From the NCBI RefSeq assembly GCF_002554795.1, contig NZ_PDEQ01000004.1:124001-188000 (forward strand): 64,000 nucleotides of DNA, given 5' to 3'. Source of the DNA: Longibacter salinarum (GTDB lineage Bacteria; Bacteroidota; Rhodothermia; Rhodothermales; Salinibacteraceae). A program made the translations under genes and the position numbers. The notes beneath the pieces were generated by a model, which had not been told where the DNA came from, searched no databases, and was given only the letters and a program-made list of their open reading frames with translations. Positions 1 through 64,000 of this stretch are shown one piece after another. Numbering within the stretch: the first letter of the stretch is position 1; the number at the start of each line of letters is the position of its first letter.

Positions 1-1958
1 CGGGGTCCTCCTGGCTCGTAAAATGGAGCGTACTGGAAGTCCCCAATCTCCTGGTTACCGGTAATACCGGCGGAGACGCGCACTTTGAGCGTGGAGATCT
101 GTGGTACAGCTTCCATGAATGACTCTTGATGCACGCGCCAGGCAAGGGCTGCCGACGGGAAGGTACCCCAGCGGTTAGCTGGACCAAACTTCGACGAACC
201 GTCGCGACGTACCGTAGCCGTCAGAAGGTATCGATCCTTGTAGGTGTAGTTGATACGTCCAAAGACCGAGATGAGACGGCTTGGGATCTCCGTGACCGTC
301 GACGTAACCTGGCTTAGCGAATCGGCGCGGAGTACATCACTCCGGTTCGGACCGTAAATATTCGTGGTGAGGCCGGAGGCACTGTACTCTGGATACTCTT
401 CGCTGAAGTCTTGCCACGAGTACCCCGCAGTCACGTCAAACTTGCTCTCGATTTCCTCAAACCGGCGGTCGTAGTTAAGGAAAGCATCAACCAGCGTGTT
501 GAGCTGGCGGAAGTTCGCTCGGGATACGGTACCCGGGAAGTTCGTTTCGGCCTGGGACTTCAGATTCGTGGGGGCGAAGAACTCGCGCTCTCCGACGGTG
601 ACGTCGTATCCGACGTTCGCCCGGGCGCTCAGTCCCTGGACATACGGAATTTCGTACTCCGCATCGACATTACCGATGCTCCGGAACGTCTCCCCTTGAT
701 TCGACTGCAGGATGTACTCCGCTACCGGGTTATTCTCTGCAAGAGCGGCATTCCACTCAAAGAATCCGCCGTAGGGGCTACGCACGTCGCGAATCGACTG
801 GGTCGGATCAAAGCTCGCGGCTCCTCCGACGAGGCTGCCGGGCTCGAAGCTTTCAGATGTTTTCGACCCTTTCAGATTCGTGGTAATGGACAGTGCATCG
901 TCGAATAGCGACTGGTTCAGGTTCAACCCAGCGTTGACGCGCTCGAGGGACGATGTTTGTAGCACCCCTTCCTGATCGAGGTACCCGAACGAGACGCGGA
1001 GACTCGATGTGTCAAAGCCCTGGGAGTAGCTGAGCTGGTGTTCATGTGTGAGAGCATCACGCTGGGTGGCATCCTGCCAATCGGTGGTAGCAATACCAAG
1101 TCGTCCGGCGACACTCGGCGCGCGATCCTGAACCACGGTGCGAAATTCTTGTGCGCCCAGAACGTCTATGTTGTCTTGCACCTGAGAGGCAGCGACCGTT
1201 CCGGTATACGAAACACGGCCCTCCTCGACGTCTCCACTCTTCGTCTCGATAAGAATGACGCCGTTCGCACCTCGCGATCCATAAATCGCAGTTGCGGACG
1301 CGTCTTTCAGCACCGTGATATTTGCAATATCGTTAGCGCTCAAAAAGCTGAGCGGATTCCGCTGCGCGGTGTTGCCGTTGTTACTGAGCGGTACGCCATC
1401 AATGACGAAGAGAGGCTGATTGTCGGCATTAACGGACGTCGCCCCACGAACGCGGATGAACGTGTCGCTACCGGGAGCACCATCGGAAGCCGAAATCTGG
1501 ACGCCCGCAACCTTCCCAGAAATAAGTTGCTCCGGGCTAGCCGTGGCAACGGGGTTGAATTCAGCTGCATCGACTTTATTAACGGATCCAGTTATGTCCC
1601 GCTCTTGAACGGAGCCGTAGCCGATGACGACGATGTCGTCGAGCTGCTGAGTCGCGGGTGAAAGCGCGATGTCGATGGTCGAACGTCCTTCGATGGCGAG
1701 GGTGCGCGTCGTGTAACCGACGAAAGAGAAACGGAGCGAGTCCGCCTCTTCCGAGACTGTCAGTTCGTACTGACCGTTCATATCGGTAGCCGTACCGGCG
1801 GAGGTGCCGGGTACGGAGACGCTGGCACCGGGCAGAGTCTCGCCGTTCTGCGAGTCCGTCACCGTGCCGGTGATCTGTTGCTGTGCGAAAGCTGGTGCCG
1901 TGCTGGACACCGCACATGCAAGCAGGAGCACGAAAAGAAATCGTAAGCTGCGTTGCAT
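1..1958 (-). CDS. SusC/RagA-family TonB-linked outer membrane receptor, 5' part
   Basis: Reading the minus strand from the ATG at 1958 gives an open frame of 652 codons that runs off the left edge, so the C-terminal barrel is missing. It starts with a signal peptide ending in AFA-QQQ, followed by a carboxypeptidase-like domain (ITGTVTDSQNGETLPGASVS, about residues 25-110). A TonB-box/plug region follows (IVVIGYGSVQERDITGSV, then DNQPLFVIDGVPLSNNG and ATAIYGSRGANGVILIETK). These are the hallmarks of SusC/RagA receptors, which import oligosaccharides or peptides across the outer membrane with a SusD lipoprotein and TonB-ExbBD. No SusD is visible; it would lie further left. The LacI-type regulator 113 bp upstream on the same strand suggests a sugar-responsive locus. 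The substrate cannot be read from the sequence. Confidence 0.93.
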   Translation of the reverse strand, partial: MQRSLRFLFVLLLACAVSSTAPAFAQQQITGTVTDSQNGETLPGASVSVPGTSAGTATDMNGQYELTVSEEADSLRFSFVGYTTRTLAIEGRSTIDIALSPATQQLDDIVVIGYGSVQERDITGSVNKVDAAEFNPVATASPEQLISGKVAGVQISASDGAPGSDTFIRVRGATSVNADNQPLFVIDGVPLSNNGNTAQRNPLSFLSANDIANITVLKDASATAIYGSRGANGVILIETKSGDVEEGRVSYTGTVAASQVQDNIDVLGAQEFRTVVQDRAPSVAGRLGIATTDWQDATQRDALTHEHQLSYSQGFDTSSLRVSFGYLDQEGVLQTSSLERVNAGLNLNQSLFDDALSITTNLKGSKTSESFEPGSLVGGAASFDPTQSIRDVRSPYGGFFEWNAALAENNPVAEYILQSNQGETFRSIGNVDAEYEIPYVQGLSARANVGYDVTVGEREFFAPTNLKSQAETNFPGTVSRANFRQLNTLVDAFLNYDRRFEEIESKFDVTAGYSWQDFSEEYPEYSASGLTTNIYGPNRSDVLRADSLSQVTSTVTEIPSRLISVFGRINYTYKDRYLLTATVRRDGSSKFGPANRWGTFPSAALAWRVHQESFMEAVPQISTLKVRVSAGITGNQEIGDFQYAPFYEPGGP

Positions 1959-2071
1959 AATCGTGTGGATGCTAGGGAAAAACGGGTCGGATAAGGTCAA
2001 GCAGTGTCGTCGGGGCCAAGACGCGGTCTCGTGCAACGGAGGCAACGGACCAGCCCATCACGACGCGAAGC

Positions 2072-3154
2072 TTACGCGACGTTCTTGGATTGCATGGGTC
2101 GAGTGGACGCCCGGACGACCAGTTCTGGCTCGAAGCTAACCTGCTGGATGTCGGGCTGAGCGTCAGCTTCGATCTGGTGAATCAAGATATCGGCAGCACA
2201 TGCCCCCATCTCGCGATTGGGACTGCGCAGCGTGGTCAGCGGCGTCGGCATGTAGTCCAGCAAATCGATGCCGTCGCAGCCGATCAGGGACACGTCGCCC
2301 GGCACATCGAGGCCCTTCTCGCGAAGAGCTCGCGCGACGCCGATGGCGACAAGGTCATTAAAACAGGTGGCAGCGGTTGCTCGGCTCGTCGGGTCCACGT
2401 TTTCGAGGTACTCGAGAGCCGCACGGTATCCATCCTCCATTCGAGCTCCGGCCGGCACAACCATATGGTCGGAAAACGCCAACTCAGACTCACTGAAGGC
2501 GTGGCGCATGCCGGAAATCCGGTCGTCGCTGTGGGTCGAGTACGACGGACCGGCGAAATGCACGATGCGCCGATGACCGCTGTCGATCAAATACGAAACG
2601 GCAGATTTTGACGCAGCAAGCAAACTGACGTCGACCGTGTTGGCTTTGACGCCGAGGATGTGCTCCATCAAAACGAACGGCATGCGCGCACGGCGCAATT
2701 CGATCAGGTTCGTGAGGTCGGTCTCTTCGTTCATCACCGGATAGATGATGAGTCCGTCCGTATCTCGACGCTGAAAATCGTCGATGATCTCCGTCTCGGT
2801 GGCAAAATCGCCCTCCGAACTGGCGGTGTAGACGGTGTATCCCGCTTCACGGGCACGACGACTCGCGCCGTCGGCAATCTCGGCAAAGAACGGGTTGTCA
2901 CGCTCTTTAATGACGATGCCGATGCTTCGCCCATCGTGGGCGCGGGTGCGAGCGGTCGACCGCGGCCGGTAATTAAGATCGTTGACGGCCGCCATGACCT
3001 TGCTTCGGGTCCCGTCGCTCACCGGACGGCTGTCATTCATGACGGCCGACACGGTGGACTTTGAGACGCCAGCGCGCTCCGCAACGTCATCGATTGTCGT
3101 ACGTCCCACGAGCTTTATCGTCAGTGATCGAAGGGCGGATCGATCGCTCTTCAT
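2072..3154 (-). CDS. LacI/GalR-family transcriptional regulator
   Basis: A 360-residue protein. The LacI helix-turn-helix is at about residues 19-45 (TTIDDVAERAGVSKSTVSAV) with a hinge helix near 60-68. A periplasmic-binding-protein-like effector domain follows (SIGIVIKERDNPFFAEIADG, then DGLIIYPV, CFNDLVAIGVARALREKGLDVPGDVSLIGCDG). The N terminus is about 17 residues longer than usual in the family, so an internal start is possible, although ATG 3154 is the only methionine before the HTH. The gene lies directly upstream of the SusC gene on the same strand and probably controls that uptake locus and itself. Three imperfect palindromes upstream could be its operators. The effector sugar is unknown. 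Confidence 0.93.
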   Translation of the reverse strand: MKSDRSALRSLTIKLVGRTTIDDVAERAGVSKSTVSAVMNDSRPVSDGTRSKVMAAVNDLNYRPRSTARTRAHDGRSIGIVIKERDNPFFAEIADGASRRAREAGYTVYTASSEGDFATETEIIDDFQRRDTDGLIIYPVMNEETDLTNLIELRRARMPFVLMEHILGVKANTVDVSLLAASKSAVSYLIDSGHRRIVHFAGPSYSTHSDDRISGMRHAFSESELAFSDHMVVPAGARMEDGYRAALEYLENVDPTSRATAATCFNDLVAIGVARALREKGLDVPGDVSLIGCDGIDLLDYMPTPLTTLRSPNREMGACAADILIHQIEADAQPDIQQVSFEPELVVRASTRPMQSKNVA

Positions 3155-3209
3155 ACATCACGAGCAATCGACGAGAAAACAGCTTCGGAACCAGGTTCGA
3201 ATGGTTCGC

Positions 3210-3337
3210 GGAACCGCTTCCGCCCGTACGATAGCAACCCACCCTGAGGATGTCAAGAAATCATTACGTCCTAGATCGACCTGAAACGGCTTTCTCCGCA
3301 CGTTCGACCTGCAAAGAAACGAACGCAAACCGCTTTC
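3210..3337 (-). promoter_or_regulatory. Candidate LacI-type operators upstream of the regulator
   Basis: The 476-bp gap 3155-3630 holds three related imperfect palindromes with a central CpG: GGAACCGCTTCC (3210-3221), GAAACGGCTTTC (3283-3294) and CAAACCGCTTTC (3326-3337). All fit RRAACSGCTTYC. They lie 56, 129 and 172 bp upstream of the lacI-type start codon, which suits autoregulation or looping. LacI-family operators are typically short palindromes of this kind. That these particular sites are bound is inferred. The rest of the gap holds the stress-protein terminator at 3505-3539 and nothing else recognised. Confidence 0.45.
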
Positions 3338-3504
3338 GAACCAAAGTTTTTTATTTTAAATCCCGTTTCGCAGCAAATAACTAGTGTCAGAACTGATTAT
3401 CACGCTACTTCATGGCTAACAAGCAACAAAGCTACAGCCTGTCTCTCCACGATTCCCTCGCAAACGAACGCATAAATGCCCACCAACATTCACGCGATTT
3501 ACAC

Positions 3505-3539
3505 AAAAAAGGCCCCTGACAGGACAACCTGCCAGGGGC
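3505..3539 (-). terminator. Rho-independent terminator of the downstream-facing stress-protein gene
   Basis: Arms 3512-3523 (GCCCCTGACAGG) and 3528-3539 (CCTGCCAGGGGC) form a 12-bp stem with one mismatch and a 4-nt loop. A run of six A on the plus strand (3505-3510) becomes the U-tract for minus-strand transcripts. It therefore terminates transcription coming from the gene ending at 3631. Confidence 0.85.
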
Positions 3540-3630
3540 ATCCTCGCCGTGGAATCAGGCGAGGTCGAGTGTAAAAATAAGTTAGCTAATGACTGGAGCG
3601 TCTGTCGCGGTGTTTACCCAGGCCACCGAA

Positions 3631-4584
3631 TCACGTCGCTTCATCTGCGCCTTCTCCCGCCGGCTCGAGCAGGAGATTTCTGCCGAAACTTCGGAGGGTG
3701 AAGACGGGGCACGGCGCCGTACGCACAACCTTCTCCGCCACACTTCCAATGACGAAGCGCTTCAGGCCCGTGCGGCCATGCGTCGCCATTACGATAAGGC
3801 CGACGTCGTTCTCATCAACGTAGTCGACGATATCTCGGGCAGCATAGCCCGTTGTGGTCACCGTCTCCACGTCGAGAACACGGGGCTGAACCCGCTCGGC
3901 CAGTTCGTCGAGCGCCTCTCGCGCGCGGGCCTCCACATTCGGCAACTCCGGCGTGAGCGGGTCGACGCCGTATACCGTCGGGTACGCCGCCTGCTCGACG
4001 ACGTGCATGAGCGTTAGACGCGCATCGTATGTTGCAGCCAGCTCCGCCGCATGATCGGCCACAATGGTCGACTGTTCGGACAGGTCAACCGGTGCAAGCA
4101 CGTGATCCACGTACGGCCCTGGCGTCGGCTCGTCTCCGGCAAGCACTGTAAAGACCGGGCAGGGAGCCTCGCGCACGACCTCCTCGGACACGCTGCCGCT
4201 GAGCAATCGGTCGAACCCGCGCCGACCGTGCGTTCCCATCACGATCAAGTCCACCTCGTCTTCCTTCGCCTGCTCGATAATGGCATGTGCGGGCGAGACA
4301 GACTCGATCTGGCCGTAGGTGACTCGCACGCGGCCCTGCTCATCCGCGGGTGTTTTGACGTCAACATCCTCTGCTGGCATGTAAAACATTCCCGGCCGTC
4401 CGTCGGCTTCCTCCAGCGGAAGATATTCCATCGGGTTCATTTCATGCGCCTCCTGCGGCGTCACGACATTAAAGACGTAAACCTCGGCGTCATACCGCAT
4501 GGCAAGATGCGCGGCGTGCGAAAATGCGTCCTCTGCAACCGCCGAGAAGTCTGTCGGGAAGAGAATGCGATTGATATCAAGCAT
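3631..4584 (-). CDS. Tandem universal stress protein (two UspA domains)
   Basis: A 317-residue protein made of two UspA folds, about residues 1-149 and 157-297. Both carry the ATP-binding signature G-x2-G-x9-GS: GTHGRRGFDRLLSGS (117-131) and ATHGRTGLKRFVIGS (267-281), each followed by PCPVFT. It is thus of the nucleotide-binding class. Such tandem proteins are cytosolic and are commonly induced by starvation or low oxygen. It lies 65 bp downstream of the response-regulator gene on the same strand, so co-transcription is likely, and ends in a clear terminator. A second tandem Usp lies at 8674 on the other strand. The exact stress response is inferred from context only. Confidence 0.93.
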   Translation of the reverse strand: MLDINRILFPTDFSAVAEDAFSHAAHLAMRYDAEVYVFNVVTPQEAHEMNPMEYLPLEEADGRPGMFYMPAEDVDVKTPADEQGRVRVTYGQIESVSPAHAIIEQAKEDEVDLIVMGTHGRRGFDRLLSGSVSEEVVREAPCPVFTVLAGDEPTPGPYVDHVLAPVDLSEQSTIVADHAAELAATYDARLTLMHVVEQAAYPTVYGVDPLTPELPNVEARAREALDELAERVQPRVLDVETVTTTGYAARDIVDYVDENDVGLIVMATHGRTGLKRFVIGSVAEKVVRTAPCPVFTLRSFGRNLLLEPAGEGADEAT

Positions 4585-4649
4585 GGCAGTATGGGGTGTC
4601 CGAATCGAGAGGATGAGCTGTTCTTCTGCAGTAGCGTTCGCCCTGCACG

Positions 4650-5303
4650 TCAGGTGGCGCTTTCACTTTCCACCCACTGTACCGCGTGCTTCATAAGTTC
4701 AGTCGCAGATTCGAGGTTGAGCTTCTTCTTGATGCGTGCACGATACGACTCCACGGTCTTGACGGAGAGGTGGAGCCGCTCGGCGATATCGCGCGTGGAT
4801 GAGCCGTGCCCGGTCAACTCGAACACCTCCAACTCGCGATCGCTCAGCACTTCCAGTGGCGACTGGGTGATTCGTTCACGCCCCCCCGTCGCCATGCTCA
4901 TCAGAAGGCGCTCGTTGATTTCGTCGCTTACGTAAATGCCGCCGCGCATAACCTGACGGACGGCTCTGACGATCACATCCCCGGCCTCCAGCTTCATGAT
5001 ATAGCCGCGCGCCCCCGCCCGAATCGCCCGCTCGGCATAGAGCGTCTCGTCATGGCGCGACACCACGAGAATCTTAATGTCAGGCTTGCGGGCCTGAAGG
5101 TGTTTTACGAGCTCCATCCCGCTCATGCCAGGCAGAGAGATGTCGATGATCGCCAGATCGGGCTCCAGTTCATCGATGTCTTCTAACGCCTCCTCGGCGC
5201 TACTCATCTGACCAGACACGTTGAACTCAGCCTCGGCATCGAGAGCAAGAGCCAACCCCTTTCGCATCAGCGGATGGTCGTCAACGATTATTATCTCAGT
5301 CAT
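4650..5303 (-). CDS. NarL/FixJ (LuxR-type) response regulator
   Basis: A 217-residue two-domain regulator. The receiver domain (1-120) has the acidic pair D8/D9 (IIIVDDHP), the phospho-acceptor D54 (LAIIDISLPGMSG), the switch serine in VVSRHD and the lysine in GYIMKLEAG. The C-terminal LuxR/GerE helix-turn-helix is LSDRELEVFELTGHGSS through SVKTVESYRARIKKKLNL, about 148-205. The ATG at 5303 is chosen because it gives a canonical receiver start (MTEIIIVDDH); the frame stays open further upstream but without family similarity. Its likely partner is the HisKA_3 kinase at 5971-7989, two genes upstream on the same strand. Two candidate autoregulatory sites lie at 5413-5450. The surrounding oxidase and stress genes are its probable targets (inference). 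Confidence 0.93.
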   Translation of the reverse strand: MTEIIIVDDHPLMRKGLALALDAEAEFNVSGQMSSAEEALEDIDELEPDLAIIDISLPGMSGMELVKHLQARKPDIKILVVSRHDETLYAERAIRAGARGYIMKLEAGDVIVRAVRQVMRGGIYVSDEINERLLMSMATGGRERITQSPLEVLSDRELEVFELTGHGSSTRDIAERLHLSVKTVESYRARIKKKLNLESATELMKHAVQWVESESAT

Positions 5304-5412
5304 GGAAAAGCGCGATCGGTGAACACGGGTCGGCGAACAGGCTGTTGCCGCAGCAGGCACTCCGGACATCCAGCGATAGGCAACGTACGGAGTATGAACA
5401 AAAACGAACGTC

Positions 5413-5450
5413 AGGGACGGTTCCCCCACAGATACCGGGGATTTCCCCAC
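5413..5450. promoter_or_regulatory. Two tandem candidate regulator sites upstream of the response regulator
   Basis: ACCGGGGATTTCCCCAC (5434-5450) and the weaker AGGGACGGTTCCCCCAC (5413-5429) have centres 21 bp apart, two helical turns. They lie 118-139 bp upstream of the regulator start. The first resembles the 17-bp palindromes upstream of the stress-protein gene (8440), ccoN (9819) and ccoG (13808). Binding by the NarL-type regulator is inferred. Confidence 0.45.
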
Positions 5451-5568
5451 ACGAGGCCCCACAACGTAGTGAGGATCCCCGCGTCTTTCTCTGCTTCGAT
5501 AACGGAGATGCACGACAATGCCTCTTCATTCTTCTATACGCTCTCATGGCCGAAATGGCCCCTGACGC

Positions 5569-5946
5569 TCACACCAGACAATCCATTCCGTCTAACGCCA
5601 TGTGAATCAGCAGTCCGAGCCCTGCCAGGTGAGCAATGCGAGCGAGTCGAGACCGCTCCCAAAGTGGGGTCTCGTACTCATGGAGAAATGGCCCGATAAA
5701 GAGAATGACATATGCCGCAATCGCCGGGACCGAGTGCAATGGGTGAAAACCGATCGAGCACCGGTTGGGATCGTAGATCGGATCGGCGAGCAGATGATCC
5801 ACGTCAACGACCATGGTTAAGACCATGGTGAGCACCGCCTCGCGCCAGTGCGCCCGATAGAAAACGAACGCGACGACCAGCGGAACGGCGAAGTGAAGGA
5901 CGAGGTGAAGCATCCGAAGGGGGCAATTCAAGATGTCCGTTAACAT
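5569..5946 (-). CDS. DUF6122-like small integral membrane protein
   Basis: A 125-residue protein with about four hydrophobic segments: LHLVLHFAVPLVVAFVF, REAVLTMVLTMVVD, VPAIAAYVILFIGPFL and LAGLGLLIHMALDG. It carries a conserved polar signature, VDVDHLLADPIYDPNRC followed by SIGFHPLHS. This matches my recollection of the DUF6122 family, small membrane proteins frequent in Bacteroidota and reminiscent of membrane metal-dependent hydrolases (the D-x-DH and HPLH motifs could bind metal). No function is established. It sits between the sensor kinase (24 bp away) and the response regulator, probably in one transcript, so a link to that signalling pair is possible. Confidence 0.8.
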   Translation of the reverse strand: MLTDILNCPLRMLHLVLHFAVPLVVAFVFYRAHWREAVLTMVLTMVVDVDHLLADPIYDPNRCSIGFHPLHSVPAIAAYVILFIGPFLHEYETPLWERSRLARIAHLAGLGLLIHMALDGMDCLV

Positions 5947-5970
5947 GCACCCTGCGCGCGGCGCCTTGTG

Positions 5971-7989
5971 TTAATGCGCAACCGGACAGCCGCCGCCCCC
6001 ACTTCGACCGTTGCTACTGCTGGAGCCAGGATTCGGGCGGTCCGTCACATCCGAAGAGCCATCCACGCGTTGACCGTTCGTCGAATTATTGGCTCCCGGA
6101 GAAGCCGTGCCGGGCAACGTGCACGTCACCGTTGTCCCTCCGTCCGGAGTACTGCTAATCTCCAGCGTGCCCCCGATGATTCGAGCCCGGTAATTCATAA
6201 TGTGAACGCCCATACCCGGGCCATCGATGTTTTCAGGGGCGAATCCCACGCCGTCGTCCTGAATACGCAGACGGATCTGCTCCGACCCCGATGCAAAGGC
6301 AATTTTGATGCGCTCGGCATCCCCGTGACGCACGGCGTTGCTGACAGCCTCCTGGGCAATACGATACATGTGAGTCGCCGCCGTGGCATTGTGCACCAAT
6401 CCAGTGCCCACCTCGTCGAACGCGCAATCGACACCGAACAGACGTTCCGCGTTATCACTGAGTCGTTGAAGCGCCTTCGATAAACCGTTTGCTTCGAGAT
6501 CAACCGGGGTCAGCCCGCGGGCGAGATCACGAGCATACTGATCCGCCTCTTTCATAAGATCCGTAATCTCTTCCGCCTCCTCAACGAGCGTACTACCCTC
6601 CTTCTTCAGCTGCCGCGAGAGGTTCTGACTGAGCAGGCCAATGCCAGTAAGCATCTGACCGAGACCGTCATGCAGATCTTGACCGATCCGCCGCCGCTCC
6701 TGCTCTGAGATATTGAGAATCTCTTTCTCCAGACGCCGCCGTTCGCTGATGTCGCGCACGATGCCGGTAAATGCGTGGACGGACTGCGTGTGCACCTCGC
6801 TCACCGCGAGATCCATCGGGAACGTCGTTCCATCTTTCCGGCGACCGGTGACCTCTCGGCCAATTCCAATAATCCGTTCGCGACCGGTCTCATGATAACT
6901 GCGCATGTACCCGTCATGCTCATCCCGATACGGCGGTGGCATCAGGATCTTGACGTTTTTCCCGATAACCTCGCTGGCGGAATAACCGAAAATATCTTCC
7001 GCAGCCGTATTGAATGACTGAATGATGCCTGCGGAGTTAATCGTGATGATCCCGTCGACCGTCGTCTCTAGAATCGACGTTGCGCGAGCCTCACTCTCAC
7101 GGAGAGCTCGCTCGGTCCGCGTCCGTTCAACCGCTCCGGCAAGCACGTTGGAGACGGACTGCAGGAAGTAAACATCTTCCTGACTGAACACACGCTGGTC
7201 CGTGCTATGGGCCCCGAGAACGCCGTAGGCCTCCGGCGTACTGGCAATCACGACACTGATCCCGCTAACGATGCCGTGATCTTTCAACAGGTCCGGCGTT
7301 TCGAATCGCGTTTCCGCTTCGAGGTCGTCGACGACGATCGGCGTATCAGACTTCAACGTATACCCTCCCTGCGATTCGGCACCGTCGGTGACCGTTGCAT
7401 GACCGATCGCACCATCCGTCCATCCCATCCCCGCCTTCAGGCGCAACTGCCCCTTTTCCGGCTCGTGTTCAAGAACCTTACATGTCTCCACGTCGAGCGT
7501 GCGAGCAACCGCGCGCGCGGCCTGCGCTATGAGCACCTCGATCTCGGTGCCCGCAAGAGCACGACGACCGATCTCGGCTACGACCGCCTGGTGCGGCGAG
7601 GGCTGAGACTCGGGGGCTTCTCGGACGAATGAAGACATGTACTGGTCGAGCAAGCCGAGACGCGTGCTCAGTCGGTCCGGATCGAATCCGGACAAGATCA
7701 CGTCGGTGGCGCCAGCCTCGAACGCAAGGTGGATCTTCTCCACAGATGGGTCCATCCCGACGATCGCAACCTGAACGTCGGGCCGATGCCTCAACACCTC
7801 CTGGGCCCATTCCAGGCCCGACTCGTCAGGATGAATCAGCAGACATGTGTCGAACGTGCGTTCATCTACAGAGGGATGAGCCGGCGCCTCCGACGGGTCT
7901 ATCTGTTCCACCTCGTGCCCGCCATCGGCAAGCACCCGCTCAATCATCGTTCGACTCTGCGAAGGAGGCCCGTAAACGAGAGTTTTCAT
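5971..7989 (-). CDS. Sensor histidine kinase with receiver-like, GAF and FixL-like PAS domains
   Basis: A 672-residue soluble kinase starting at ATG 7989 (MKTLVYGPPS). Order: a receiver-like domain (1-120, degenerate), GAF (about 130-290), PAS (about 300-420), HisKA_3 with phospho-acceptor H440 (QERRRIGQDLHDGLGQM), and HATPase (540-626, N box NAVRHG at 551, G boxes DDGVGF and GMGVHIMNYRAR). No membrane segment is visible. The PAS domain is strikingly FixL-like: H358 in EHDGYM and R378 in IIGIGREVTGRRKDGTTFP are 20 residues apart, as are the haem-ligand His200 and the distal Arg220 of Bradyrhizobium FixL. A haem-based oxygen sensor is therefore plausible, though many PAS domains share this text without proven haem. 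The NarL/FixJ-type regulator nearby is the expected partner. The tail is Ser/Gly-rich and ends GGGGCPVAH. Confidence 0.93.
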   Translation of the reverse strand: MKTLVYGPPSQSRTMIERVLADGGHEVEQIDPSEAPAHPSVDERTFDTCLLIHPDESGLEWAQEVLRHRPDVQVAIVGMDPSVEKIHLAFEAGATDVILSGFDPDRLSTRLGLLDQYMSSFVREAPESQPSPHQAVVAEIGRRALAGTEIEVLIAQAARAVARTLDVETCKVLEHEPEKGQLRLKAGMGWTDGAIGHATVTDGAESQGGYTLKSDTPIVVDDLEAETRFETPDLLKDHGIVSGISVVIASTPEAYGVLGAHSTDQRVFSQEDVYFLQSVSNVLAGAVERTRTERALRESEARATSILETTVDGIITINSAGIIQSFNTAAEDIFGYSASEVIGKNVKILMPPPYRDEHDGYMRSYHETGRERIIGIGREVTGRRKDGTTFPMDLAVSEVHTQSVHAFTGIVRDISERRRLEKEILNISEQERRRIGQDLHDGLGQMLTGIGLLSQNLSRQLKKEGSTLVEEAEEITDLMKEADQYARDLARGLTPVDLEANGLSKALQRLSDNAERLFGVDCAFDEVGTGLVHNATAATHMYRIAQEAVSNAVRHGDAERIKIAFASGSEQIRLRIQDDGVGFAPENIDGPGMGVHIMNYRARIIGGTLEISSTPDGGTTVTCTLPGTASPGANNSTNGQRVDGSSDVTDRPNPGSSSSNGRSGGGGCPVAH

Positions 7990-8673
7990 ACGGATCTCGG
8001 CACCTATGCTTCGGCAACTATAACGACTGTTGGATCCGGCCATACGGCATGCATGACCGCAGGACGGATGGGCGTGAATTCAACACTGCGCACACCCGGT
8101 CACGTCACGTGCTAACTTGATTGGCGCAATGTCTCTAGCTATCCGGAAAAACAGGGACCTCCGTGCAGTCGGCCCCGGATGCATATTCATCTGCCAATCG
8201 GGTTGTTATAATACAAAATAGATCCCTCCTCTTCAGAGAATTTCCGTTGGGATCGCACCAATAGAGTACCGGGCCACCTTGAGACATTCGGATGCGAAGG
8301 GATAGGAAGCCCAACAGGTCAGATGTGCCGGACAAAACAGCTCGATCCGGCCGTCTATCACGCCCTCATAGCGCGCTTGGATTACATGGTATGAGGCGGC
8401 CATATCATTGTGCACTGGAAGGATGGTACCTGCGGCCCTGTAGGGGTTTCCCCTACGTCGACCAACGATATCTCTCCACGGAGACCCCTGTGGTGCTGCT
8501 GTCATGTGTGCTACCATCGATTTTCGTCATTGAAGGCGGACCGATGAGTGTTCCACCGGGCGCCGCACCTTCTCACCCCGCGCTATGCCCGGAGCGTCTG
8601 ATTCCGCAATCGTCCGCGGATAAGGGCGGAAGACATCGATCCTCGCGGGGATTCAACCGACCGATGTGGCCAT
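7990..8673. other. 684-bp divergent intergenic region
   Basis: This separates the minus-strand sensor kinase from the plus-strand stress protein. It has no frame with coding character. It contains a TATAAT hexamer at 8207-8212, without a convincing -35 partner, and the palindrome at 8440-8456. Nothing else was recognised. Confidence 0.5.
8440..8456. promoter_or_regulatory. 17-bp perfect palindrome GTAGGGG-TTT-CCCCTAC
   Basis: A perfect 7-bp inverted repeat with a 3-nt centre, 226 bp upstream (centre to start codon) of the tandem stress-protein gene. It is the best copy of the motif also found upstream of ccoN, ccoG and the response regulator. NarL/DosR-type regulators bind GC-rich inverted repeats of comparable size. 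Assignment to the local regulator is inference. Confidence 0.5.
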
Positions 8674-9690
8674 ATGCTTCACGCAAACAGCATTCTTTGT
8701 CCGGTGCATCCCGGCGCCGACACCCACCCGGCCCTGCAGCAGGCACTTTCGTTTGCCGAAACATGCCGCGCCGCGTTGCATGTCGTGCCGCTACCAGGAG
8801 CACCGGCTGCCCCCCCAGAAGGATGTGCAGCATCCCTACATAACCGGATCCTGGATATCGTTGCGTCAGCTACGAGCGCGTCTCCCGTCCCCCCGCAATC
8901 GGTTATCATTGCCTTCGACGAAGAAGGCCCGTCCGTTGCAGACGTGCTGCAGTACGTATCCGATGAAGGAATCGACTTTGTCATTCTTGATACGCCCACG
9001 GATCGGGGCCCGATTCCGCCCCTGGCCAGCGAACCGACACGTAAGTTCATCACGGACCTGAACGTACCGGTCTTCGTCACCAGCCATTGGGTGATGACGT
9101 GTGATACGCCCGGTGCGGACCACAGCACGCCCCGGCGACGCATTCTCGTGCCGACCGACTTTTCGGAGAACTCGGTGTCTGCTCTTCGTCATGCATTTGC
9201 CTTAGCCGCGGAATTTGACGCGGAGATTGACCTGCTTCATGTGATGGACCGTCCGCAATACGTGGCTCTTAACGATACGGATATGCTCTCGCTGAGTGAT
9301 GCGACACTTCCTGAGCGAAAGGCCCGCCGGCGCGCGGAAAACCTGATTCCGGACAGCCCACTACATCCGACGGTTAACATTCACATTCGGCACGGGGATG
9401 CGGCCGACCAGATCGGCCAATTCGCGACCAAAATGGACAGTGACCTACTGGTTATGTCGACCCACGGGACGATCAGCCGGAAGCAACACCCGCTGGGTCA
9501 CGTCGTCGAGCGCGTGCTCCGTCGCGTTGCCCGCCCGGTCTTCCTTGCCCGGGCGTTCGGCATCTCCCTCGTGGACGAATCCTGGACCCCTCATGAAGGC
9601 GCGAACGATGGCGCCAGCGGCTCGGCTCCCGATCTCTCCGCACAACCCTCCGGCTGGCTCGACACGGAACGTAAAACGAGCCACCGCTAA
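8674..9690 (+). CDS. Tandem universal stress protein with degenerate N-terminal domain
   Basis: A 338-residue protein. The C-terminal UspA domain (about 153-296) starts RRRILVPTDFSENSVSALRH and carries a variant nucleotide motif, STHGTISRKQHPLGH (262-276), in which the final G-S pair is G-H. The N-terminal domain (1-140) keeps the fold pattern (SILCPVHPGAD, FVILDTPTDR, LNVPVFVTS) but lacks the glycine loop, so it probably does not bind ATP. A disordered tail of about 40 residues follows. It stands alone on the plus strand, 347 bp before ccoN and downstream of the palindrome at 8440. This suggests it is co-regulated with the oxidase genes. Confidence 0.9.
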   Translation: MLHANSILCPVHPGADTHPALQQALSFAETCRAALHVVPLPGAPAAPPEGCAASLHNRILDIVASATSASPVPPQSVIIAFDEEGPSVADVLQYVSDEGIDFVILDTPTDRGPIPPLASEPTRKFITDLNVPVFVTSHWVMTCDTPGADHSTPRRRILVPTDFSENSVSALRHAFALAAEFDAEIDLLHVMDRPQYVALNDTDMLSLSDATLPERKARRRAENLIPDSPLHPTVNIHIRHGDAADQIGQFATKMDSDLLVMSTHGTISRKQHPLGHVVERVLRRVARPVFLARAFGISLVDESWTPHEGANDGASGSAPDLSAQPSGWLDTERKTSHR

Positions 9691-9818
9691 CGTTACCTGT
9701 CACTACGCGGCATTTACTTGACTCAACGATTGGGAAAGTGCGTGTCGCCGTCTCGCCCATAAACAACAGGGAAGATATCGAGACGCACTTTGCGATTTCA
9801 TTGCCCCAAACGACCGAC

Positions 9819-9835
9819 GTGGGGATCCGCCCCAC
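9819..9835. promoter_or_regulatory. Candidate regulator palindrome upstream of ccoN
   Basis: GTGGGGATCCGCCCCAC lies 211 bp (centre) upstream of the ccoN start. The dyad extends imperfectly outward to about 9814-9842. It matches the 8440 and 13808 motifs in length and layout. The rest of the 347-bp gap 9691-10037 holds one long-looped inverted repeat (AAAGTGCGT at 9735, ACGCACTTT at 9783) and no gene. Confidence 0.5.
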
Positions 9836-10037
9836 ACGTCGGGCAAGGGGTGACCTACGGACGTCTACAGATGCTACCGGCAGACGCTTCGCACGCTGCC
9901 TTATACGTTTCCGTCACAATTGCTGAGCCGTCTCTGTTAAGCGCCTCTCACCGCTTCAGAACGGACTCGACTCCTCCGGCACGGCCCTTTCCGGAGCCCG
10001 CTCCACGCCCTCACCGCTTACTTCTCCGCACGTACCC

Positions 10038-11837
10038 ATGGCTCAAGCCAGCACCGCTCCCGCCGTTTCTGACTCGCGATCGGCGGCAAGTGAGCGCTCT
10101 AACATCGACATTTTCAGCTATGACGAAAAGATCGTTCGCTACTTCGTGTACGCGACGGTCTTGTGGGGCTTCATCGGCATGTCTGTCGGGGCCCTGATCG
10201 CGCTACAACTGCCCTGGCCCGCGGCTAATCTCGGCGAATATCTGTCCTTCGGCCGGCTCCGCCCGCTGCACACGAACGCAGTGATCTTCGCGTTTGCGGG
10301 CAATGCCATTTTTGCCGCCATCTACTACTCCACCCAGCGCCTCTGCAAGGCGCGGATGTTTAGTGATTGGATGAGCAAATTTCACTTCTGGGGCTGGCAG
10401 GCGATCATCGTATCGGCCGCGATAACGCTTCCGCTCGGCTACACGACATCGAAGGAATACGCGGAGCTGGAGTGGCCCATCGACATTGCGATTGCTGTCG
10501 TCTGGATCGTATTCGCAATCAACTTCTTCGGCACCCTCTACAAGCGACGTGAGAAGCACCTCTACGTTGCGCTCTGGTTCTACATCGCAACGATTGTGAC
10601 CGTCGCCGTGCTTCACGTGGGCAACAGCCTCGCGCTCCCGGCGTCGATGCTCAAGAGCTACCCGATCTACGCCGGTGTGCAGGATGCTCTAGTTCAGTGG
10701 TGGTACGGCCACAACGCCGTGGCTTTCTTCCTGACGACGCCCTTCCTCGGCCTGATGTATTACTTCATGCCGAAAGCGGCGGAGCGGCCGGTCTTCAGCT
10801 ATCGTCTTTCGATCGTCCACTTCTGGAGCCTCGTCTTCATCTATATCTGGGCGGGTCCACACCACCTACAGTACACCGCACTTCCCGAATGGGCTGGCAC
10901 ACTGGGCATGCTCTTCAGCGTGATGCTCTGGATGCCGAGTTGGGGGGGTATGATCAACGGGCTGTTCACGCTCCGTGGCGCGTGGCATAAGCTGCGGGAT
11001 AGCGTCGTGCTCAAAATGTTCGTGATCGGCATCACCTTCTACGGCATGTCAACCTTTGAGGGCCCGCTGCTGTCGGTCAAGAGCGTCAACGCGCTCAGTC
11101 ACTACACCGACTGGACCATCGGCCACGTCCACTCGGGCGCCCTGGGATGGAATGGCTTTATGACCTTCGGCATGATCTACTGGCTCCTGCCCCGCCTCTG
11201 GCGCACGGACCTGTGGAGCCAGAAGCTCGCCAACGCCCACTTCTGGACGGGCACGATCGGCATCCTCCTGTACGTCCTGGCGATGTACAACTCGGGCATT
11301 ACGCAGGGCCTGATGTGGCGGGCATTTGACGAAGCCGGAAATCTGATGTATCCGGAGTTTATCGAAACCGTCGTCCAGGTCATTCCAATGTACTGGGTCC
11401 GCCTGATTGGCGGTCTGCTCTACCTCGGCGGCGTCATGATGATGATGGCCAATATGTACATGACCATTCGCTCCGCTCCCGACGACCTTCCGGATCCCAC
11501 ATTCGCCGCCCCGCGCCAGCCGATGAAATACGGCCATGGCGATGGTGCAGGCAACGGCGCCTCGGAGCAGACCCCCGAGCCCGCTCCCGCTCGTGCCCGC
11601 ACCGCCACCGAGTCCGAATCGGTTCCGACCGAGGCGGGAACGCCCGGTACCGAGGCGGAAACGCCCGGTACCGAGGCGGAGACGACCGGAACCAAGAAGG
11701 CTCAGCTGCCCGGCTCGAAAAAGGCGGACGGCCCCGGTTCGAAGAAGGCAGAACTGCCTGGCTCGAAGAAAGCCAACCTACCCGACTCGAAGACGGACGA
11801 CGCCGACGCGGACGAAGACTCCACGGACGAAAGCTGA
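10038..11837 (+). CDS. ccoN: cbb3-type cytochrome c oxidase subunit I (CcoN) with a long acidic repeat tail
   Basis: The catalytic subunit of a C-family haem-copper oxidase, 599 residues with about 12 membrane helices in 30-475. Ligand histidines are readable: H78 (RPLHTNAV, low-spin haem), H225 (WYGHNAVAF) and H275/H276 (AGPHHLQYT) for CuB, and H363/H365 ([13 protein letters not shown]) for the two haems. Y335 in [11 protein letters not shown] lies where C-type enzymes carry the cross-linked tyrosine. After residue 490 there is a hydrophilic extension of about 110 residues, absent from typical CcoN (about 475), rich in E, T, P, K and D. It contains repeats of TEAETPG and PGSKKA types. It opens the ccoNOQP operon and reduces O2 with electrons from cytochrome c. 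Confidence 0.96.
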
Positions 11838-11951
11838 TCCTACCGGATTCGACCCGGTCCCGTGCGCGCTCTGCTGGAGTGTCTACGGGATCGGGCCTTC
11901 CGGGACACGCCCTCTGCCCTCCAACGATCATATACACCTCTCCCTCCTGTC

Positions 11952-12719
11952 ATGGGACGATTCATTAAGAGCAATGGAATGCACCGGACGCTTGAAGGCT
12001 GGCCGCTGGTCTTCACCGTCCTCACGACGCTTGCTATTCTCGTAGGCGGCCTCGTAGAGTTCCTCCCCCTCGTTCTCGTCAACAGCGCGGTCGATCGCAT
12101 CGAAACCGTCGAGCCATGGACCCCTCTGGAACTTGAAGGCCGCGACATCTACATCGCGGAAGGCTGTAATACCTGCCACTCGCAGATGGTGCGCCCCTTC
12201 CGACACGAAATCGAGCGTTACGCTCGGAACGGGGGTGGCTACTCGAAGGCCGGCGAAACGGTGTACGAGCGCCCGTTCCTCTGGGGATCGAAGCGGACCG
12301 GTCCGGATCTGGCGCGTGAAGGCCTGCTCCGCCCACAGGCGCTCTGGCACGTCCGGCACATGGAGGACCCACGCTCCACGAGCAAAGGCTCCATTATGCC
12401 ACCGTACCCGCACCTGCTGGAGAAGGACATCGATTTCGATGGGCTGACAGCGAAGCTTCGTACCCTCAAGCAGCTCGGCACACCATATTCCGAAGAGACG
12501 GTCAAGAACGCTGCGTCTATAGCACGCGAACAGGCGCAGACCATCGCCAAGGAGGTGGAAGAACAGGGCGGCCCCACGGGACTCGAGAATAAGAAGATCA
12601 TGGCGCTCGTGGCGTACCTGCAGAGCCTGGGCACAGACGTCGCCGATCCCGAGGATGACGTCGCTAATGCTGAGTCCGCTTCCGACGACGCGGACGTGAC
12701 CGCCGACGCTTCTCGCTGA
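11952..12719 (+). CDS. ccoO: cbb3 oxidase monohaem cytochrome c subunit (CcoO)
   Basis: A 255-residue protein. One N-terminal helix (about 18-45) anchors it, followed by the single haem c motif GCNTCHSQMVRPFRHE (C72-C75-H76), which is diagnostic for CcoO, and a downstream methionine in GSIMPPYPHL as likely axial ligand. ATG 11952 (MGRFIKSNGMHRTLEGWP) is chosen because it starts at the conserved family N terminus, 114 bp after ccoN. The C-terminal 45 residues are very acidic, which fits a salt-adapted organism. It passes electrons from CcoP or soluble cytochrome c to CcoN. Confidence 0.95.
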   Translation: MGRFIKSNGMHRTLEGWPLVFTVLTTLAILVGGLVEFLPLVLVNSAVDRIETVEPWTPLELEGRDIYIAEGCNTCHSQMVRPFRHEIERYARNGGGYSKAGETVYERPFLWGSKRTGPDLAREGLLRPQALWHVRHMEDPRSTSKGSIMPPYPHLLEKDIDFDGLTAKLRTLKQLGTPYSEETVKNAASIAREQAQTIAKEVEEQGGPTGLENKKIMALVAYLQSLGTDVADPEDDVANAESASDDADVTADASR

Positions 12720-12762
12720 CCCCTTCTCCATCCGCCCCTCCTGCTTTAGACCCTGAACTGCC

Positions 12763-12960
12763 ATGTGGAAAGACGCTGTCCGCGCCCTCGAAACCGGCGC
12801 CCTCTCGGAAATTGGCCTACTGGCCTTCTTCATCGCCTTCGTTCTCATCCTGATCTACGCGTTCACGCTTCCGAAACGTGAGTGCGAAACGGCGCTGAAC
12901 CTCCCGCTTGACGACGCCGACTCGGTCGGCGCAGAGCGCGTCGGCGGCGACGGCCAATGA
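12763..12960 (+). CDS. ccoQ: cbb3 oxidase small subunit CcoQ
   Basis: A 65-residue single-span membrane protein: a short N terminus, the hydrophobic helix IGLLAFFIAFVLILIYAFTL, then a charged tail (PKRECETALNLPLDDAD). Size, topology and position between ccoO and ccoP identify it as CcoQ/FixQ, which stabilises the complex. Gaps of 43 and 65 bp to its neighbours indicate one operon. Confidence 0.88.
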   Translation: MWKDAVRALETGALSEIGLLAFFIAFVLILIYAFTLPKRECETALNLPLDDADSVGAERVGGDGQ

Positions 12961-13025
12961 CGCCTGCCCCCGGCCCCACGCCCTGAGACTCTTTCTGCCC
13001 CAGCCGCCTCAACCTGCACTGCCTC

Positions 13026-13661
13026 ATGCCAAACGATCCAAACACGAACCGTCCCGACCGCTCTAGCTCGGACGATGGCTCCGCTCTCTACGGCCGGACC
13101 CACGACCAGCTCATCCAGGGGCACCGCTACGACGGGATCAAAGAATATGATAACCCTATGCCCGGCTGGTGGGTCTGGCTCTTCTGGGGATCCGTCGTGT
13201 TTAGCGTCATCTATTTCGTCGGCATTACCTGGTTTGACTTCGTCGACACGTACGAGGACGATCTCGCGCAGGGCCAGGAAGCGCTCGCTATGCAACGGGC
13301 TCAGTATGAGGCCGAGAACCCAACGTTTGAAGCCACACCCGCTTCACTCGCTGAGATGATTGGCAACGAAGAACGCATCGCGTCCGGCGAAGAGACGTAT
13401 CAGAGTCTCTGTGCCTCGTGTCACGGCGACAAAGGACAGGGCATTATCGGCCCAAATCTGACCGACAAATATTGGATCCACGGCGGCTCCAACATGGACA
13501 TCTACAACGTTCTAACGGAAGGCGTAACCGACAAAGGCATGCCGGCCTGGGATGCGAGCCTCCGACCGGAAGAGCGCGCCGAACTCGTCGCGTTCATCGA
13601 GTCCATTCAGGGAACCGAACCGGAAGGCGCGAAACCGCCGGAAGGGGACCCTGTGGAGTGA
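13026..13661 (+). CDS. ccoP: cbb3 oxidase CcoP-type subunit with a single haem c
   Basis: A 211-residue protein. The N terminus (GHRYDGIKEYDNPMPGWWVW) is the typical CcoP signature, followed by a helix at about 48-70 and one cytochrome c domain (CASCHG, C129-H133; distal methionine in KGMPAWD). Classic proteobacterial CcoP has two haem c domains in about 300 residues. Here only one exists, so the electron entry chain is one haem shorter. This is not a frame break: the domain ends naturally and is followed by a terminator at 13709. Confidence 0.94.
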   Translation: MPNDPNTNRPDRSSSDDGSALYGRTHDQLIQGHRYDGIKEYDNPMPGWWVWLFWGSVVFSVIYFVGITWFDFVDTYEDDLAQGQEALAMQRAQYEAENPTFEATPASLAEMIGNEERIASGEETYQSLCASCHGDKGQGIIGPNLTDKYWIHGGSNMDIYNVLTEGVTDKGMPAWDASLRPEERAELVAFIESIQGTEPEGAKPPEGDPVE

Positions 13662-13708
13662 CCTATGCCCATTTGTATCCCTGCGGACAAACAAAGTCGG
13701 CCAGGATA

Positions 13709-13745
13709 AAAGCGAGGTCCGGGTGCTGAATCCGGGCCTCGCTTT
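13709..13745 (+). terminator. Terminator of the ccoNOQP operon
   Basis: A 14-bp stem (AAAGCGAGGTCCGG at 13709 paired with CCGGGCCTCGCTTT ending 13745, one G-U pair) with a 9-nt loop, 47 bp after the ccoP stop. The U-run is short (TTT, then C). The A-rich left arm would let it act in both directions. Confidence 0.75.
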
Positions 13746-13807
13746 CGTGCATGGGTGACGAGAGTCTGTTTAGCCATCATCTCCACTGCCTGTCGGCTGC
13801 ATCCATT

Positions 13808-13824
13808 GTGGGGGATTTCACCAC
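13808..13824. promoter_or_regulatory. Candidate regulator palindrome upstream of ccoG
   Basis: GTGGGGGATTTCACCAC, imperfect palindrome, centre 224 bp upstream of the ccoG start. The distance is nearly the same as for the motifs before ccoN (211) and the stress protein (226). It suggests that ccoG has its own promoter under the same regulator. Confidence 0.45.
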
Positions 13825-13905
13825 GCAGCATCTCCGTTTCCAACTACGGGTCAGATGCGGGCTCCACTGTCGATCTCACCGCGTGCTAACGTATTTACTA
13901 TAAGT

Positions 13906-13944
13906 ATGTCTCCCGGTGCAGGCGCGCGGTCGCTCGGGAGACAT
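13906..13944. repeat. Inverted repeat in the ccoG leader
   Basis: A perfect 10-bp inverted repeat (ATGTCTCCCG at 13906-13915 and CGGGAGACAT at 13935-13944) around a 19-nt loop, 96 bp before ccoG. No T-run follows it, so a leader hairpin or protein site is likelier than a terminator. Apart from this, the terminator and the palindrome, the 378-bp gap 13662-14039 holds nothing recognised. Confidence 0.5.
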
Positions 13945-14039
13945 CACCGGATGACGCCGCCGTCGATTCGTGCATCCGCACTTCTCGGTCCCCCCGACCG
14001 GAGATGCCTACGTATCGCCCTCAAGACTGACCTCACGTG

Positions 14040-15494
14040 ATGGAAGTTCAAGACCGCAACGATCAGCGTCGCAGCAAACGACAGTTCATCCCCGCCGGCG
14101 ACGTTGGCGTGATGGATGCACCGCCCGAAGACATCATGGCGACGCTGAATGCGGATGGAAGTCGAAAATGGCTGTATCCAGAGCTAAACAAGGGGCGGTG
14201 GTACTATTACCGCCTGATCGTTGCCTGGGTACTCGTCGCAATTTTCGTTGCGCTCCCGATCGTTAAGATCAACGGCAAGCCCGCCATCTTCCTGGACGTG
14301 CTCCATCGTGAGTTTACGTTCTTCGGGATGACGTTCTACCCGACGGATACGTTGCTGCTGATGCTCCTTATGATTGGCGTCCTCGTCAGCGTCGTGCTTT
14401 TCACGGCCCTTCTCGGCCGCGTCTGGTGCGGATGGGCCTGCCCTCAGACTGTCTATCTGGAATTTTTCTATCGCCCCGTCGAGCGCCTGTTCGAAGGGAA
14501 AGAGCACGTCCGTAAGCGACGTGACGAAGGCCCGTGGACCTTCGACAAAGTATGGCGCAAAACGGGCAAACACGCCGTCTATCTCATCTTCTCGCTCGCA
14601 CTCGCCCACACGTTCGTCGCGTACTTTGCAGGCTGGAGCAATCTGTTGACCTGGATGCAGGGCTCGCCGACCGATCACTGGGGGTACTTCGTGATGATGG
14701 CCGGCACGACGGGGCTCATCCTGTTCGACTTTGGCTTTTTCCGCGAACAGATGTGCACCATCGCCTGCCCATACGCACGCTTCCAGTCCGTCTTGCTCGA
14801 CCCGGACTCGCTCATCGTTTCGTACGATGAAGAGCGAGGCGAACCGCGTGGCAAAGGGAAAGAACGCTCCGATCTCGGCGACTGCGTCGACTGCTATGCG
14901 TGCGTTCGTACATGCCCGACGGGGATCGACATTCGCGATGGGCTACAGATGGAGTGTCTCCACTGCACACAGTGCATCGATGCCTGCGACGACATTATGG
15001 AAAAAGTGGGCTTCGAACCGGGCTTGATCCGCTACTCTTCCGAACGGGAAGACGAAGGTAAGACCCGGCGCTTCTTCCGCCCACGCACAGTCATCTACAG
15101 CCTCCTGCTCGTCGTCATCGCGTCCATTTTCGCAATCGCCTTCACCACGCGCGGTTCGTACGACGTGAACGTGGCCCGCGCCTCCGGCGACCCCTTTGTC
15201 GTCCTACCTAACGAGGAGGTCGCCAATCGCCTTCGGTTCCGCGTACGAAATCAGTCTCCGAAATCGACGACGTACACGGTCGAAGCCATCGAGCCCGCCG
15301 GCGCGACCGTCAAGATCCTCGGGCGAACCCCGATCTCCGTGCCGGAAGGGGAGATGAAACGGACGGAGGTCTGGATTATCACGCAACCAGACGTGATCCA
15401 GGGTGGCACACAGACAGCCACGCTGAAGGTTGAGTTCGAAAATGGCACGACGAAGGAGATGAAATTTCCTCTCCTCGGTCCGTCCTCAAATTAA
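14040..15494 (+). CDS. ccoG: cbb3 oxidase assembly ferredoxin-like protein CcoG
   Basis: A 484-residue membrane-bound iron-sulphur protein of the CcoG/RdxA/FixG family, involved in copper handling during cbb3 oxidase maturation. Membrane spans lie near 60-80, 105-128, 180-200, 220-237 and 355-377. Cysteine motifs: CGWACPQTVYLEF, CTIACPYARFQ, and a 2[4Fe-4S] ferredoxin pair (CVDCYACVRTCPTGIDIR and CLHCTQCIDACD). A C-terminal Ig-like FixG domain (about 380-484) follows. The ATG at 14040 is preceded in frame by a GTG (14037). ccoI, ccoH and ccoS, often adjacent in other genomes, are not in this window. Confidence 0.95.
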   Translation: MEVQDRNDQRRSKRQFIPAGDVGVMDAPPEDIMATLNADGSRKWLYPELNKGRWYYYRLIVAWVLVAIFVALPIVKINGKPAIFLDVLHREFTFFGMTFYPTDTLLLMLLMIGVLVSVVLFTALLGRVWCGWACPQTVYLEFFYRPVERLFEGKEHVRKRRDEGPWTFDKVWRKTGKHAVYLIFSLALAHTFVAYFAGWSNLLTWMQGSPTDHWGYFVMMAGTTGLILFDFGFFREQMCTIACPYARFQSVLLDPDSLIVSYDEERGEPRGKGKERSDLGDCVDCYACVRTCPTGIDIRDGLQMECLHCTQCIDACDDIMEKVGFEPGLIRYSSEREDEGKTRRFFRPRTVIYSLLLVVIASIFAIAFTTRGSYDVNVARASGDPFVVLPNEEVANRLRFRVRNQSPKSTTYTVEAIEPAGATVKILGRTPISVPEGEMKRTEVWIITQPDVIQGGTQTATLKVEFENGTTKEMKFPLLGPSSN

Positions 15495-15553
15495 GGCGGA
15501 AAACGTGAGAGGGCCACATAGCCTCTCCGGGAGGCATATTCTACCTCGCGCGG

Positions 15554-16438
15554 TCACTTTGCAACGGCCCAGACGCCAGCATAATCCTCGGCAAACGTTC
15601 GGAAGCTGCGGGGCGGGCGCCCCAGCAGGTCATGCACTGTGGATGTCGTTCGGGCCGCGAGCCCAAAACGCGCCGTGAGATAGATGCCCGTCATGACGAA
15701 GATAAAGGGCCACTCGCGTCCCCGACGTCTGCTGTACCGTAGGAAGTCGATCACGGACGGCTCTTCATATCGGATGGGCTGCCCCAGGACATCTGAGAGC
15801 ACACGCGCGACGGTGTGATATGAAATGGCCTTGAGGCCGGTCAACTCGTACGCTCCGCCCCCACACTTCGGATGCTTGATCACGTGGGCGGCCACATCCG
15901 CAACATCGCGTGCATCGATCAATGCCGTATGCCCATCCCCGGCGGGAAGGATAAGGGTTCGTTCATCCGCAACCTCGTGACGATGCGTTGTCGTCAGGTT
16001 CTGCATAAAGAAACTCGGCCGCAAAAACGTCGCTCTGACGTCGATAGAGGCGAGTTTCCACTCGATCCATCGGTGTGGTACAAACGGGTTCGCCTCAGCT
16101 CCCTGTAGCGAGAGAAACACGATGTGACGAATCCCGGAGTCTACGGCCATGTCCAACGCGGGAAAGATGGAGGTCCAAACGCGGGCAATCGCCGGAGGGC
16201 GTACCAGAAAGAGCGCGTCCTGTCCATCGAATGCCGATCGATAACTCGCAGGATCCTGGAAATCAAAGTACACGGCCGGGATATTCAGGCGGCTTGTTGC
16301 TGCCTCTGGATGACGGCTGGCCGCACAGACCTCGCACGGGCCGTCACGCAAACACGCAACCACGTGTCCTCCAACGGTCCCGGTGGCCCCGGTCACAAGA
16401 ACCCGCTGTGATCCCTCTCGCAACGTCGTCATCGTCAT
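15554..16438 (-). CDS. NmrA-like NAD(P)-binding oxidoreductase
   Basis: A 294-residue atypical short-chain dehydrogenase. It has the Rossmann motif VLVTGATGTVGGHVVACL near the N terminus, AALFLVRPP-type second strands (DALFLVRPPAIARV) and no classical YxxxK. The pattern resembles NmrA/HSCARG and QorB-like NAD(P)H-dependent proteins that act on quinones or sense redox state. ATG 16438 was chosen (MTMTTLREGSQRVLVTGATG); ATG 16432 is equally possible. The C-terminal half contains ALIDARDVADVAAHV, typical of the family. It is convergent with ccoG and apparently monocistronic. The substrate is unknown. Confidence 0.82.
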   Translation of the reverse strand: MTMTTLREGSQRVLVTGATGTVGGHVVACLRDGPCEVCAASRHPEAATSRLNIPAVYFDFQDPASYRSAFDGQDALFLVRPPAIARVWTSIFPALDMAVDSGIRHIVFLSLQGAEANPFVPHRWIEWKLASIDVRATFLRPSFFMQNLTTTHRHEVADERTLILPAGDGHTALIDARDVADVAAHVIKHPKCGGGAYELTGLKAISYHTVARVLSDVLGQPIRYEEPSVIDFLRYSRRRGREWPFIFVMTGIYLTARFGLAARTTSTVHDLLGRPPRSFRTFAEDYAGVWAVAK

Positions 16439-16795
16439 AGAGCTATACGAAAGATAACGGTTTGTTCGAGCCGACTGTGGCCTCGTAATTGCGAGACCTG
16501 TTGCCGTCTGGACAACACAGACACCGGCTGAGCTTGCATGAACCCAAGCTCCCACCCGCGTTCCAGACGGTTTTCAACCGGAACGTAACAAGTAGTTCTG
16601 TTGATTTCGCCGAGCGAATGTGGCTTCAAACATGCACATAGCTTAAATTCGGCTTTTACCTCGCATAGAGAATGGACGACATCCTGATACGTTCGGGCGT
16701 GTTCGCACCACGCGGCATACGAACCGATCTGTCCGGCAGTGTCTCATTCGTCGCCCTGCCAGATTTGCCTGTATCCTGCAGAGAACGCGTCGATA
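16439..16795. other. 357-bp divergent intergenic region
   Basis: This lies between the NmrA-like gene (minus) and the sensor kinase (plus) and must contain both promoters. No clear motif, repeat or small gene was recognised. An in-frame GTG at 16739 could extend the kinase by 19 residues. Confidence 0.4.
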
Positions 16796-18490
16796 ATGAG
16801 TGACGCAAACGAACCGAGCGTGTGGGACGACCCGCCCGCTGGCGCCGACTTTACGATTCGCCTTCCCGAGATCCCGCGCCAGGTCGACCTGGACGCCGTG
16901 GATCCGGCATCTGTGGATGCGGCGCTTCGCTCGGTTGTTCATGACAGCCTGCTACCGGTGACAACCGGCCTGAGTGTGCTGTTCATGTTCAACATGGTGC
17001 TGCATCTGATTTTTGTATCAATGCCTTATGCGGCATACATCTCTTTCCTCGCCGCGACGTCAGCCGTCGGGGCCCTGCTGCTCCGGCTCTTTCTACGGAC
17101 CATGCCGTCCGATCATCCGCGCATGCATGCAGTCAGCGGACTTGTTGTCGGCGTCGTACTGGGCCACACCTTATTTACTCAGATTATCACAGGAAGCATC
17201 CCACTCACGCAGCTGACGTTGTTGCTCGTGGGAGCTGGCGTCATCATCATGTCCCGACGATGGTTCGCCGGATTCCTGGGACTTACTCTGGTCCTCTGGC
17301 TCACGTTGTCCCTGATCTCATTTCCGTTGGCCGATCTGGTCATTCCAGGGATTAGCGTCGGTGCAGCCGCGGCCTTTTCAACCATGATACACGTTGTCCG
17401 GCGGCGGACGAACGTACGGGCGGAGGAGCTCCGGCTCGTAAGCGAAAGCCAGAAAGAAGCGCTCCGGGAGGCTCTGGCGGCTGAGGAACGTCAGCGCGAG
17501 TCCCTGGCCGAGTCAGAGCAAACCCTTCGGGACACGATGAGCGACCTGCAGTCCGCGAAGTCGACCCTTGAGCGACGGGAAGAAGAACTATCGGAGATGG
17601 TCACGGCGTTGACCGAGGCGAAAAAGCAGGCGGAAGAATCCAGCCGGATCAAGTCCGCGATGCTAGCCAACATGAGTCATGAAGTTCGAACTCCACTCAC
17701 GGCCGTTATCGGCTTTTCTGAAATCCTCGCAGAAGAGACGTCCGGAGAAAGCCAGCACTTCGCGTCCCTTATCATGAAGAGTAGCCGTCGCCTGATGGAG
17801 ACGCTGGATTCAGTCCTGAAACTCTCCCGTCTTGAAGCCGGCAAGGTTCAGCTCAACCGCCAATCACTGGATCTCGTCGAAGAGGCAGAAGCGATGATTC
17901 TCGAGCAGTCGAACCGGGCCGACGCTGCCGGAGTGAAACTCGACCTAAGCACCTACGCCGACTCCTGCACCAGTACGCTGGATCACGGCGCCCTTCAGCG
18001 CATCCTGCGAAATCTCGTGGGCAACGCAATCAAGTTTACCGACGAAGGCGGCCATGTGATCATCCGCATTGGACACAGCGCCCACCCGCCCACGGACGCG
18101 GAGGCGGTTCGTAGAGGAGCCCAAATTCATGTCCTCGACGATCCACCGGAACGAGCTACGCATGCCGTCCTCCAGGTTGAAGACACCGGAATCGGTATGT
18201 CCGCTTCATTTCAGGAGAAAATGTTTGAAGCATTCCACCAAGAGAGCCAGGGGTTGAGCCGGAGTCACGAAGGCAGCGGTCTAGGGCTGTCGATCACGCA
18301 ACGCCTGATCCGCTTGATGCAAGGAGAGATTTACGTCGAGAGCGAGAAAGGCGAAGGCACCACCTTTACCGTCTATTTTCCACTGGATCGCTTCCGGTCA
18401 AATGGCCGCTCGACGACAAACGGGATTTCGCAAACCGATTCCTCGGCCAGCGATAGCCCGTCGTCGGAACGAAGTGAACCCGTCACGTGA
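16796..18490 (+). CDS. Membrane-bound sensor histidine kinase
   Basis: A 564-residue protein. An N-terminal domain of about six membrane helices (residues 50-205) is followed by a coiled coil (about 215-285, rich in E, R and Q), HisKA (ANMSHEVRTPLTAVIGFSEIL, phospho-acceptor H295) and HATPase_c with N box (NLVGNAIKFTDEGG), G1 (EDTGIGM), F and G2 (GSGLGLSITQRLI). A Ser/Thr-rich tail ends it. No receiver domain and no adjacent regulator gene exist, so this is an orphan kinase of the 7TM/MASE-like sort with unknown signal. ATG 16796 (MSDANEPSVW) was preferred over the upstream GTG. Confidence 0.92.
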   Translation: MSDANEPSVWDDPPAGADFTIRLPEIPRQVDLDAVDPASVDAALRSVVHDSLLPVTTGLSVLFMFNMVLHLIFVSMPYAAYISFLAATSAVGALLLRLFLRTMPSDHPRMHAVSGLVVGVVLGHTLFTQIITGSIPLTQLTLLLVGAGVIIMSRRWFAGFLGLTLVLWLTLSLISFPLADLVIPGISVGAAAAFSTMIHVVRRRTNVRAEELRLVSESQKEALREALAAEERQRESLAESEQTLRDTMSDLQSAKSTLERREEELSEMVTALTEAKKQAEESSRIKSAMLANMSHEVRTPLTAVIGFSEILAEETSGESQHFASLIMKSSRRLMETLDSVLKLSRLEAGKVQLNRQSLDLVEEAEAMILEQSNRADAAGVKLDLSTYADSCTSTLDHGALQRILRNLVGNAIKFTDEGGHVIIRIGHSAHPPTDAEAVRRGAQIHVLDDPPERATHAVLQVEDTGIGMSASFQEKMFEAFHQESQGLSRSHEGSGLGLSITQRLIRLMQGEIYVESEKGEGTTFTVYFPLDRFRSNGRSTTNGISQTDSSASDSPSSERSEPVT

Positions 18491-18528
18491 AGGTACGTCC
18501 GATTGCGTGTAGATGTAGGAAGCAGAAA

Positions 18529-19341
18529 TCAGGACGTGTGCCAGCGATAACGCTCGCGAAGCTCCGCGTCTTTGCTCCGTTTCACGATGGTCCCGCAGTC
18601 CTGACAGTAAAAAACGATTTCTTTTACCGGTGCGGAGATACCAAGCATGAAGAAGAACCCAGACGTCCATCCGTACTGCGGCTCAACGATTATTTCTGGA
18701 TCACCGACCGTATTCCCGCACTCGCACGTCTTGAACGTCGGGGCTTCTTGAGTCGTACGTCGGGGTAGCGTGTCGACGTCGGCCGCGACAGCAACGCCTG
18801 CACCGCTCTCGCCCTTCGTATCGGCTCCAGCCGGAACGGGATCGCCATCACCACCAACGGGCATCCCCTCCTCTTCGTCGCGCCACCACATCTCACCGAC
18901 CTCGTCCTCTTCTTCGGTCTGGAAGACGTAGTAGTCAGCCGACCAACGGCCCGGCCCGAACACGAATACGACGACAAGCAGGAACAGGACGAGCGCGGAG
19001 AACTCCAGCGATTGGTTTGCGCTGAGCAACCCCTCGTTCAGGTGAACGAAAAACACAGCGCCCACGAGAACAGGGATCTGGGCAAGCGCCGCAATGCGCG
19101 TCAGGAGTCCGACGGCGAGAAGCAGTCCCCCAATCAGGTGGGCGAATGTGACATAATGCACGATGGCAGCCGAGGCGATGTCGAACTGCGACATATCGAC
19201 AAGCGAACTGATGCCGCTGGTCTGCGAGATAAATAATCCTCCGCGCACCAGGAGCCCGACGCCGAGATACACTCGAATGATGTCGAGAACGACCTCCTGA
19301 TGCGACTGAATCCAATCAACAATGCTTCGATACGTACTCAT
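18529..19341 (-). CDS. DoxX-family membrane protein with a C-terminal zinc-ribbon-like domain
   Basis: A 270-residue protein. Residues 15-130 are a four-helix DoxX/SURF4-like membrane domain (VYLGVGLLVRGGLFI, THLI-type helix TFAHLIGGLLLAVGLLTRI). DoxX relatives are linked to quinone-dependent redox chemistry. After an acidic linker (142-200) comes a compact domain with two cysteine pairs, C206/C208 (TCECGN) and C246/C249 (YCQDCG), 38 residues apart, which looks like a zinc ribbon or rubredoxin-type knuckle. The fusion is unusual. The gene is convergent with the sensor kinase, 38 bp away. Confidence 0.85.
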   Translation of the reverse strand: MSTYRSIVDWIQSHQEVVLDIIRVYLGVGLLVRGGLFISQTSGISSLVDMSQFDIASAAIVHYVTFAHLIGGLLLAVGLLTRIAALAQIPVLVGAVFFVHLNEGLLSANQSLEFSALVLFLLVVVFVFGPGRWSADYYVFQTEEEDEVGEMWWRDEEEGMPVGGDGDPVPAGADTKGESGAGVAVAADVDTLPRRTTQEAPTFKTCECGNTVGDPEIIVEPQYGWTSGFFFMLGISAPVKEIVFYCQDCGTIVKRSKDAELRERYRWHTS

Positions 19342-19626
19342 GGCAGTGGCGCGTCAATAGGTGAGGCCGTCGAAATGCGAAAACCGTCGGCAGATAAATC
19401 ATGAAGAAATTCAGAAGATGGTATGACCCGATCGTGTATACGTTGCGTTAAGTCGGACGAATACCGCTTTCGTTACACACGACGTTACATTTCCATCTAC
19501 GAGCACGCGGTATCCCCCTGGGATTGGGCGAGCACGACATCGAACAAATTTTGTGTCTCGGCGGTCACACTGATGTGTATTGGCAGCGTGTATTGCATTC
19601 TCTTTCACTGGTCAAGTCTGTCTTTC

Positions 19627-20136
19627 ATGCCTCCGTCTTTATTTCCCGACCTGCCCGACCACTCGCGTCTGTGGGTTTACACGGCTGCCGAACCATTGTC
19701 GCGCGCCGTCCAGGCAGATTTGATCGAGCGGTTGCAAGCATTCATGGATGACTGGACGTCCCATCAACGACCAGTGCGCGCCCGCGCCACGATCCAGGAT
19801 GACCGATTCGTGATGCTCGCAGCGACGGTTGACGACGGCGACGTGAGCGGGTGCGGAATTGATGCATCGGTCAATGCAATCGATGACGCCGCCGGAAACC
19901 TCGACGTACGATGGGCCGGGCCCCTGGACGTGATTTATCGCGATTCGAATGGCAAGGTCGATATCGTGTCTCGAGCTTCGTTCCGCGAGCTGATCGCAAA
20001 CGGGGCGGTAACAGAGGAAACTCATGTCTTCGATCCGAGCCTCACGACACTGGCTGAACTTCGGAAGGGCCAGTTCGAGCAACAGGCCGCCGACGCCTGG
20101 CATGGCCGGGTCTTCCAGATTCCGTCCGCCGCCTGA
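19627..20136 (+). CDS. Conserved Bacteroidota protein of unknown function
   Basis: A 169-residue soluble protein (MPPSLFPDLPDHSRLWVYTA). Its layout, with a P-x-x-R-hydrophobic-W-hydrophobic-Y start, an FMDDWTSH motif, DDRFVMLAATVDD and a GCGIDASVNAID motif, matches a short family common in Bacteroidota that is sometimes mislabelled an ABC-transporter ATPase. It has no Walker motifs. The Cys in SGCGID is conserved in my memory of the family. ATG 19627 is chosen for that N-terminal match. It lies 58 bp before the K+ channel gene on the same strand. Function unknown. Confidence 0.75.
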   Translation: MPPSLFPDLPDHSRLWVYTAAEPLSRAVQADLIERLQAFMDDWTSHQRPVRARATIQDDRFVMLAATVDDGDVSGCGIDASVNAIDDAAGNLDVRWAGPLDVIYRDSNGKVDIVSRASFRELIANGAVTEETHVFDPSLTTLAELRKGQFEQQAADAWHGRVFQIPSAA

Positions 20137-20194
20137 GCCACAGGCCCTGCTTTCGCTCCGTCTACTCGCGTGCGTCTCCTCGGCCTAGTCCCTG

Positions 20195-21253
20195 ATGAGC
20201 CTTTTCGGCAATCCTTCCGACCGTCTACGGAACTGGTACGTTCGTCTTGATCAGTCACGAAGAGAGATCCTGCTTGCGTCGACGACGCTGCTCTTCGTGA
20301 TCGCGATCGGAACGGCCGGCTATCGCGTGATCGAGGGTTGGCCGTGGATGGACGGCCTGTTCATGACGTTCATCACGCTGACCACGATCGGATTTGCCGA
20401 AGTTCGCCCCCTGTCGGACATCGGGCGGTTCTTCACGATCTTCATTGCGCTCACCGGGATTGGCATCGTGACGTTTGTTGCCGCTCGGTCCGCGCAACTC
20501 CTCCTCGCCAGCGACCGACTCCGCGAACGCCAGAAGATGAAGAAAATAGATCAACTCACCGATCACTACATCGTTTGTGGATATGGGCGCGTCGGACAGC
20601 GCCTTACGGAAGACCTTGAACACGCCGGTCGGGATTACGTCGTCATCGACCAGTCGGACGAAGAAATCGAGCAACTCCAGGACGAGGGGCGGCTGTACGT
20701 CCAGGGAAACGCAGAGGACGAGGATACGCTGAACAAGGCAGGCATTGACCGGGCGTTCGGCGTGATTCTCGCTCTTCCAGACGACAGTTCCAATGTCTTT
20801 GTGACCCTCACCGCTCGGGAGATGAACCCGAACGTGTTCATCCTCGCACGAACGGTCGATCACAGGAACCGGTCAAAGCTTCTGCACGCGGGCGCAGACA
20901 AAGTTATCGCGCCCAGCGAGGTTGGAGCAGACCGGATGGCGCAGGTCATCCTCCGCCCCAACGTGGATCAGTTCCTCGAGAGGGTCCTCCGTGCCGGCGC
21001 CCTCAGCCTGCAGATCGACGAGGTCGAGGTCTTGCCCGGTGCCCCCCTCGCCGGTCAAACGCTCGCCGAGAGTAACTTCCGCCAGCAGTACGATGCGATC
21101 GTCATCGGGATGATCGACCAGAGCGAAGGCAATATGATGCGGTTTAACCCCAATCCGACGTCGAGAATTCAGGAGGGCGACATTTTGATCGTGCTCGGAG
21201 ATCCGGAGATGATTCGCACGCTCCGCGATCAAGGGTGTACGCCCGCGACCTGA
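20195..21253 (+). CDS. Potassium channel with TrkA/RCK domains
   Basis: A 352-residue two-helix channel. Helices lie at about 24-44 and 78-101, with pore loop and filter T-T-I-G-F-A (63-68). The canonical filter is TVGYG/TIGFG, so the last glycine is replaced by alanine. An RCK/TrkA_N domain follows (HYIVCGYGRVGQRLTEDL, 124-141; acidic residue of YVVIDQSDEE) and then a TrkA_C domain (about 265-350). RCK domains gate the pore with NAD(H), nucleotides or Ca2+. The Ala filter could alter selectivity. It is in tandem with the preceding small gene; the next gene starts about 100 bp downstream. Confidence 0.92.
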   Translation: MSLFGNPSDRLRNWYVRLDQSRREILLASTTLLFVIAIGTAGYRVIEGWPWMDGLFMTFITLTTIGFAEVRPLSDIGRFFTIFIALTGIGIVTFVAARSAQLLLASDRLRERQKMKKIDQLTDHYIVCGYGRVGQRLTEDLEHAGRDYVVIDQSDEEIEQLQDEGRLYVQGNAEDEDTLNKAGIDRAFGVILALPDDSSNVFVTLTAREMNPNVFILARTVDHRNRSKLLHAGADKVIAPSEVGADRMAQVILRPNVDQFLERVLRAGALSLQIDEVEVLPGAPLAGQTLAESNFRQQYDAIVIGMIDQSEGNMMRFNPNPTSRIQEGDILIVLGDPEMIRTLRDQGCTPAT

Positions 21254-21357
21254 TTCGATTCGCTGCCCCCCTCGTCTTCCGGCCCTCGGAAACCGCCACC
21301 TCACGGCGAAAGTACCTACGCCCGTTGCTTCGCGCAAAGAGACTCTTTTCTGTACGT

Positions 21358-22359
21358 ATGAGACGAACGTCTATCGCCCGTATGCCGTGGATCCTGCGAA
21401 GCGTCGTCATCGGCGCCATGCTCGCTATTGTCGCCGGGCTTCCTGCTCCGTCGACCGCTCAGGGGTATTTCGATCAGTTTGAGCTCGAAAATATCCTCAC
21501 GCGGCGCGCCGAATCCCTCGACGCGCTCCCAGAGGTCTACTATGAATACATGGTCTATGACGACCCCAGCGGGAATAGCGTCATGGCTCGCAACCGACTT
21601 TATTCGAGGCTCGGCAACGGCGACATGAAGCTTGGCCACCAGCGTGCACAACTCGTCGAGCTCTTGAATCGCATCACGCTGGAAAACGTGTCGCTGGGTG
21701 ATACACTCGTCGTGCCCACCCAGTACGGTCTCGACTTCCGCGCCTACTCTCCCTTCCCACGGTACTACCCGGGCGCAAGAGATCATGACAAGGTCTTTAT
21801 CATCCATAAGACGATTCAGGCCTTTGCGGCATACGAATACGGTACGCTCCAGCGCTGGGGCATCGTCAATACGGGCAACCCGGACTCCACGGCCACGCCG
21901 AATGGTCGATTCAATTTCAACTGGAAGGAGGAGCAGCGTGTGTCCACGTTGAGCCCGCCAGGCGAGGAATGGGAAATGTACTGGGTGTTCAACTTCCACG
22001 CCGCACGCGGCATCCACGTCCACCAGTACGCCATGCCGACCGGTGGACCGACCAGTCACGGCTGTGTCCGCCTCGTCGACGCCGACGCAAAGTGGATCTA
22101 CGACTGGGCCGAGGCCTGGAATACAACGACTGGACATATCGGTCCGGCCAGCGGCCGTGGAAAGCTCAAATCCCCCGGCAGCATGGTGCTTGTTCTTGGC
22201 GAGGACCCGCCCGAACATCACCCGAACCCCTTTCTCGAGAAGCGACGCTACCCGGTACTCAAGCGGGTCTCGCTACCTACCGATCCGTACAGCGTGGAAC
22301 CGGGCACGCCACAGCAGGAAATGTGGGATCGACTTCGCAAGCAACGCGCGTCGCGATAG
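21358..22359 (+). CDS. L,D-transpeptidase (YkuD domain), secreted
   Basis: A 333-residue exported protein. The signal peptide (WILRSVVIGAMLAIVAGLPAP, cleaving near STAQG) is followed by about 130 residues of unassigned N-terminal region and a YkuD catalytic domain. That domain carries the signature H-x-H-Q-Y ... TSHGCVRL with nucleophile C236. Such enzymes cross-link peptidoglycan 3-3 or attach lipoproteins. A conserved TPNGRFNFNWKEE motif (about 178-195) is typical of the family. ATG 21358 is used because the signal peptide follows; a GTG 123 bp upstream is in frame. A strong terminator lies 60 bp downstream. Confidence 0.92.
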   Translation: MRRTSIARMPWILRSVVIGAMLAIVAGLPAPSTAQGYFDQFELENILTRRAESLDALPEVYYEYMVYDDPSGNSVMARNRLYSRLGNGDMKLGHQRAQLVELLNRITLENVSLGDTLVVPTQYGLDFRAYSPFPRYYPGARDHDKVFIIHKTIQAFAAYEYGTLQRWGIVNTGNPDSTATPNGRFNFNWKEEQRVSTLSPPGEEWEMYWVFNFHAARGIHVHQYAMPTGGPTSHGCVRLVDADAKWIYDWAEAWNTTTGHIGPASGRGKLKSPGSMVLVLGEDPPEHHPNPFLEKRRYPVLKRVSLPTDPYSVEPGTPQQEMWDRLRKQRASR

Positions 22360-22418
22360 CCGAAAGATGTGGCGTCTGTCACCCGCTCGGACTCAGACGA
22401 AGCGCACGTCTCCATGCA

Positions 22419-22450
22419 AAAAGCCGACACCCTCACGGGCGTCGGCTTTT
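22419..22450. terminator. Bidirectional terminator between the transpeptidase and lepB
   Basis: A 10-bp perfect stem, AAAAGCCGAC (22419-22428) with GTCGGCTTTT (22441-22450), extended by further G-C pairs into a short loop. The A-run and T-run on the two sides serve both strands. It sits between two converging genes. Confidence 0.88.
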
Positions 22451-22468
22451 CTATTGTGGTATGTTGAC

Positions 22469-22540
22469 AACCTGTTTGGCGGATGGACCGCGAAAAAGTA
22501 GGCGTAGCCGCTCATGTCTTTCGTCGTCCTGACGGTGATC
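22469..22540 (+). repeat. R1 dispersed repeat, copy a (left part only)
   Basis: It starts AACCTGTTTGGCGGATGG and continues about 70 bp with clear similarity to the left part of copy b (read on the minus strand from 32289): both have GCG-AAA, then GCGYAGCCGYTCAYGTCT, then TCGTCG. It stops at the 3' end of lepB with no right terminus, so this copy is truncated. Confidence 0.7.
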
Positions 22541-22549
22541 GCTTCACAC

Positions 22550-23695
22550 CTACGGCGTCACATTATCCGGCAACTGCGTCATGACCGACTCCTCGCGGAA
22601 AACGCTTGCATCGTCAATCCCGCGTAGGATTCGGCTAAACCGGGGCACAACGCTGGAAGGCGAGCGCGAAAAGTAGGTTGCCACAGCTTTGCCGACGATG
22701 TGGTCCTCCGGCACGTAGCCCCAGAACCGACTGTCCTGAGAATTGTCCCGGTTGTCGCCCATGACGAAGTAGTAGTTCTGCTGGAACGTATACTCCGTGG
22801 TTTCTTGACCGTCAATAGCGAACGTAGACTCCGTCATTTGCCGGGCATTTCGGTTCTCATACCGGTCGATCACCGGCCCGTAAATCGGCCAGTTGTCGGC
22901 CGTCAACTCGACGGTAGCCCCCTTCTTCGGGATGAAAATCGGCCCGTAGTTGTCACGCGTATATCCACGGTCGCCCGGATACAGGGACGCCTGAGGCTGC
23001 TGCGTAATCTCCGGCTGAATCCGCTCAATCCACGGAAGATCGGCGATCTCCTTGATGGCGTCCGGGGTTGCGACCATCCGAACGATGCGTGCATCCGACG
23101 TCGGCTGGATCGATGAAATGGCAAGCTCCTCACGACGTGGACGCGGCAGCTGATAGCGCGCATTCTCCTTCGTTACGAGCCAGTTCTGCTGCATACCGTA
23201 ACCGAGCGGATACGCCTTCCCGTCGATGAAGACCACTTTGTCGCGGACGGCGATTGAGTCGCCGGGCATCCCCATGACGCGCTTGATGTAGTGCATGCGC
23301 CGATCGATCGGGCCTGTGTCCGGCGGATAATTAAATACGACCGCGTCGCCCCGCTCTACCTCACCAAAGCCTGGCAGACGCGTGTAGGGAAACTCGACGC
23401 CCGGCACGGACCAGGACTGGATAAACGGAATGCCGACCGACATTGGCATTCGTGGGCCGTAGTGGAGCTTCGATACGTAGAGGTAGTCGCCCACGAGCAG
23501 GTTCCGCTCCATTGATGGAGTCGGAATCGTAAACAGCGCAAAGATGAACATGCGCAGTACGAGAACGACAACCAGAGCAAACCCGAACGCTTCCAGCCAC
23601 TGGCGAAGCGGGCCTTTTTCGGGTCGCGCGTCTGGACGCTCTTCGTCAGCCGTCCGAGCACGCGATCGAACATCAGAGGTGTTTGTTGAGGGCAA
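22550..23695 (-). CDS. lepB: Signal peptidase I
   Basis: A 381-residue membrane-anchored protease that removes signal peptides. A cytosolic N terminus precedes one helix (FALVVVLVLRMFIFALF). Box B has the catalytic serine S61 (IPTPSMERNLLVGD), box D the general-base lysine K138 (MHYIKRVMGMPGDS), and box E reads MGDNRDNSQDSRFWGYV. An insert of about 150 residues between boxes D and E makes it longer than E. coli-type enzymes, as often in Bacteroidota. The only possible start before the helix is a TTG at 23695; no ATG or GTG lies between it and an upstream in-frame stop. It is the last gene of the ileS-to-lepB series. Confidence 0.95.
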   Translation of the reverse strand: MPSTNTSDVRSRARTADEERPDARPEKGPLRQWLEAFGFALVVVLVLRMFIFALFTIPTPSMERNLLVGDYLYVSKLHYGPRMPMSVGIPFIQSWSVPGVEFPYTRLPGFGEVERGDAVVFNYPPDTGPIDRRMHYIKRVMGMPGDSIAVRDKVVFIDGKAYPLGYGMQQNWLVTKENARYQLPRPRREELAISSIQPTSDARIVRMVATPDAIKEIADLPWIERIQPEITQQPQASLYPGDRGYTRDNYGPIFIPKKGATVELTADNWPIYGPVIDRYENRNARQMTESTFAIDGQETTEYTFQQNYYFVMGDNRDNSQDSRFWGYVPEDHIVGKAVATYFSRSPSSVVPRFSRILRGIDDASVFREESVMTQLPDNVTP

Positions 23696-23894
23696 AGTGA
23701 CAGCCGAAGTCAGTGAAAAGGTGAATGCGCGGGCCGAAAACTGCGATCATCTGGACGTAAGGCAGTAGCCCGTGATTGTAAACGAAACCGCCGCGTCCGT
23801 TCGTATCTTTTCGTCTCTCCTCGTTCAGGACATCACGAACGTCATGGTACGCACATGCGCCTCCCTGGTCGAAAGCCCTCCGGAAACCCCAGGT

Positions 23895-24767
23895 TCAGTC
23901 TGTTTCAAGCCAGGGGCGCCGGCCGGGGGTCGTCTCGTAACGAGAGATGCGATCCAGAAAGTAAGATGACCCATCATATCCTGTACGATACCAGCGGCGC
24001 CTTTCGGTTTCAAAATAATAATCGACGTATGGGCTCGGTGCCGCGCGCATGATGGAACCAAGGAGCGCCTGACGAAGCGCAAAGAGCTGTGTTCGGTATT
24101 TCGCCGACGTAGACACGATCAGTCCCCGATCCCGTGCACCATTCGCATCGGTGATTTTAACCGGGATCGAGTCATTCACGACAACCCAGTATTCGAACTG
24201 GACGTATTCATCCCGCGGCTTCCGCAGGTTGAAGTCGGCGAGAACCTGTGTCGGATTTCCAAACTCAGATTGAAGCTTGGCGCGGAGAACGCGTGTCATG
24301 GTGGTGTCGATGGGCGTCAGATGCCGTCCTGCCCCCAGAAATGACCACCGCGTAGAGGAAAAGCGTTTTTCGAACCATCCCCGTTCGAGCTTATGAACGG
24401 CCCTTGCGTTCGAAATGGGGAAGGCGGGTGAATCAACGCTTGACTTCGGCTTCGAAAGACTTGAGCGCAGCGTATCGGAAGGCACGCGAAACCGCTTAGG
24501 CGCCGCGACGGAAACACGACCACGGGTCTTCTGCTCGATGTGCTCGGACAACATCTGAAGACGGGCCCGCTGATACCGTTCAATGAGCGACGGAGACGAC
24601 TCCGTACCCGAGTCGTTCACCTGCGTTTGATACGCGGCGCGACGCATCGGGGTCGACGTGTCGTCAACAGCAATTCGCTGGGCCTGGGCACCTACAGGGC
24701 TGCCGAGCACGACGAGCACCGTAACGACCCAGAGAACATGGTAATCGGCAGAAAGAGAAGCAAGCAT
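23895..24767 (-). CDS. Secreted protein of unknown function
   Basis: A 290-residue protein with a signal peptide (HVLWVVTVLVVLGSPVGAQAQ). The mature part is basic, with a Ser/Lys-rich stretch to about residue 125, then a more structured half (DEYVQFEYWVVVNDSIPVKI, then GLIVSTSAKYRTQLFALRQALL, YVDYYFETERRRWYRTG). I do not recognise a family. No catalytic motif or lipobox is seen. ATG 24767 was chosen; an in-frame GTG at 24779 adds four residues. It lies between lepA and lepB on the same strand with gaps of about 200 bp, so it may be transcribed separately. Confidence 0.7.
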   Translation of the reverse strand: MLASLSADYHVLWVVTVLVVLGSPVGAQAQRIAVDDTSTPMRRAAYQTQVNDSGTESSPSLIERYQRARLQMLSEHIEQKTRGRVSVAAPKRFRVPSDTLRSSLSKPKSSVDSPAFPISNARAVHKLERGWFEKRFSSTRWSFLGAGRHLTPIDTTMTRVLRAKLQSEFGNPTQVLADFNLRKPRDEYVQFEYWVVVNDSIPVKITDANGARDRGLIVSTSAKYRTQLFALRQALLGSIMRAAPSPYVDYYFETERRRWYRTGYDGSSYFLDRISRYETTPGRRPWLETD

Positions 24768-24996
24768 CGGCGAACGCACAAAAAATACCAGCTAGTGGGA
24801 GCGGCGCGAGGCAGTCGGGGCAAATGCGGTAGAGTCGTCCCCGCGATCGCCCGACACAAGATCGGAATCACAGATACGTACATCAAGGAGTATACCCGCG
24901 TCCAACGCCCCGTTATATTCCGCCCAGAGCACGACAATCAACTCTGTATGGGTCACGTCGAAACGGGACGACGACAAACTTTCCCGAACCGTCCGG

Positions 24997-26820
24997 CTAG
25001 TCGTCGTTCATCGAGAGCACCGCGAGAAAGGCTTCCTGCGGCACGTCGACACTCCCGACCTGCTTCATACGCTTCTTACCCTGCTTCTGCTTCTCCCAGA
25101 GTTTACGCTTACGGGTGATGTCCCCGCCGTAGCATTTCGCGGTCACGTTTTTCTTCTGTGCTCGAATCGTTTCTCGCGCCACCACGCGGCGACCGATCGA
25201 TGCCTGTACCGGCACCTCGAACATCTGCTTTGGAATCAGCTCTTTGAGTTTCTTCGTCAGCTTACGTCCAATCTCGTACGCCGAGTCGCGATGAACGATG
25301 GTCGACAGCGCATCGACCGGGTCCTCGTTGATGAGGATCGTGAGCTTGACGAGGTCGCTCTGACGGTATTCGATGAACTCGTAGTCGAACGAGGCATAGC
25401 CGCGGCTCACGCTCTTCAGCGTATCGTAGAAGTCAAACACGATTTCCGCAAGCGGCAACTCGTAAACGAGGCTGACGCGTTCGGTATCGAGCCAGCGCTG
25501 CTCGACGTATTCTCCGCGACGGTCTTCGCAGAGCTGAATCAGGTTGCCAATATAATCGCTCGGCGTAATAATGTCCGCGCGGATGTACGGTTCATACACT
25601 TCGTCGATGTCGCCGTAATGCGGCATCTCTTCCGGGTTGTCCACCGTGACGATGTTTCCATCGTCCTCTTCGCCCGGCTTGCTCACTTTCACGCGGTACT
25701 CCACGTTCGGTACCGTCGTGATGATGTCGAGGCCGAACTCGCGGTCGAGACGCTCCTGGATAATTTCCATGTGGAGCAGACCGAGGAATCCGACGCGGAA
25801 TCCGTAGCCGAGCGCGGCAGAGGTTTCCGGCTCGTAGGTAAGGGACGCGTCGTTTAGTTGCAGCTTATCGAGCGCACTGCGCAGGTCTTCGAAGTCGTCG
25901 GTATCGGTCGGGTAGATTCCGCTAAAGACCATCGGCTTGACCTCCTTGAAGCCCGGGATGGGCTCGGTGGCACCGTTCTTCTCCGTGGTGATCGTATCAC
26001 CAACGCGCGTATCCTGAACGTCCTTCACGGATCCGATGATGTAGCCCACATCTCCGGCGGAGAGCTTGTCGACCTTCTGCCGGCCGAGGCGCAGCGTGCC
26101 TAACTCCTCCGCGTCATACCGTTTCTTATTCGACATGAACTCCATGCCCTCCCCCTGCGACAGCGTACCGTCGAAAATCCGCGCGTAGACGACGGATCCG
26201 CGATAGGAGTCGTACACCGAGTCGAAAATGAGGGCGCGAAGCGGGGCATCTGGATCGCCCGACGGCGGCGGGACGCGGTCGATGATCATCTCCAGTAGAT
26301 CGTCGACGCCGGTACCGGTCTTGGCGCTAACGGCCAGGATGTCTTCGGCTGGCTCGCCGATCAGGTCTTCCAGCGACTGCGCGATGACATCGGGCTGCGC
26401 GACGGGTAGATCGACCTTGTTAAGCACCGGAATAATCTCCAGATCCTGTTCCAGCGCGAGGTACAGGTTTGAAATGGTCTGCGCCTCGATGCCCTGGGCG
26501 GCGTCTACGAGGAGAATGACACCCTCACAGGCCTTCAGCGCACGCGACACTTCGTAGGTGAAGTCGACGTGGCCGGGTGTATCGATGAGGTTGAAGATGT
26601 ACTCTTCCCCATCCTGCGCCTTGTACGTCATACGAACGGCGTGGCTCTTGATCGTGATGCCACGCTCACGCTCGAGATCCATGTCGTCGAGCGTCTGCTC
26701 CTGCATGTCTCGCTCGCTGATCGTCCCGGTCCGCTCAAGCAGCCGGTCAGCCAGCGTGCTCTTGCCGTGGTCGATGTGAGCGATGATGCAAAAGTTACGG
26801 ATCTTCGACTGGTCAGGCAT
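24997..26820 (-). CDS. lepA: Elongation factor 4 (LepA), back-translocating ribosomal GTPase
   Basis: A 607-residue translational GTPase. The G domain carries [15 protein letters not shown] (G1), [14 protein letters not shown] (G2), [12 protein letters not shown] (G3) and NKVDLP (G4). Domain II, two EF-G-like domains and the LepA-specific C-terminal domain (KAKCYGGD-type text [28 protein letters not shown]) complete it. The family is about 600 residues, so it is full length. EF4 acts on stalled or mis-translocated ribosomes and affects 30S biogenesis. It follows lspA by 185 bp on the same strand. Confidence 0.97.
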
Positions 26821-27005
26821 GAACGAAGCGGAAACCTGAGGGATGCTCGCGAGGGATAGCGGTCCGATGCATGTGCACCGAGTCCGCAGTTGAGATAGGA
26901 CGTGTTACACGCACGAAGACCCGTCGCGTTCGACAGATTCACGCGTCGGGTCCGTGGGAAATGTGCGAAGACAACACCGACGAGGGATTACGTCGCCGGA
27001 GCGTA

Positions 27006-27737
27006 TCACGCTGGCGTGGACGTCGTGTCGGACCGATCCGCCACCGGCTCGACGGGCTTAGACGACTGGGCATTCCCCGGTTCGGCCGGACGGCCATTAC
27101 CATTGTGGAGGCCGTGAGGGACGTAGGCTCGAAGCGGTGGAAGGGCAAAGTCGACGCGTGGCGCCTCTACAGCCACGATTTGCATCGATTCACGTTTGAG
27201 CCGACGGAGTTCGCGCTCATGGAACGTGTGATGGAAGAATAGAACGCCGACGACCCCACCCACGATAGCCATGTCGGCCACATTCCAGATCGGGAAGAGA
27301 TCCACATATGCGCCCCCGTACACTGGCACAGATTCAGGAATCCAGCCTTTCCATACGCTGACGTGGATAAAGTCGACCACCTTTCCGCGAAAGAGCTCGC
27401 CGTACCCGAGGAAGACGCCGTAAAAGATGCGATCGATGATATTCCCGATCGCCCCACCGAAGATAAACGCGAGGCTCAAACGATACGGCAGGTACGCGTT
27501 GCGGACGTGATAGAAGTAGTAGGCAACGAGCCCCATCGCCAGCAGCGCCAACACAGTCACCGTTCCCTTCGGCCCAACTTGCAGGCCAAACGCCATACCC
27601 GGGTTTTCGGTGAAGGTAAACTTCAGCCAGTCTCCCACGAGCGGGATGGACTGCCCACGGTACATGTATTCAAGGACCGCTGCCTTCGTCAGCTGGTCGA
27701 TGATGACGACGAGCCCGGACAGCCAAAGTACTCTCAT
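27006..27737 (-). CDS. lspA: Lipoprotein signal peptidase II
   Basis: An aspartyl protease of the inner membrane that cleaves prolipoproteins. It has 243 residues and four helices. Motifs: TENPGMAFG (43-51), GGAIGNIIDR (94-103), VVDFIHV with likely catalytic D122, and FPIWNVADMAI with D155. The usual length is about 160-200. Here a hydrophilic C-terminal extension of about 60 residues (from about 180) ends in a Pro/Ser/Thr-rich stretch of no known role. It lies downstream of the DksA-like gene and upstream of lepA, in the ileS-dksA-lspA order usual in this phylum. Confidence 0.95.
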   Translation of the reverse strand: MRVLWLSGLVVIIDQLTKAAVLEYMYRGQSIPLVGDWLKFTFTENPGMAFGLQVGPKGTVTVLALLAMGLVAYYFYHVRNAYLPYRLSLAFIFGGAIGNIIDRIFYGVFLGYGELFRGKVVDFIHVSVWKGWIPESVPVYGGAYVDLFPIWNVADMAIVGGVVGVLFFHHTFHERELRRLKRESMQIVAVEAPRVDFALPPLRAYVPHGLHNGNGRPAEPGNAQSSKPVEPVADRSDTTSTPA

Positions 27738-27882
27738 GTGCTTCGAAATAAGTGCATAGTCGACACGGGCTTTCCACCAGCGGAAGGCCGGACAGAAATG
27801 TGCCTGTCACGACGGGGCGCTCGATCCGCTCCTGTTCAAAAACGGCGGATTACGGGCAATAACAAATGTCCCACACGCGGAA

Positions 27883-28365
27883 TTACCCGTTCTGCTTCTC
27901 TTTCTTCTTCTGTTTCTGCTTCGCCGCAATGGAGATCTCCGTATGCGGCACGGCCTCAAGGCGCTCCTTCGCAATCGGCTCACCGGTCACCTTGCAGATG
28001 CCGTACGTCTTGTCGTCGATCCGCTCGAGAGCACGATCCAAGTACCCGATGTACTTCTGTTGGCGAGCAATCATCAGGTATAACTTCTCCCGCTCCATGG
28101 CGTCGGTTCCTGCGTCCGCCATGTGAAACGAGTACGCCGTATTGTCACTCGCCTGTTCTCGCGCCTCCTCGATTTGGCCGCGCATCCGTTCGATGTCCTC
28201 ACGGGCTGCACGTCGACGCTTCATGATGAGCTCGCGGAAGTGCTGTAGCTCCTCATCAGAGAAGGGCGTTCTGCGGTCTTGAACACCAGAACTGGAGTTT
28301 TGGGCACCGGTCTTGGGCGCCTGCGCGGACTTCCCGTCGTTCGTTTGAGACTCCTTTTTCGCCAT
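27883..28365 (-). CDS. DksA/TraR-family protein with a degenerate zinc finger
   Basis: A 160-residue protein (MAKKESQTND). A disordered N terminus precedes an RNA-polymerase secondary-channel coiled coil (about 36-115, tip region HMADAGTDAMEREK) and a C-terminal finger region YGICKVTGEPIAKERLEAVP. Only one cysteine (C124) of the usual four remains, as in many DksA-like proteins of Bacteroidota. Zinc binding is therefore unlikely. Family members modulate transcription with ppGpp. The ATG at 28365 is chosen from the family N terminus; the frame is open further upstream. It lies between ileS and lspA. Confidence 0.9.
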   Translation of the reverse strand: MAKKESQTNDGKSAQAPKTGAQNSSSGVQDRRTPFSDEELQHFRELIMKRRRAAREDIERMRGQIEEAREQASDNTAYSFHMADAGTDAMEREKLYLMIARQQKYIGYLDRALERIDDKTYGICKVTGEPIAKERLEAVPHTEISIAAKQKQKKKEKQNG

Positions 28366-28472
28366 AATGAAATACGCCTTACGGATGACAATCAGAAACG
28401 AAAAATAGCGAGGAATCCGTCTCCGTCGACAGGATATCGACGGGATGCGACTCCCCTCCCGTGGAGCCCGCG

Positions 28473-31709
<3,237 letters not shown>

Positions 31710-31813
31710 GGGAGAAAAGAGAACGTCGAGGTGCGGGAGTTAGGTCACCTACACGCTACGGCACGGCACTCCGCGATGTTCTACTCTCCATTCGAAATTC
31801 GGTGTTGACGACT

Positions 31814-31890
31814 CAACTTTCAGAGTTCAGGGTTCAACGTTCAGGGTTCAACGTTCAGGGTTCAACGTTCAGGGTTCAACGTTCGGCGTT
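31814..31890 (-). repeat. Heptamer array of repeat locus A
   Basis: Eleven heptamers in strict register on the plus strand: CAACTTT, CAGAGTT, then alternating CAGGGTT and CAACGTT, ending CGGCGTT. Read on the minus strand they are the AACCCTG/AACGTTG type seen in the other loci. It is paired with the octamer array at 32299-32336. Between ileS and ade (31710-32329) nothing but this repeat locus, R1 copy b and a weak R1-end-like stretch at about 31893-31911 is seen. Confidence 0.9.
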
Positions 31891-32098
31891 CGACGGACTG
31901 CCAAACAACCTGAGGGGGAATGTCCACTCAGATCGTAAATATAACAGCGTCGGGCCGTGCGACGCTTGGTCCCTTCGAAAACGGACGGAAGGCCGAACAT
32001 CGAACCGATTCGGTAAAGACGAATCAGGATGGACCTGATGTGTTACCCATCTTGCCGAGGCAACGCGCTACCCATGTTGCCGGGACCACAACGTTCAG

Positions 32099-32289
32099 AA
32101 CCTGTTCGGCGACAGCCCTCGGCCGCCCAAAGGGACGGCCCTCCCGACGGTCGGTCCTCGCGAAGCTTAAAACACGGAGTGGACCTCGCACACTGTGTCT
32201 GCCGCATCATTCGAAAAGGATAATCATCCGGTCGACGATAGACGTGAACGGCTGCGCTTATATTTCGCGACCCATCCGCCAAACAGGTT
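32099..32289 (-). repeat. R1 dispersed repeat, copy b
   Basis: A 191-bp element in reverse orientation. Ends are AACCTGTTCGGCGACAGCC at the left and CCATCCGCCAAACAGGTT at the right, an imperfect terminal inverted repeat. It contains the family's internal conserved box at 32137-32160 (reverse complement CGAGGACCGACCGTCGGGAG). No open frame is seen inside. It lies between the heptamer and octamer arrays of locus A. Confidence 0.8.
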
Positions 32290-32298
32290 GCCAGAGTT

Positions 32299-32336
32299 CA
32301 ACGCCCTAACGCCTCAACGTCCCAACGTCTCAACGC
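32299..32336 (-). repeat. Octamer array of locus A, running into the ade stop codon
   Basis: CAACGCCC, TAACGCCT, CAACGTCC, CAACGTCT and CAACGC on the plus strand, i.e. GTTGAGAC, GTTGGGAC, GTTGAGGC and GTTAGGGC on the minus strand. The last units overlap the ade stop codon (32330-32332) and its final codons. Confidence 0.85.
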
Positions 32337-33988
32337 AAATCCCCAATCCTCAACCCCACAAACTCAAAGCTTTCCCCGTCGAACAAGCCTTTATCGCTGA
32401 GCTTCAGTTTCGGGATCACAAGTAAGGCCATAAAGCTGAGCGTCATGAACGGCGCATCCATTGGACTGTCGAGATCCTCCTGGACGAAGCGGCTTAGAGC
32501 TGTGTATCGGCGCGCGACTTCATCATACGGTCGGTCGCTGATGAGACCGGCGATCGGCAGGGGCAGCAGCCGGGTCGTGCCTCGCCCGACCGCGGCGATT
32601 CCTCCTTTCGTTTCGATAACGGCGTTCACCGCCTCCGCGAGCTGCTCATCATTCGATCCGACGGCGACGATATTGTGGGAATCGTGGGCGACGCTCGATG
32701 CAATCGCGCCTTCGGATAGGCCGAACCCGCGGATGAGAGCGACCGCTGGATCTGCGTCGTGGTACCGGTTTACGACCGCAATCTTCAGCACATCTCGTTC
32801 CGGATCGGCGACGATCTCGCCGTCGCGAACGGAAGCATCGATGTGCGCTTCGCTCGTCACCAGCTGGTTGTCGACGGCGTCGATGACTCGAACCGTCGGC
32901 CGGGTCGCCCCTGGTGCCTCGATGCGAAAGGCGGATGGCTCGACGGGCGACGCACCGAACCGATTGACGACGGGCGATGTCTTCCGCGGAATGAAGGTCT
33001 CGCCGCCGGACGCGACGTGGACACCGCCGACGTACGAGTCTTTTACCTCGAACGACTCCAGGTCGGAAACGACGATCATGTCGGCGCGATCGCCCTCGCG
33101 AAGGAGCCCAACGTTGAGTCCGTAGTGCTCGACCGGGTTGACGCATGCCGCGCGGAGGACATCGTACCGGTCGTAGCCGGCCTGAATCGCACGGCGCACG
33201 AGGTCGTCAATGTGGCCTTCCACCAGAGCATCCGGATGCTTGTCGTCGCTGCAAAACATTAGTTGATCCGGTGCCTCGTCCATGAGCGGAATCAGGGCAT
33301 CGAAATTCTTCGCTGCAGAGCCCTCCCGAATCAGGATCTTCATTCCCGCAGCCAGCTTTTCGCGCGCCTCCTCGATCGTAACGCACTCGTGGTCTGTTTG
33401 CACACCGGCGCTTGCATACGCTTCGACGCCGTGACCGCGGAGGCCGGGAGCGTGGCCGTCAACCGGCTTCTGACGTCGCCGGGCCGCGTCGATTTTGGCC
33501 ATCAGTTCGTTGTCGTGATCGATGACGCCAGGATAGTTCATCACTTCGCTGAGATACGGCACATCGGCCCGTGCGAGGAGCGCGTCAACCGCCTCCGCAT
33601 CGAGTTCCGCTCCTGCTGTCTCGAACGGGGTGGCCGGGACACACGATGGTGCACCGAAAGCGAAGGTACATGGCACATCTGTACCATCGGCGATCATGTA
33701 CTCGACGCCATCCACGCCGAGGACATTCGCGATCTCATGCGGGTCGCTCACCGTGGCGACCGTTCCATGCATCACCGCTACACGAGCGAACTCGGACGGT
33801 GTCAGCATCGAGCTTTCGACGTGCACGTGAGCATCGACAAATCCGGGCAGCAGGTACCGATCCGGCACGTCCTGCTCCACCAATTCGATACGATCGATTC
33901 GGCCATCTACGACGTGCACCACACCAGGACGAATATCCCGTTCGTGCAGATCAACAATCCGACCGGCAAGCGAAAACGACTCCGACAT
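32330..33988 (-). CDS. ade: Adenine deaminase
   Basis: A 552-residue amidohydrolase converting adenine to hypoxanthine and ammonia (purine salvage). The metal site begins GFVDAHVHVESSML (about 50-63); further family motifs are SDPHEIANVLG, DGHAPGLRG, TDHECVT, FCSDDKHPD and AHDSHNIVAVGSND. It is full length. ATG 33988 follows an in-frame GTG at 33994. The stop codon is embedded in the octamer array, so the last few residues (GLRIGDLR) may have been rewritten by the repeat. It is apparently monocistronic. Confidence 0.96.
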   Translation of the reverse strand: MSESFSLAGRIVDLHERDIRPGVVHVVDGRIDRIELVEQDVPDRYLLPGFVDAHVHVESSMLTPSEFARVAVMHGTVATVSDPHEIANVLGVDGVEYMIADGTDVPCTFAFGAPSCVPATPFETAGAELDAEAVDALLARADVPYLSEVMNYPGVIDHDNELMAKIDAARRRQKPVDGHAPGLRGHGVEAYASAGVQTDHECVTIEEAREKLAAGMKILIREGSAAKNFDALIPLMDEAPDQLMFCSDDKHPDALVEGHIDDLVRRAIQAGYDRYDVLRAACVNPVEHYGLNVGLLREGDRADMIVVSDLESFEVKDSYVGGVHVASGGETFIPRKTSPVVNRFGASPVEPSAFRIEAPGATRPTVRVIDAVDNQLVTSEAHIDASVRDGEIVADPERDVLKIAVVNRYHDADPAVALIRGFGLSEGAIASSVAHDSHNIVAVGSNDEQLAEAVNAVIETKGGIAAVGRGTTRLLPLPIAGLISDRPYDEVARRYTALSRFVQEDLDSPMDAPFMTLSFMALLVIPKLKLSDKGLFDGESFEFVGLRIGDLR

Positions 33989-34150
33989 CAGCACTTGGCT
34001 TCAAAACAAGAAAACGGACCGTTCCAGCATACCAAATCCGTACTCCACAATCGAGCCCCCCTGATCCTTGGACCCTACCTACCGGACACTTCCATTGGAG
34101 CGTGTGTCATTTCAGCATTCCTAGGCGCGGCTACTCCGACATGCACGGGA

Positions 34151-34182
34151 GTATGGGGGTATGGAAGTGTGAGAGTGCGTCA
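34151..34182 (+). repeat. Octamer array of locus B
   Basis: GTATGGGG, GTATGGAA, GTGTGAGA and GTGCGTCA in register. It is the left, octamer end of a composite whose heptamer end begins at 34355. The stretch 33989-34150, upstream of ade, holds no recognised feature. Confidence 0.8.
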
Positions 34183-34202
34183 TGAGCGACGAGAGAGAAT
34201 GC

Positions 34203-34345
34203 CTCGTTTCCGTGACGCATGAGACGCATGAGGTCCGTTTCTCGATGACATGCGAAGACATTCCGGTTTGAAATCAAACGGTCCGGTAGTAGCTAGGTAG
34301 GGATGTTTGATAATCGAACCACCGTCGCACGGCCGTGCGACGGTG
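34203..34345 (-). repeat. R2 core repeat, copy a
   Basis: 143 bp that match 55421-55560 in reverse orientation almost throughout. Shared landmarks are a palindrome (26 bp and perfect here, 34320-34345, half-site CACCGTCGCACGG), GGTTCGATTATCAAACATCC, CTACCTAGCTACT, GGACCGTTTGATTTCAA and ATCGAGAAACGGACCTC. The ATCAAAC/GTTTGAT pair can form a second hairpin. No open frame is conserved. It may be a structured RNA or a non-coding mobile element. Confidence 0.85.
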
Positions 34346-34354
34346 TGAGTTCGC

Positions 34355-34379
34355 GCTGAAAGCTGAACCTTGAACTCTG
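34355..34379 (+). repeat. Left part of the locus B heptamer array, interrupted by an IS
   Basis: GCTGAAA, GCTGAAC, CTTGAAC, TCTG. The array stops at the end of the insertion sequence and resumes in register at 35775 if the IS and one 8-bp duplication are removed. Confidence 0.85.
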
Positions 34380-35774
34380 GGTAGCATGTCGGTCCCGTGA
34401 GAAGTGCCCTGTTCGGCAGGGAGGCGACCGGTGCAAAACAAAACGCGACATCGCCGCTTTCTGTCGGACGAGAGACAACCACGTCATCAACCGACAACCG
34501 TACGACGATGCCGCAGATATCCCTACAGCACGAGGGCTTTGATGTTCAGATCGAGATGACCGAGGAGGTCCCCGCCGATGTGTATGCGCTGGCCGACCGA
34601 CTCGTCGACCTGGCTCGACAGCTGGTTGGCTCGGTCGTTCGGGCGCAACTCGCCGCTCGCCTGCACGACGAACTGGGTCCGCGGGGGGCGGCAGGCAACG
34701 GCTTCGATTCCGATGAGACAGCCCCATCCGATCCAGTCGGTTCCTCCGATCCAGGCGGGTCCTCCGATCCAGGCGGTTCCTCCGACCGAGCGGCGCAGTG
34801 TCCGGAGTGCGGATCTGGAGCTGCGTACCGGAAGGGATACCGGTCCCGAACGGTGGCGGTGGCCCGTCTTGGGGCCGTCGAGGTCGAGCGCCCGTACCTG
34901 GAGTGCCGCAGCTGCGGTCGCTCGTATACGCCGTACACGGCTGGGCTCCCGAAGCGGCGACGCTATGCGCAGCAGGCCATGCGGCGCCCCATCGAGGCGA
35001 CCCTGGAGACGAGCTACCGGCGCGGCGCCGAGGCCGCTCAGCACGGCACCTGCGTGGCCGATGCCACGCGCATCCCCGCCCGAGAAGCAGGCGCCCAGCA
35101 CAGCCTGTCGATCGCGCATGCGGTAAAGCCGGCCCCACCCGGCAGCGCTGGCAACGGCACCCGCCCGGCGCTTGATCGGTGGCCCATTGGGGCCCGGGTT
35201 GGGTCGGAGACCCGCCTCCGCGAAGCGCTGCGCGACGTGCCGATCTCCACGCTCGTGATCGACGGAAAAATGGACATGCTTGGGATCGCCGAGAAGACCG
35301 GCCGCTGCCGCTGGCACCTGCCGCGTTCGGTCCGGTACCTGCTCTACAACGACGCGGTGCGGGGCGAGCACAATGAGCACCTCACCCGCGAGGTGCGCCA
35401 GCTCGCTCATGCCGACTATGCCAATCCGGTCGCTGCCCACGCCACCCTCACGCGCTGGGCGGCCGTTCGACGACGGGTGGCTCCGCAGGCCGCCGGCCAC
35501 GTTGAGCGGGCCGCCCCCCAGATGGCGGTCTACGCCGAGCCGCCCTCCTCCACCGGGGCCTCGTTCGAGGTCGAATCAACGGCTCCAGCCGAGCGGGAAA
35601 TGCGCGAACTGAACCGCCGGTTCGAAAACGGAGGCCAGTGGACCCGCTCGGGTGCCGAACATCTGCTGCAGTGGCACCAAATCTACCGGCACCATCCGGA
35701 CCGGTGGGCCGAGTGGTTCCCCGCATCTGAGCCGGATTGATCCTCCCTTCGTCTCACAGTGTTGACATGCTACC
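34380..35774 (+). mobile_element. Insertion sequence, 1395 bp, with terminal inverted repeats and 8-bp target duplication
   Basis: The ends are GGTAGCATGTC (34380-34390) and GACATGCTACC (35764-35774), an 11-bp perfect inverted repeat that extends with mismatches through a shared GTGAGA to about 25 bp. GAACTCTG flanks it directly on both sides (34372-34379 and 35775-35782). It carries one transposase gene. Size, about 25-bp ends and an 8-bp duplication fit what I recall of the ISH6 family; this needs a search. Apparently intact. Confidence 0.9.
34508..35740 (+). CDS. Transposase with zinc ribbon (ISH6/ISKra4-like)
   Basis: A 410-residue protein. After an N-terminal helical region and a Ser/Pro/Gly linker (SDPGGSS repeats, 74-93), a zinc ribbon has C98/C101 (CPECG) and C133/C136 (CRSCG). 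The DDE-type core is suggested by D185 (CVADATRIPAR), D252 (LVIDGKMDMLG followed by RCRWHLPRSVRYLLY) and E384 (MRELNRRFENGG then GAEHLL). This order is usual for transposases of the ISH6/ISKra4/ISLre2 kind. ATG 34508 (MPQISLQHEG) was preferred over upstream in-frame starts. The frame is unbroken, so the element may be active. Confidence 0.82.
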   Translation: MPQISLQHEGFDVQIEMTEEVPADVYALADRLVDLARQLVGSVVRAQLAARLHDELGPRGAAGNGFDSDETAPSDPVGSSDPGGSSDPGGSSDRAAQCPECGSGAAYRKGYRSRTVAVARLGAVEVERPYLECRSCGRSYTPYTAGLPKRRRYAQQAMRRPIEATLETSYRRGAEAAQHGTCVADATRIPAREAGAQHSLSIAHAVKPAPPGSAGNGTRPALDRWPIGARVGSETRLREALRDVPISTLVIDGKMDMLGIAEKTGRCRWHLPRSVRYLLYNDAVRGEHNEHLTREVRQLAHADYANPVAAHATLTRWAAVRRRVAPQAAGHVERAAPQMAVYAEPPSSTGASFEVESTAPAEREMRELNRRFENGGQWTRSGAEHLLQWHQIYRHHPDRWAEWFPASEPD

Positions 35775-35865
35775 GAACTCTGAACCCTGAACCCTGAACT
35801 CTGAACCCTGAGCCCTGAACTCTGAACCCTGAACCCTGAACTCTGAACTCTGAACTCTGAACTCA
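35775..35865 (+). repeat. Right part of the locus B heptamer array
   Basis: Thirteen contiguous heptamers: GAACTCT and GAACCCT with one GAGCCCT and a final GAACTCA. The first eight bases are also the IS target duplication. The remaining gap to 36018 shows no other feature. Confidence 0.92.
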
Positions 35866-36018
35866 ACATACCGACTCCGTTACGTCGAATGTTTTGAACG
35901 GTCGGAATCCTCGAACACGCGGTTTCCATCTCTGACACCCATACGTTACAATGCATGTGGCTGGATGATAACTTTCTCTGGCCCGTTCGTTTTCCCTTTC
36001 GTGATCCCCCTTTGACCT

Positions 36019-38511
36019 GTGCAACGCACGCTTGCCCCATTTGCAGTGCTGTGTGCCTGCCTGCTCGTCCTCACGGGTTGTGCCGGCTCCAGTCCTGTTT
36101 CATCCGACGCGTCGTCAGCCTCCGCCTCGTCGTCTTCCTCATCCGATGACCTGAAGCCGTTCTCAAAGGTCGTCCCCGATGACGCCGAAACCAACGAGGG
36201 TCTGCTGACGACCCATTTCAACGAAGAGGATCTCTTCCTCTCTATTCCCGACTCGGTCCTCGGGCGCGAGATTTTGACCATCTCACGTGCCTCCCAGGCT
36301 CCTGACGGCCTCGCTTACGGCGGGGAAAAGGTCAACACGCAGGTGCTCCGGTGGCAGCGACGCGGCGACAAGGTTCTTCTACGTGTCGTCAGCTACGAGA
36401 ATATCGCGGATGAAGACGACCCGGTCTACCGCGCGGTTCAGAACTCGAACTTCGAACCGATTGTCCAGGCCTTTGATGTAAAGGCACTGACAGAAGACAG
36501 TACCGGCGTCGTGATCGAAGCCACGGACCTGTTCGCCAGCGACGTGCCGGCCCTCGGCCTCCCACAGCAGGCCCGGAAGCAGTACAAAGTCCGCCGCCTC
36601 GACACGGACCGCTCGTTCATCACAGGCGTGAAAAGCTTTCCGGAAAACACGGACGTTGAGACGGTGCTGACGTATCAGGCTCAGGAGCCACCGTCGAACG
36701 AATCGACCGGGACGCTGAGTGTCGCGATGAATCACTCTTTCGTGCTGCTCCCGAAGCAGCCGATGCAAGCACGCCTCTGCGACGATCGCGTTGGCTACTT
36801 TTCGGTCGAGCGAACGGACTACAGTTCCGACAAGCAGAAAGCCGCCGAGGAGTGCGTAATCACGCGGTGGCGTCTGGAGCCATCCGATCCAGAAGCCTAT
36901 GCCGACGGAGAAGTCGTGGAGCCGGTTGAGCCGATTGTTTACTACATCGACCCGGCAACGCCTGAGAAGTGGCGTCCGTACCTCAAGCAGGGCGTGGAAG
37001 ACTGGCAGGTCGCCTTCGAGCGCGCGGGCTTCAAGAACGCTATCATCGCCAAGGACCCGCCGACCGCGGAAGAAGATCCGGACTTCGACCCGGACGACGT
37101 TCGCTACTCGACCATCCGCTACTTCGCGTCGGATATCCCGAACGCCTACGGACCGCACGTCCACGACCCGCGCTCCGGTGAAATTCTCGAGAGCGACATC
37201 GGCTGGTACCACAACGTGATGAACCTGCTGCGGAACTGGTACTTTGTGCAGACGGCAGCTATCAACCCATCCGCACGCGGTCCGGTCTTTGACGACGAGG
37301 TGATGGGCGAACTCATTCGCTTCGTCTCTGCCCACGAGGTTGGACACACAATCGGCCTACCTCACAACTGGGGCTCGAGCTACGCTGTCCCCGTCGACAG
37401 TCTCCGCTCCCCGAGCTACACGTCCGAGCACGGCACGGCGCCGTCGATCATGGACTATGCTCGGTTTAACTACGTAGCGCAGCCGGGCGATGGAGTCACC
37501 CAGTTCGGTCCTCGCGTCGGAGAATACGACAAGTGGGCCGTCAATTTCGGCTACCGCGATCTCGGCATCGACGACAAGAAAGCAGACGCGCAGGTCTGGG
37601 ACGACCGCATTCGCGAGAAAGCGGGCGACCCGGTCTACTTCTACGGCCGTCAGACGCTCACCAAAGTCGATCCTCGGTCGCAGAACGAGGACCTGACCAA
37701 CGATGCCGTCGAAGCAAGTCGCCTCGGCATCGCGAACCTCAAGCGCATTCTCCCGAACCTGATCGAATGGACGCGCGAGGATGGTGCCGATTACGCGACG
37801 CTAGAGGAGTTGTACGGCGCCGTTCTGAATCAGTGGGGCCGCTACATGGGTCACGTCGGTAGCTACGTCGGTGGCATTTACGATACGCCGAAGACCTACA
37901 CGCAGGATGGCGTCGTGTTTGAGCCGGTTCCGGCCAATCGCCAGCGCGAGGCGATGGCATTCCTCGTTGAGGAAGGCCTTCAGACCCCGACCTGGATGCT
38001 GGAAACCGACATCCTTCGTCGCATCGAGCACGCGGGCGCTGTCGACCGTATCCGCGACGCACAGATGAACGTTGTAGAGATGATGCTCGAACCGCGCCGT
38101 ATGGCCCGCCTCATCGAAAGCGAGGCTCTCGCCAACGGAGAGGAGACGTATACCCTCAACGCGATGCTCACGGACCTTCGTGACGGCGTCTGGGCGGAAA
38201 CTGACGCGGGTGACGATGTCGGCCCATTCCGCCGGAATCTGCAGCGCGGCTACCTCGAAGAGATGGCCGACCTCATGACGGAAACGGTCGACAATCCAGA
38301 TATCCCGGATGCGTTTGCGGACTACGTTCAGTTCACGCCGGTTACGGTGGAACAGTCGGACATCCGCGCCGCCGTGCGAGGACAACTCACGGCGCTTCAG
38401 GATGACGTTCAGCGCGCCCTCCGCGGCCGGAATGATATGGCGACCGAGCAGCACTACGAAGACGTGCTCGTTCGGATCGACAACATTCTGAACCCGGATT
38501 CAGCCGACTGA
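36019..38511 (+). CDS. Zinc-dependent metalloprotease lipoprotein (DUF5117/DUF4953-like)
   Basis: An 830-residue protein. A lipoprotein signal (CLLVLTGC, Cys at about 21) and a Ser-rich linker precede a DUF5117-like domain (about 50-290). The metzincin-type active site is H439-E-V-G-H-T-I-G-L-P-H449-N (HExxHxxGxxHN) in SAHEVGHTIGLPHNWGSS, followed by a Met-turn candidate SIMDYARFNY. Large proteins of this layout are frequent in Bacteroidota and are thought to be cell-envelope peptidases; substrates are unknown. The start is GTG (36019), placed directly before the signal peptide; no suitable ATG lies nearby. It is monocistronic with a strong terminator. Confidence 0.9.
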   Translation: MQRTLAPFAVLCACLLVLTGCAGSSPVSSDASSASASSSSSSDDLKPFSKVVPDDAETNEGLLTTHFNEEDLFLSIPDSVLGREILTISRASQAPDGLAYGGEKVNTQVLRWQRRGDKVLLRVVSYENIADEDDPVYRAVQNSNFEPIVQAFDVKALTEDSTGVVIEATDLFASDVPALGLPQQARKQYKVRRLDTDRSFITGVKSFPENTDVETVLTYQAQEPPSNESTGTLSVAMNHSFVLLPKQPMQARLCDDRVGYFSVERTDYSSDKQKAAEECVITRWRLEPSDPEAYADGEVVEPVEPIVYYIDPATPEKWRPYLKQGVEDWQVAFERAGFKNAIIAKDPPTAEEDPDFDPDDVRYSTIRYFASDIPNAYGPHVHDPRSGEILESDIGWYHNVMNLLRNWYFVQTAAINPSARGPVFDDEVMGELIRFVSAHEVGHTIGLPHNWGSSYAVPVDSLRSPSYTSEHGTAPSIMDYARFNYVAQPGDGVTQFGPRVGEYDKWAVNFGYRDLGIDDKKADAQVWDDRIREKAGDPVYFYGRQTLTKVDPRSQNEDLTNDAVEASRLGIANLKRILPNLIEWTREDGADYATLEELYGAVLNQWGRYMGHVGSYVGGIYDTPKTYTQDGVVFEPVPANRQREAMAFLVEEGLQTPTWMLETDILRRIEHAGAVDRIRDAQMNVVEMMLEPRRMARLIESEALANGEETYTLNAMLTDLRDGVWAETDAGDDVGPFRRNLQRGYLEEMADLMTETVDNPDIPDAFADYVQFTPVTVEQSDIRAAVRGQLTALQDDVQRALRGRNDMATEQHYEDVLVRIDNILNPDSAD

Positions 38512-38565
38512 TCACTATTAGACCAGAGCATCGACGGCGTCTCATCCGATCGATGCGGAGCATAC

Positions 38566-38610
38566 AAAAACGCCCTGCACAACCGATCGTGGTTCGTGCA
38601 GGGCGTTTTT
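38566..38610 (+). terminator. Strong terminator with a duplicated tail
   Basis: A perfect 15-bp stem, AAAAACGCCCTGCAC (38566-38580) and GTGCAGGGCGTTTTT (38596-38610), with a 15-nt loop, 54 bp after the metalloprotease stop. The 18 bases AGGGCGTTTTTCATTTGA at 38600-38617 are repeated exactly at 38618-38635. Confidence 0.92.
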
Positions 38611-38812
38611 CATTTGAAGGGCGTTTTTCATTTGATACGTTTTCCGAGCGATAGTGTCGGGATCGCCCAGACCGTGTCCTCGCAGTGGCTGGGAATTGGG
38701 AAGAGAAACGTTTCAACAGTATACGTTCAAACGTTCTTCTCCTGGGGATTGGCGGGTTCAACGAATCGGAGCCGTTGCAGACGTCGACATTTTGAAGCCT
38801 AAACGGTATGAC

Positions 38813-39009
38813 GACCTGTCCGGCGGCGGTCGCACGAACGGAAGCACAGCCGTTCATTCACATCATGAGGCCTGACCGTGATTCTTTGGAAATGACGCCG
38901 TAGACACGGTACGAGAGAGTAACCACGCCTCGTGTTGCGAGCATCGTGAGGACCAACCGTCGGAAAGTCCGTCCGCTTGGATGACTGCAAACTGTCCGTC
39001 AAACAGGCT
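38813..39009 (+). repeat. R1 dispersed repeat, copy c
   Basis: A 197-bp diverged copy. Ends are GACCTGTCCGGCGG and GTCCGTCAAACAGGCT. The interior aligns with copy b: CAGCCGTTCA, then TGATTCTTTGGAAATGACG, GTAGACACGG, and the conserved box CGTGAGGACCAACCGTCGG (38945-38963). It occupies much of the 548-bp gap 38512-39059; besides it and the terminator the gap holds nothing recognised. Confidence 0.7.
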
Positions 39010-39059
39010 ATGGGGCAACCACTCAGGTGTCAGCGCTCCTTGGAACAACCGATTCGGCA

Positions 39060-39950
39060 TTACGACTCGGATCCGTCGGCGTCTTCGTCTCCAGGCGCAC
39101 CACAACCACGGTACGTCTCGCCATCCACCGTGATAGTCACTGTGCTGGGAAACGGCTTCCCGCTCATGGCGTCGGTGCAGTCGGTCTCATCAATAACAAG
39201 CTGAAGCGAATGACCGCGGGCCGTGGTGTCGTAGACGACGCTTCCTGTATCCGCGATTGCGGGCTGTGGCGTGGGGAAAGTGATCATCGTCTCTCCGTAA
39301 TTTCCCTCATATCGAATGGTGTCCGGCGTAATGACGGCGAGCCAGCCGGGCTCTTGCCCCAGGGCCTTGAACGATCGAACCCTTCCCGATGTCGCTTGAA
39401 CGGTTGAGTCGGCCGCCGACGACGCCCCCTGGCGACCGTCAACGTCTCCCCCGCCCCTGCGAAACGTGAGGCGAAGCGCTCCCCCTTCATCATAGAGGTC
39501 AAGCCGCTCGTCCCGAATCTCGTAGCTTCGGATATCACCGAGAACGTCCAGGTACCGCTCCTCGACCTTCATGACGGGATCGGGACAGGCCCGCTTCGTG
39601 GAGGCCATCTTCCCAAACATCAGCGAGTCACGGCGAGCGTCGTATTCGCCCGAGTATCGGTTGCATCCGCTGATGCCAGACACGCGTCGTTCCTCCGAGA
39701 AAACGGCGGTCACCTTCACACGCTGGAGCGTATCCTCCACCGGATTTTCCATCCCAAATCGGGTGAGACGCCACTCTGGTCCAACGAGCCCAGCCGTGGC
39801 CGTCGCGGAATCCGCTTTTGCCACATCTGAAGTTGACTGGGATGCGGCGGTCTCGGCATCCTGCTCGCTCGACTCCGGCGCGTCCTGCGTGCACCCCATG
39901 AACCCCATTGTGAGGGTGAGAAACAGGAAAACAGTCCAACGTAGTATCAT
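39060..39950 (-). CDS. META-domain lipoprotein with a C-terminal COG3650-like domain
   Basis: A 296-residue protein. A lipoprotein signal (FLFLTLTMGFMGC, C20) is followed by a META/HslJ domain (about 55-165) with GPEWRLTRFG, the signature RRVSGISGCNRYSGEY and KMASTKRACPDPVM. The second domain (about 195-285) has ALGQEPGWLAVI and a C-terminal DAMSGKPFPSTVTITVDGE, typical of COG3650/YbaY-like membrane-associated proteins. META proteins are linked to heat-shock and drug tolerance, without a known reaction. Probably monocistronic. Confidence 0.88.
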   Translation of the reverse strand: MILRWTVFLFLTLTMGFMGCTQDAPESSEQDAETAASQSTSDVAKADSATATAGLVGPEWRLTRFGMENPVEDTLQRVKVTAVFSEERRVSGISGCNRYSGEYDARRDSLMFGKMASTKRACPDPVMKVEERYLDVLGDIRSYEIRDERLDLYDEGGALRLTFRRGGGDVDGRQGASSAADSTVQATSGRVRSFKALGQEPGWLAVITPDTIRYEGNYGETMITFPTPQPAIADTGSVVYDTTARGHSLQLVIDETDCTDAMSGKPFPSTVTITVDGETYRGCGAPGDEDADGSES

Positions 39951-40072
39951 GATGACGGGAAACAGCTATCTGGAAAATTGAATTGCGTAGAGCGTTCGAT
40001 TCGCTTCATTTCCTTCACGGACAACGCTGCCTGCAGTGCCACGGTGGCATAAAATAGCACCGATCGGGCGTT

Positions 40073-41383
40073 CTATTCCGCTGGCGTATCCACTCCCAAA
40101 ACAATCTCTCCGAGAGCGTCCAGCGAAGGCGGGATTTCTGGTGCGGGATGGGCCCGTTTCATCACCTGTTCTAGTGCATCCGGGACGTGAACCTCGTGAC
40201 CGACCAGCGGCTCGACGATATCCTCGAACTTGGCCGGATGAGCTGTGGCAACCATAACCCAGGATTTCGCGGCTGTCGCGTTCGTATCGAGTCGGTCTCG
40301 AACCTCCGCAGCCGTCGCCGTATGCGGGCACCACACCTCTCCCCACTTCTCCTCGCCGCGTCGGATCTGCGCCTGGATGGCTTCATCCGTTACGCGAACC
40401 GCCGAAATCGCCTCGCCGAGCTGCCCAACGGTCGGATACAGGTCGCGGAGCCGCTCCATGTTGCTGGGATTACCAACGTCCATCGCCGTGGCCAGCGTCT
40501 CGACGGTTTCCATCGGTTCCCATTCGCCGTTGTCAAGATACGACGTGACGGGCCGATTGGCGTTCGTTGCCAGAATCACGTCCCCGATCGGTAAGCCACT
40601 TTCACGCGCATAGATGCAGGCGAGGGCATTCCCGAGGTTGCCCGACGGTACGATGAAGTGTGCCGGCTCCCCCGTTTCGCGCCAGACCTGCAGGCTGGCG
40701 ATAGCATAGTACGTCATCTGTGGAAGGAGACGCCCGATGTTGATGCTGTTCGCAGACGACAACCGCTTGCGATCATGCCAGGTGTTGTTCTGAAATGCCT
40801 GCTTCACGAGCCTCTGACAGTCATCAAAGACGCCACGCACGGCAACCGTTTGTACGTTGCGATCCCAACCGGTGAGCTGTTTCTCCTGCCGACTCGATAC
40901 TCGTCCTTTCGGATAGAGGACGACGACTTCCACGTTCGGCTTCTTCCAGAAAGCGGCCGCTACGGCTGCTCCGGTGTCGCCCGACGTAGCAACGAGAATC
41001 GTGAGAGGCGTTTTCGCGGTTCTGTTGAGTCGCGATAGCGAACTGGCCAGAAACCGTGCTCCGACGTCCTTGAAAGCAGCGGTCGGCCCGTGAAAGAGCT
41101 CGAGCACACGCGTTCGATCTCCAATTTGGCGGAGCGGGATGGAAAAGCCGTACATGTCATGGGCAATGCCGGGCAGTTCCGCCTCCAGCTCATCGCCAGC
41201 GAAGAACGGCACCAGCATCCGTTCGGCAACAGCTGTCGGCGTCTCGCATCCATCGAAATCGCCCATAGAAAACTCGGGAAAGGACGCCGGCACGTACAGT
41301 CCGCCGTCCGGTGCCAGCCCTTGCTGCAGAGCGGTAGACAGCGGGACTCGGTGCTCAGATGTGCGTGTCGAAACGTATTGCAT
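40073..41383 (-). CDS. thrC: Threonine synthase
   Basis: A 436-residue PLP enzyme making threonine from O-phosphohomoserine. It starts MQYVSTRTSEHRVPLSTALQ at ATG 41383, the typical short-type N terminus; the frame is open well upstream but without similarity. The PLP lysine is K105 in GPTAAFKDVGARF. Further motifs are VATSGDTGAAVAAAF, SANSINIGRLLPQMTYY and PSGNLGNALAC. It completes the thrA-thrB-thrC set but is separated from thrB by a sugar dehydrogenase gene. Confidence 0.96.
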   Translation of the reverse strand: MQYVSTRTSEHRVPLSTALQQGLAPDGGLYVPASFPEFSMGDFDGCETPTAVAERMLVPFFAGDELEAELPGIAHDMYGFSIPLRQIGDRTRVLELFHGPTAAFKDVGARFLASSLSRLNRTAKTPLTILVATSGDTGAAVAAAFWKKPNVEVVVLYPKGRVSSRQEKQLTGWDRNVQTVAVRGVFDDCQRLVKQAFQNNTWHDRKRLSSANSINIGRLLPQMTYYAIASLQVWRETGEPAHFIVPSGNLGNALACIYARESGLPIGDVILATNANRPVTSYLDNGEWEPMETVETLATAMDVGNPSNMERLRDLYPTVGQLGEAISAVRVTDEAIQAQIRRGEEKWGEVWCPHTATAAEVRDRLDTNATAAKSWVMVATAHPAKFEDIVEPLVGHEVHVPDALEQVMKRAHPAPEIPPSLDALGEIVLGVDTPAE

Positions 41384-41506
41384 GTAAGCAACAAACGATG
41401 GAGAGGGCGCCTGATCAGTAGGTGTAACGTACAACACGAAAAAACGGTTTGTCCACCTGCACGGCCTCGACGCATCGGCGCACAAGACGAAGCGTTTAAG
41501 CCAACA

Positions 41507-41539
41507 GCGCCTCCCGTGTCGGCTCGGACAGGGAGGCGC
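41507..41539. terminator. Hairpin between the sugar dehydrogenase and thrC
   Basis: A 9-bp perfect stem GCGCCTCCC/GGGAGGCGC with a 15-nt loop, located in the 181-bp gap between the dehydrogenase stop and the thrC start. No T-run follows on the minus strand, so it may be a weak terminator, a processing site or an attenuator for thrC. Confidence 0.4.
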
Positions 41540-41564
41540 CTGATCCCTTGAACGCGAGACGTGG

Positions 41565-43010
41565 CTACTCCGGGTTTGTGGCCTCCGACGGCTCCACAGG
41601 CCAGACGCGCCAGATTCGCCCTTTCGCATCATCGGCGATGTAAATCGAGCCGTCGGGCCCGAGAGCAAGACCAGTCGGACGGTATTCCGCCTGACTCGGG
41701 TTATCGATCGTGTCCTGATTCGCGAAGCCTCGAGCGAATACGGCCCAGCCGGTCGAATCACTTCTTACGGGTGTCGCGCCATCCATCGGAACGTTGCCAA
41801 TGTTGTAGCCCTGTTGCGGGAATGGGGACCGATTCCATGAGCCGTGAAACGCGATCATAGCGTCCCCACGGTGACTCTCAGGAGCATTGGGATGATTGTA
41901 AAACAGCAAATCGTTCGGTGCCCAGTGCCCTGGAAAGGAGATGAGTGGTGCTTCCTTCTCGCTGCAGCGACCGACCTCGGTTCCATCTCCGCCGTACTCC
42001 GGCGCCAGCTCTTTTTGCTGGTCGTACTTCCAATCGTAGTAGCAGTAGGGCCAGCCGAAGTCGTCCCCTTCGTCCACCTTGAAGAACTCTTCTCCCGGCA
42101 GCTCCGCCGACTCTTCCTGCGTGTAGAGTTCCGGCCACAGAGAATGAAGCTGATCCCGGCCATGCTGCATCACGTACAGGTTGTTGGCGACGTCATTCCA
42201 GGCGATCGCGACGGCGTTTCGAATGCCCGTGGCATATCGCTCGCCGTCTTCCATCTGCGTCTGGTTCGGCGTGTCATCACTAAACTGCCAGACCCCTGCT
42301 TGTCGCTCGAGCTGTGGACACGGATCCTGGCCGGGAGCACCAGCCGTACGCGACGGCTCCTGACATGCATTTGACGGCGCACCCACGTTGACGTACATGT
42401 TCCCTTGTCCATCGAAGGCAAAGGGCTTCACCGCATGGGAACGCTGCTCGAGAAAGCCGGACACGATCACCTCCTTGTCACCGGTCGGGAGGAAAGCAGT
42501 TTTTGACATTTCGTACCGCCAGATGGCGGTATCCGGGCCGAAGTACAGATGCCCCTTGTGAATGCCGATGCCCGTACCACCCACATCCTCGCCGAAGTAT
42601 TCGATCCGGTCGGCCACGAGATCGCCGGATGTGTCTCGAAGGGCGACCATGCCGTTGCCATTGCGCGGAGAGCGGAGTGCGGCGTAGATGTCGCCACTTT
42701 CGCTCACAGCCAGGTGCCGCGTCTCCCCGAGCGTGTCTGCAACGACCTTCGCGCAAAAACCCTCTGGGAGGGTGAGGCCTCCGTTGTCCGGGTCGCACAG
42801 ATCAGCACTCGGAAGCGGAGCCGGAGCGGATGCCTGAGTCACCTGCGCCGTATCGGACGGAGCGTCTTCCGGCGAATCCTGAGACGCCGTGTCCTTTCCA
42901 CAGGCCGCGAACAGGACGGTGATCGCCAGCAAGCAGAGTGGGGCGATGCGGAAGAGCACGGCTCGACCGGATGAGATACAGCGTGCGAACGACACGCAAG
43001 AGGCAGTCAT
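41565..43010 (-). CDS. PQQ-dependent sugar dehydrogenase-like lipoprotein
   Basis: A 481-residue protein with a lipoprotein signal (LAITVLFAACG, C37) and an acidic linker. A GSDH/sorbosone-dehydrogenase-like beta-propeller follows: LPEGFCAKVVADTLGETRHLAV, ATGIRNAVAIAWN, YVMQHGRDQLHSLWPEL, GDDFGWPYCYYDW, HWAPNDLLFY, AFHGSWNRSP and RPTGLALGPDGSIYIADDAKGRIWRV. Relatives oxidise aldoses with PQQ. Cofactor and substrate are inferred. No PQQ biosynthesis gene is in view. It sits between thrB and thrC on the same strand. Confidence 0.87.
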   Translation of the reverse strand: MTASCVSFARCISSGRAVLFRIAPLCLLAITVLFAACGKDTASQDSPEDAPSDTAQVTQASAPAPLPSADLCDPDNGGLTLPEGFCAKVVADTLGETRHLAVSESGDIYAALRSPRNGNGMVALRDTSGDLVADRIEYFGEDVGGTGIGIHKGHLYFGPDTAIWRYEMSKTAFLPTGDKEVIVSGFLEQRSHAVKPFAFDGQGNMYVNVGAPSNACQEPSRTAGAPGQDPCPQLERQAGVWQFSDDTPNQTQMEDGERYATGIRNAVAIAWNDVANNLYVMQHGRDQLHSLWPELYTQEESAELPGEEFFKVDEGDDFGWPYCYYDWKYDQQKELAPEYGGDGTEVGRCSEKEAPLISFPGHWAPNDLLFYNHPNAPESHRGDAMIAFHGSWNRSPFPQQGYNIGNVPMDGATPVRSDSTGWAVFARGFANQDTIDNPSQAEYRPTGLALGPDGSIYIADDAKGRIWRVWPVEPSEATNPE

Positions 43011-43202
43011 AGCGAGAACGAATCCGTGAACGATTGGGTGATGTGCACCAGGTTCTAATTAAGCAGTGCTGGAGCAGAAGATACAACCCCAATCGACACG
43101 TCGTCTTTTGGTGGAATACCTGCCAAGGTTCGCTGGATCACACCAACCGGAAAGCTACATCGAACGCACGCCGCACGATCCCTATCGCAGTAGGACGTAC
43201 GG

Positions 43203-44183
43203 TCACACGATCCGTGCACCCGGTGCATCGAGACGTGTGATCCAGGCATCCGCCGGAATGTCTTGCCTGGAGAAGACCGATTGCATCGCCGTTTGGACCT
43301 CCGCTGCGTCCTCCGCCCGCGTCCAGGCGAAACAGGACGGACCGGCCCCGGCGAGCGAACAGCCAAGAGCCCCCGCGTCCATCGCGCCCCGTTGAAGATC
43401 AGCGAATCCGGGAATCAGGGCGGCACGGTACGGCTCGACGATAAAGTCCCGTAGCGAGCGTCCGATGAGGTCGATATCGCCCTTGTAGCAGCCGGCGATA
43501 AACGCACCGATGTGGGCGGTTTGTCGAACGATGTCTGCATACTTGAGTGCATTCGGCAGTCGGGCCCGCGCATCCCTTGTGGCAATGCTTCGGTCCGGAT
43601 GTACGAGAACGCACCGAAGTTCTTCGGGGACAGGCACAGAGATCACGTCCGGCGGGTCGACGGATCGCGTCAACACAACGCCACCGTAGAGAGACGGTGC
43701 GACGTTGTCTGGATGGACGGCGCCACTCGCGACGGCTTCCCCCACGAGAGCATACCGAAATACGCTGTCGAGAGGCATGGGATCGTCAAGGACGGCATTC
43801 GCAGCCACCGCCGCGCCAACGGCGGATGCCGCGGACCCGCCCATCCCTGAACCGAGCGGGATCCCTTTTTCCAGACACACCTCGAATCCGTAGTCCAGAT
43901 TCAGGTCGGTGATCATTTTCAGCAATCCTGCCGTCGCGGTATTCTCCTCTGGATCCGATGGAAGATCCGTGACGAGTCCACTAACGGACCCAAGTCGTAC
44001 AACGGGTTCATCGAGCCGACGGACGGTCACACGGTCGCCGGCGACATCGGCGATGCATCCGAGCACGTCATATCCGACCGCCACGTTGCCCACGGAGGAC
44101 GGGGCGTAGGCGGTCGCAACGTCTCCGTCCACGGAGGGAGCCGGTGGGTGAGGCGAGCCGTCGGCCGAATACACAGGGTGCAT
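43203..44183 (-). CDS. thrB: Homoserine kinase
   Basis: A 326-residue GHMP-family kinase that phosphorylates homoserine. Motifs: ATAYAPSSVGNVAVGYDVLG (about 22-42), the ATP loop GIPLGSGMGGSAASAVGAAVAANA (described in part here as P-L-G-S-G-M-G-G-S-A) and the C-terminal GCSLAGAGPSCFAW. It begins 44 bp after the thrA stop on the same strand, so the two are co-transcribed. Confidence 0.95.
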   Translation of the reverse strand: MHPVYSADGSPHPPAPSVDGDVATAYAPSSVGNVAVGYDVLGCIADVAGDRVTVRRLDEPVVRLGSVSGLVTDLPSDPEENTATAGLLKMITDLNLDYGFEVCLEKGIPLGSGMGGSAASAVGAAVAANAVLDDPMPLDSVFRYALVGEAVASGAVHPDNVAPSLYGGVVLTRSVDPPDVISVPVPEELRCVLVHPDRSIATRDARARLPNALKYADIVRQTAHIGAFIAGCYKGDIDLIGRSLRDFIVEPYRAALIPGFADLQRGAMDAGALGCSLAGAGPSCFAWTRAEDAAEVQTAMQSVFSRQDIPADAWITRLDAPGARIV

Positions 44184-44227
44184 CGATGGTTGGGAAAGGG
44201 GACGTGTAGGCTGCTGACCCGTTCAGG

Positions 44228-46741
44228 TCACGCAATCAGACGCAGCAGGTCGGCGAACACACCGGCGGCCGTGACTTCGGGACCGGCACCCGGCCCCTGG
44301 ACGATCAGCGGATTTTGCTGATACCGATCCGTCTGAAACCGGACGATGTTGTCGGTGTGACTGATTCGAGCGAACGCATGCTCCTTCGGGTAGCGCTGCA
44401 ACTGGACCAGCGCTTCTCCATCTCGATCCACGCTTCCGACGAAGCGCAACACCTCGCCTTGCGCCTGCGCCGTGCGGAGAATATCGGTCATTCGATCGTC
44501 GTGCTCCGGCAACCGATCGAGAAACGAGTCGACGTCTCCGTCCTTCAGCTCGTCCGGCACGAGCCCATCTACTGCCACGTCGCTCAGGTCCAGCGGTAAT
44601 CCCATTTCTCTCGCCAGAATAACGACCTTTCGCGCGACGTCCATTCCGGAAAGGTCGTCGCGAGGATCGGGCTCGGTAAAGCCGGCATCTTTGGCCTGTT
44701 TCAGAATCGCCGAGAAGGTTCGCGTCTCGTCGAAAGCGTTGAACAGGTACGACAACGTTCCCGAAAGAATGCCTTCAACCCGGTGAACGCGATCGCCGGT
44801 CTGGACGAGGTTGTGGAGCGTCTGAAGAATCGGAAGCCCCGCTCCGACCGTCGTCTCATACAGATAGCTCGGCGTGACGCCTCGAGTTAGCTGCTGCAGC
44901 CGTCGGTACTGATCCCATGAGGCCGTGTTGGCACGCTTGTTTGGCGTGACGACGTGAATCCCCCGTCCCAGCCACTCTGCGTACGTTCCGGCCACGGTCC
45001 CGCTCGCCGTGCAATCCACGATGGCCGTGTGAGGATGGTAGTCCGTGCGCACGTGATCGACGAAGGCATCCAGGTCCGGTACTTCTTGGGTCTCCGTCAA
45101 CGCCTCGCGCCAGTTCTGCAGGTCGATGCTGTGCTCGTCGAGCAACATGCCGGAGGTATTGGCGATGCCACGGACCCGGACGTCGATGCGCCGCTCCGTT
45201 CGCAGGCGTTCAACTTGCGCCGCCAGTTGGTCCAGGAGGGCCGCCCCGACGTTGCCGACGCCGATGATGCCGACGGACAGCGTCCGTGCCGACAGGTAGA
45301 AGCCCGCGTGGGCCGCGCGAAGGGCTCGCTGCGCATCCGCCCCGTCGACCACAGCCGAAATGTTGCGCTCGGACGCGCCCTGAGCGATGGCGCGCACGTT
45401 GACGCCGGCTTTGCCGAGAGCCCCGAAGAACGTAGACGCGACACCGGGCGTGCCGGACATTCCGTCGCCGACGACCGCGAGCACGCTACAGTTGCGCGTG
45501 ACGTCTACGTCTTTGACCTGTCCCTGATGACGCTCCGAGTAGAACGCCTCTTCGGTTGCCTGACGCGCCCGGTCTGCCTGGTCTTCCGGTACCGCGAAGC
45601 AGATGGAGTGCTCAGAGCTGCCCTGCGAGATGACAATCACGGAGATGTCCGCATCCTCCAGCGCCGAAAACAGGCGACGGGCAATCCCGGGCACGCCGAT
45701 CATTCCCGTTCCTTCGAGATTGAGCAGGGCCACGTTATCTATGGTCGAGAAGCCCTTGACGGCGTCATTCAGACCGCCATCGGTCGGCTCACCATCGAGA
45801 TGAATGCGCGTTCCCGGATGATCGGAGGCAAATGTGTTGCGAATCGTGACCGGAATTTCGTGCTCAAGCACGGGCTGAAGCGTGCGCGGATGGATGATCC
45901 GCGCACCAAAATACGCCAGCTCCATCGCCTCCTCGTACGATAGCGTGTCGAGCTGCTGGGCATCCGGCACGTACCGTGGGTCCGCGCTCATCACACCGTT
46001 CACGTCGCTCCAGATGTGCAACTCCATCGCTTCAAGGAGCGCCGCAAAGATGGCTGCGGAAAAGTCGCTTCCGTTTCGTCCGAGCGTGGTCGGCACACCG
46101 TCCGGCGTTGACGCGATGAAGCCAGTGATAACCAACACGTCCGGCGAACCTCCGTCACGTTCGTCAAACGACTCCCTGAGTGCCGTCAGTCGCTCACGCG
46201 TTCGCTCCCAGTCAACGACCGGACCCAACTGGCCGTGCGTCACCGTAACGACATCCCGTGCGTCGACGAACCGGGCGTTGTACCCTTCTGCCTGGAGACA
46301 CTGGGCCAGCGTACGAGCAGACCAGATCTCTCCATATCCTGCAACCAGATCCTGAACCGTGTCGGGCGCCGTGCGCATCAGATGCGTCGCGCGGAGGACA
46401 TCCGTCAGGTCGTTGATGTCCTGGTCCAGCGTGCGCAGGAGCGGGGCGGCCTGGTCAACGGGGAGAAGTTCGGTAACCACTTCTCGCTGATCCGTCCGGA
46501 GTCCGACCAGATCTTCTTCCATCGCATCCGCACCAGGCGCCCGTTCGGCGAGCGTCAGCAGCTTGTCGGTTACGCCCTTCATCGCCGATACGACGACGGC
46601 AAGGGGCCCTGTCTCCGCTGACTGTTGGTCTGATATGATGTTCACGACCCGGCGGATACAGGCGGGATCTGCAAGGCTCGATCCGCCGAATTTATACACC
46701 GTCCAGTCGGACGGTGTCGTTGATGCGTCAGAATGGGTCAT
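44228..46741 (-). CDS. thrA: Bifunctional aspartate kinase/homoserine dehydrogenase I
   Basis: An 837-residue fusion catalysing the first and third steps of threonine synthesis. The aspartokinase domain has YKFGGSSLADPACIRRV, GRNGSDFSAAIFAALL and DVNGVMSADPR. Two ACT-type regulatory segments (VALLNLEGTGMIG and CSVLAVVGDGMSGTPG) lie in the middle and probably bind threonine. The homoserine dehydrogenase half has VGIIGVGNVGAALL, VDCTASGTVAGTYAEWL, TPNKRANTASWDQY and PDPRDDLSGMDVARK. ATG 46741 is preferred over a TTG 39 bp upstream. No thr leader peptide was found in the 100 bp before it. Confidence 0.96.
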   Translation of the reverse strand: MTHSDASTTPSDWTVYKFGGSSLADPACIRRVVNIISDQQSAETGPLAVVVSAMKGVTDKLLTLAERAPGADAMEEDLVGLRTDQREVVTELLPVDQAAPLLRTLDQDINDLTDVLRATHLMRTAPDTVQDLVAGYGEIWSARTLAQCLQAEGYNARFVDARDVVTVTHGQLGPVVDWERTRERLTALRESFDERDGGSPDVLVITGFIASTPDGVPTTLGRNGSDFSAAIFAALLEAMELHIWSDVNGVMSADPRYVPDAQQLDTLSYEEAMELAYFGARIIHPRTLQPVLEHEIPVTIRNTFASDHPGTRIHLDGEPTDGGLNDAVKGFSTIDNVALLNLEGTGMIGVPGIARRLFSALEDADISVIVISQGSSEHSICFAVPEDQADRARQATEEAFYSERHQGQVKDVDVTRNCSVLAVVGDGMSGTPGVASTFFGALGKAGVNVRAIAQGASERNISAVVDGADAQRALRAAHAGFYLSARTLSVGIIGVGNVGAALLDQLAAQVERLRTERRIDVRVRGIANTSGMLLDEHSIDLQNWREALTETQEVPDLDAFVDHVRTDYHPHTAIVDCTASGTVAGTYAEWLGRGIHVVTPNKRANTASWDQYRRLQQLTRGVTPSYLYETTVGAGLPILQTLHNLVQTGDRVHRVEGILSGTLSYLFNAFDETRTFSAILKQAKDAGFTEPDPRDDLSGMDVARKVVILAREMGLPLDLSDVAVDGLVPDELKDGDVDSFLDRLPEHDDRMTDILRTAQAQGEVLRFVGSVDRDGEALVQLQRYPKEHAFARISHTDNIVRFQTDRYQQNPLIVQGPGAGPEVTAAGVFADLLRLIA

Positions 46742-46841
46742 GGAGAGGTGAGTCAACGGCGTTCGCGGGGCATGCTGCAAGCGTACAGCTGGAGCATACG
46801 TCCGCTACAGCCACGTGCTATAGCGGGAGAAGAAGTGGAAA

Positions 46842-47723
46842 TCACGCATCGACCGGCGTTCCGATCTGGGACACGACGCCCTGAAACAGCGTCTTGAGGT
46901 GTGGAGCTGCTTGGTCTGCCGCTGCAAGCACCTCTTCAATTTTGACGGGCTCGAGCGCATCCGGGAAGCACTCGTCGGTAATCACGGAAATCGCCATGAC
47001 GCGAAGCCCCATGTGCCGGGCGACGATGACTTCCGGCACGGTACTCATTCCGACGACATCGGCTCCCATCTGGCGGAGAAAGCGGTATTCTGCCGGCGTC
47101 TCCAGGTTCGGGCCGAGCACGGACACGTAGACGCCCTGGTGAAGCTGTATCGCGTGATCGAGCGCGATCTGTTCCGCCTTCTCCCGAAGGTCGAGATCGT
47201 ACGGCTCGCTCATGTCGGGGAAACGAGGTCCCCACTCCTCGACATTGGGCCCCACCAGCGGGTTCGCGCCCTGAAAGTTGATGTGGTCTGTCGTAAGCAT
47301 CAGGTCGCCCCGCTCAAAGTGCGGATTCATTCCGCCCGCGGCATTGGAAATCAGCATCGCCTCGATACCGTAGACGCCCATCACCCGAACCGGAAAGGTC
47401 GCCTCCCGGACGGAATATCCTTCGTACAGGTGAAGCCGTCCCTGCATCGCGAGGACCGGCACGTTGTCCAGACGGCCAAAGATTAACTTGCCCTCGTGCG
47501 ATTCGACGGTCGCCGACGGGAAGTGCGGTAAATCCTCGAACGGAATGGTCGCATCCACATCCATTTCGTCGACCAGACCGCCGAGACCGGTACCGAGAAT
47601 GATCGCTACGGACGGCTCGTGCGGAGCCGCGTCATGAAGAAACGCAGCCGCTTCTTCCACATGCTGCTTGTACGTTTCAATATCGGTCGCTGCTGCCGCA
47701 GTGGCGGTGTCGTCCTGAGCCAT
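46842..47723 (-). CDS. Purine nucleoside phosphorylase (PNP-I/trimeric type)
   Basis: A 293-residue enzyme cleaving inosine and guanosine with phosphate. Signatures: AIILGTGLGGLVDEM, FPSATVESHEGKLIFG, GRLHLYEGY (catalytic-site His region), ISNAAGGMNPHFERGDLM, LMLTTDHINFQGANPL and GADVVGMSTVPEVIVARHMG. It is the trimeric low-molecular-mass class. ATG 47723 (MAQDDTATAA) fits the family N terminus; the frame is open upstream. It precedes thrA on the same strand by 100 bp. With ade it serves purine salvage. Confidence 0.95.
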   Translation of the reverse strand: MAQDDTATAAAATDIETYKQHVEEAAAFLHDAAPHEPSVAIILGTGLGGLVDEMDVDATIPFEDLPHFPSATVESHEGKLIFGRLDNVPVLAMQGRLHLYEGYSVREATFPVRVMGVYGIEAMLISNAAGGMNPHFERGDLMLTTDHINFQGANPLVGPNVEEWGPRFPDMSEPYDLDLREKAEQIALDHAIQLHQGVYVSVLGPNLETPAEYRFLRQMGADVVGMSTVPEVIVARHMGLRVMAISVITDECFPDALEPVKIEEVLAAADQAAPHLKTLFQGVVSQIGTPVDA

Positions 47724-48020
47724 GCAAATCGGGGAAAATCGTGGAAAGGGCGAGATCACGTACCGTACACGGATGCGCCGCCGATGATTCAGGGAGGGCA
47801 AACTGCATGAGACCTCTGGAAGTATTCCTTCTAGAGCGGACCATTCGCCTGTTCCGGCTGCTTTCCGGGTTTGAGAAACCGGCCTGCGACACAAGATTCT
47901 TTTCCTGGAAACAGAAGGCCCTCGTCCAATCGGCGTTTCGACGAACGCCGGCAGACGAGGACCTATATCAAGATCCCAACGAGATGACCGCGGACCCGAC
48001 CGAGTCCATTCGCGGATGTC

Positions 48021-49790
48021 TCAGTCCATGTCCTCGAGGATGCTCCAGATCTTCTCGATCTCTTCGGTCGACGCCTCGTCGTCACGCTTCTTCTTTTTCT
48101 TCGACGCGCCGTCTTCGCTCTTTGTTTGTTCGGGTGCAGCCTCACCGGTCTTAGCCTGTGCCTGCTTCTGCACGTCCTTCTTAATAGCGTCGAACTGGGT
48201 GCCGCTTTCAGAAACCGGGTCCGAGTCCTCTTCCGATGCGTTGGTGGGTTGCTCCTGCCCAACCGGTGTCCCGGCATCCGCAGTCGCAGCGGAACCATCT
48301 TCCTCACCCTGCTCCAGAACCGGGAAGAGCGAGCGCATGGCGCGTTCGAGGTCATCGTCGTCTTCATCCGACGCCTCAACATCCTCGATGGCGGACTCTT
48401 CGATCGATACGTCATCCGACGCGTGATCCGCTTCGTCGACCTGAGTGGTCACCTCGTCCTGGCCCTCAACCGTATCGAAGGCACCGCTGAACATCTCCTC
48501 ATCTTCGTCCTCGTCACCAAATGCCGAGGAGAAGTCGATTTCCTCCGCTTCGCTCTCTTCCTCGGTGGAGACGGGCTCCGGGTCCGGCTCTGCAACGTCG
48601 GATTCTGACGCAGCCTGGGCTTCCTCCAGTCCGGAGAAGACCGCGGCAAACTCACTTTCCGATGGTTCGTCGTCGATCGAGTCATCAGCGGTTGGCGTGT
48701 GCGATGCGTCTTCCGCCGCTTCGCCCGCCTCTTTCATCGTGGAACCAAAGATCGACTCCGCGCTGACGGATTCCGCCTCCGATGCGTCAGGTTCATCGAT
48801 CATCTCTTCCGCGCTGACGTCGGGATCTGATGGCTCCCTCTCGGCTTGATCCGCCTCGGACAGCGTATCTGCCGAAAAGAAGTCCGCGAGTTCATCAACC
48901 GTTTCCTGGTCTTCATCCAATACGTCCTGTGCCGTCGACGCTGCCTGCGCCTCGGCACGTTCGGACTGGCGCTCCTCTTCAATAACGTCGTTCAGCGAGT
49001 CCTCCAGTCGGGCGTCTTCCGGATCCTCCGCCTCCGCTTCGTGCTCGGCAGCCGACGCCGTCGAGGTCTCGTCGTCTTCGTCGTCGCCGAAGTCAAAGTC
49101 AAAGTTGGAAAAGTCCGGTGCGTTGGCTTCCTCCTCCTCCTCGGAGACACTCGGCTCTGGCGCTGTCGTGTTCGCCTCCGGATTGGTTGAGACCTCCGGC
49201 TGGGCAGGCGGTGCAGGAGCGGACGCTTCCGGTTCCGGTTGCGGCGACGTCTCGGAAGCAGGCGACGGCGCCGGTTTATAATCCGACGGCTCCTTCACCG
49301 GCGGCATCGATGTGGCATCGGAGCGGGAGCCGACCATCGCGTCGCCCTCCACATACTGGCCCAGAATTTCCATTTCCGAGGAAAGGAAGGCCTTGAGGCG
49401 CGAGGCAATCTGCTGACGACGGTTTCGTAGATCCTCCGTCTCGGACCGCATCTGTGCACGCTCCTCCTCGGCTTCGCGACGGATCTCCTTGGCCTCTGCC
49501 CGAGCCGACTCTACGATATTTCGGGCTTCATCTTTGGCGTTCTGAAGTTGCTGCTCCGCATTGCGCTTGGTCTGCTCCAGTGCCTCTTGAAGCGCCTCCT
49601 CCACCTTCTGGTAGTGCTTCATCTGGCTCTCCAGATCCTGCACCTTGTTCTTCAGACGGCGGCGATCCTCAGCCATTTCCTCCCACTGATTCGCAACCAA
49701 CTCGAGGAACGACTCCACCTCTTCGGTGCTGTAGCCTCGCAGGCTACGGTCGAACTCATGTTTCCGTATGTCGAGAGGGGTAAGTTTCAT
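48021..49790 (-). CDS. DivIVA-domain protein with a long acidic tail
   Basis: A 589-residue cytosolic protein. Residues 1-60 are a DivIVA/GpsB domain (MKLTPLDIRKHEFDRSLRGY, STEEVESFLELVANQWEEM), followed by a coiled coil to about 145 (Glu/Gln/Arg-rich) and a segment near 145-165. From about 180 to 560 the chain is low-complexity and extremely acidic (Ser, Glu, Asp and Ala), with a short basic patch KKKKKR and a final helix (STEEIEKIWSILEDMD) that may be a binding motif. DivIVA proteins mark curved membranes at poles and septa. ATG 49790 starts the conserved domain. It follows yggS, as in many division clusters. Confidence 0.88.
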   Translation of the reverse strand: MKLTPLDIRKHEFDRSLRGYSTEEVESFLELVANQWEEMAEDRRRLKNKVQDLESQMKHYQKVEEALQEALEQTKRNAEQQLQNAKDEARNIVESARAEAKEIRREAEEERAQMRSETEDLRNRRQQIASRLKAFLSSEMEILGQYVEGDAMVGSRSDATSMPPVKEPSDYKPAPSPASETSPQPEPEASAPAPPAQPEVSTNPEANTTAPEPSVSEEEEEANAPDFSNFDFDFGDDEDDETSTASAAEHEAEAEDPEDARLEDSLNDVIEEERQSERAEAQAASTAQDVLDEDQETVDELADFFSADTLSEADQAEREPSDPDVSAEEMIDEPDASEAESVSAESIFGSTMKEAGEAAEDASHTPTADDSIDDEPSESEFAAVFSGLEEAQAASESDVAEPDPEPVSTEEESEAEEIDFSSAFGDEDEDEEMFSGAFDTVEGQDEVTTQVDEADHASDDVSIEESAIEDVEASDEDDDDLERAMRSLFPVLEQGEEDGSAATADAGTPVGQEQPTNASEEDSDPVSESGTQFDAIKKDVQKQAQAKTGEAAPEQTKSEDGASKKKKKRDDEASTEEIEKIWSILEDMD

Positions 49791-50220
49791 GTCCTTCGTC
49801 GGGCGGTGGGCGGAAGGCGACAATTCCTGATGATGCGGGGCCGGGACGGCACTTGGTGAGCACCTACGGCCGGCGACCGGCGGCGAAAAAACGCATTCAG
49901 CCGGTGAAAATGGGACGGGACGTGCGTATCAATATCGCGCACATGGCCTTACTCATGCAAAACCGTGTGCCTATCGTCATCGACAATTATCAGGGGCAAA
50001 GATAACGCCGAGTTGAACCGTCACCCTATGCATTTTTCGTATCGGGAGCAACGTATCGTTTCGTAACACCCCTGCTTCTGGGCAATTTCACCAAAACGTG
50101 ACGAAGAGGTTTCCCCAAACTTGCGGCTCCGGCCTAAAACGGGCTGGATTTTCGTCCCTTCGGGACATCATTCGAAGAATCATCTCGATCCAGGATCAGC
50201 AGCAGTGAGACCGTCGGAGA
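49791..50220. other. 430-bp gap between yggS and the DivIVA gene
   Basis: This probably contains the promoter of the DivIVA-domain gene. There is a small hairpin GTCCC-TTC-GGGAC at about 50154-50166 just downstream of yggS. No coding frame or repeat was recognised. Confidence 0.4.
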
Positions 50221-50979
50221 TCAGTCGTAATGGCGCGGTCCAAAGATCGAGCTGCCCAACCGGATCATCGTGCTCCCCTCCTCAATGGCAACTTCGAAGT
50301 CGGTACTCATGCCGAGCGACAGCTCGTCCATATCGACGCGAGGATTATTGGCGGCTTCGTATCCGTCGAACAGCTCTTTCATCCGCCGGAACTGGGGCCG
50401 CACCTCTTCGGGATTCTCCGTGTAAGATGCCATCGCCATGAGCCCTTTCACGTGCAGGTGGTCGTAGTCTGCACATACGTCCAGAAAATCATACACGTCT
50501 TCGGGCTCCAGGCCGTACTTCTGATCCGCGCCACTGATGTTGACTTGCACAAGGCACGGCAAGATACGGTCGTTCTTCGCCGCCCGCTCGTCCAGCGCCT
50601 CAGCAATGCGAGGGCTATCGAGGGCGTCGAACCAGTCGGCATGACGAGCGATGTACTTTGCCTTATTCGTTTGTAGGTGACCGATGAACCGCCAGATCAC
50701 GTCGCCGTCATGTAGTTTTCCAGGGCGCGCTTTCTCCTTGTCGCGGAGCTCTCGGGCCCTGTTTTCACCGAAATGAAGCAGTCCACTCGCGACGCCGGCT
50801 GCGATCGACTGCATCGGGAACGTTTTGGAAACAGCCACGATGGTAATTTCCGCCGGATCACGGCCCGCCGTACGACATGCCTCTTCGATGCGACGACGCA
50901 CGGTCGCGACACGTTCACGTACAGCATCAGGATCGATCTGCTCACGTATCTCGGCAGACGCCTCGGGAATCTGGCTCAT
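50221..50979 (-). CDS. Pyridoxal-phosphate homeostasis protein (YggS/PROSC family)
   Basis: A 252-residue alanine-racemase-like TIM barrel. It has the PLP lysine K52 in IVAVSKTFP, then HFGENRARELRDK, WRFIGHLQTNKAKYI (conserved HxxGxLQxNK), VQVNISGADQKYG and LSLGMSTDFEVAIEEGSTMIRLGSSIFG. This is the full family signature. The protein buffers PLP and has no known catalytic turnover. The 20-residue N-terminal lead is ordinary. Confidence 0.95.
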   Translation of the reverse strand: MSQIPEASAEIREQIDPDAVRERVATVRRRIEEACRTAGRDPAEITIVAVSKTFPMQSIAAGVASGLLHFGENRARELRDKEKARPGKLHDGDVIWRFIGHLQTNKAKYIARHADWFDALDSPRIAEALDERAAKNDRILPCLVQVNISGADQKYGLEPEDVYDFLDVCADYDHLHVKGLMAMASYTENPEEVRPQFRRMKELFDGYEAANNPRVDMDELSLGMSTDFEVAIEEGSTMIRLGSSIFGPRHYD

Positions 50980-51427
50980 GCTTACAACGTCAATTCGTGG
51001 ATGTCGGAAAGTTGATATCGGCCGCGCAGTTAGATGTCAGTCACCGGTCGCGAGAACGTGTGTTCTCGGACAAGCGAGACATCAAAGCAAAAAGCAACGC
51101 TCGCCTCGCAATCTCTGCTCGGTCTGCGTGAGTGTTACCCCGATTCGTTCAAATCGTTTGCCCCCGACCGTCTTCGACCGAAAATCAATCGTGCAGTTAC
51201 ATCTTCGTCGCACCGGATGAGCCTCTGCACAGAGATATCGTCTCGGCTCTAACCCGTCTTCCTGTTGTCGTGAGGCCGTCGGGGTGATTCTCCGCATTCC
51301 GTTTTGTACACTCTCGCATCGTAGCGGGCCAAATTTGTGCTTTTCCTCTCTCCTCCGCCCGTCCCGAGCCCTTGACTCTGACGGTATGGAGTCTACATCG
51401 CGTTTCGTCCTCACGACGTTCAGTTTC
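50980..51427. other. 448-bp divergent intergenic region
   Basis: Between yggS (minus) and the DUF2279 gene (plus). It holds a perfect 7-bp hairpin, CGAGAAC-gtgt-GTTCTCG (51051-51068). In-frame starts upstream of 51428 (ATG 51386, and 51284) mean part of it could be coding. Nothing else was recognised. Confidence 0.4.
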
Positions 51428-52552
51428 ATGTTTCGTACGCTCTGTCGCGGCATCGTCTCTTTCTGCTTTGCTCTAATCATTTTTCCTGTCCTTGGACAAG
51501 CCAGAGCACAGGACGCGATGCCCACTGCGACCGACTCCGTCGCATCTGATTCCATGGCGTCGACCTCTTCCTACCGATCGCCCGCGACCGCTCCACCGCT
51601 GGCAGCCCCCTCCCGCTCGATCGGCGCCTGGTCCCCGCTCCCTGCTCCACAGATCACCCCAAGGCTTGAGCTTCCTGAATCCGTCCGCGCCGTGCCCCCG
51701 AGACGCTCGTCCATGGGCCGGAGCGGAATTCGCTGGGGACGTTTCGCCGGGGTGACAGCGGCCCTTGCCGCCGGATACACCGGCATTTACCTGTTTGAGC
51801 GAAAGCAGTGGTGGGACGGACCCGGATCCGGCTTCAAGTTCGACAGCCATCTCAACTACGCCCGCAACTTCGACAAGATATCCCACCTGTATGCAGGAGA
51901 AGTGCAGGCCCTGATCAATGCTCGTCTCCTGGAGTGGTCCGGCGTGCCGAAAAACCAGGCCTCGCTGTGGGGCGCCGTGACGAGTCTCGCGGCGCAGACG
52001 CACGTTGAGATCCACGACGGATACAGCGCACGCTGGGGGTTTGACTGGTATGACCAGGCGGCCAATACGGTCGGTGCCGCCTGGTTCTATGCCCACGACC
52101 GTATTCCCGCGATGCGGCGTTTCGACCTGCGCTGGTCGTACTATCCGTCGAATGCGTGGCTTAAGAACCTCGAAGAACGACAGAAAGAGGGCACTATGTT
52201 CGCTGACGACTACAGCGGCCACGCATACTGGATGAGCATGCAGGTGTACGATCTGTTACCTGGCGCACTCGGACGGGCGTGGCCGGAGTTTTTGCAGGTA
52301 TCTGTCGGCGCCTCCCTCCACGACTGGACCGACGACACCTGGTCCCTCAAGGGTCCGGAGCGCGGGCGCGACCCCGATGCCTATGTCGCATACTACGTCA
52401 GTCTCGACGTCGACTGGAGAAAAGTCATCCCCCGCAATTCATGGCTCGGACGAAGCGCTGGCGACTTCTTGAACCGGTTCCACTTGCCCTTCCCTGCCGT
52501 CCGCGTCTGGCCCGAACCGGGCGTCCACCTCATCTTCGTCGGACAGAAGTAG
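51428..52552 (+). CDS. DUF2279 (YfiM-like) exported protein
   Basis: A 374-residue protein starting with a signal peptide (MFRTLCRGIVSFCFALIIFP) and a Pro/Ser-rich linker of about 70 residues. The DUF2279 core follows: RFAGVTAALAAGYTGIYLFE, FDKISHLYAGEVQALINARLLEW, HVEIHDGYSARWGFDWYDQAANTVGA and VRVWPEPGVHLIF. Conserved Asp and His residues (DKxxH, EIxDG, FDWxD) suggest a metal- or lipid-handling site, but no function is known. ATG 51386 would add 14 residues. The stop codon is followed at once by an octamer array. Confidence 0.8.
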   Translation: MFRTLCRGIVSFCFALIIFPVLGQARAQDAMPTATDSVASDSMASTSSYRSPATAPPLAAPSRSIGAWSPLPAPQITPRLELPESVRAVPPRRSSMGRSGIRWGRFAGVTAALAAGYTGIYLFERKQWWDGPGSGFKFDSHLNYARNFDKISHLYAGEVQALINARLLEWSGVPKNQASLWGAVTSLAAQTHVEIHDGYSARWGFDWYDQAANTVGAAWFYAHDRIPAMRRFDLRWSYYPSNAWLKNLEERQKEGTMFADDYSGHAYWMSMQVYDLLPGALGRAWPEFLQVSVGASLHDWTDDTWSLKGPERGRDPDAYVAYYVSLDVDWRKVIPRNSWLGRSAGDFLNRFHLPFPAVRVWPEPGVHLIFVGQK

Positions 52553-52616
52553 GTGTGGAAGTGTGGGTGTGTTGAGGTGTGAAAGTGCTGACGTGTTAAC
52601 GTGCTGACGTGTTGGC
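52553..52616 (+). repeat. Octamer array of locus C
   Basis: Eight octamers start on the first base after the stop codon: GTGTGGAA, GTGTGGGT, GTGTTGAG, GTGTGAAA, GTGCTGAC, GTGTTAAC, GTGCTGAC, GTGTTGGC. The composite 52553-52804 exactly fills the space between two converging stop codons. Confidence 0.92.
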
Positions 52617-52648
52617 GTCGATTCGGGCGGGCGCGGCAAATGATGCGT

Positions 52649-52683
52649 GTGAATCGTGGATTGTGGGTCATGGATTGGGTTCC
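52649..52683 (+). repeat. First heptamer array of locus C
   Basis: GTGAATC, GTGGATT, GTGGGTC, ATGGATT and GGGTTCC, a degenerate run with a 7-bp period, 32 bp after the octamers. Confidence 0.65.
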
Positions 52684-52699
52684 CCACGAAGGCTTGATC

Positions 52700-52748
52700 G
52701 TCGCCTCCCTGCCGACCAGGACACGTCTCACGGAACCGACATGCTACC
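52700..52748 (-). mobile_element. Solo left end of the 34.4-kb insertion sequence
   Basis: The reverse complement starts GGTAGCATGTCGGT and continues with CCGTGAGA and TCGGCAGGGAGGCGAC, matching the first 49 bp of the IS with about five differences. It abuts a GAACTCT heptamer on the outside, as the intact IS does. No other IS sequence remains. Confidence 0.85.
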
Positions 52749-52804
52749 GAACTCTGAACGTTGAACTCTGAACGCTGAACTCTGAACATTGAACCCTGAA
52801 CGTT
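52749..52804 (+). repeat. Second heptamer array of locus C
   Basis: Eight heptamers: GAACTCT, GAACGTT, GAACTCT, GAACGCT, GAACTCT, GAACATT, GAACCCT, GAACGTT. The last base is the first base of the ABC permease stop codon (TCA on plus). Confidence 0.92.
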
Positions 52805-55347
52805 CATACCTCAGCAGCGCGCAGGACGTCCATCGGTGGCCGGTCGTAGACACCTCGGCTATTGAGAAGGCCGATTCCGACGGTCAGCGCGGTCACGATG
52901 ACGAACGCACCGGCAACGGCGAAGAAGTCCGGTACGAACGGCCCCTCGAACACGAACGTCGCCAGCGCCCACGTCGCACCAACCGACAGCACCAGCCCCG
53001 TCAGTGCCGCAAACGCTCCGAGGAAAAGGTACTCGATGGCCGTGATTTGAAAGACGGTTGACCTCGACGCACCGAGCGTTTTCAGCAGTACGCTCTCCTG
53101 TGCTCGCTCCGACCGGCTGACAACAACCGCACTGATGAGAACAATGAGGCCGGTGGCGATGCTAAAGAGGGCCATAAAGCGAATCACGAAGGAAAGCTTC
53201 TGGAAGAGCTGGTCGAACGTGCTCAACACGAGCGACAGATCGATGGCTGATACATTCGGGTACGCCTGCACGAGATTGCTTTGAACGCTTGCCGATACGT
53301 CCTCATTCGGTGCGCGACTCAGCACAGCATAGATCTGAGGCGCTCGTTCCAGGACTCCCGGCGGAAAGACGACGAAGAAATTCGTCCCGATGCGCTGCCA
53401 GTCGACCTCTCGAATGCTAGAAATCACGGTCGTGACCGGTACGCCCTGCACGTCGAACGTCAGCGTATCTCCCATGGCCACGTTCAACTCCTCGTTTGCA
53501 ATTTCCGCCTCGATCGACACCGAAACCGGCTCCCCGGTCCGTAGCGGATCCCCCTGGACAGAGTCGGGCATCGTGCCCTCGATGAGCGTCTCGCTCGGGC
53601 TCGTTTCACTCCGGTAGGTGACACGATATTCGCGCGTGTGAGCGAACGTCATGTCGAAGGTCGAGTCAGCCCGAAGCTCGTCAATCGTTCGGCCCTTCAC
53701 GCTCGACAGCGACATCGTCACGATCGGCGTCTTCTCCATCACCGGAAGCTCGTTGGCACGCAGGAGGCTGTCTACCCCGGACAACTGGTCTGGCTGCACG
53801 TCCCAGAGCACGAGATTCGGCCGCCCCTCCTCGCCGCCCGTCACACGGATCTGCTCAATTAGCGTCTGCTGCACGAGGAAAAGTGTGGTGATCAGGAACG
53901 TGCCAAGGCCGAGCGAAAGCATCAGCACCATCGTCTGGTTCTGCGGGCGATAGAGATTGGCGAGCCCCTGCCGCCACGGATACGCCCAACCGGAAGGGAA
54001 ATAGCGTTGCACGCCTCGGACGATGGCCCACGCCACGCCCGCCAGGAGGCCGAACACGACGACGAGACTTCCCGCATATCCCAGGCCCACCTGCCACGTC
54101 GGGGCCTGCAGGATCGCAAAGCCGATTACTCCGGTCGCAATCGCACCGACGACCGCCCAGCGCAGGGGATCACGCCAGCCGCCCGTCGTGGGTTCGACAT
54201 TCGCCCGCAGTGCTCGCATCGGCGAGACGCCCCTCACCTCCAGCAGCGGCCAAAGGGCAAACAGTAGTGTCACGCCGACTCCGATGCCCAGCCCCATCAG
54301 GATCGCACGCCACGAAAGAAAGAACTCCACCGGCACCGGCAAGAAGTCGGCGAGAAGGCTCGGAACCAGCATCTGAATTCCGATCCCGATCGCGGACCCG
54401 ACCACCGCGCCGATCAGACCGAGCACAGCCGCCTGCACAAGATAAATTTGAAAGGTTTGTCCGCCGGCGGCACCGAGACAGCGCAAGACGGCGATCGATT
54501 CGATGCGTCGGCGAACATACACGTGCACGGCGCTCGCCACACCAAGACTTCCCAGCAGCAGCGCAACGAAGCCGACCAGACTCAGGAAACGATACAGATT
54601 CCCCAATCCTTCGCGCCAGTTTCCGGCCGCTTCTTCGACGGTATCAGATCCCACGTCGTACTCGTCAAGCGTCGGATCGAGTTTCTCCTCCATGGCCTCC
54701 ACGTCACGGCCATCGTCGAACTTGAAGTAAACCTCGTACTCCGCTCGGCTTCCGCGCCCCAGCAGCGTCGTGTCCAGTTCGCTCTGTGGAATGTAAACAC
54801 GTGGACTGATGGACGACACGATCGACGACTCGCGCGGCATCTTCACCAGCTCCCCCTCGATCCGATAGCTGCGCCGACCAATCTGGATCGAGTCTCCCAC
54901 CTCCGCGCCGAATTGCTTCAAAAGGGTCCCATCTACCAAAGCCGATCCATTCTCGCGGTAGATATCCACGGCCTCTCGCGGACGCGTCACGACCTCTCCA
55001 TAGAACGGGTAGCCCCCTTCCGTCGCGCGCACCGTCGCGAGTCGAGTACGATCGTTTTTCGGGAACAGCGCCATCGAGGCGAACGACACGCGACGGCTCT
55101 GCGCTCCACCGAGCGAGTCGATAATAGCCTCGATCGGGTCCGGAAACGGACGATCACTTTCCAGGCTAAAGTCCGCGCCAAGCAATGTCTTTGCTTCGGC
55201 ATCGACCGTGTATTCAAGGTTTTCCCCAAACCCCTGGATGGCAACGAGAGCGGCTACACCCAGCACCATGGCGGAGAGATAGAGCGCAAGGCGACGACGA
55301 CTGCCGCGACTGTCGCGCCAGGCCATCTGAAGAACAAAAAGACTCAT
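52804..55347 (-). CDS. ABC transporter permease of the YbbP/FtsX type
   Basis: An 847-residue membrane protein with two FtsX cores. A first helix (LALYLSAMVLGVAALVAIQGF) leads to a large extracytoplasmic MacB-like domain (about 45-250), then three helices (250-390), a central helical region, a second soluble domain (about 500-700) and three C-terminal helices to 835. The 10-helix, two-FtsX layout with a YbbP-like N terminus and the neighbouring YbbA-like ATPase and TesA-like esterase match the E. coli ybbP-ybbA-tesA neighbourhood. Substrate unknown, possibly lipids or lysophospholipids (inference from TesA). It is separated from its ATPase gene by 613 bp of repeats. Confidence 0.9.
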   Translation of the reverse strand: MSLFVLQMAWRDSRGSRRRLALYLSAMVLGVAALVAIQGFGENLEYTVDAEAKTLLGADFSLESDRPFPDPIEAIIDSLGGAQSRRVSFASMALFPKNDRTRLATVRATEGGYPFYGEVVTRPREAVDIYRENGSALVDGTLLKQFGAEVGDSIQIGRRSYRIEGELVKMPRESSIVSSISPRVYIPQSELDTTLLGRGSRAEYEVYFKFDDGRDVEAMEEKLDPTLDEYDVGSDTVEEAAGNWREGLGNLYRFLSLVGFVALLLGSLGVASAVHVYVRRRIESIAVLRCLGAAGGQTFQIYLVQAAVLGLIGAVVGSAIGIGIQMLVPSLLADFLPVPVEFFLSWRAILMGLGIGVGVTLLFALWPLLEVRGVSPMRALRANVEPTTGGWRDPLRWAVVGAIATGVIGFAILQAPTWQVGLGYAGSLVVVFGLLAGVAWAIVRGVQRYFPSGWAYPWRQGLANLYRPQNQTMVLMLSLGLGTFLITTLFLVQQTLIEQIRVTGGEEGRPNLVLWDVQPDQLSGVDSLLRANELPVMEKTPIVTMSLSSVKGRTIDELRADSTFDMTFAHTREYRVTYRSETSPSETLIEGTMPDSVQGDPLRTGEPVSVSIEAEIANEELNVAMGDTLTFDVQGVPVTTVISSIREVDWQRIGTNFFVVFPPGVLERAPQIYAVLSRAPNEDVSASVQSNLVQAYPNVSAIDLSLVLSTFDQLFQKLSFVIRFMALFSIATGLIVLISAVVVSRSERAQESVLLKTLGASRSTVFQITAIEYLFLGAFAALTGLVLSVGATWALATFVFEGPFVPDFFAVAGAFVIVTALTVGIGLLNSRGVYDRPPMDVLRAAEV

Positions 55348-55354
55348 GTAAATT

Positions 55355-55410
55355 AGTTCAGGGTTCAGAGTTCAGGGTTCAGAGTTCAGGGTTCAGAGTT
55401 CAGGGTTCAA
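55355..55410 (-). repeat. Heptamer array of locus D
   Basis: Eight heptamers alternating AGTTCAG and GGTTCAG (last GGTTCAA), which is GAACTCT/GAACCCT on the minus strand. It begins 7 bp upstream of the permease start codon. Confidence 0.92.
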
Positions 55411-55420
55411 CGCGAACCCA

Positions 55421-55560
55421 CACCGTCGCACGGCCGTGCGACACTGGTTCGATTATCAAACATCCCTACCTAGCTACTGGACCGTTTGATTTCAATACGG
55501 AATGTCTCTGTGCGATATCGAGAAACGGACCTCGTCCGTCGCATGCGCCTCAAAAACGAG
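55421..55560 (+). repeat. R2 core repeat, copy b
   Basis: 140 bp, roughly 85-90% identical by eye to copy a (34203-34345, opposite strand). The palindrome is imperfect here (CACCGTCGCACGGCCGTGCG, then ACACTGG). It is flanked, like copy a, by a heptamer array on one side and an octamer array on the other. Confidence 0.85.
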
Positions 55561-55583
55561 ATATGAACGTCGAGAACTGAGTA

Positions 55584-55607
55584 CCTCTCACACTCACATA
55601 CCCTCAG
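55584..55607 (-). repeat. Octamer array of locus D, interrupted by R1 copy d
   Basis: CCTCTCAC, ACTCACAT and ACCCTCAG. If R1 copy d and one CTCAG duplication are removed, the next octamers read ACTTTCAC and CTACTTGG in register. Confidence 0.7.
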
Positions 55608-55821
55608 AAGCTGTTTGGCGGATGGACCGATAGCCGACACGAGCGAAGCGACTGACGCAGTAAACACAGTGGGCGAAGCCCGCGTGGAACGCTCAAGCGA
55701 GTCATGTAGTGAGGCCGACTGAAAAGGAGGTCACCCCATGGGGAACTACCTGTCGAGCGAAGTAGCTCCACAGGGCAAGATCCACGAAGTCGCAGGCCCG
55801 GGACAGTCCGCCAAACAGGTT
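55608..55821 (+). repeat. R1 dispersed repeat, copy d, with 5-bp target duplication
   Basis: A 214-bp element with ends AAGCTGTTTGGCGGA and TCCGCCAAACAGGTT, flanked by CTCAG directly repeated (55603-55607 and 55822-55826). It contains the family box (GTAGTGAGGCCGACTG, GGAGGTCA). No transposase is inside, so it behaves as a MITE-like, non-autonomous element. Confidence 0.85.
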
Positions 55822-55912
55822 CTCAGACTTTCACCTACTTGGGAGCAGCCGCGCCGGGTACTGCGGAAGAGACGCACGTTCCAGTGAACGTGTCCGGTCG
55901 CTAGTATCCATC

Positions 55913-55960
55913 CTTCTATACCTCGACACCTTCAGACCTCAAAACATCCACACCTCCAAC
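55913..55960 (-). repeat. Second octamer array of locus D, ending at the ybbA-type stop codon
   Basis: CTTCTATA, CCTCGACA, CCTTCAGA, CCTCAAAA, CATCCACA and CCTCCAAC; on the minus strand these are GTGTGGAT/GTCTGAAG-type octamers. The last base adjoins the stop codon of the ATPase gene (CTA at 55961). Confidence 0.85.
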
Positions 55961-56650
55961 CTATGCGGCGGTCCTCATCTCATCGAGCTCGACGCGGCCC
56001 TGGCGAAGCCGGAGCACTCGTCCGGTGCGTTCAGCGAGTTCCAGGTTGTGCGTGACGAGCACGAGGGTCGTGCCAGCCGTCTCGTTCAGGCTGAAAAGAA
56101 GATCTTCGATCGTCTCAGCCGTTTCGACATCCAGATTCCCCGTCGGCTCATCGGCGAAAAGGATGCGGGGTTCGTTGATGAATGCGCGCGCCATCGCGAC
56201 ACGCTGGCGCTCTCCTCCCGAGAGTTGCGCCGGATAGTGGTCAAGCCGATCGCCGAGCCCGACGCGATCCAGGAGCGTCGCCGCACGATCACGGGCACCA
56301 CTTCGGCCCTGGAGCTCCGCCGGGACCATCACATTTTCCAGTGCCGTCAGTGTCGGAAGCAGCCGGAACGTCTGGAAGACGAAGCCGACATATTGATTCC
56401 GAACGGCCGCCCGCTCGTCCTCGTCAAGTGGTGTAAGGTCGGTCCCGCACAGTTCGACCGTACCAGATGTCGGAGCGTCGAGTCCGGCGCACAAGCCGAG
56501 CAACGTCGTCTTTCCACTGCCTGACGGACCGACGATAGCGCACGTGCTCCCGTCTTCGACCTCGAACGAGACGTCGTCGAGCACGGTCAAGTCGCGTGAG
56601 CCGCTACGGAAGGTTTTCGTTAGATTGGAGACGCGAAGAACGGTACTCAT
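55961..56650 (-). CDS. ABC transporter ATPase of the YbbA/LolD type
   Basis: A 229-residue ATPase. Walker A GPSGSGKTTLL (41-51), signature LSGGERQRVAMARAF (about 143), Walker B ILFADEPTGNLD (about 164-175) and switch His in LVLVTHNLELAERT. Length and the MacB/LolD-like N terminus identify the subfamily that works with FtsX-type permeases. Its partner is the permease at 52804-55347. The two genes lie in the same direction but have been split by inserted repeats. It is divergent from the TesA-like gene. Confidence 0.94.
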   Translation of the reverse strand: MSTVLRVSNLTKTFRSGSRDLTVLDDVSFEVEDGSTCAIVGPSGSGKTTLLGLCAGLDAPTSGTVELCGTDLTPLDEDERAAVRNQYVGFVFQTFRLLPTLTALENVMVPAELQGRSGARDRAATLLDRVGLGDRLDHYPAQLSGGERQRVAMARAFINEPRILFADEPTGNLDVETAETIEDLLFSLNETAGTTLVLVTHNLELAERTGRVLRLRQGRVELDEMRTAA

Positions 56651-56786
56651 ACGCGGGACCGCGGAGAGGGGCGGTAAATGGAGGGAGTCGAAAAGGCACC
56701 TGGGCCGGCGGAATGCGAAACTACCAGCGAGAGCCGGGGTTCAGACTACGCCTCCCGCCCAGCTCTCGTTACAAAGCCTCGATTTA

Positions 56787-57545
56787 ATGCGTGCGAGCCG
56801 TCTATACCCATTTCTCCTCCTGGCTGTTCTTCTAATCGCCGGGTGTGGCCAGGATCGTTCCAATCGGTCTTCAGAACCTTCGTCGCCGGCGGACACAGCG
56901 ACATCGACAACGTCCTCCAGCCCCTCCAGCACCACCCGAAGTGAATCGGTCAAGGTGCTGGTACTTGGCAACAGCATCGCCGCTGGTCTAGGACTTGCCG
57001 ACCCGGGACGCCAGTCGTTCCCCGCCCGTTTGCAGCAGAAAGTCGACTCCCTCGGTTGGAATGTACGGGTGCGCAATGCCGGGGAAAGCGGCATGACCTC
57101 CGCCGGCGGTCTCCAACGCATCGACTGGCTTCTACAACAGCCGGTCGACGTGCTCGTCCTGGAACTCGGAGGCAATGACGGACTCCGCGGTGTCGATCCA
57201 ACAGCCACGACGAAGAATCTAACGGCCATCATCGACAGCACATTCAGCCGCTATCCGGACGCTCGCGTGATCCTCGCCGGTATGCAGATTCCACCGAACC
57301 TCGGACCGCAGTATACGCAGCGGTTCCGCGACATCTACCCTTCGATCGCATCTCAATACGATCGCGTTTCCCTCATCCCGTTCGTCCTCGAAGGCGTCGG
57401 CGGAGTCGACTCGCTGATGCAAGACGATGGGATTCACCCGACGATCGAAGGCCAACGTTACGTCGCCTCGAACGTGTGGAATGTTCTGCGTCCCGTGCTT
57501 GAGAACATGCAGACGCGCGACTCCGAGCTCCAACCGGCCTCCTGA
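56787..57545 (+). CDS. SGNH-family esterase/lysophospholipase (TesA-like lipoprotein)
   Basis: A 252-residue protein. Lipobox LLLAVLLIAGC (C20) and a Ser/Thr linker precede an SGNH hydrolase core. Block I is VLVLGNSIAAGLGL with nucleophile S63; the usual G-D-S is G-N-S here. The block I and III spacing, ELGGNDGLRG (N130) and the D-G-I-H catalytic pair (D214/H217) are intact. Divergent placement next to the YbbA/YbbP genes repeats the E. coli tesA arrangement, so a thioesterase/lysophospholipase role is likely. ATG 56787 starts the signal peptide; the frame is open further upstream. Confidence 0.92.
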   Translation: MRASRLYPFLLLAVLLIAGCGQDRSNRSSEPSSPADTATSTTSSSPSSTTRSESVKVLVLGNSIAAGLGLADPGRQSFPARLQQKVDSLGWNVRVRNAGESGMTSAGGLQRIDWLLQQPVDVLVLELGGNDGLRGVDPTATTKNLTAIIDSTFSRYPDARVILAGMQIPPNLGPQYTQRFRDIYPSIASQYDRVSLIPFVLEGVGGVDSLMQDDGIHPTIEGQRYVASNVWNVLRPVLENMQTRDSELQPAS

Positions 57546-57647
57546 CCACACACTCTCTGCCGCGCTAACTACCGCTTGCATCTTATTGACGGTTTCCTCG
57601 CCATTCCCTATCGTATGTAGCTCTTCACACTGACGCTTCTTGTATTG

Positions 57648-58610
57648 ATGGGTCTCTCTCTCCCCGCTCCTGACCTTGCCCCCATCGGGATCCTCGTCCT
57701 CTCCGGCCGTGACCTTCTCTCTCTAAACACGCACGCACGGACGCTCCTAACCGGTTCACCGGACGCGGACCTTCAAACGTGCCGAACCGCGGCGCGGCCC
57801 ATCCTGGATCGAAGCGAGGATGCGTCGGCGTCCTCCTGGACGATCGACATTACTCGTGGCACCTCTTCACGTCCTACGAACGGGCGCCTGCACGTGGCGA
57901 TTGAGTCTGCAGCTGATGAGGTACGGATCGCAGAACTGCGTTCGATCTCCATGCTCGAAGAAAGCAAGGATCGGCGTGCTCGCGAGGCCTTCGATCGAGC
58001 CGTCAAGCCCATCTATCGTGCATTTGCCCACGACGCCCGCAATCCGCTGATCGCCAGCCAGCTCCAGACCGGAATCCTTCGCGAACTGGACGCGGACGCT
58101 CTCGCTGAACGGGCACCGACGATAGCACAAACACTTGATCGCCACCTCTCCGGCGCGAGTGAAGGCATTTCTATACTCGTCGATGAACTTGCGCCAGACC
58201 CGGACGACCCACCGACCGACGTACTGAACGTGATCGACTACGTCCGTCGCCTGACGCTACCGTACGCGCAAAAAAAGAGCGCTACCGTTCAGGCTCGGAC
58301 CATGGCGGCCGACCTCTACACCCGGGCCCCCGTCGTTCCCCTCCGCCGCATGCTCATCGGCTTTTTGGCCCGCCTCCTTCCCCATGCCGCCTCCGGCAAC
58401 CGAATTGAGATCCAAGCGGAGAAGGACGTGGGCGACGAGGGCGGCGGACCCATCATAACTCTGACGGCCCACGGTCTCATGCCGACCGCTGACGTCGTAC
58501 AGGAAGCCATCGAAGCGGTCATGTACGACGCTTTTCGATGCGAGGCCCAGGGAAAAACCATCCCAACCGAGAATGGCACCTGCATCCGGATTCTTCTCCC
58601 GGCAACGTGA
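57648..58610 (+). CDS. Histidine-kinase-like protein lacking ATP-binding motifs
   Basis: A 320-residue cytosolic protein. The N terminus (1-100) looks PAS-like (PIGILVLSGRDLLSLNTHARTLL). A HisKA-like helix pair follows, with H128 in RAFAHDARNPLIASQLQTGIL. The C-terminal domain has the size of a HATPase fold but no recognisable N, G1, F or G2 box. It may be a phosphotransfer or pseudokinase protein, or unrelated. It starts TTG-ATG (ATG 57648 used). It lies 100 bp after the esterase on the same strand. No partner regulator is nearby. Confidence 0.65.
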   Translation: MGLSLPAPDLAPIGILVLSGRDLLSLNTHARTLLTGSPDADLQTCRTAARPILDRSEDASASSWTIDITRGTSSRPTNGRLHVAIESAADEVRIAELRSISMLEESKDRRAREAFDRAVKPIYRAFAHDARNPLIASQLQTGILRELDADALAERAPTIAQTLDRHLSGASEGISILVDELAPDPDDPPTDVLNVIDYVRRLTLPYAQKKSATVQARTMAADLYTRAPVVPLRRMLIGFLARLLPHAASGNRIEIQAEKDVGDEGGGPIITLTAHGLMPTADVVQEAIEAVMYDAFRCEAQGKTIPTENGTCIRILLPAT

Positions 58611-58614
58611 CGAG

Positions 58615-58720
58615 GTCTGGATGTGTGGAGGAGACGATGACTGAAAGTCGACCGTAGTCGAGTGAGCTAGCGCCAAGCGTGCGCCTAACGCTGAACTCTG
58701 AACGCTGAACTCTGAACGAC
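58615..58720 (+). repeat. Short octamer-heptamer composite before pntB
   Basis: Two to three octamers (GTCTGGAT, GTGTGGAG, GAGACGAT; 58615-58638), about 50 bp of unique core, then heptamers TAACGCT, GAACTCT, GAACGCT, GAACTCT, GAACGAC (58686-58720). The order and polarity are those of the larger loci. It fills the space between two converging stop codons. Confidence 0.75.
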
Positions 58721-58725
58721 AATAT

Positions 58726-60162
58726 TTACGCTTCTTTCAGCGCCTTGACCTCGTCCACGATGCCCGCGACCGCCTCCTTCGCGTCGGAGAAGAGCATCTT
58801 CGTGTTGTCGTTGTAGAACAGGTTGTTCGGTACGCCTGAGTAGCCGGGGCTGAGGCTGCGCTTGATCACGACAACCGTCTCCGCCTCGTCCACATTCAGG
58901 ATGGGCATCCCGTAAATGGGGCTATCCTCATCCTCCCTCGCAGCCGGGTTCACCACGTCATTTGCGCCAATGACGAGCGCCACGTCGGTCGTCGAAAACT
59001 CGGGGTTAATATCGTCCATCTCGTAGAGCCGCTCGTACGGCACATTCGCCTCCGCCAGCAGCACGTTCATGTGACCCGGCATTCGGCCCGCGACCGGATG
59101 GATCGCATACTTTACCTCGATGCCCTGGTCTTCGAGTAACTGCGCCATCTCCCGGACCTCATGCTGTGCCTGCGCGACGGCCAGACCGTATCCGGGCACG
59201 ATCACCACCTTGTCCGCATAGCTCATGAGGATGGCGGTGTCGTCCGGCGACGTCTCATTCACCGACTTACCTTCCGGTACATCCACACCGGATGCGCCAC
59301 CCCCATCACCGCCGAAGCCGCCAAGCATCACGTTCGCCAACGAACGGTTCATTGCATCGCACATGATGACGGTCAGAATGAGACCGGCTGCTCCAACGAG
59401 GGTGCCACTCACGATCAGGGCCGTGTTATCGAGCACGAATCCCGTCGCTGCAGCTGCAAGCCCGGAGTACGAGTTCAAGAGCGCGACCACAACCGGCATG
59501 TCCGCCCCGCCGATCGGAATGACGAGAACGATGCCGAGAAAAAATGCTGCTGCTCCCAGCGCCATAACGGTGTAGAGAACCGGCTCCACCTCTGTTGGAA
59601 AACCACCGGCTTCCAGCGCCATGTAAACAATGGCTCCGAAGGATCCCAGAACGAGAAGCGCCATCAAGACTCGCAAGCCGGGAAAAGAGATCGGATTCCC
59701 GGAAATCCATCCTGAAAGCTTGCCGTTTGCGACAATGCTCCCGGAAAACGTCACCGTTCCGATAAGAACGGAGAGACCAATCGTGATGGCCGCAACGGCA
59801 TCGAAAGCGGAAAGCTCGATTGCGGAGCCGCCCGTGTACTGAGCAATCTCTGCGCTAGCGACGAGTGCCGACGCAAGGCCGCCGAACCCGTTAAAAATGG
59901 CCACGAGCTCTGGCATCGATGTCATCTCGACCTTTCGGGCCAGAACCACACCGATGCCGCCTCCAACGATCACGCCCCCGATGATCATCGGCCAGGACAG
60001 CACCTCATAAAGAAACAGCGTTGCGATGACGGCAACGAACATACCGGCAGAAGCCAGTTGGTTGCCACGCTGCGCGGTGACAGGAGACTGCATCCGCTTC
60101 AGCCCAAAAACAAATAGGACAGCGGACAGCAGGTAGGCGAGATCAATAATAGCAGTCTTCAT
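58726..60162 (-). CDS. pntB: NAD(P) transhydrogenase subunit beta
   Basis: A 478-residue protein. Eight to nine helices (1-280: LAYLLSAVLFVFGLKRMQ, VEMTSMPELVAIFNGFGGLAS, MPVVVALLNSYSGLAAAATG) are followed by the NADP-binding dIII domain with VVIVPGYGLAVAQAQHEVRE, AIHPVAGRMPGHMNVLLAEA, ALVIGANDVVNPAA and VVVIKRSLSPGYSGVPN. It couples proton entry to NADPH formation. ATG 60162 is chosen from the family N terminus. It is the last gene of pntAa-pntAb-pntB. Confidence 0.97.
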   Translation of the reverse strand: MKTAIIDLAYLLSAVLFVFGLKRMQSPVTAQRGNQLASAGMFVAVIATLFLYEVLSWPMIIGGVIVGGGIGVVLARKVEMTSMPELVAIFNGFGGLASALVASAEIAQYTGGSAIELSAFDAVAAITIGLSVLIGTVTFSGSIVANGKLSGWISGNPISFPGLRVLMALLVLGSFGAIVYMALEAGGFPTEVEPVLYTVMALGAAAFFLGIVLVIPIGGADMPVVVALLNSYSGLAAAATGFVLDNTALIVSGTLVGAAGLILTVIMCDAMNRSLANVMLGGFGGDGGGASGVDVPEGKSVNETSPDDTAILMSYADKVVIVPGYGLAVAQAQHEVREMAQLLEDQGIEVKYAIHPVAGRMPGHMNVLLAEANVPYERLYEMDDINPEFSTTDVALVIGANDVVNPAAREDEDSPIYGMPILNVDEAETVVVIKRSLSPGYSGVPNNLFYNDNTKMLFSDAKEAVAGIVDEVKALKEA

Positions 60163-60217
60163 GAGCAGGGCCTTCGCATGAGAGAGACGAGCGGGCGAAA
60201 CCGGATCGAAGCGGGAT

Positions 60218-60550
60218 TCAGGCAGCGCCGTTCGTCGGCGTAGCAACGGTCGAAGCATCGACATCCGATGGCGTACCGCGCTTCTTTCTTGCAAACATCT
60301 GTAGCATTCGATCGGTCACGAGGAAGCCACCCACCACGTTAATCGATGCCACCACTACGGCAGCAAATCCGATCCACGAGGCCCACTCATTTCCAGTCAT
60401 TCCCGCCGCCACCACCGCCCCAACGAGCGTGATCCCGCTAATAGCGTTCGCTCCAGACATGAGCGGCGTGTGCAGCGTCTGCGGCACCTTGCTCAGAACC
60501 TCCGTTCCGAGAAAAGCCGAAAGCACAAAGATAATAACGTTGTTTAGCAT
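60218..60550 (-). CDS. pntAb: NAD(P) transhydrogenase subunit alpha, membrane part
   Basis: A 110-residue protein with three helices, equivalent to the C-terminal part of E. coli PntA (FVLSAFLGTEVLSKVPQTLH, TPLMSGANAISGITLVGAVV, GFLVTDRMLQMF). The split alpha subunit is common outside Enterobacteria. ATG 60550 starts the conserved region. It lies between pntAa and pntB. Confidence 0.95.
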   Translation of the reverse strand: MLNNVIIFVLSAFLGTEVLSKVPQTLHTPLMSGANAISGITLVGAVVAAGMTGNEWASWIGFAAVVVASINVVGGFLVTDRMLQMFARKKRGTPSDVDASTVATPTNGAA

Positions 60551-60628
60551 GGGTGGCGTGCAATCGTTTTCTGGTTTCCACGTATCTCGCAATGAGCGAC
60601 CGACCGGCGGATGACATACCGCCTGAAT

Positions 60629-61774
60629 CTAAGCTTCCTGAGACAGCATACCGCGGACGCGCTCGTTGTGAACCTCGCCATCGTGCGTCAGGCAGGCGCC
60701 GTCGAAAATCTCGTCGTCGAAGTCCGGCGTGAATGCTCCGTCTTCGACGAACTCTTCGATGAGCGACGTAATGGTCTTGGCGTAGAGTTGGCTCGCGTGA
60801 ACCGGCATGTCCGCAGGCAAATTCGTGGGGCCGATTACGGAGACGTCGTGCTCTACAACCGTCTCGCCGGCTTCCGTATATGCACAGTTTCCTCCATTCG
60901 GTGCAGCAAGATCGATTATCACCGAACCTGGCTTCATCGCTTCAACCGCCTCCTCTCGAATCAGGAGGGGCGCGGGTCGGCCGGGAATCAGCGCGGTGCT
61001 GATCACGACATCAGCGTCGGCAATGTGCGGCTGCAAGAGTTCCGGCTGTCTCTCCTGCTTTTCTTTCTGCAATTCCTTCGCATACCCGCCCTCGTCTTCC
61101 TGATCTCCCATATCCAGCTCAAGCTCGACGAACTTCGCACCCAGACTCTCAATCTCCTCTCGCGTCGCGTCGCGGATGTCGTAGCCGAAGACCTTTGCGC
61201 CAAGACGTTTCGCTGTTGCAATCGCCTGGAGCCCGGCAACACCGGCCCCAAGGACGAGGACCTGGGCTGGACGAATCGTTCCCGCCGCCGTCGTCAAAAG
61301 TGGGAAGAACTTCGGGAGGCGGTCGGCGGCAAGAATCGTCGCCCGATAGCCGCCGAGCGAGCTCATGGCGGAAAGAGCGTCCATCTTCTGCGCACGTGAG
61401 ATTCTCGGCACAAGCTCCATCGACAACGAGGTCACGCCTCGGTCGGCCAGAGCGCGAGCAAGGGACGGACGATCGAGCGGGCTCAAAAAGCCGGCGATCA
61501 CTTGTCCTTCGTGCATCGCAGCGATCTCGTCGTCGGACGGTGGGGCAACTTTCGCGATGAGGTCTGCACCGAACACGGTGTCGCGGTCCACAATCTGGCA
61601 GCCCGCATCCTCGAAGCTGCGATCAGAGTGGAAGGCACGCTCGCCCGCTCCGGACTCGACGAGAATCTCTAGGCCATCGACGGACTTGAGCATCCGATCG
61701 GCGATTTTTGGAATAAGCGCGACGCGCGTTTCCCCAGATTCGGTTTCGCGAGGAATGCCGATCGTAAGAGCCAT
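60629..61774 (-). CDS. pntAa: NAD(P) transhydrogenase subunit alpha, NAD-binding part
   Basis: A 381-residue dI subunit of the alanine-dehydrogenase/PNT fold: GIPRETESGETRVALIPKI, the catalytic-loop region MELVPRISRAQKMDALSAMS, and the NAD fold VLVLGAGVAGLQAIATAKRLG. It binds NADH and passes hydride to PntB. It heads the three-gene operon. Confidence 0.97.
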   Translation of the reverse strand: MALTIGIPRETESGETRVALIPKIADRMLKSVDGLEILVESGAGERAFHSDRSFEDAGCQIVDRDTVFGADLIAKVAPPSDDEIAAMHEGQVIAGFLSPLDRPSLARALADRGVTSLSMELVPRISRAQKMDALSAMSSLGGYRATILAADRLPKFFPLLTTAAGTIRPAQVLVLGAGVAGLQAIATAKRLGAKVFGYDIRDATREEIESLGAKFVELELDMGDQEDEGGYAKELQKEKQERQPELLQPHIADADVVISTALIPGRPAPLLIREEAVEAMKPGSVIIDLAAPNGGNCAYTEAGETVVEHDVSVIGPTNLPADMPVHASQLYAKTITSLIEEFVEDGAFTPDFDDEIFDGACLTHDGEVHNERVRGMLSQEA

Positions 61775-62010
61775 GAGCGGGAGGGAAAATCAGATCGGAA
61801 ATATCAGTGCGAAAGGGTAGACGTACGAACGGACACATCGTTTGCCGCTCGACCCTATCGTTACGGCTTCACCCATTCTATGGCAACATCTGTCTCTGTG
61901 AAGCCAACTTCAAGAAAGGAAGTAGTTTGCTCCTGCGCAAGCAGGATTTTCGGCTTGAGACATCAGTCGGTCGGAAGCCCACACACTACATCCGTACGCT
62001 CACGCGTACT

Positions 62011-62252
62011 CAACCTGTTTAGTAACTGGATTGCAACACACTAAGAACAAGAAGTCACCTCTCCGACCGGGCCGAACGTGAACCTCTGGAACGGACGCAG
62101 AAGACGCGGTGCGCGAAATCGGCGATGTCGCAGCGCTTGGAGCGTAGCGAGGGCCGACCGTTGGGAGGTCAAGTGTGTTGCGAACGGCGCGAGAAACTGT
62201 CTTCGGGCGGTCCGTACCGCTGGGTGGCCGGAGGCTGTCCGCCAAATAGGTT
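62011..62252 (+). repeat. R1 dispersed repeat, copy e
   Basis: A 242-bp copy, with left end AACCTGTTTAGTAACTGG (diverged) and right end CTGTCCGCCAAATAGGTT. The internal box GTAGCGAGGGCCGACCGTTG (62145-62164) then GGAGGTCAAG is well conserved. The 548-bp gap 61775-62322 otherwise holds only the serC terminator. Confidence 0.8.
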
Positions 62253-62260
62253 TGCAAACC

Positions 62261-62296
62261 AAAAAACGCCTCACCGCCGGACGTGGCGATGAGGCG
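62261..62296 (-). terminator. Terminator of serC
   Basis: A 12-bp stem with one mismatch (CGCCTCACCGCC at 62267-62278, GGCGATGAGGCG at 62285-62296) and a 6-nt loop, preceded on plus by six A, i.e. a U-tract on the minus strand. It lies 27 bp beyond the serC stop. Confidence 0.85.
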
Positions 62297-62322
62297 CTCA
62301 AAACCGGCCGGATCAGATTGGA

Positions 62323-63444
62323 CTAGCCGTGTGTGCGCTCAAATTCCTTCATGAACGCGACAAGTGTATCGACCGCCTCTTCCGGCAGCGCGTTGTAGAG
62401 CGAAGCACGCATGCCGCCGACCGTGCGGTGACCGCCGAGACTAAGGAGTCCATTCTCCTTCGCCTTCTTGATGAACACCGGTTCGAGGTCTTCCTCCACG
62501 AGGCGAAACGTGACGTTCATCATTGAGCGCGAGTCTTCGTCGACCGTTCCACGATAGAAGTCGCTGCCGTCAATCGCGTTGTACAGCTTCTGCGACTTGC
62601 GCTGGTTGATCGCGTGGATGGCGTCCACCCCACCGAGGTCGTCGAGCCAGCGGAGAACCTTCTCGACCATGTAGATTGGGAATACGGGCGGTGTGTTGAA
62701 TCGCTTCGCCGCATGCGTCCCATAGTCGAGCATCGTCGGAAGCGGCTGCTTGCGCTGCTGCAGAAAGTCGTCGTGGATCAAGACGATGGTTACACCAGCG
62801 GGACCGACGTTCTTCTGAGCGCCGGCGTAGATCATGCCGTAGCCATCCAGATCCATTGGACGACTGAGCAGCTCACTGGATGCGTCGGTTACGACCGGGA
62901 CGTCGAGGTTCGGGTCTTTCTGAAACTGGTTGCCGTTGACCGTTTCGTTCGTCGTGATGTGGACGTACGAAGCATCCGGGTTCAAATCCCATTCCTCGAC
63001 CGGCGGGACGTGGCTGAAGTCGTCGTCCTCACTCGATGCCGCGACGCGAACGTCCCCGACTCGGCGTGCTTCCTTGATCGCCTTGGTCCCCCAGCGCCCG
63101 GTGATGACGTAATCGGCGGAGCCGTCTTCCGGCAAAAAGTTGAGCGGCACCTGGTAGAACTGCATTGACGCACCGCCCTGAAGGAAGAGCACGTGCCAGT
63201 CGTCGCTGAGGCCAAGGAGCTTCTTCATGTGCTCCCGCGCCGATTCCTCGATCTTGTCGTACGCGGCAGAGCGGTGACTGATTTCCATCACGGACGCCCC
63301 CACGTGGTCATACACGGGAAGCTCGTTCTTGGCCTCCAAAAGTACCTCCTCAGGAAGCACGGCGGGGCCGGCGGAGAAATTAAACTGACGCTCGCTTCCG
63401 TCGGTCGGAGCGGAGGCGTTCGACGTAGGATCGGTAACTTGCAT
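62323..63444 (-). CDS. serC: Phosphoserine aminotransferase
   Basis: A 373-residue PLP class V aminotransferase making phosphoserine for serine and glycine synthesis (and in PLP synthesis). NFSAGPAVLPEEVL starts the conserved part, after about 20 extra residues. Further motifs: HRSAAYDKI, LFLQGGASMQF, and PLP lysine K211 in YAGAQKNVGPAGV. The C terminus SLGGHRTVGGMRASLYNA is typical. It is monocistronic with its own terminator. Confidence 0.97.
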   Translation of the reverse strand: MQVTDPTSNASAPTDGSERQFNFSAGPAVLPEEVLLEAKNELPVYDHVGASVMEISHRSAAYDKIEESAREHMKKLLGLSDDWHVLFLQGGASMQFYQVPLNFLPEDGSADYVITGRWGTKAIKEARRVGDVRVAASSEDDDFSHVPPVEEWDLNPDASYVHITTNETVNGNQFQKDPNLDVPVVTDASSELLSRPMDLDGYGMIYAGAQKNVGPAGVTIVLIHDDFLQQRKQPLPTMLDYGTHAAKRFNTPPVFPIYMVEKVLRWLDDLGGVDAIHAINQRKSQKLYNAIDGSDFYRGTVDEDSRSMMNVTFRLVEEDLEPVFIKKAKENGLLSLGGHRTVGGMRASLYNALPEEAVDTLVAFMKEFERTHG

Positions 63445-63569
63445 GTCGACGTGCGAAGTTGGTGGGTCACGAAAAAGAGAACGGCGTGCCGCGCGGGCGA
63501 GGACTGCTGCCCGAGTCGATGGTACTCACGGCTAACCCAACCGTATGGTCCCGTTTGGGACGCTTCGAA

Positions 63570-63737
63570 GTGTGGAAGTATGAAAGTGTGGAAGTGTGAA
63601 GGTTTGGACTTTTGGACGTTTGGACGTTTGGACGTTTGGACGTTTGGACGTTTGGACGTTTGGACGTTTGGACGTTTGGACGTTTGGACGTTTGGACGTT
63701 TGGACGTTTGGACGTTTGGACGTTTGGACGTTTGGAC
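63570..63737 (+). repeat. Twenty-one-copy octamer array of locus E
   Basis: Four varied units (GTGTGGAA, GTATGAAA, GTGTGGAA, GTGTGAAG) followed by 17 nearly perfect GTTTGGAC units (one TTTTGGAC). The homogeneous part suggests recent expansion by slippage. It translates without stops on both strands but is not coding. Confidence 0.95.
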
Positions 63738-63795
63738 GAAAGTACCTGCCATCTCCAATCGAGTCAACCCGAACGTTGAGATTCCAACCCAATAG

Positions 63796-63865
63796 ACAAT
63801 CCGCAACCCACAATCCACAATTCGAACTTCGCACTTCGCATTTCGCACTTCGCACTTCGCATTTT
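63796..63865 (+). repeat. Heptamer array of locus E
   Basis: Ten heptamers: ACAATCC, GCAACCC, ACAATCC, ACAATTC, GAACTTC, GCACTTC, GCATTTC, GCACTTC, GCACTTC, GCATTTT. It follows the octamers after a 58-bp unique core, in the usual polarity. The remaining 135 bp of the window (63866-64000) show nothing. Confidence 0.85.
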
Positions 63866-64000
63866 GCTTCCTTCCCTTTCGTCGCTCGAATTCCACCGTT
63901 CATGACATTTCGACGGTATCGGTTGTAACGAAGCACACTGAGCGCGCATGTATAGAGAAACTAAACGAACCCACGGGGTAGGCGACGGGTATTCAACCGC

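Follow-up and report, generated by a model that had tools for sequence, protein, structure and literature searches.

A predicted haem-PAS oxygen-sensing two-component system and its associated promoter palindrome in Longibacter salinarum and its relatives

The DNA analysed here (the window) is a stretch of 64,000 nucleotides from the genome of Longibacter salinarum. On its reverse strand lies a gene for a sensor histidine kinase (5971–7989), whose translation from the ATG at 7989 gives a protein of 672 amino acids; a further ATG at 8043 in the same open reading frame would extend the protein to 690 amino acids. The kinase consists of a degenerate receiver domain (residues ~1–115), a GAF domain (150–287), a haem-type PAS domain (305–414, encoded on the reverse strand at 6748–7077), a HisKA_3 domain (431–498) that contains H440, and an HATPase domain (538–626). 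Pfam models detect GAF, PAS, HisKA_3 (PF07730), and HATPase_c, and the N-terminal receiver match stays below the Pfam cut-off (26.1 versus 30.2 bits). The phosphoacceptor aspartate of the receiver-like region is absent by eye, and the region is poorly conserved where present. No transmembrane stretch was found in the kinase, its highest 19-residue Kyte–Doolittle mean being 1.44. A preliminary description of this DNA had called the kinase soluble, with an added GAF domain and a degenerate receiver, and these results bear it out on each point. Both the receiver-like part and the GAF domain are absent in several relatives; they are optional extras of the kinase, found in some relatives only.

Also on the reverse strand is a gene for a NarL/DevR-type response regulator (4650–5303, with the start MTEI... 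at 5303), which has a predicted phosphoacceptor aspartate, D54, and a LuxR-type helix-turn-helix domain. In this genus alone, a gene for a DUF6122 protein (5569–5946, reverse strand) separates the kinase gene from that of the regulator; a tandem-Usp protein is encoded downstream of the regulator (3631–4584, reverse strand), and a Usp gene is divergent from the kinase (8674–9690, forward strand); all three were assigned by domain matches and synteny. Beyond the divergent Usp gene, the forward strand carries ccoN, for subunit I of a cbb3 oxidase (10038–11837), and ccoO (11862–12719), both assigned by family models, followed by ccoP (13026–13661; its 100.1 bits fall short of the ccoP equivalog cut-off) and ccoG (rdxA/fixG; 14037–15494). 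Usp and cbb3 genes thus lie near the kinase, as had been claimed. Across 46 loci, the regulator adjoins the kinase in almost all relatives, Usp genes are nearby in most, and a cbb3 operon lies within 10 kb of the kinase in ~13, upstream in some loci and downstream in others.

Three further features of the window were recorded. CcoN has a C-terminal extension of ~110 residues past the oxidase domain that is rich in PGSKKA/GTEAET-like repeats. A second histidine kinase, membrane-bound judging by its hydrophobic N-terminal half, is encoded near the cbb3 operon (16739–18490, forward strand), and an open reading frame with CxxC motifs (34397–35740) is transposase-like (UPF0236/IS-like by eye).

Among solved structures, the PAS domain of the kinase best matches FixL (1.5e-35) and then DosP, and the matches also include the FG214 haem PAS (10jx; PMC13060918). 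A model of the domain made from nine sequences (pLDDT 82) aligns with the FixL haem domain over 114 residues without gaps (Z 18.9, ~50 per cent identity), model residues 14–127 corresponding to residues 154–267 of BjFixL. Because this alignment is gapless, H358 equates with FixL H200 and R378 with R220, which upholds the claim that the two residues keep the His200/Arg220 spacing of FixL; similarly, I373 corresponds to I215, L394 to L236, and V396 to I238. The position of FixL R206 is taken by S364, and signal coupling may therefore differ. The region around the domain (residues 299–425) contains no cysteines in the translation. When the best-matching kinase was taken from each of the 46 loci of the order, H358, R378, and L394 were invariant, with almost no variation at I373 and V396; the conservation of the His and Arg over these loci is more than chance. 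We infer that the PAS domain carries haem, with H358 ligating the iron and R378 on the side where O2 binds. At two loci (L072, 4062–4454, and L076, 11448–11840), the kinase genes also encode a second, upstream PAS domain of the same family that lacks both His and Arg.

How specific this signature is to FixL is a separate question. The same pair, His77 and Arg97, occurs in Escherichia coli DosP. In a wider alignment set that included the Rhodothermia copies, 77 of 95 PAS stretches have the His and Arg. The PAS-kinase core also has matches at 1e-20 in 113 of the 150 genomes sampled from another phylum around an alphaproteobacterium, many of these matches being to the PAS domain alone (45–57 per cent identity). 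A published survey places FixL and DosP in one PAS cluster (cluster 3), in which more than 9,700 members, ~60 per cent of the cluster, bear the haem His, and ~40 per cent of the proteins lack it (PMC10468136). The 20-residue spacing is therefore family-wide and is ruled out as a FixL-specific mark; common across a large PAS family, the signature marks a haem-PAS protein and not a FixL. Within the class, some kinase orthologues have the haem His replaced by N (L109), D (L110), Y (L111), or a gap (L112), and two of these four still have R at the Arg position. Such proteins offer natural controls, or loss-of-haem variants, for the family.

Outside the PAS domain, the resemblance to FixL ends. The NCBIfam FixL model (NF041777) scores 149 bits against a cut-off of 850 and covers residues 280–421 only. 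The best-scoring models for the kinase half are MctS, UhpB, LiaS, and NarQ, and VraS, DesK, and DosT are among its relatives of solved structure. The closest solved relative of the regulator is mycobacterial DevR (9.5e-31, versus 7e-14 for FixJ), and against the FixJ model the regulator reaches 85.7 bits where the cut-off is 255. The regulator that the preliminary description placed beside the kinase is therefore there, but "FixJ-type" is a loose name for what is a NarL/DevR-type protein. With the FixL model limited to the PAS domain, a kinase of the HisKA_3 kind, and a DevR-like regulator, we have a homologous sensor domain on a different transmitter. A PAS tree of 66 rows puts the Rhodothermia rows together and the FixL rows on a separate branch (100/98 support), the deeper order of the tree being uncertain because of the few columns. 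Judged from these sequences, the PAS domain of the kinase is homologous to that of FixL through a common bacterial haem-PAS family, yet it falls outside the FixL clade.

These results bear on the possibility that the kinase is a true FixL orthologue, with the rhizobial FixLJ system having reached this lineage by transfer and acting, as in rhizobia, through a FixK-type regulator. The ~50 per cent identity of the PAS domains would suit it, as would the strikingly similar gene layout in Sinorhizobium meliloti, where usp is divergent from fixL-fixJ-fixT and is followed by a helix-turn-helix gene (probably fixK) and then ccoN. The HisKA_3 kinase, the regulator's greater closeness to DevR, and the separate, well-supported FixL branch contradict it.

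Orthologues of the kinase occur throughout the order, and two further families of the class have them in some of their members; none was found elsewhere in the phylum among 198 genomes drawn from Bacteroidota. The label "Bacteroidota-type" given to the kinase hence does not hold in general; it belongs to its own order and class. True ccoN is present in 24 genomes, all 24 of which have the kinase, and the kinase is present without ccoN in 21 (the sampled species being related and not independent, and several genomes incomplete). That the kinase persists in these 21 genomes indicates that cbb3 is not a constant target.

A 17-bp palindrome, GTRGGG-N5-CCCYAC, recurs in ccoN promoters, outside the coordinates of the kinase gene. 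The window has two exact copies, both predicted operators of the regulator: GTAGGGGTTTCCCCTAC (8440–8456), in the divergent promoter region 218 bp upstream of usp1 and 451 bp upstream of the kinase gene, and GTGGGGATCCGCCCCAC (9819–9835), 203 bp before ccoN. The former site was outside the promoter set from which the consensus was derived. In the 4.4-Mb genome, there are six exact copies versus 0 for a reversed control; the remaining four are located upstream of hemA, upstream of a Usp gene in another usp cluster, upstream of a Tll0287-like gene, and between a cytochrome c–nosZ pair and rrf2. The 46 loci (821 kb) contain 17 exact palindromes versus 0–4 for shuffled half-sites, and 11 of the 17 fall inside the 2.3 per cent of sequence that makes up usp or ccoN promoters (p ~1e-14, with species that are not independent). 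Every one of the 13 kinase-linked ccoN promoters has the palindrome within two mismatches, and 12 have it within one, a count that is partly circular, since ccoN promoters were the source of the consensus. Of the 11 genomes with ccoN unlinked to the kinase, 10 have the palindrome before ccoN within two mismatches, against a chance expectation of ~0.07 per promoter (estimated from shuffles in the window).

In the sampled relatives, exact sites lie at hemA in a sister species and in another family (hence at hemA in three genomes), at usp in the sister species, at Cu-ATPase genes in a third family (two genomes), and at an Acg-family oxidoreductase gene in a fourth; several others are within open reading frames or beside genes without a clear theme. 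An Acg-family gene of L. salinarum is itself accompanied by a one-mismatch palindrome. Genome-wide, one-mismatch palindromes are mostly background (32 versus 30 for the control), and for this reason the analysis relies solely on exact sites and on those in the promoters that were tested. The shuffled half-sites GTGRGG, RTGGGG, and GTGGRG are also frequent in promoters because a single mismatch lets them catch the same sites. Several one-mismatch palindromes, GTGGGGATAGACCC, occur in a stretch that resembles a repeat array, CRISPR-like by eye (L188; G000 contig 10, 109.6–111.0 kb), and are for that reason probably not regulator sites.

The palindrome might instead belong to a different regulator that shares these targets, with the kinase-regulator pair controlling something else. 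Further HisKA_3 kinases are encoded in the genome (one at L180), and some other NarL-type regulator might recognise this palindrome. Three observations make this quite unlikely. Among 60 genomes, the kinase-bearing ones have 105 exact sites versus 48 for the control and the others 2 versus 12 (p = 1e-4), so that only genomes with the kinase exceed the control. The palindrome is present at the kinase/usp promoter even in loci without cbb3 genes. Two distant members of the class (G134 and G155) have a single exact copy each, and in both it lies no more than 1 kb from the genes of the kinase and regulator. What the genomes show directly is the palindrome itself, where it is placed, and that it occurs together with the kinase.

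The promoters also bear on the idea of a transferred FixLJ system. The FNR/FixK box TTGA[CT]-N4-[AG]TCAA, the one box pattern searched, is absent from the 13 ccoN promoters, in which the palindrome sits directly at ccoN, and three rhizobial fix loci have no good copy of the palindrome (one match with two mismatches, in S. meliloti). We consider FixL orthology very improbable and reject it. The suggestion that evolution gave the Longibacter kinase "the same wiring" that rhizobial FixLJ has is likewise wrong in detail, given the HisKA_3 kinase, the DevR/NarL-like regulator, the position of the PAS domain outside the FixL clade, and the palindrome directly before ccoN in promoters that show no box of the searched FNR/FixK pattern.

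As for what is sensed, the FixL-like PAS domain might respond to another ligand (NO, CO, redox, or other) or work as a haem sensor, with respiration genes still under control. NO and CO are also known ligands of haem-PAS proteins, the predicted targets nosZ/rrf2 would suit NO or N-oxide sensing, and the kinase is kept in the class-level orthologues without the His, one of which (G134) keeps the palindrome. We nevertheless regard this as unlikely: R378, at FixL's bound-O2 position, is invariant in the main kinase of the 46 order loci, and cbb3, hemA, and Cu-ATPase targets suit low O2 best.

We therefore favour O2 as the signal. The locus probably encodes a soluble haem-based O2-sensing two-component system, in which a FixL/DosP-family PAS domain and a HisKA_3 kinase would work with a DevR-like regulator acting at the palindrome. 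Of the preliminary O2-sensor reading, the FixLJ wiring has fallen away; what remains is a predicted haem-PAS O2 sensor in control of a cbb3-type microoxic response, and conservation, synteny, and the palindrome shared by the promoters support it well. We infer the sensor chemistry, the sign of the response, and DNA binding by the regulator from the protein families. When O2 leaves the haem, inhibition of the HisKA_3 kinase (of the NarX/DosT kind) would be relieved. The kinase would then autophosphorylate on H440 and, as in related families, pass the phosphate to D54 of the adjacent DevR-like regulator, which in its phosphorylated form is expected to bind GTRGGG-N5-CCCYAC. This would activate the genes for the cbb3 oxidase and Usp proteins, hemA, and nosZ and, in relatives, also the Acg-type oxidoreductase and Cu-ATPase genes.

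The proposed system combines features of several known ones. Like FixL–FixJ of S. meliloti and Bradyrhizobium, it has a PAS domain with the same haem-ligand and O2-contact residues, adjacent kinase and regulator genes, and usp and cbb3 genes nearby; unlike FixL–FixJ, its kinase is HisKA_3 and not FixL-type HisKA, its regulator is nearer DevR, its PAS is off the FixL branch, and its palindrome lies directly at ccoN, with no FixK/FNR box seen. DosS/DosT sense O2 with a haem GAF, and Usp and Acg-family oxidoreductase genes are hallmarks of the DosR regulon. The Longibacter pair resembles this mycobacterial system (DosS/DosT–DosR, or DevRS) in its HisKA_3-type kinase, in having DevR as the regulator's closest solved relative, and in predicted targets that include Usp and Acg-family oxidoreductase genes. 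It differs in that O2 is probably sensed by a FixL-type haem PAS instead of a haem GAF (the Longibacter kinase has a GAF domain, which several relatives do without) and in the predicted targets cbb3, hemA, and nosZ; the spacing of the DosR palindrome also differs from that of GTRGGG-N5-CCCYAC.

In staphylococci, NreB is a kinase of the HisKA_3 kind and NreC a regulator of the NarL kind. In NreB–NreC, an O2-sensing kinase with a PAS domain acts with a regulator whose binding site is a GC-rich palindrome (PMC8139620, PMC5694512), but the PAS of NreB holds a 4Fe-4S cluster, whereas that of Longibacter has no cysteine. E. coli DosP shares the haem-PAS family (cluster 3; PMC10468136), the helix F His, and the Arg 20 residues on, but its output is a c-di-GMP phosphodiesterase and not a kinase. 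In Myxococcus, NmpRSTU has a haem-based sensor kinase and controls cbb3 and hemN genes (PMC11841059), but with a globin-coupled sensor and an NtrC-like regulator.

Taken together, the comparisons point to a probable arrangement of a FixL-type head, a DosRS-type body, and a mixed DosR/FixK-like regulon, with haem and O2 binding and the regulon being predictions. A FixL-type PAS on DosRS-type parts, with a palindrome of its own, would reach a similar regulon through a different assembly of parts. We see about even chances that the system is an ancient microoxic master switch of the Salinibacter/Rhodothermus lineage, formed by the joining of a FixL-type haem PAS to a DosRS-type kinase and regulator, and that through its own palindrome it directly runs both DosR-type (Usp, Acg) and FixK/FNR-type (cbb3, hemA, Cu-ATPase, nosZ) targets with no FNR/FixK layer.

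The system of this halophilic relative of Salinibacter is found across the order and part of the class. The literature searched held no described FixL-like system in Salinibacter or Bacteroidota, and on the same literature O2 sensing in this bacterial class appears undescribed. The locus yields a candidate sensor, its partner, a DNA palindrome, and a target list together. It also presents a case in which a haem sensor domain would have been recombined with another kind of transmitter, with a predicted regulon that resembles those of both FixLJ and DosRS.
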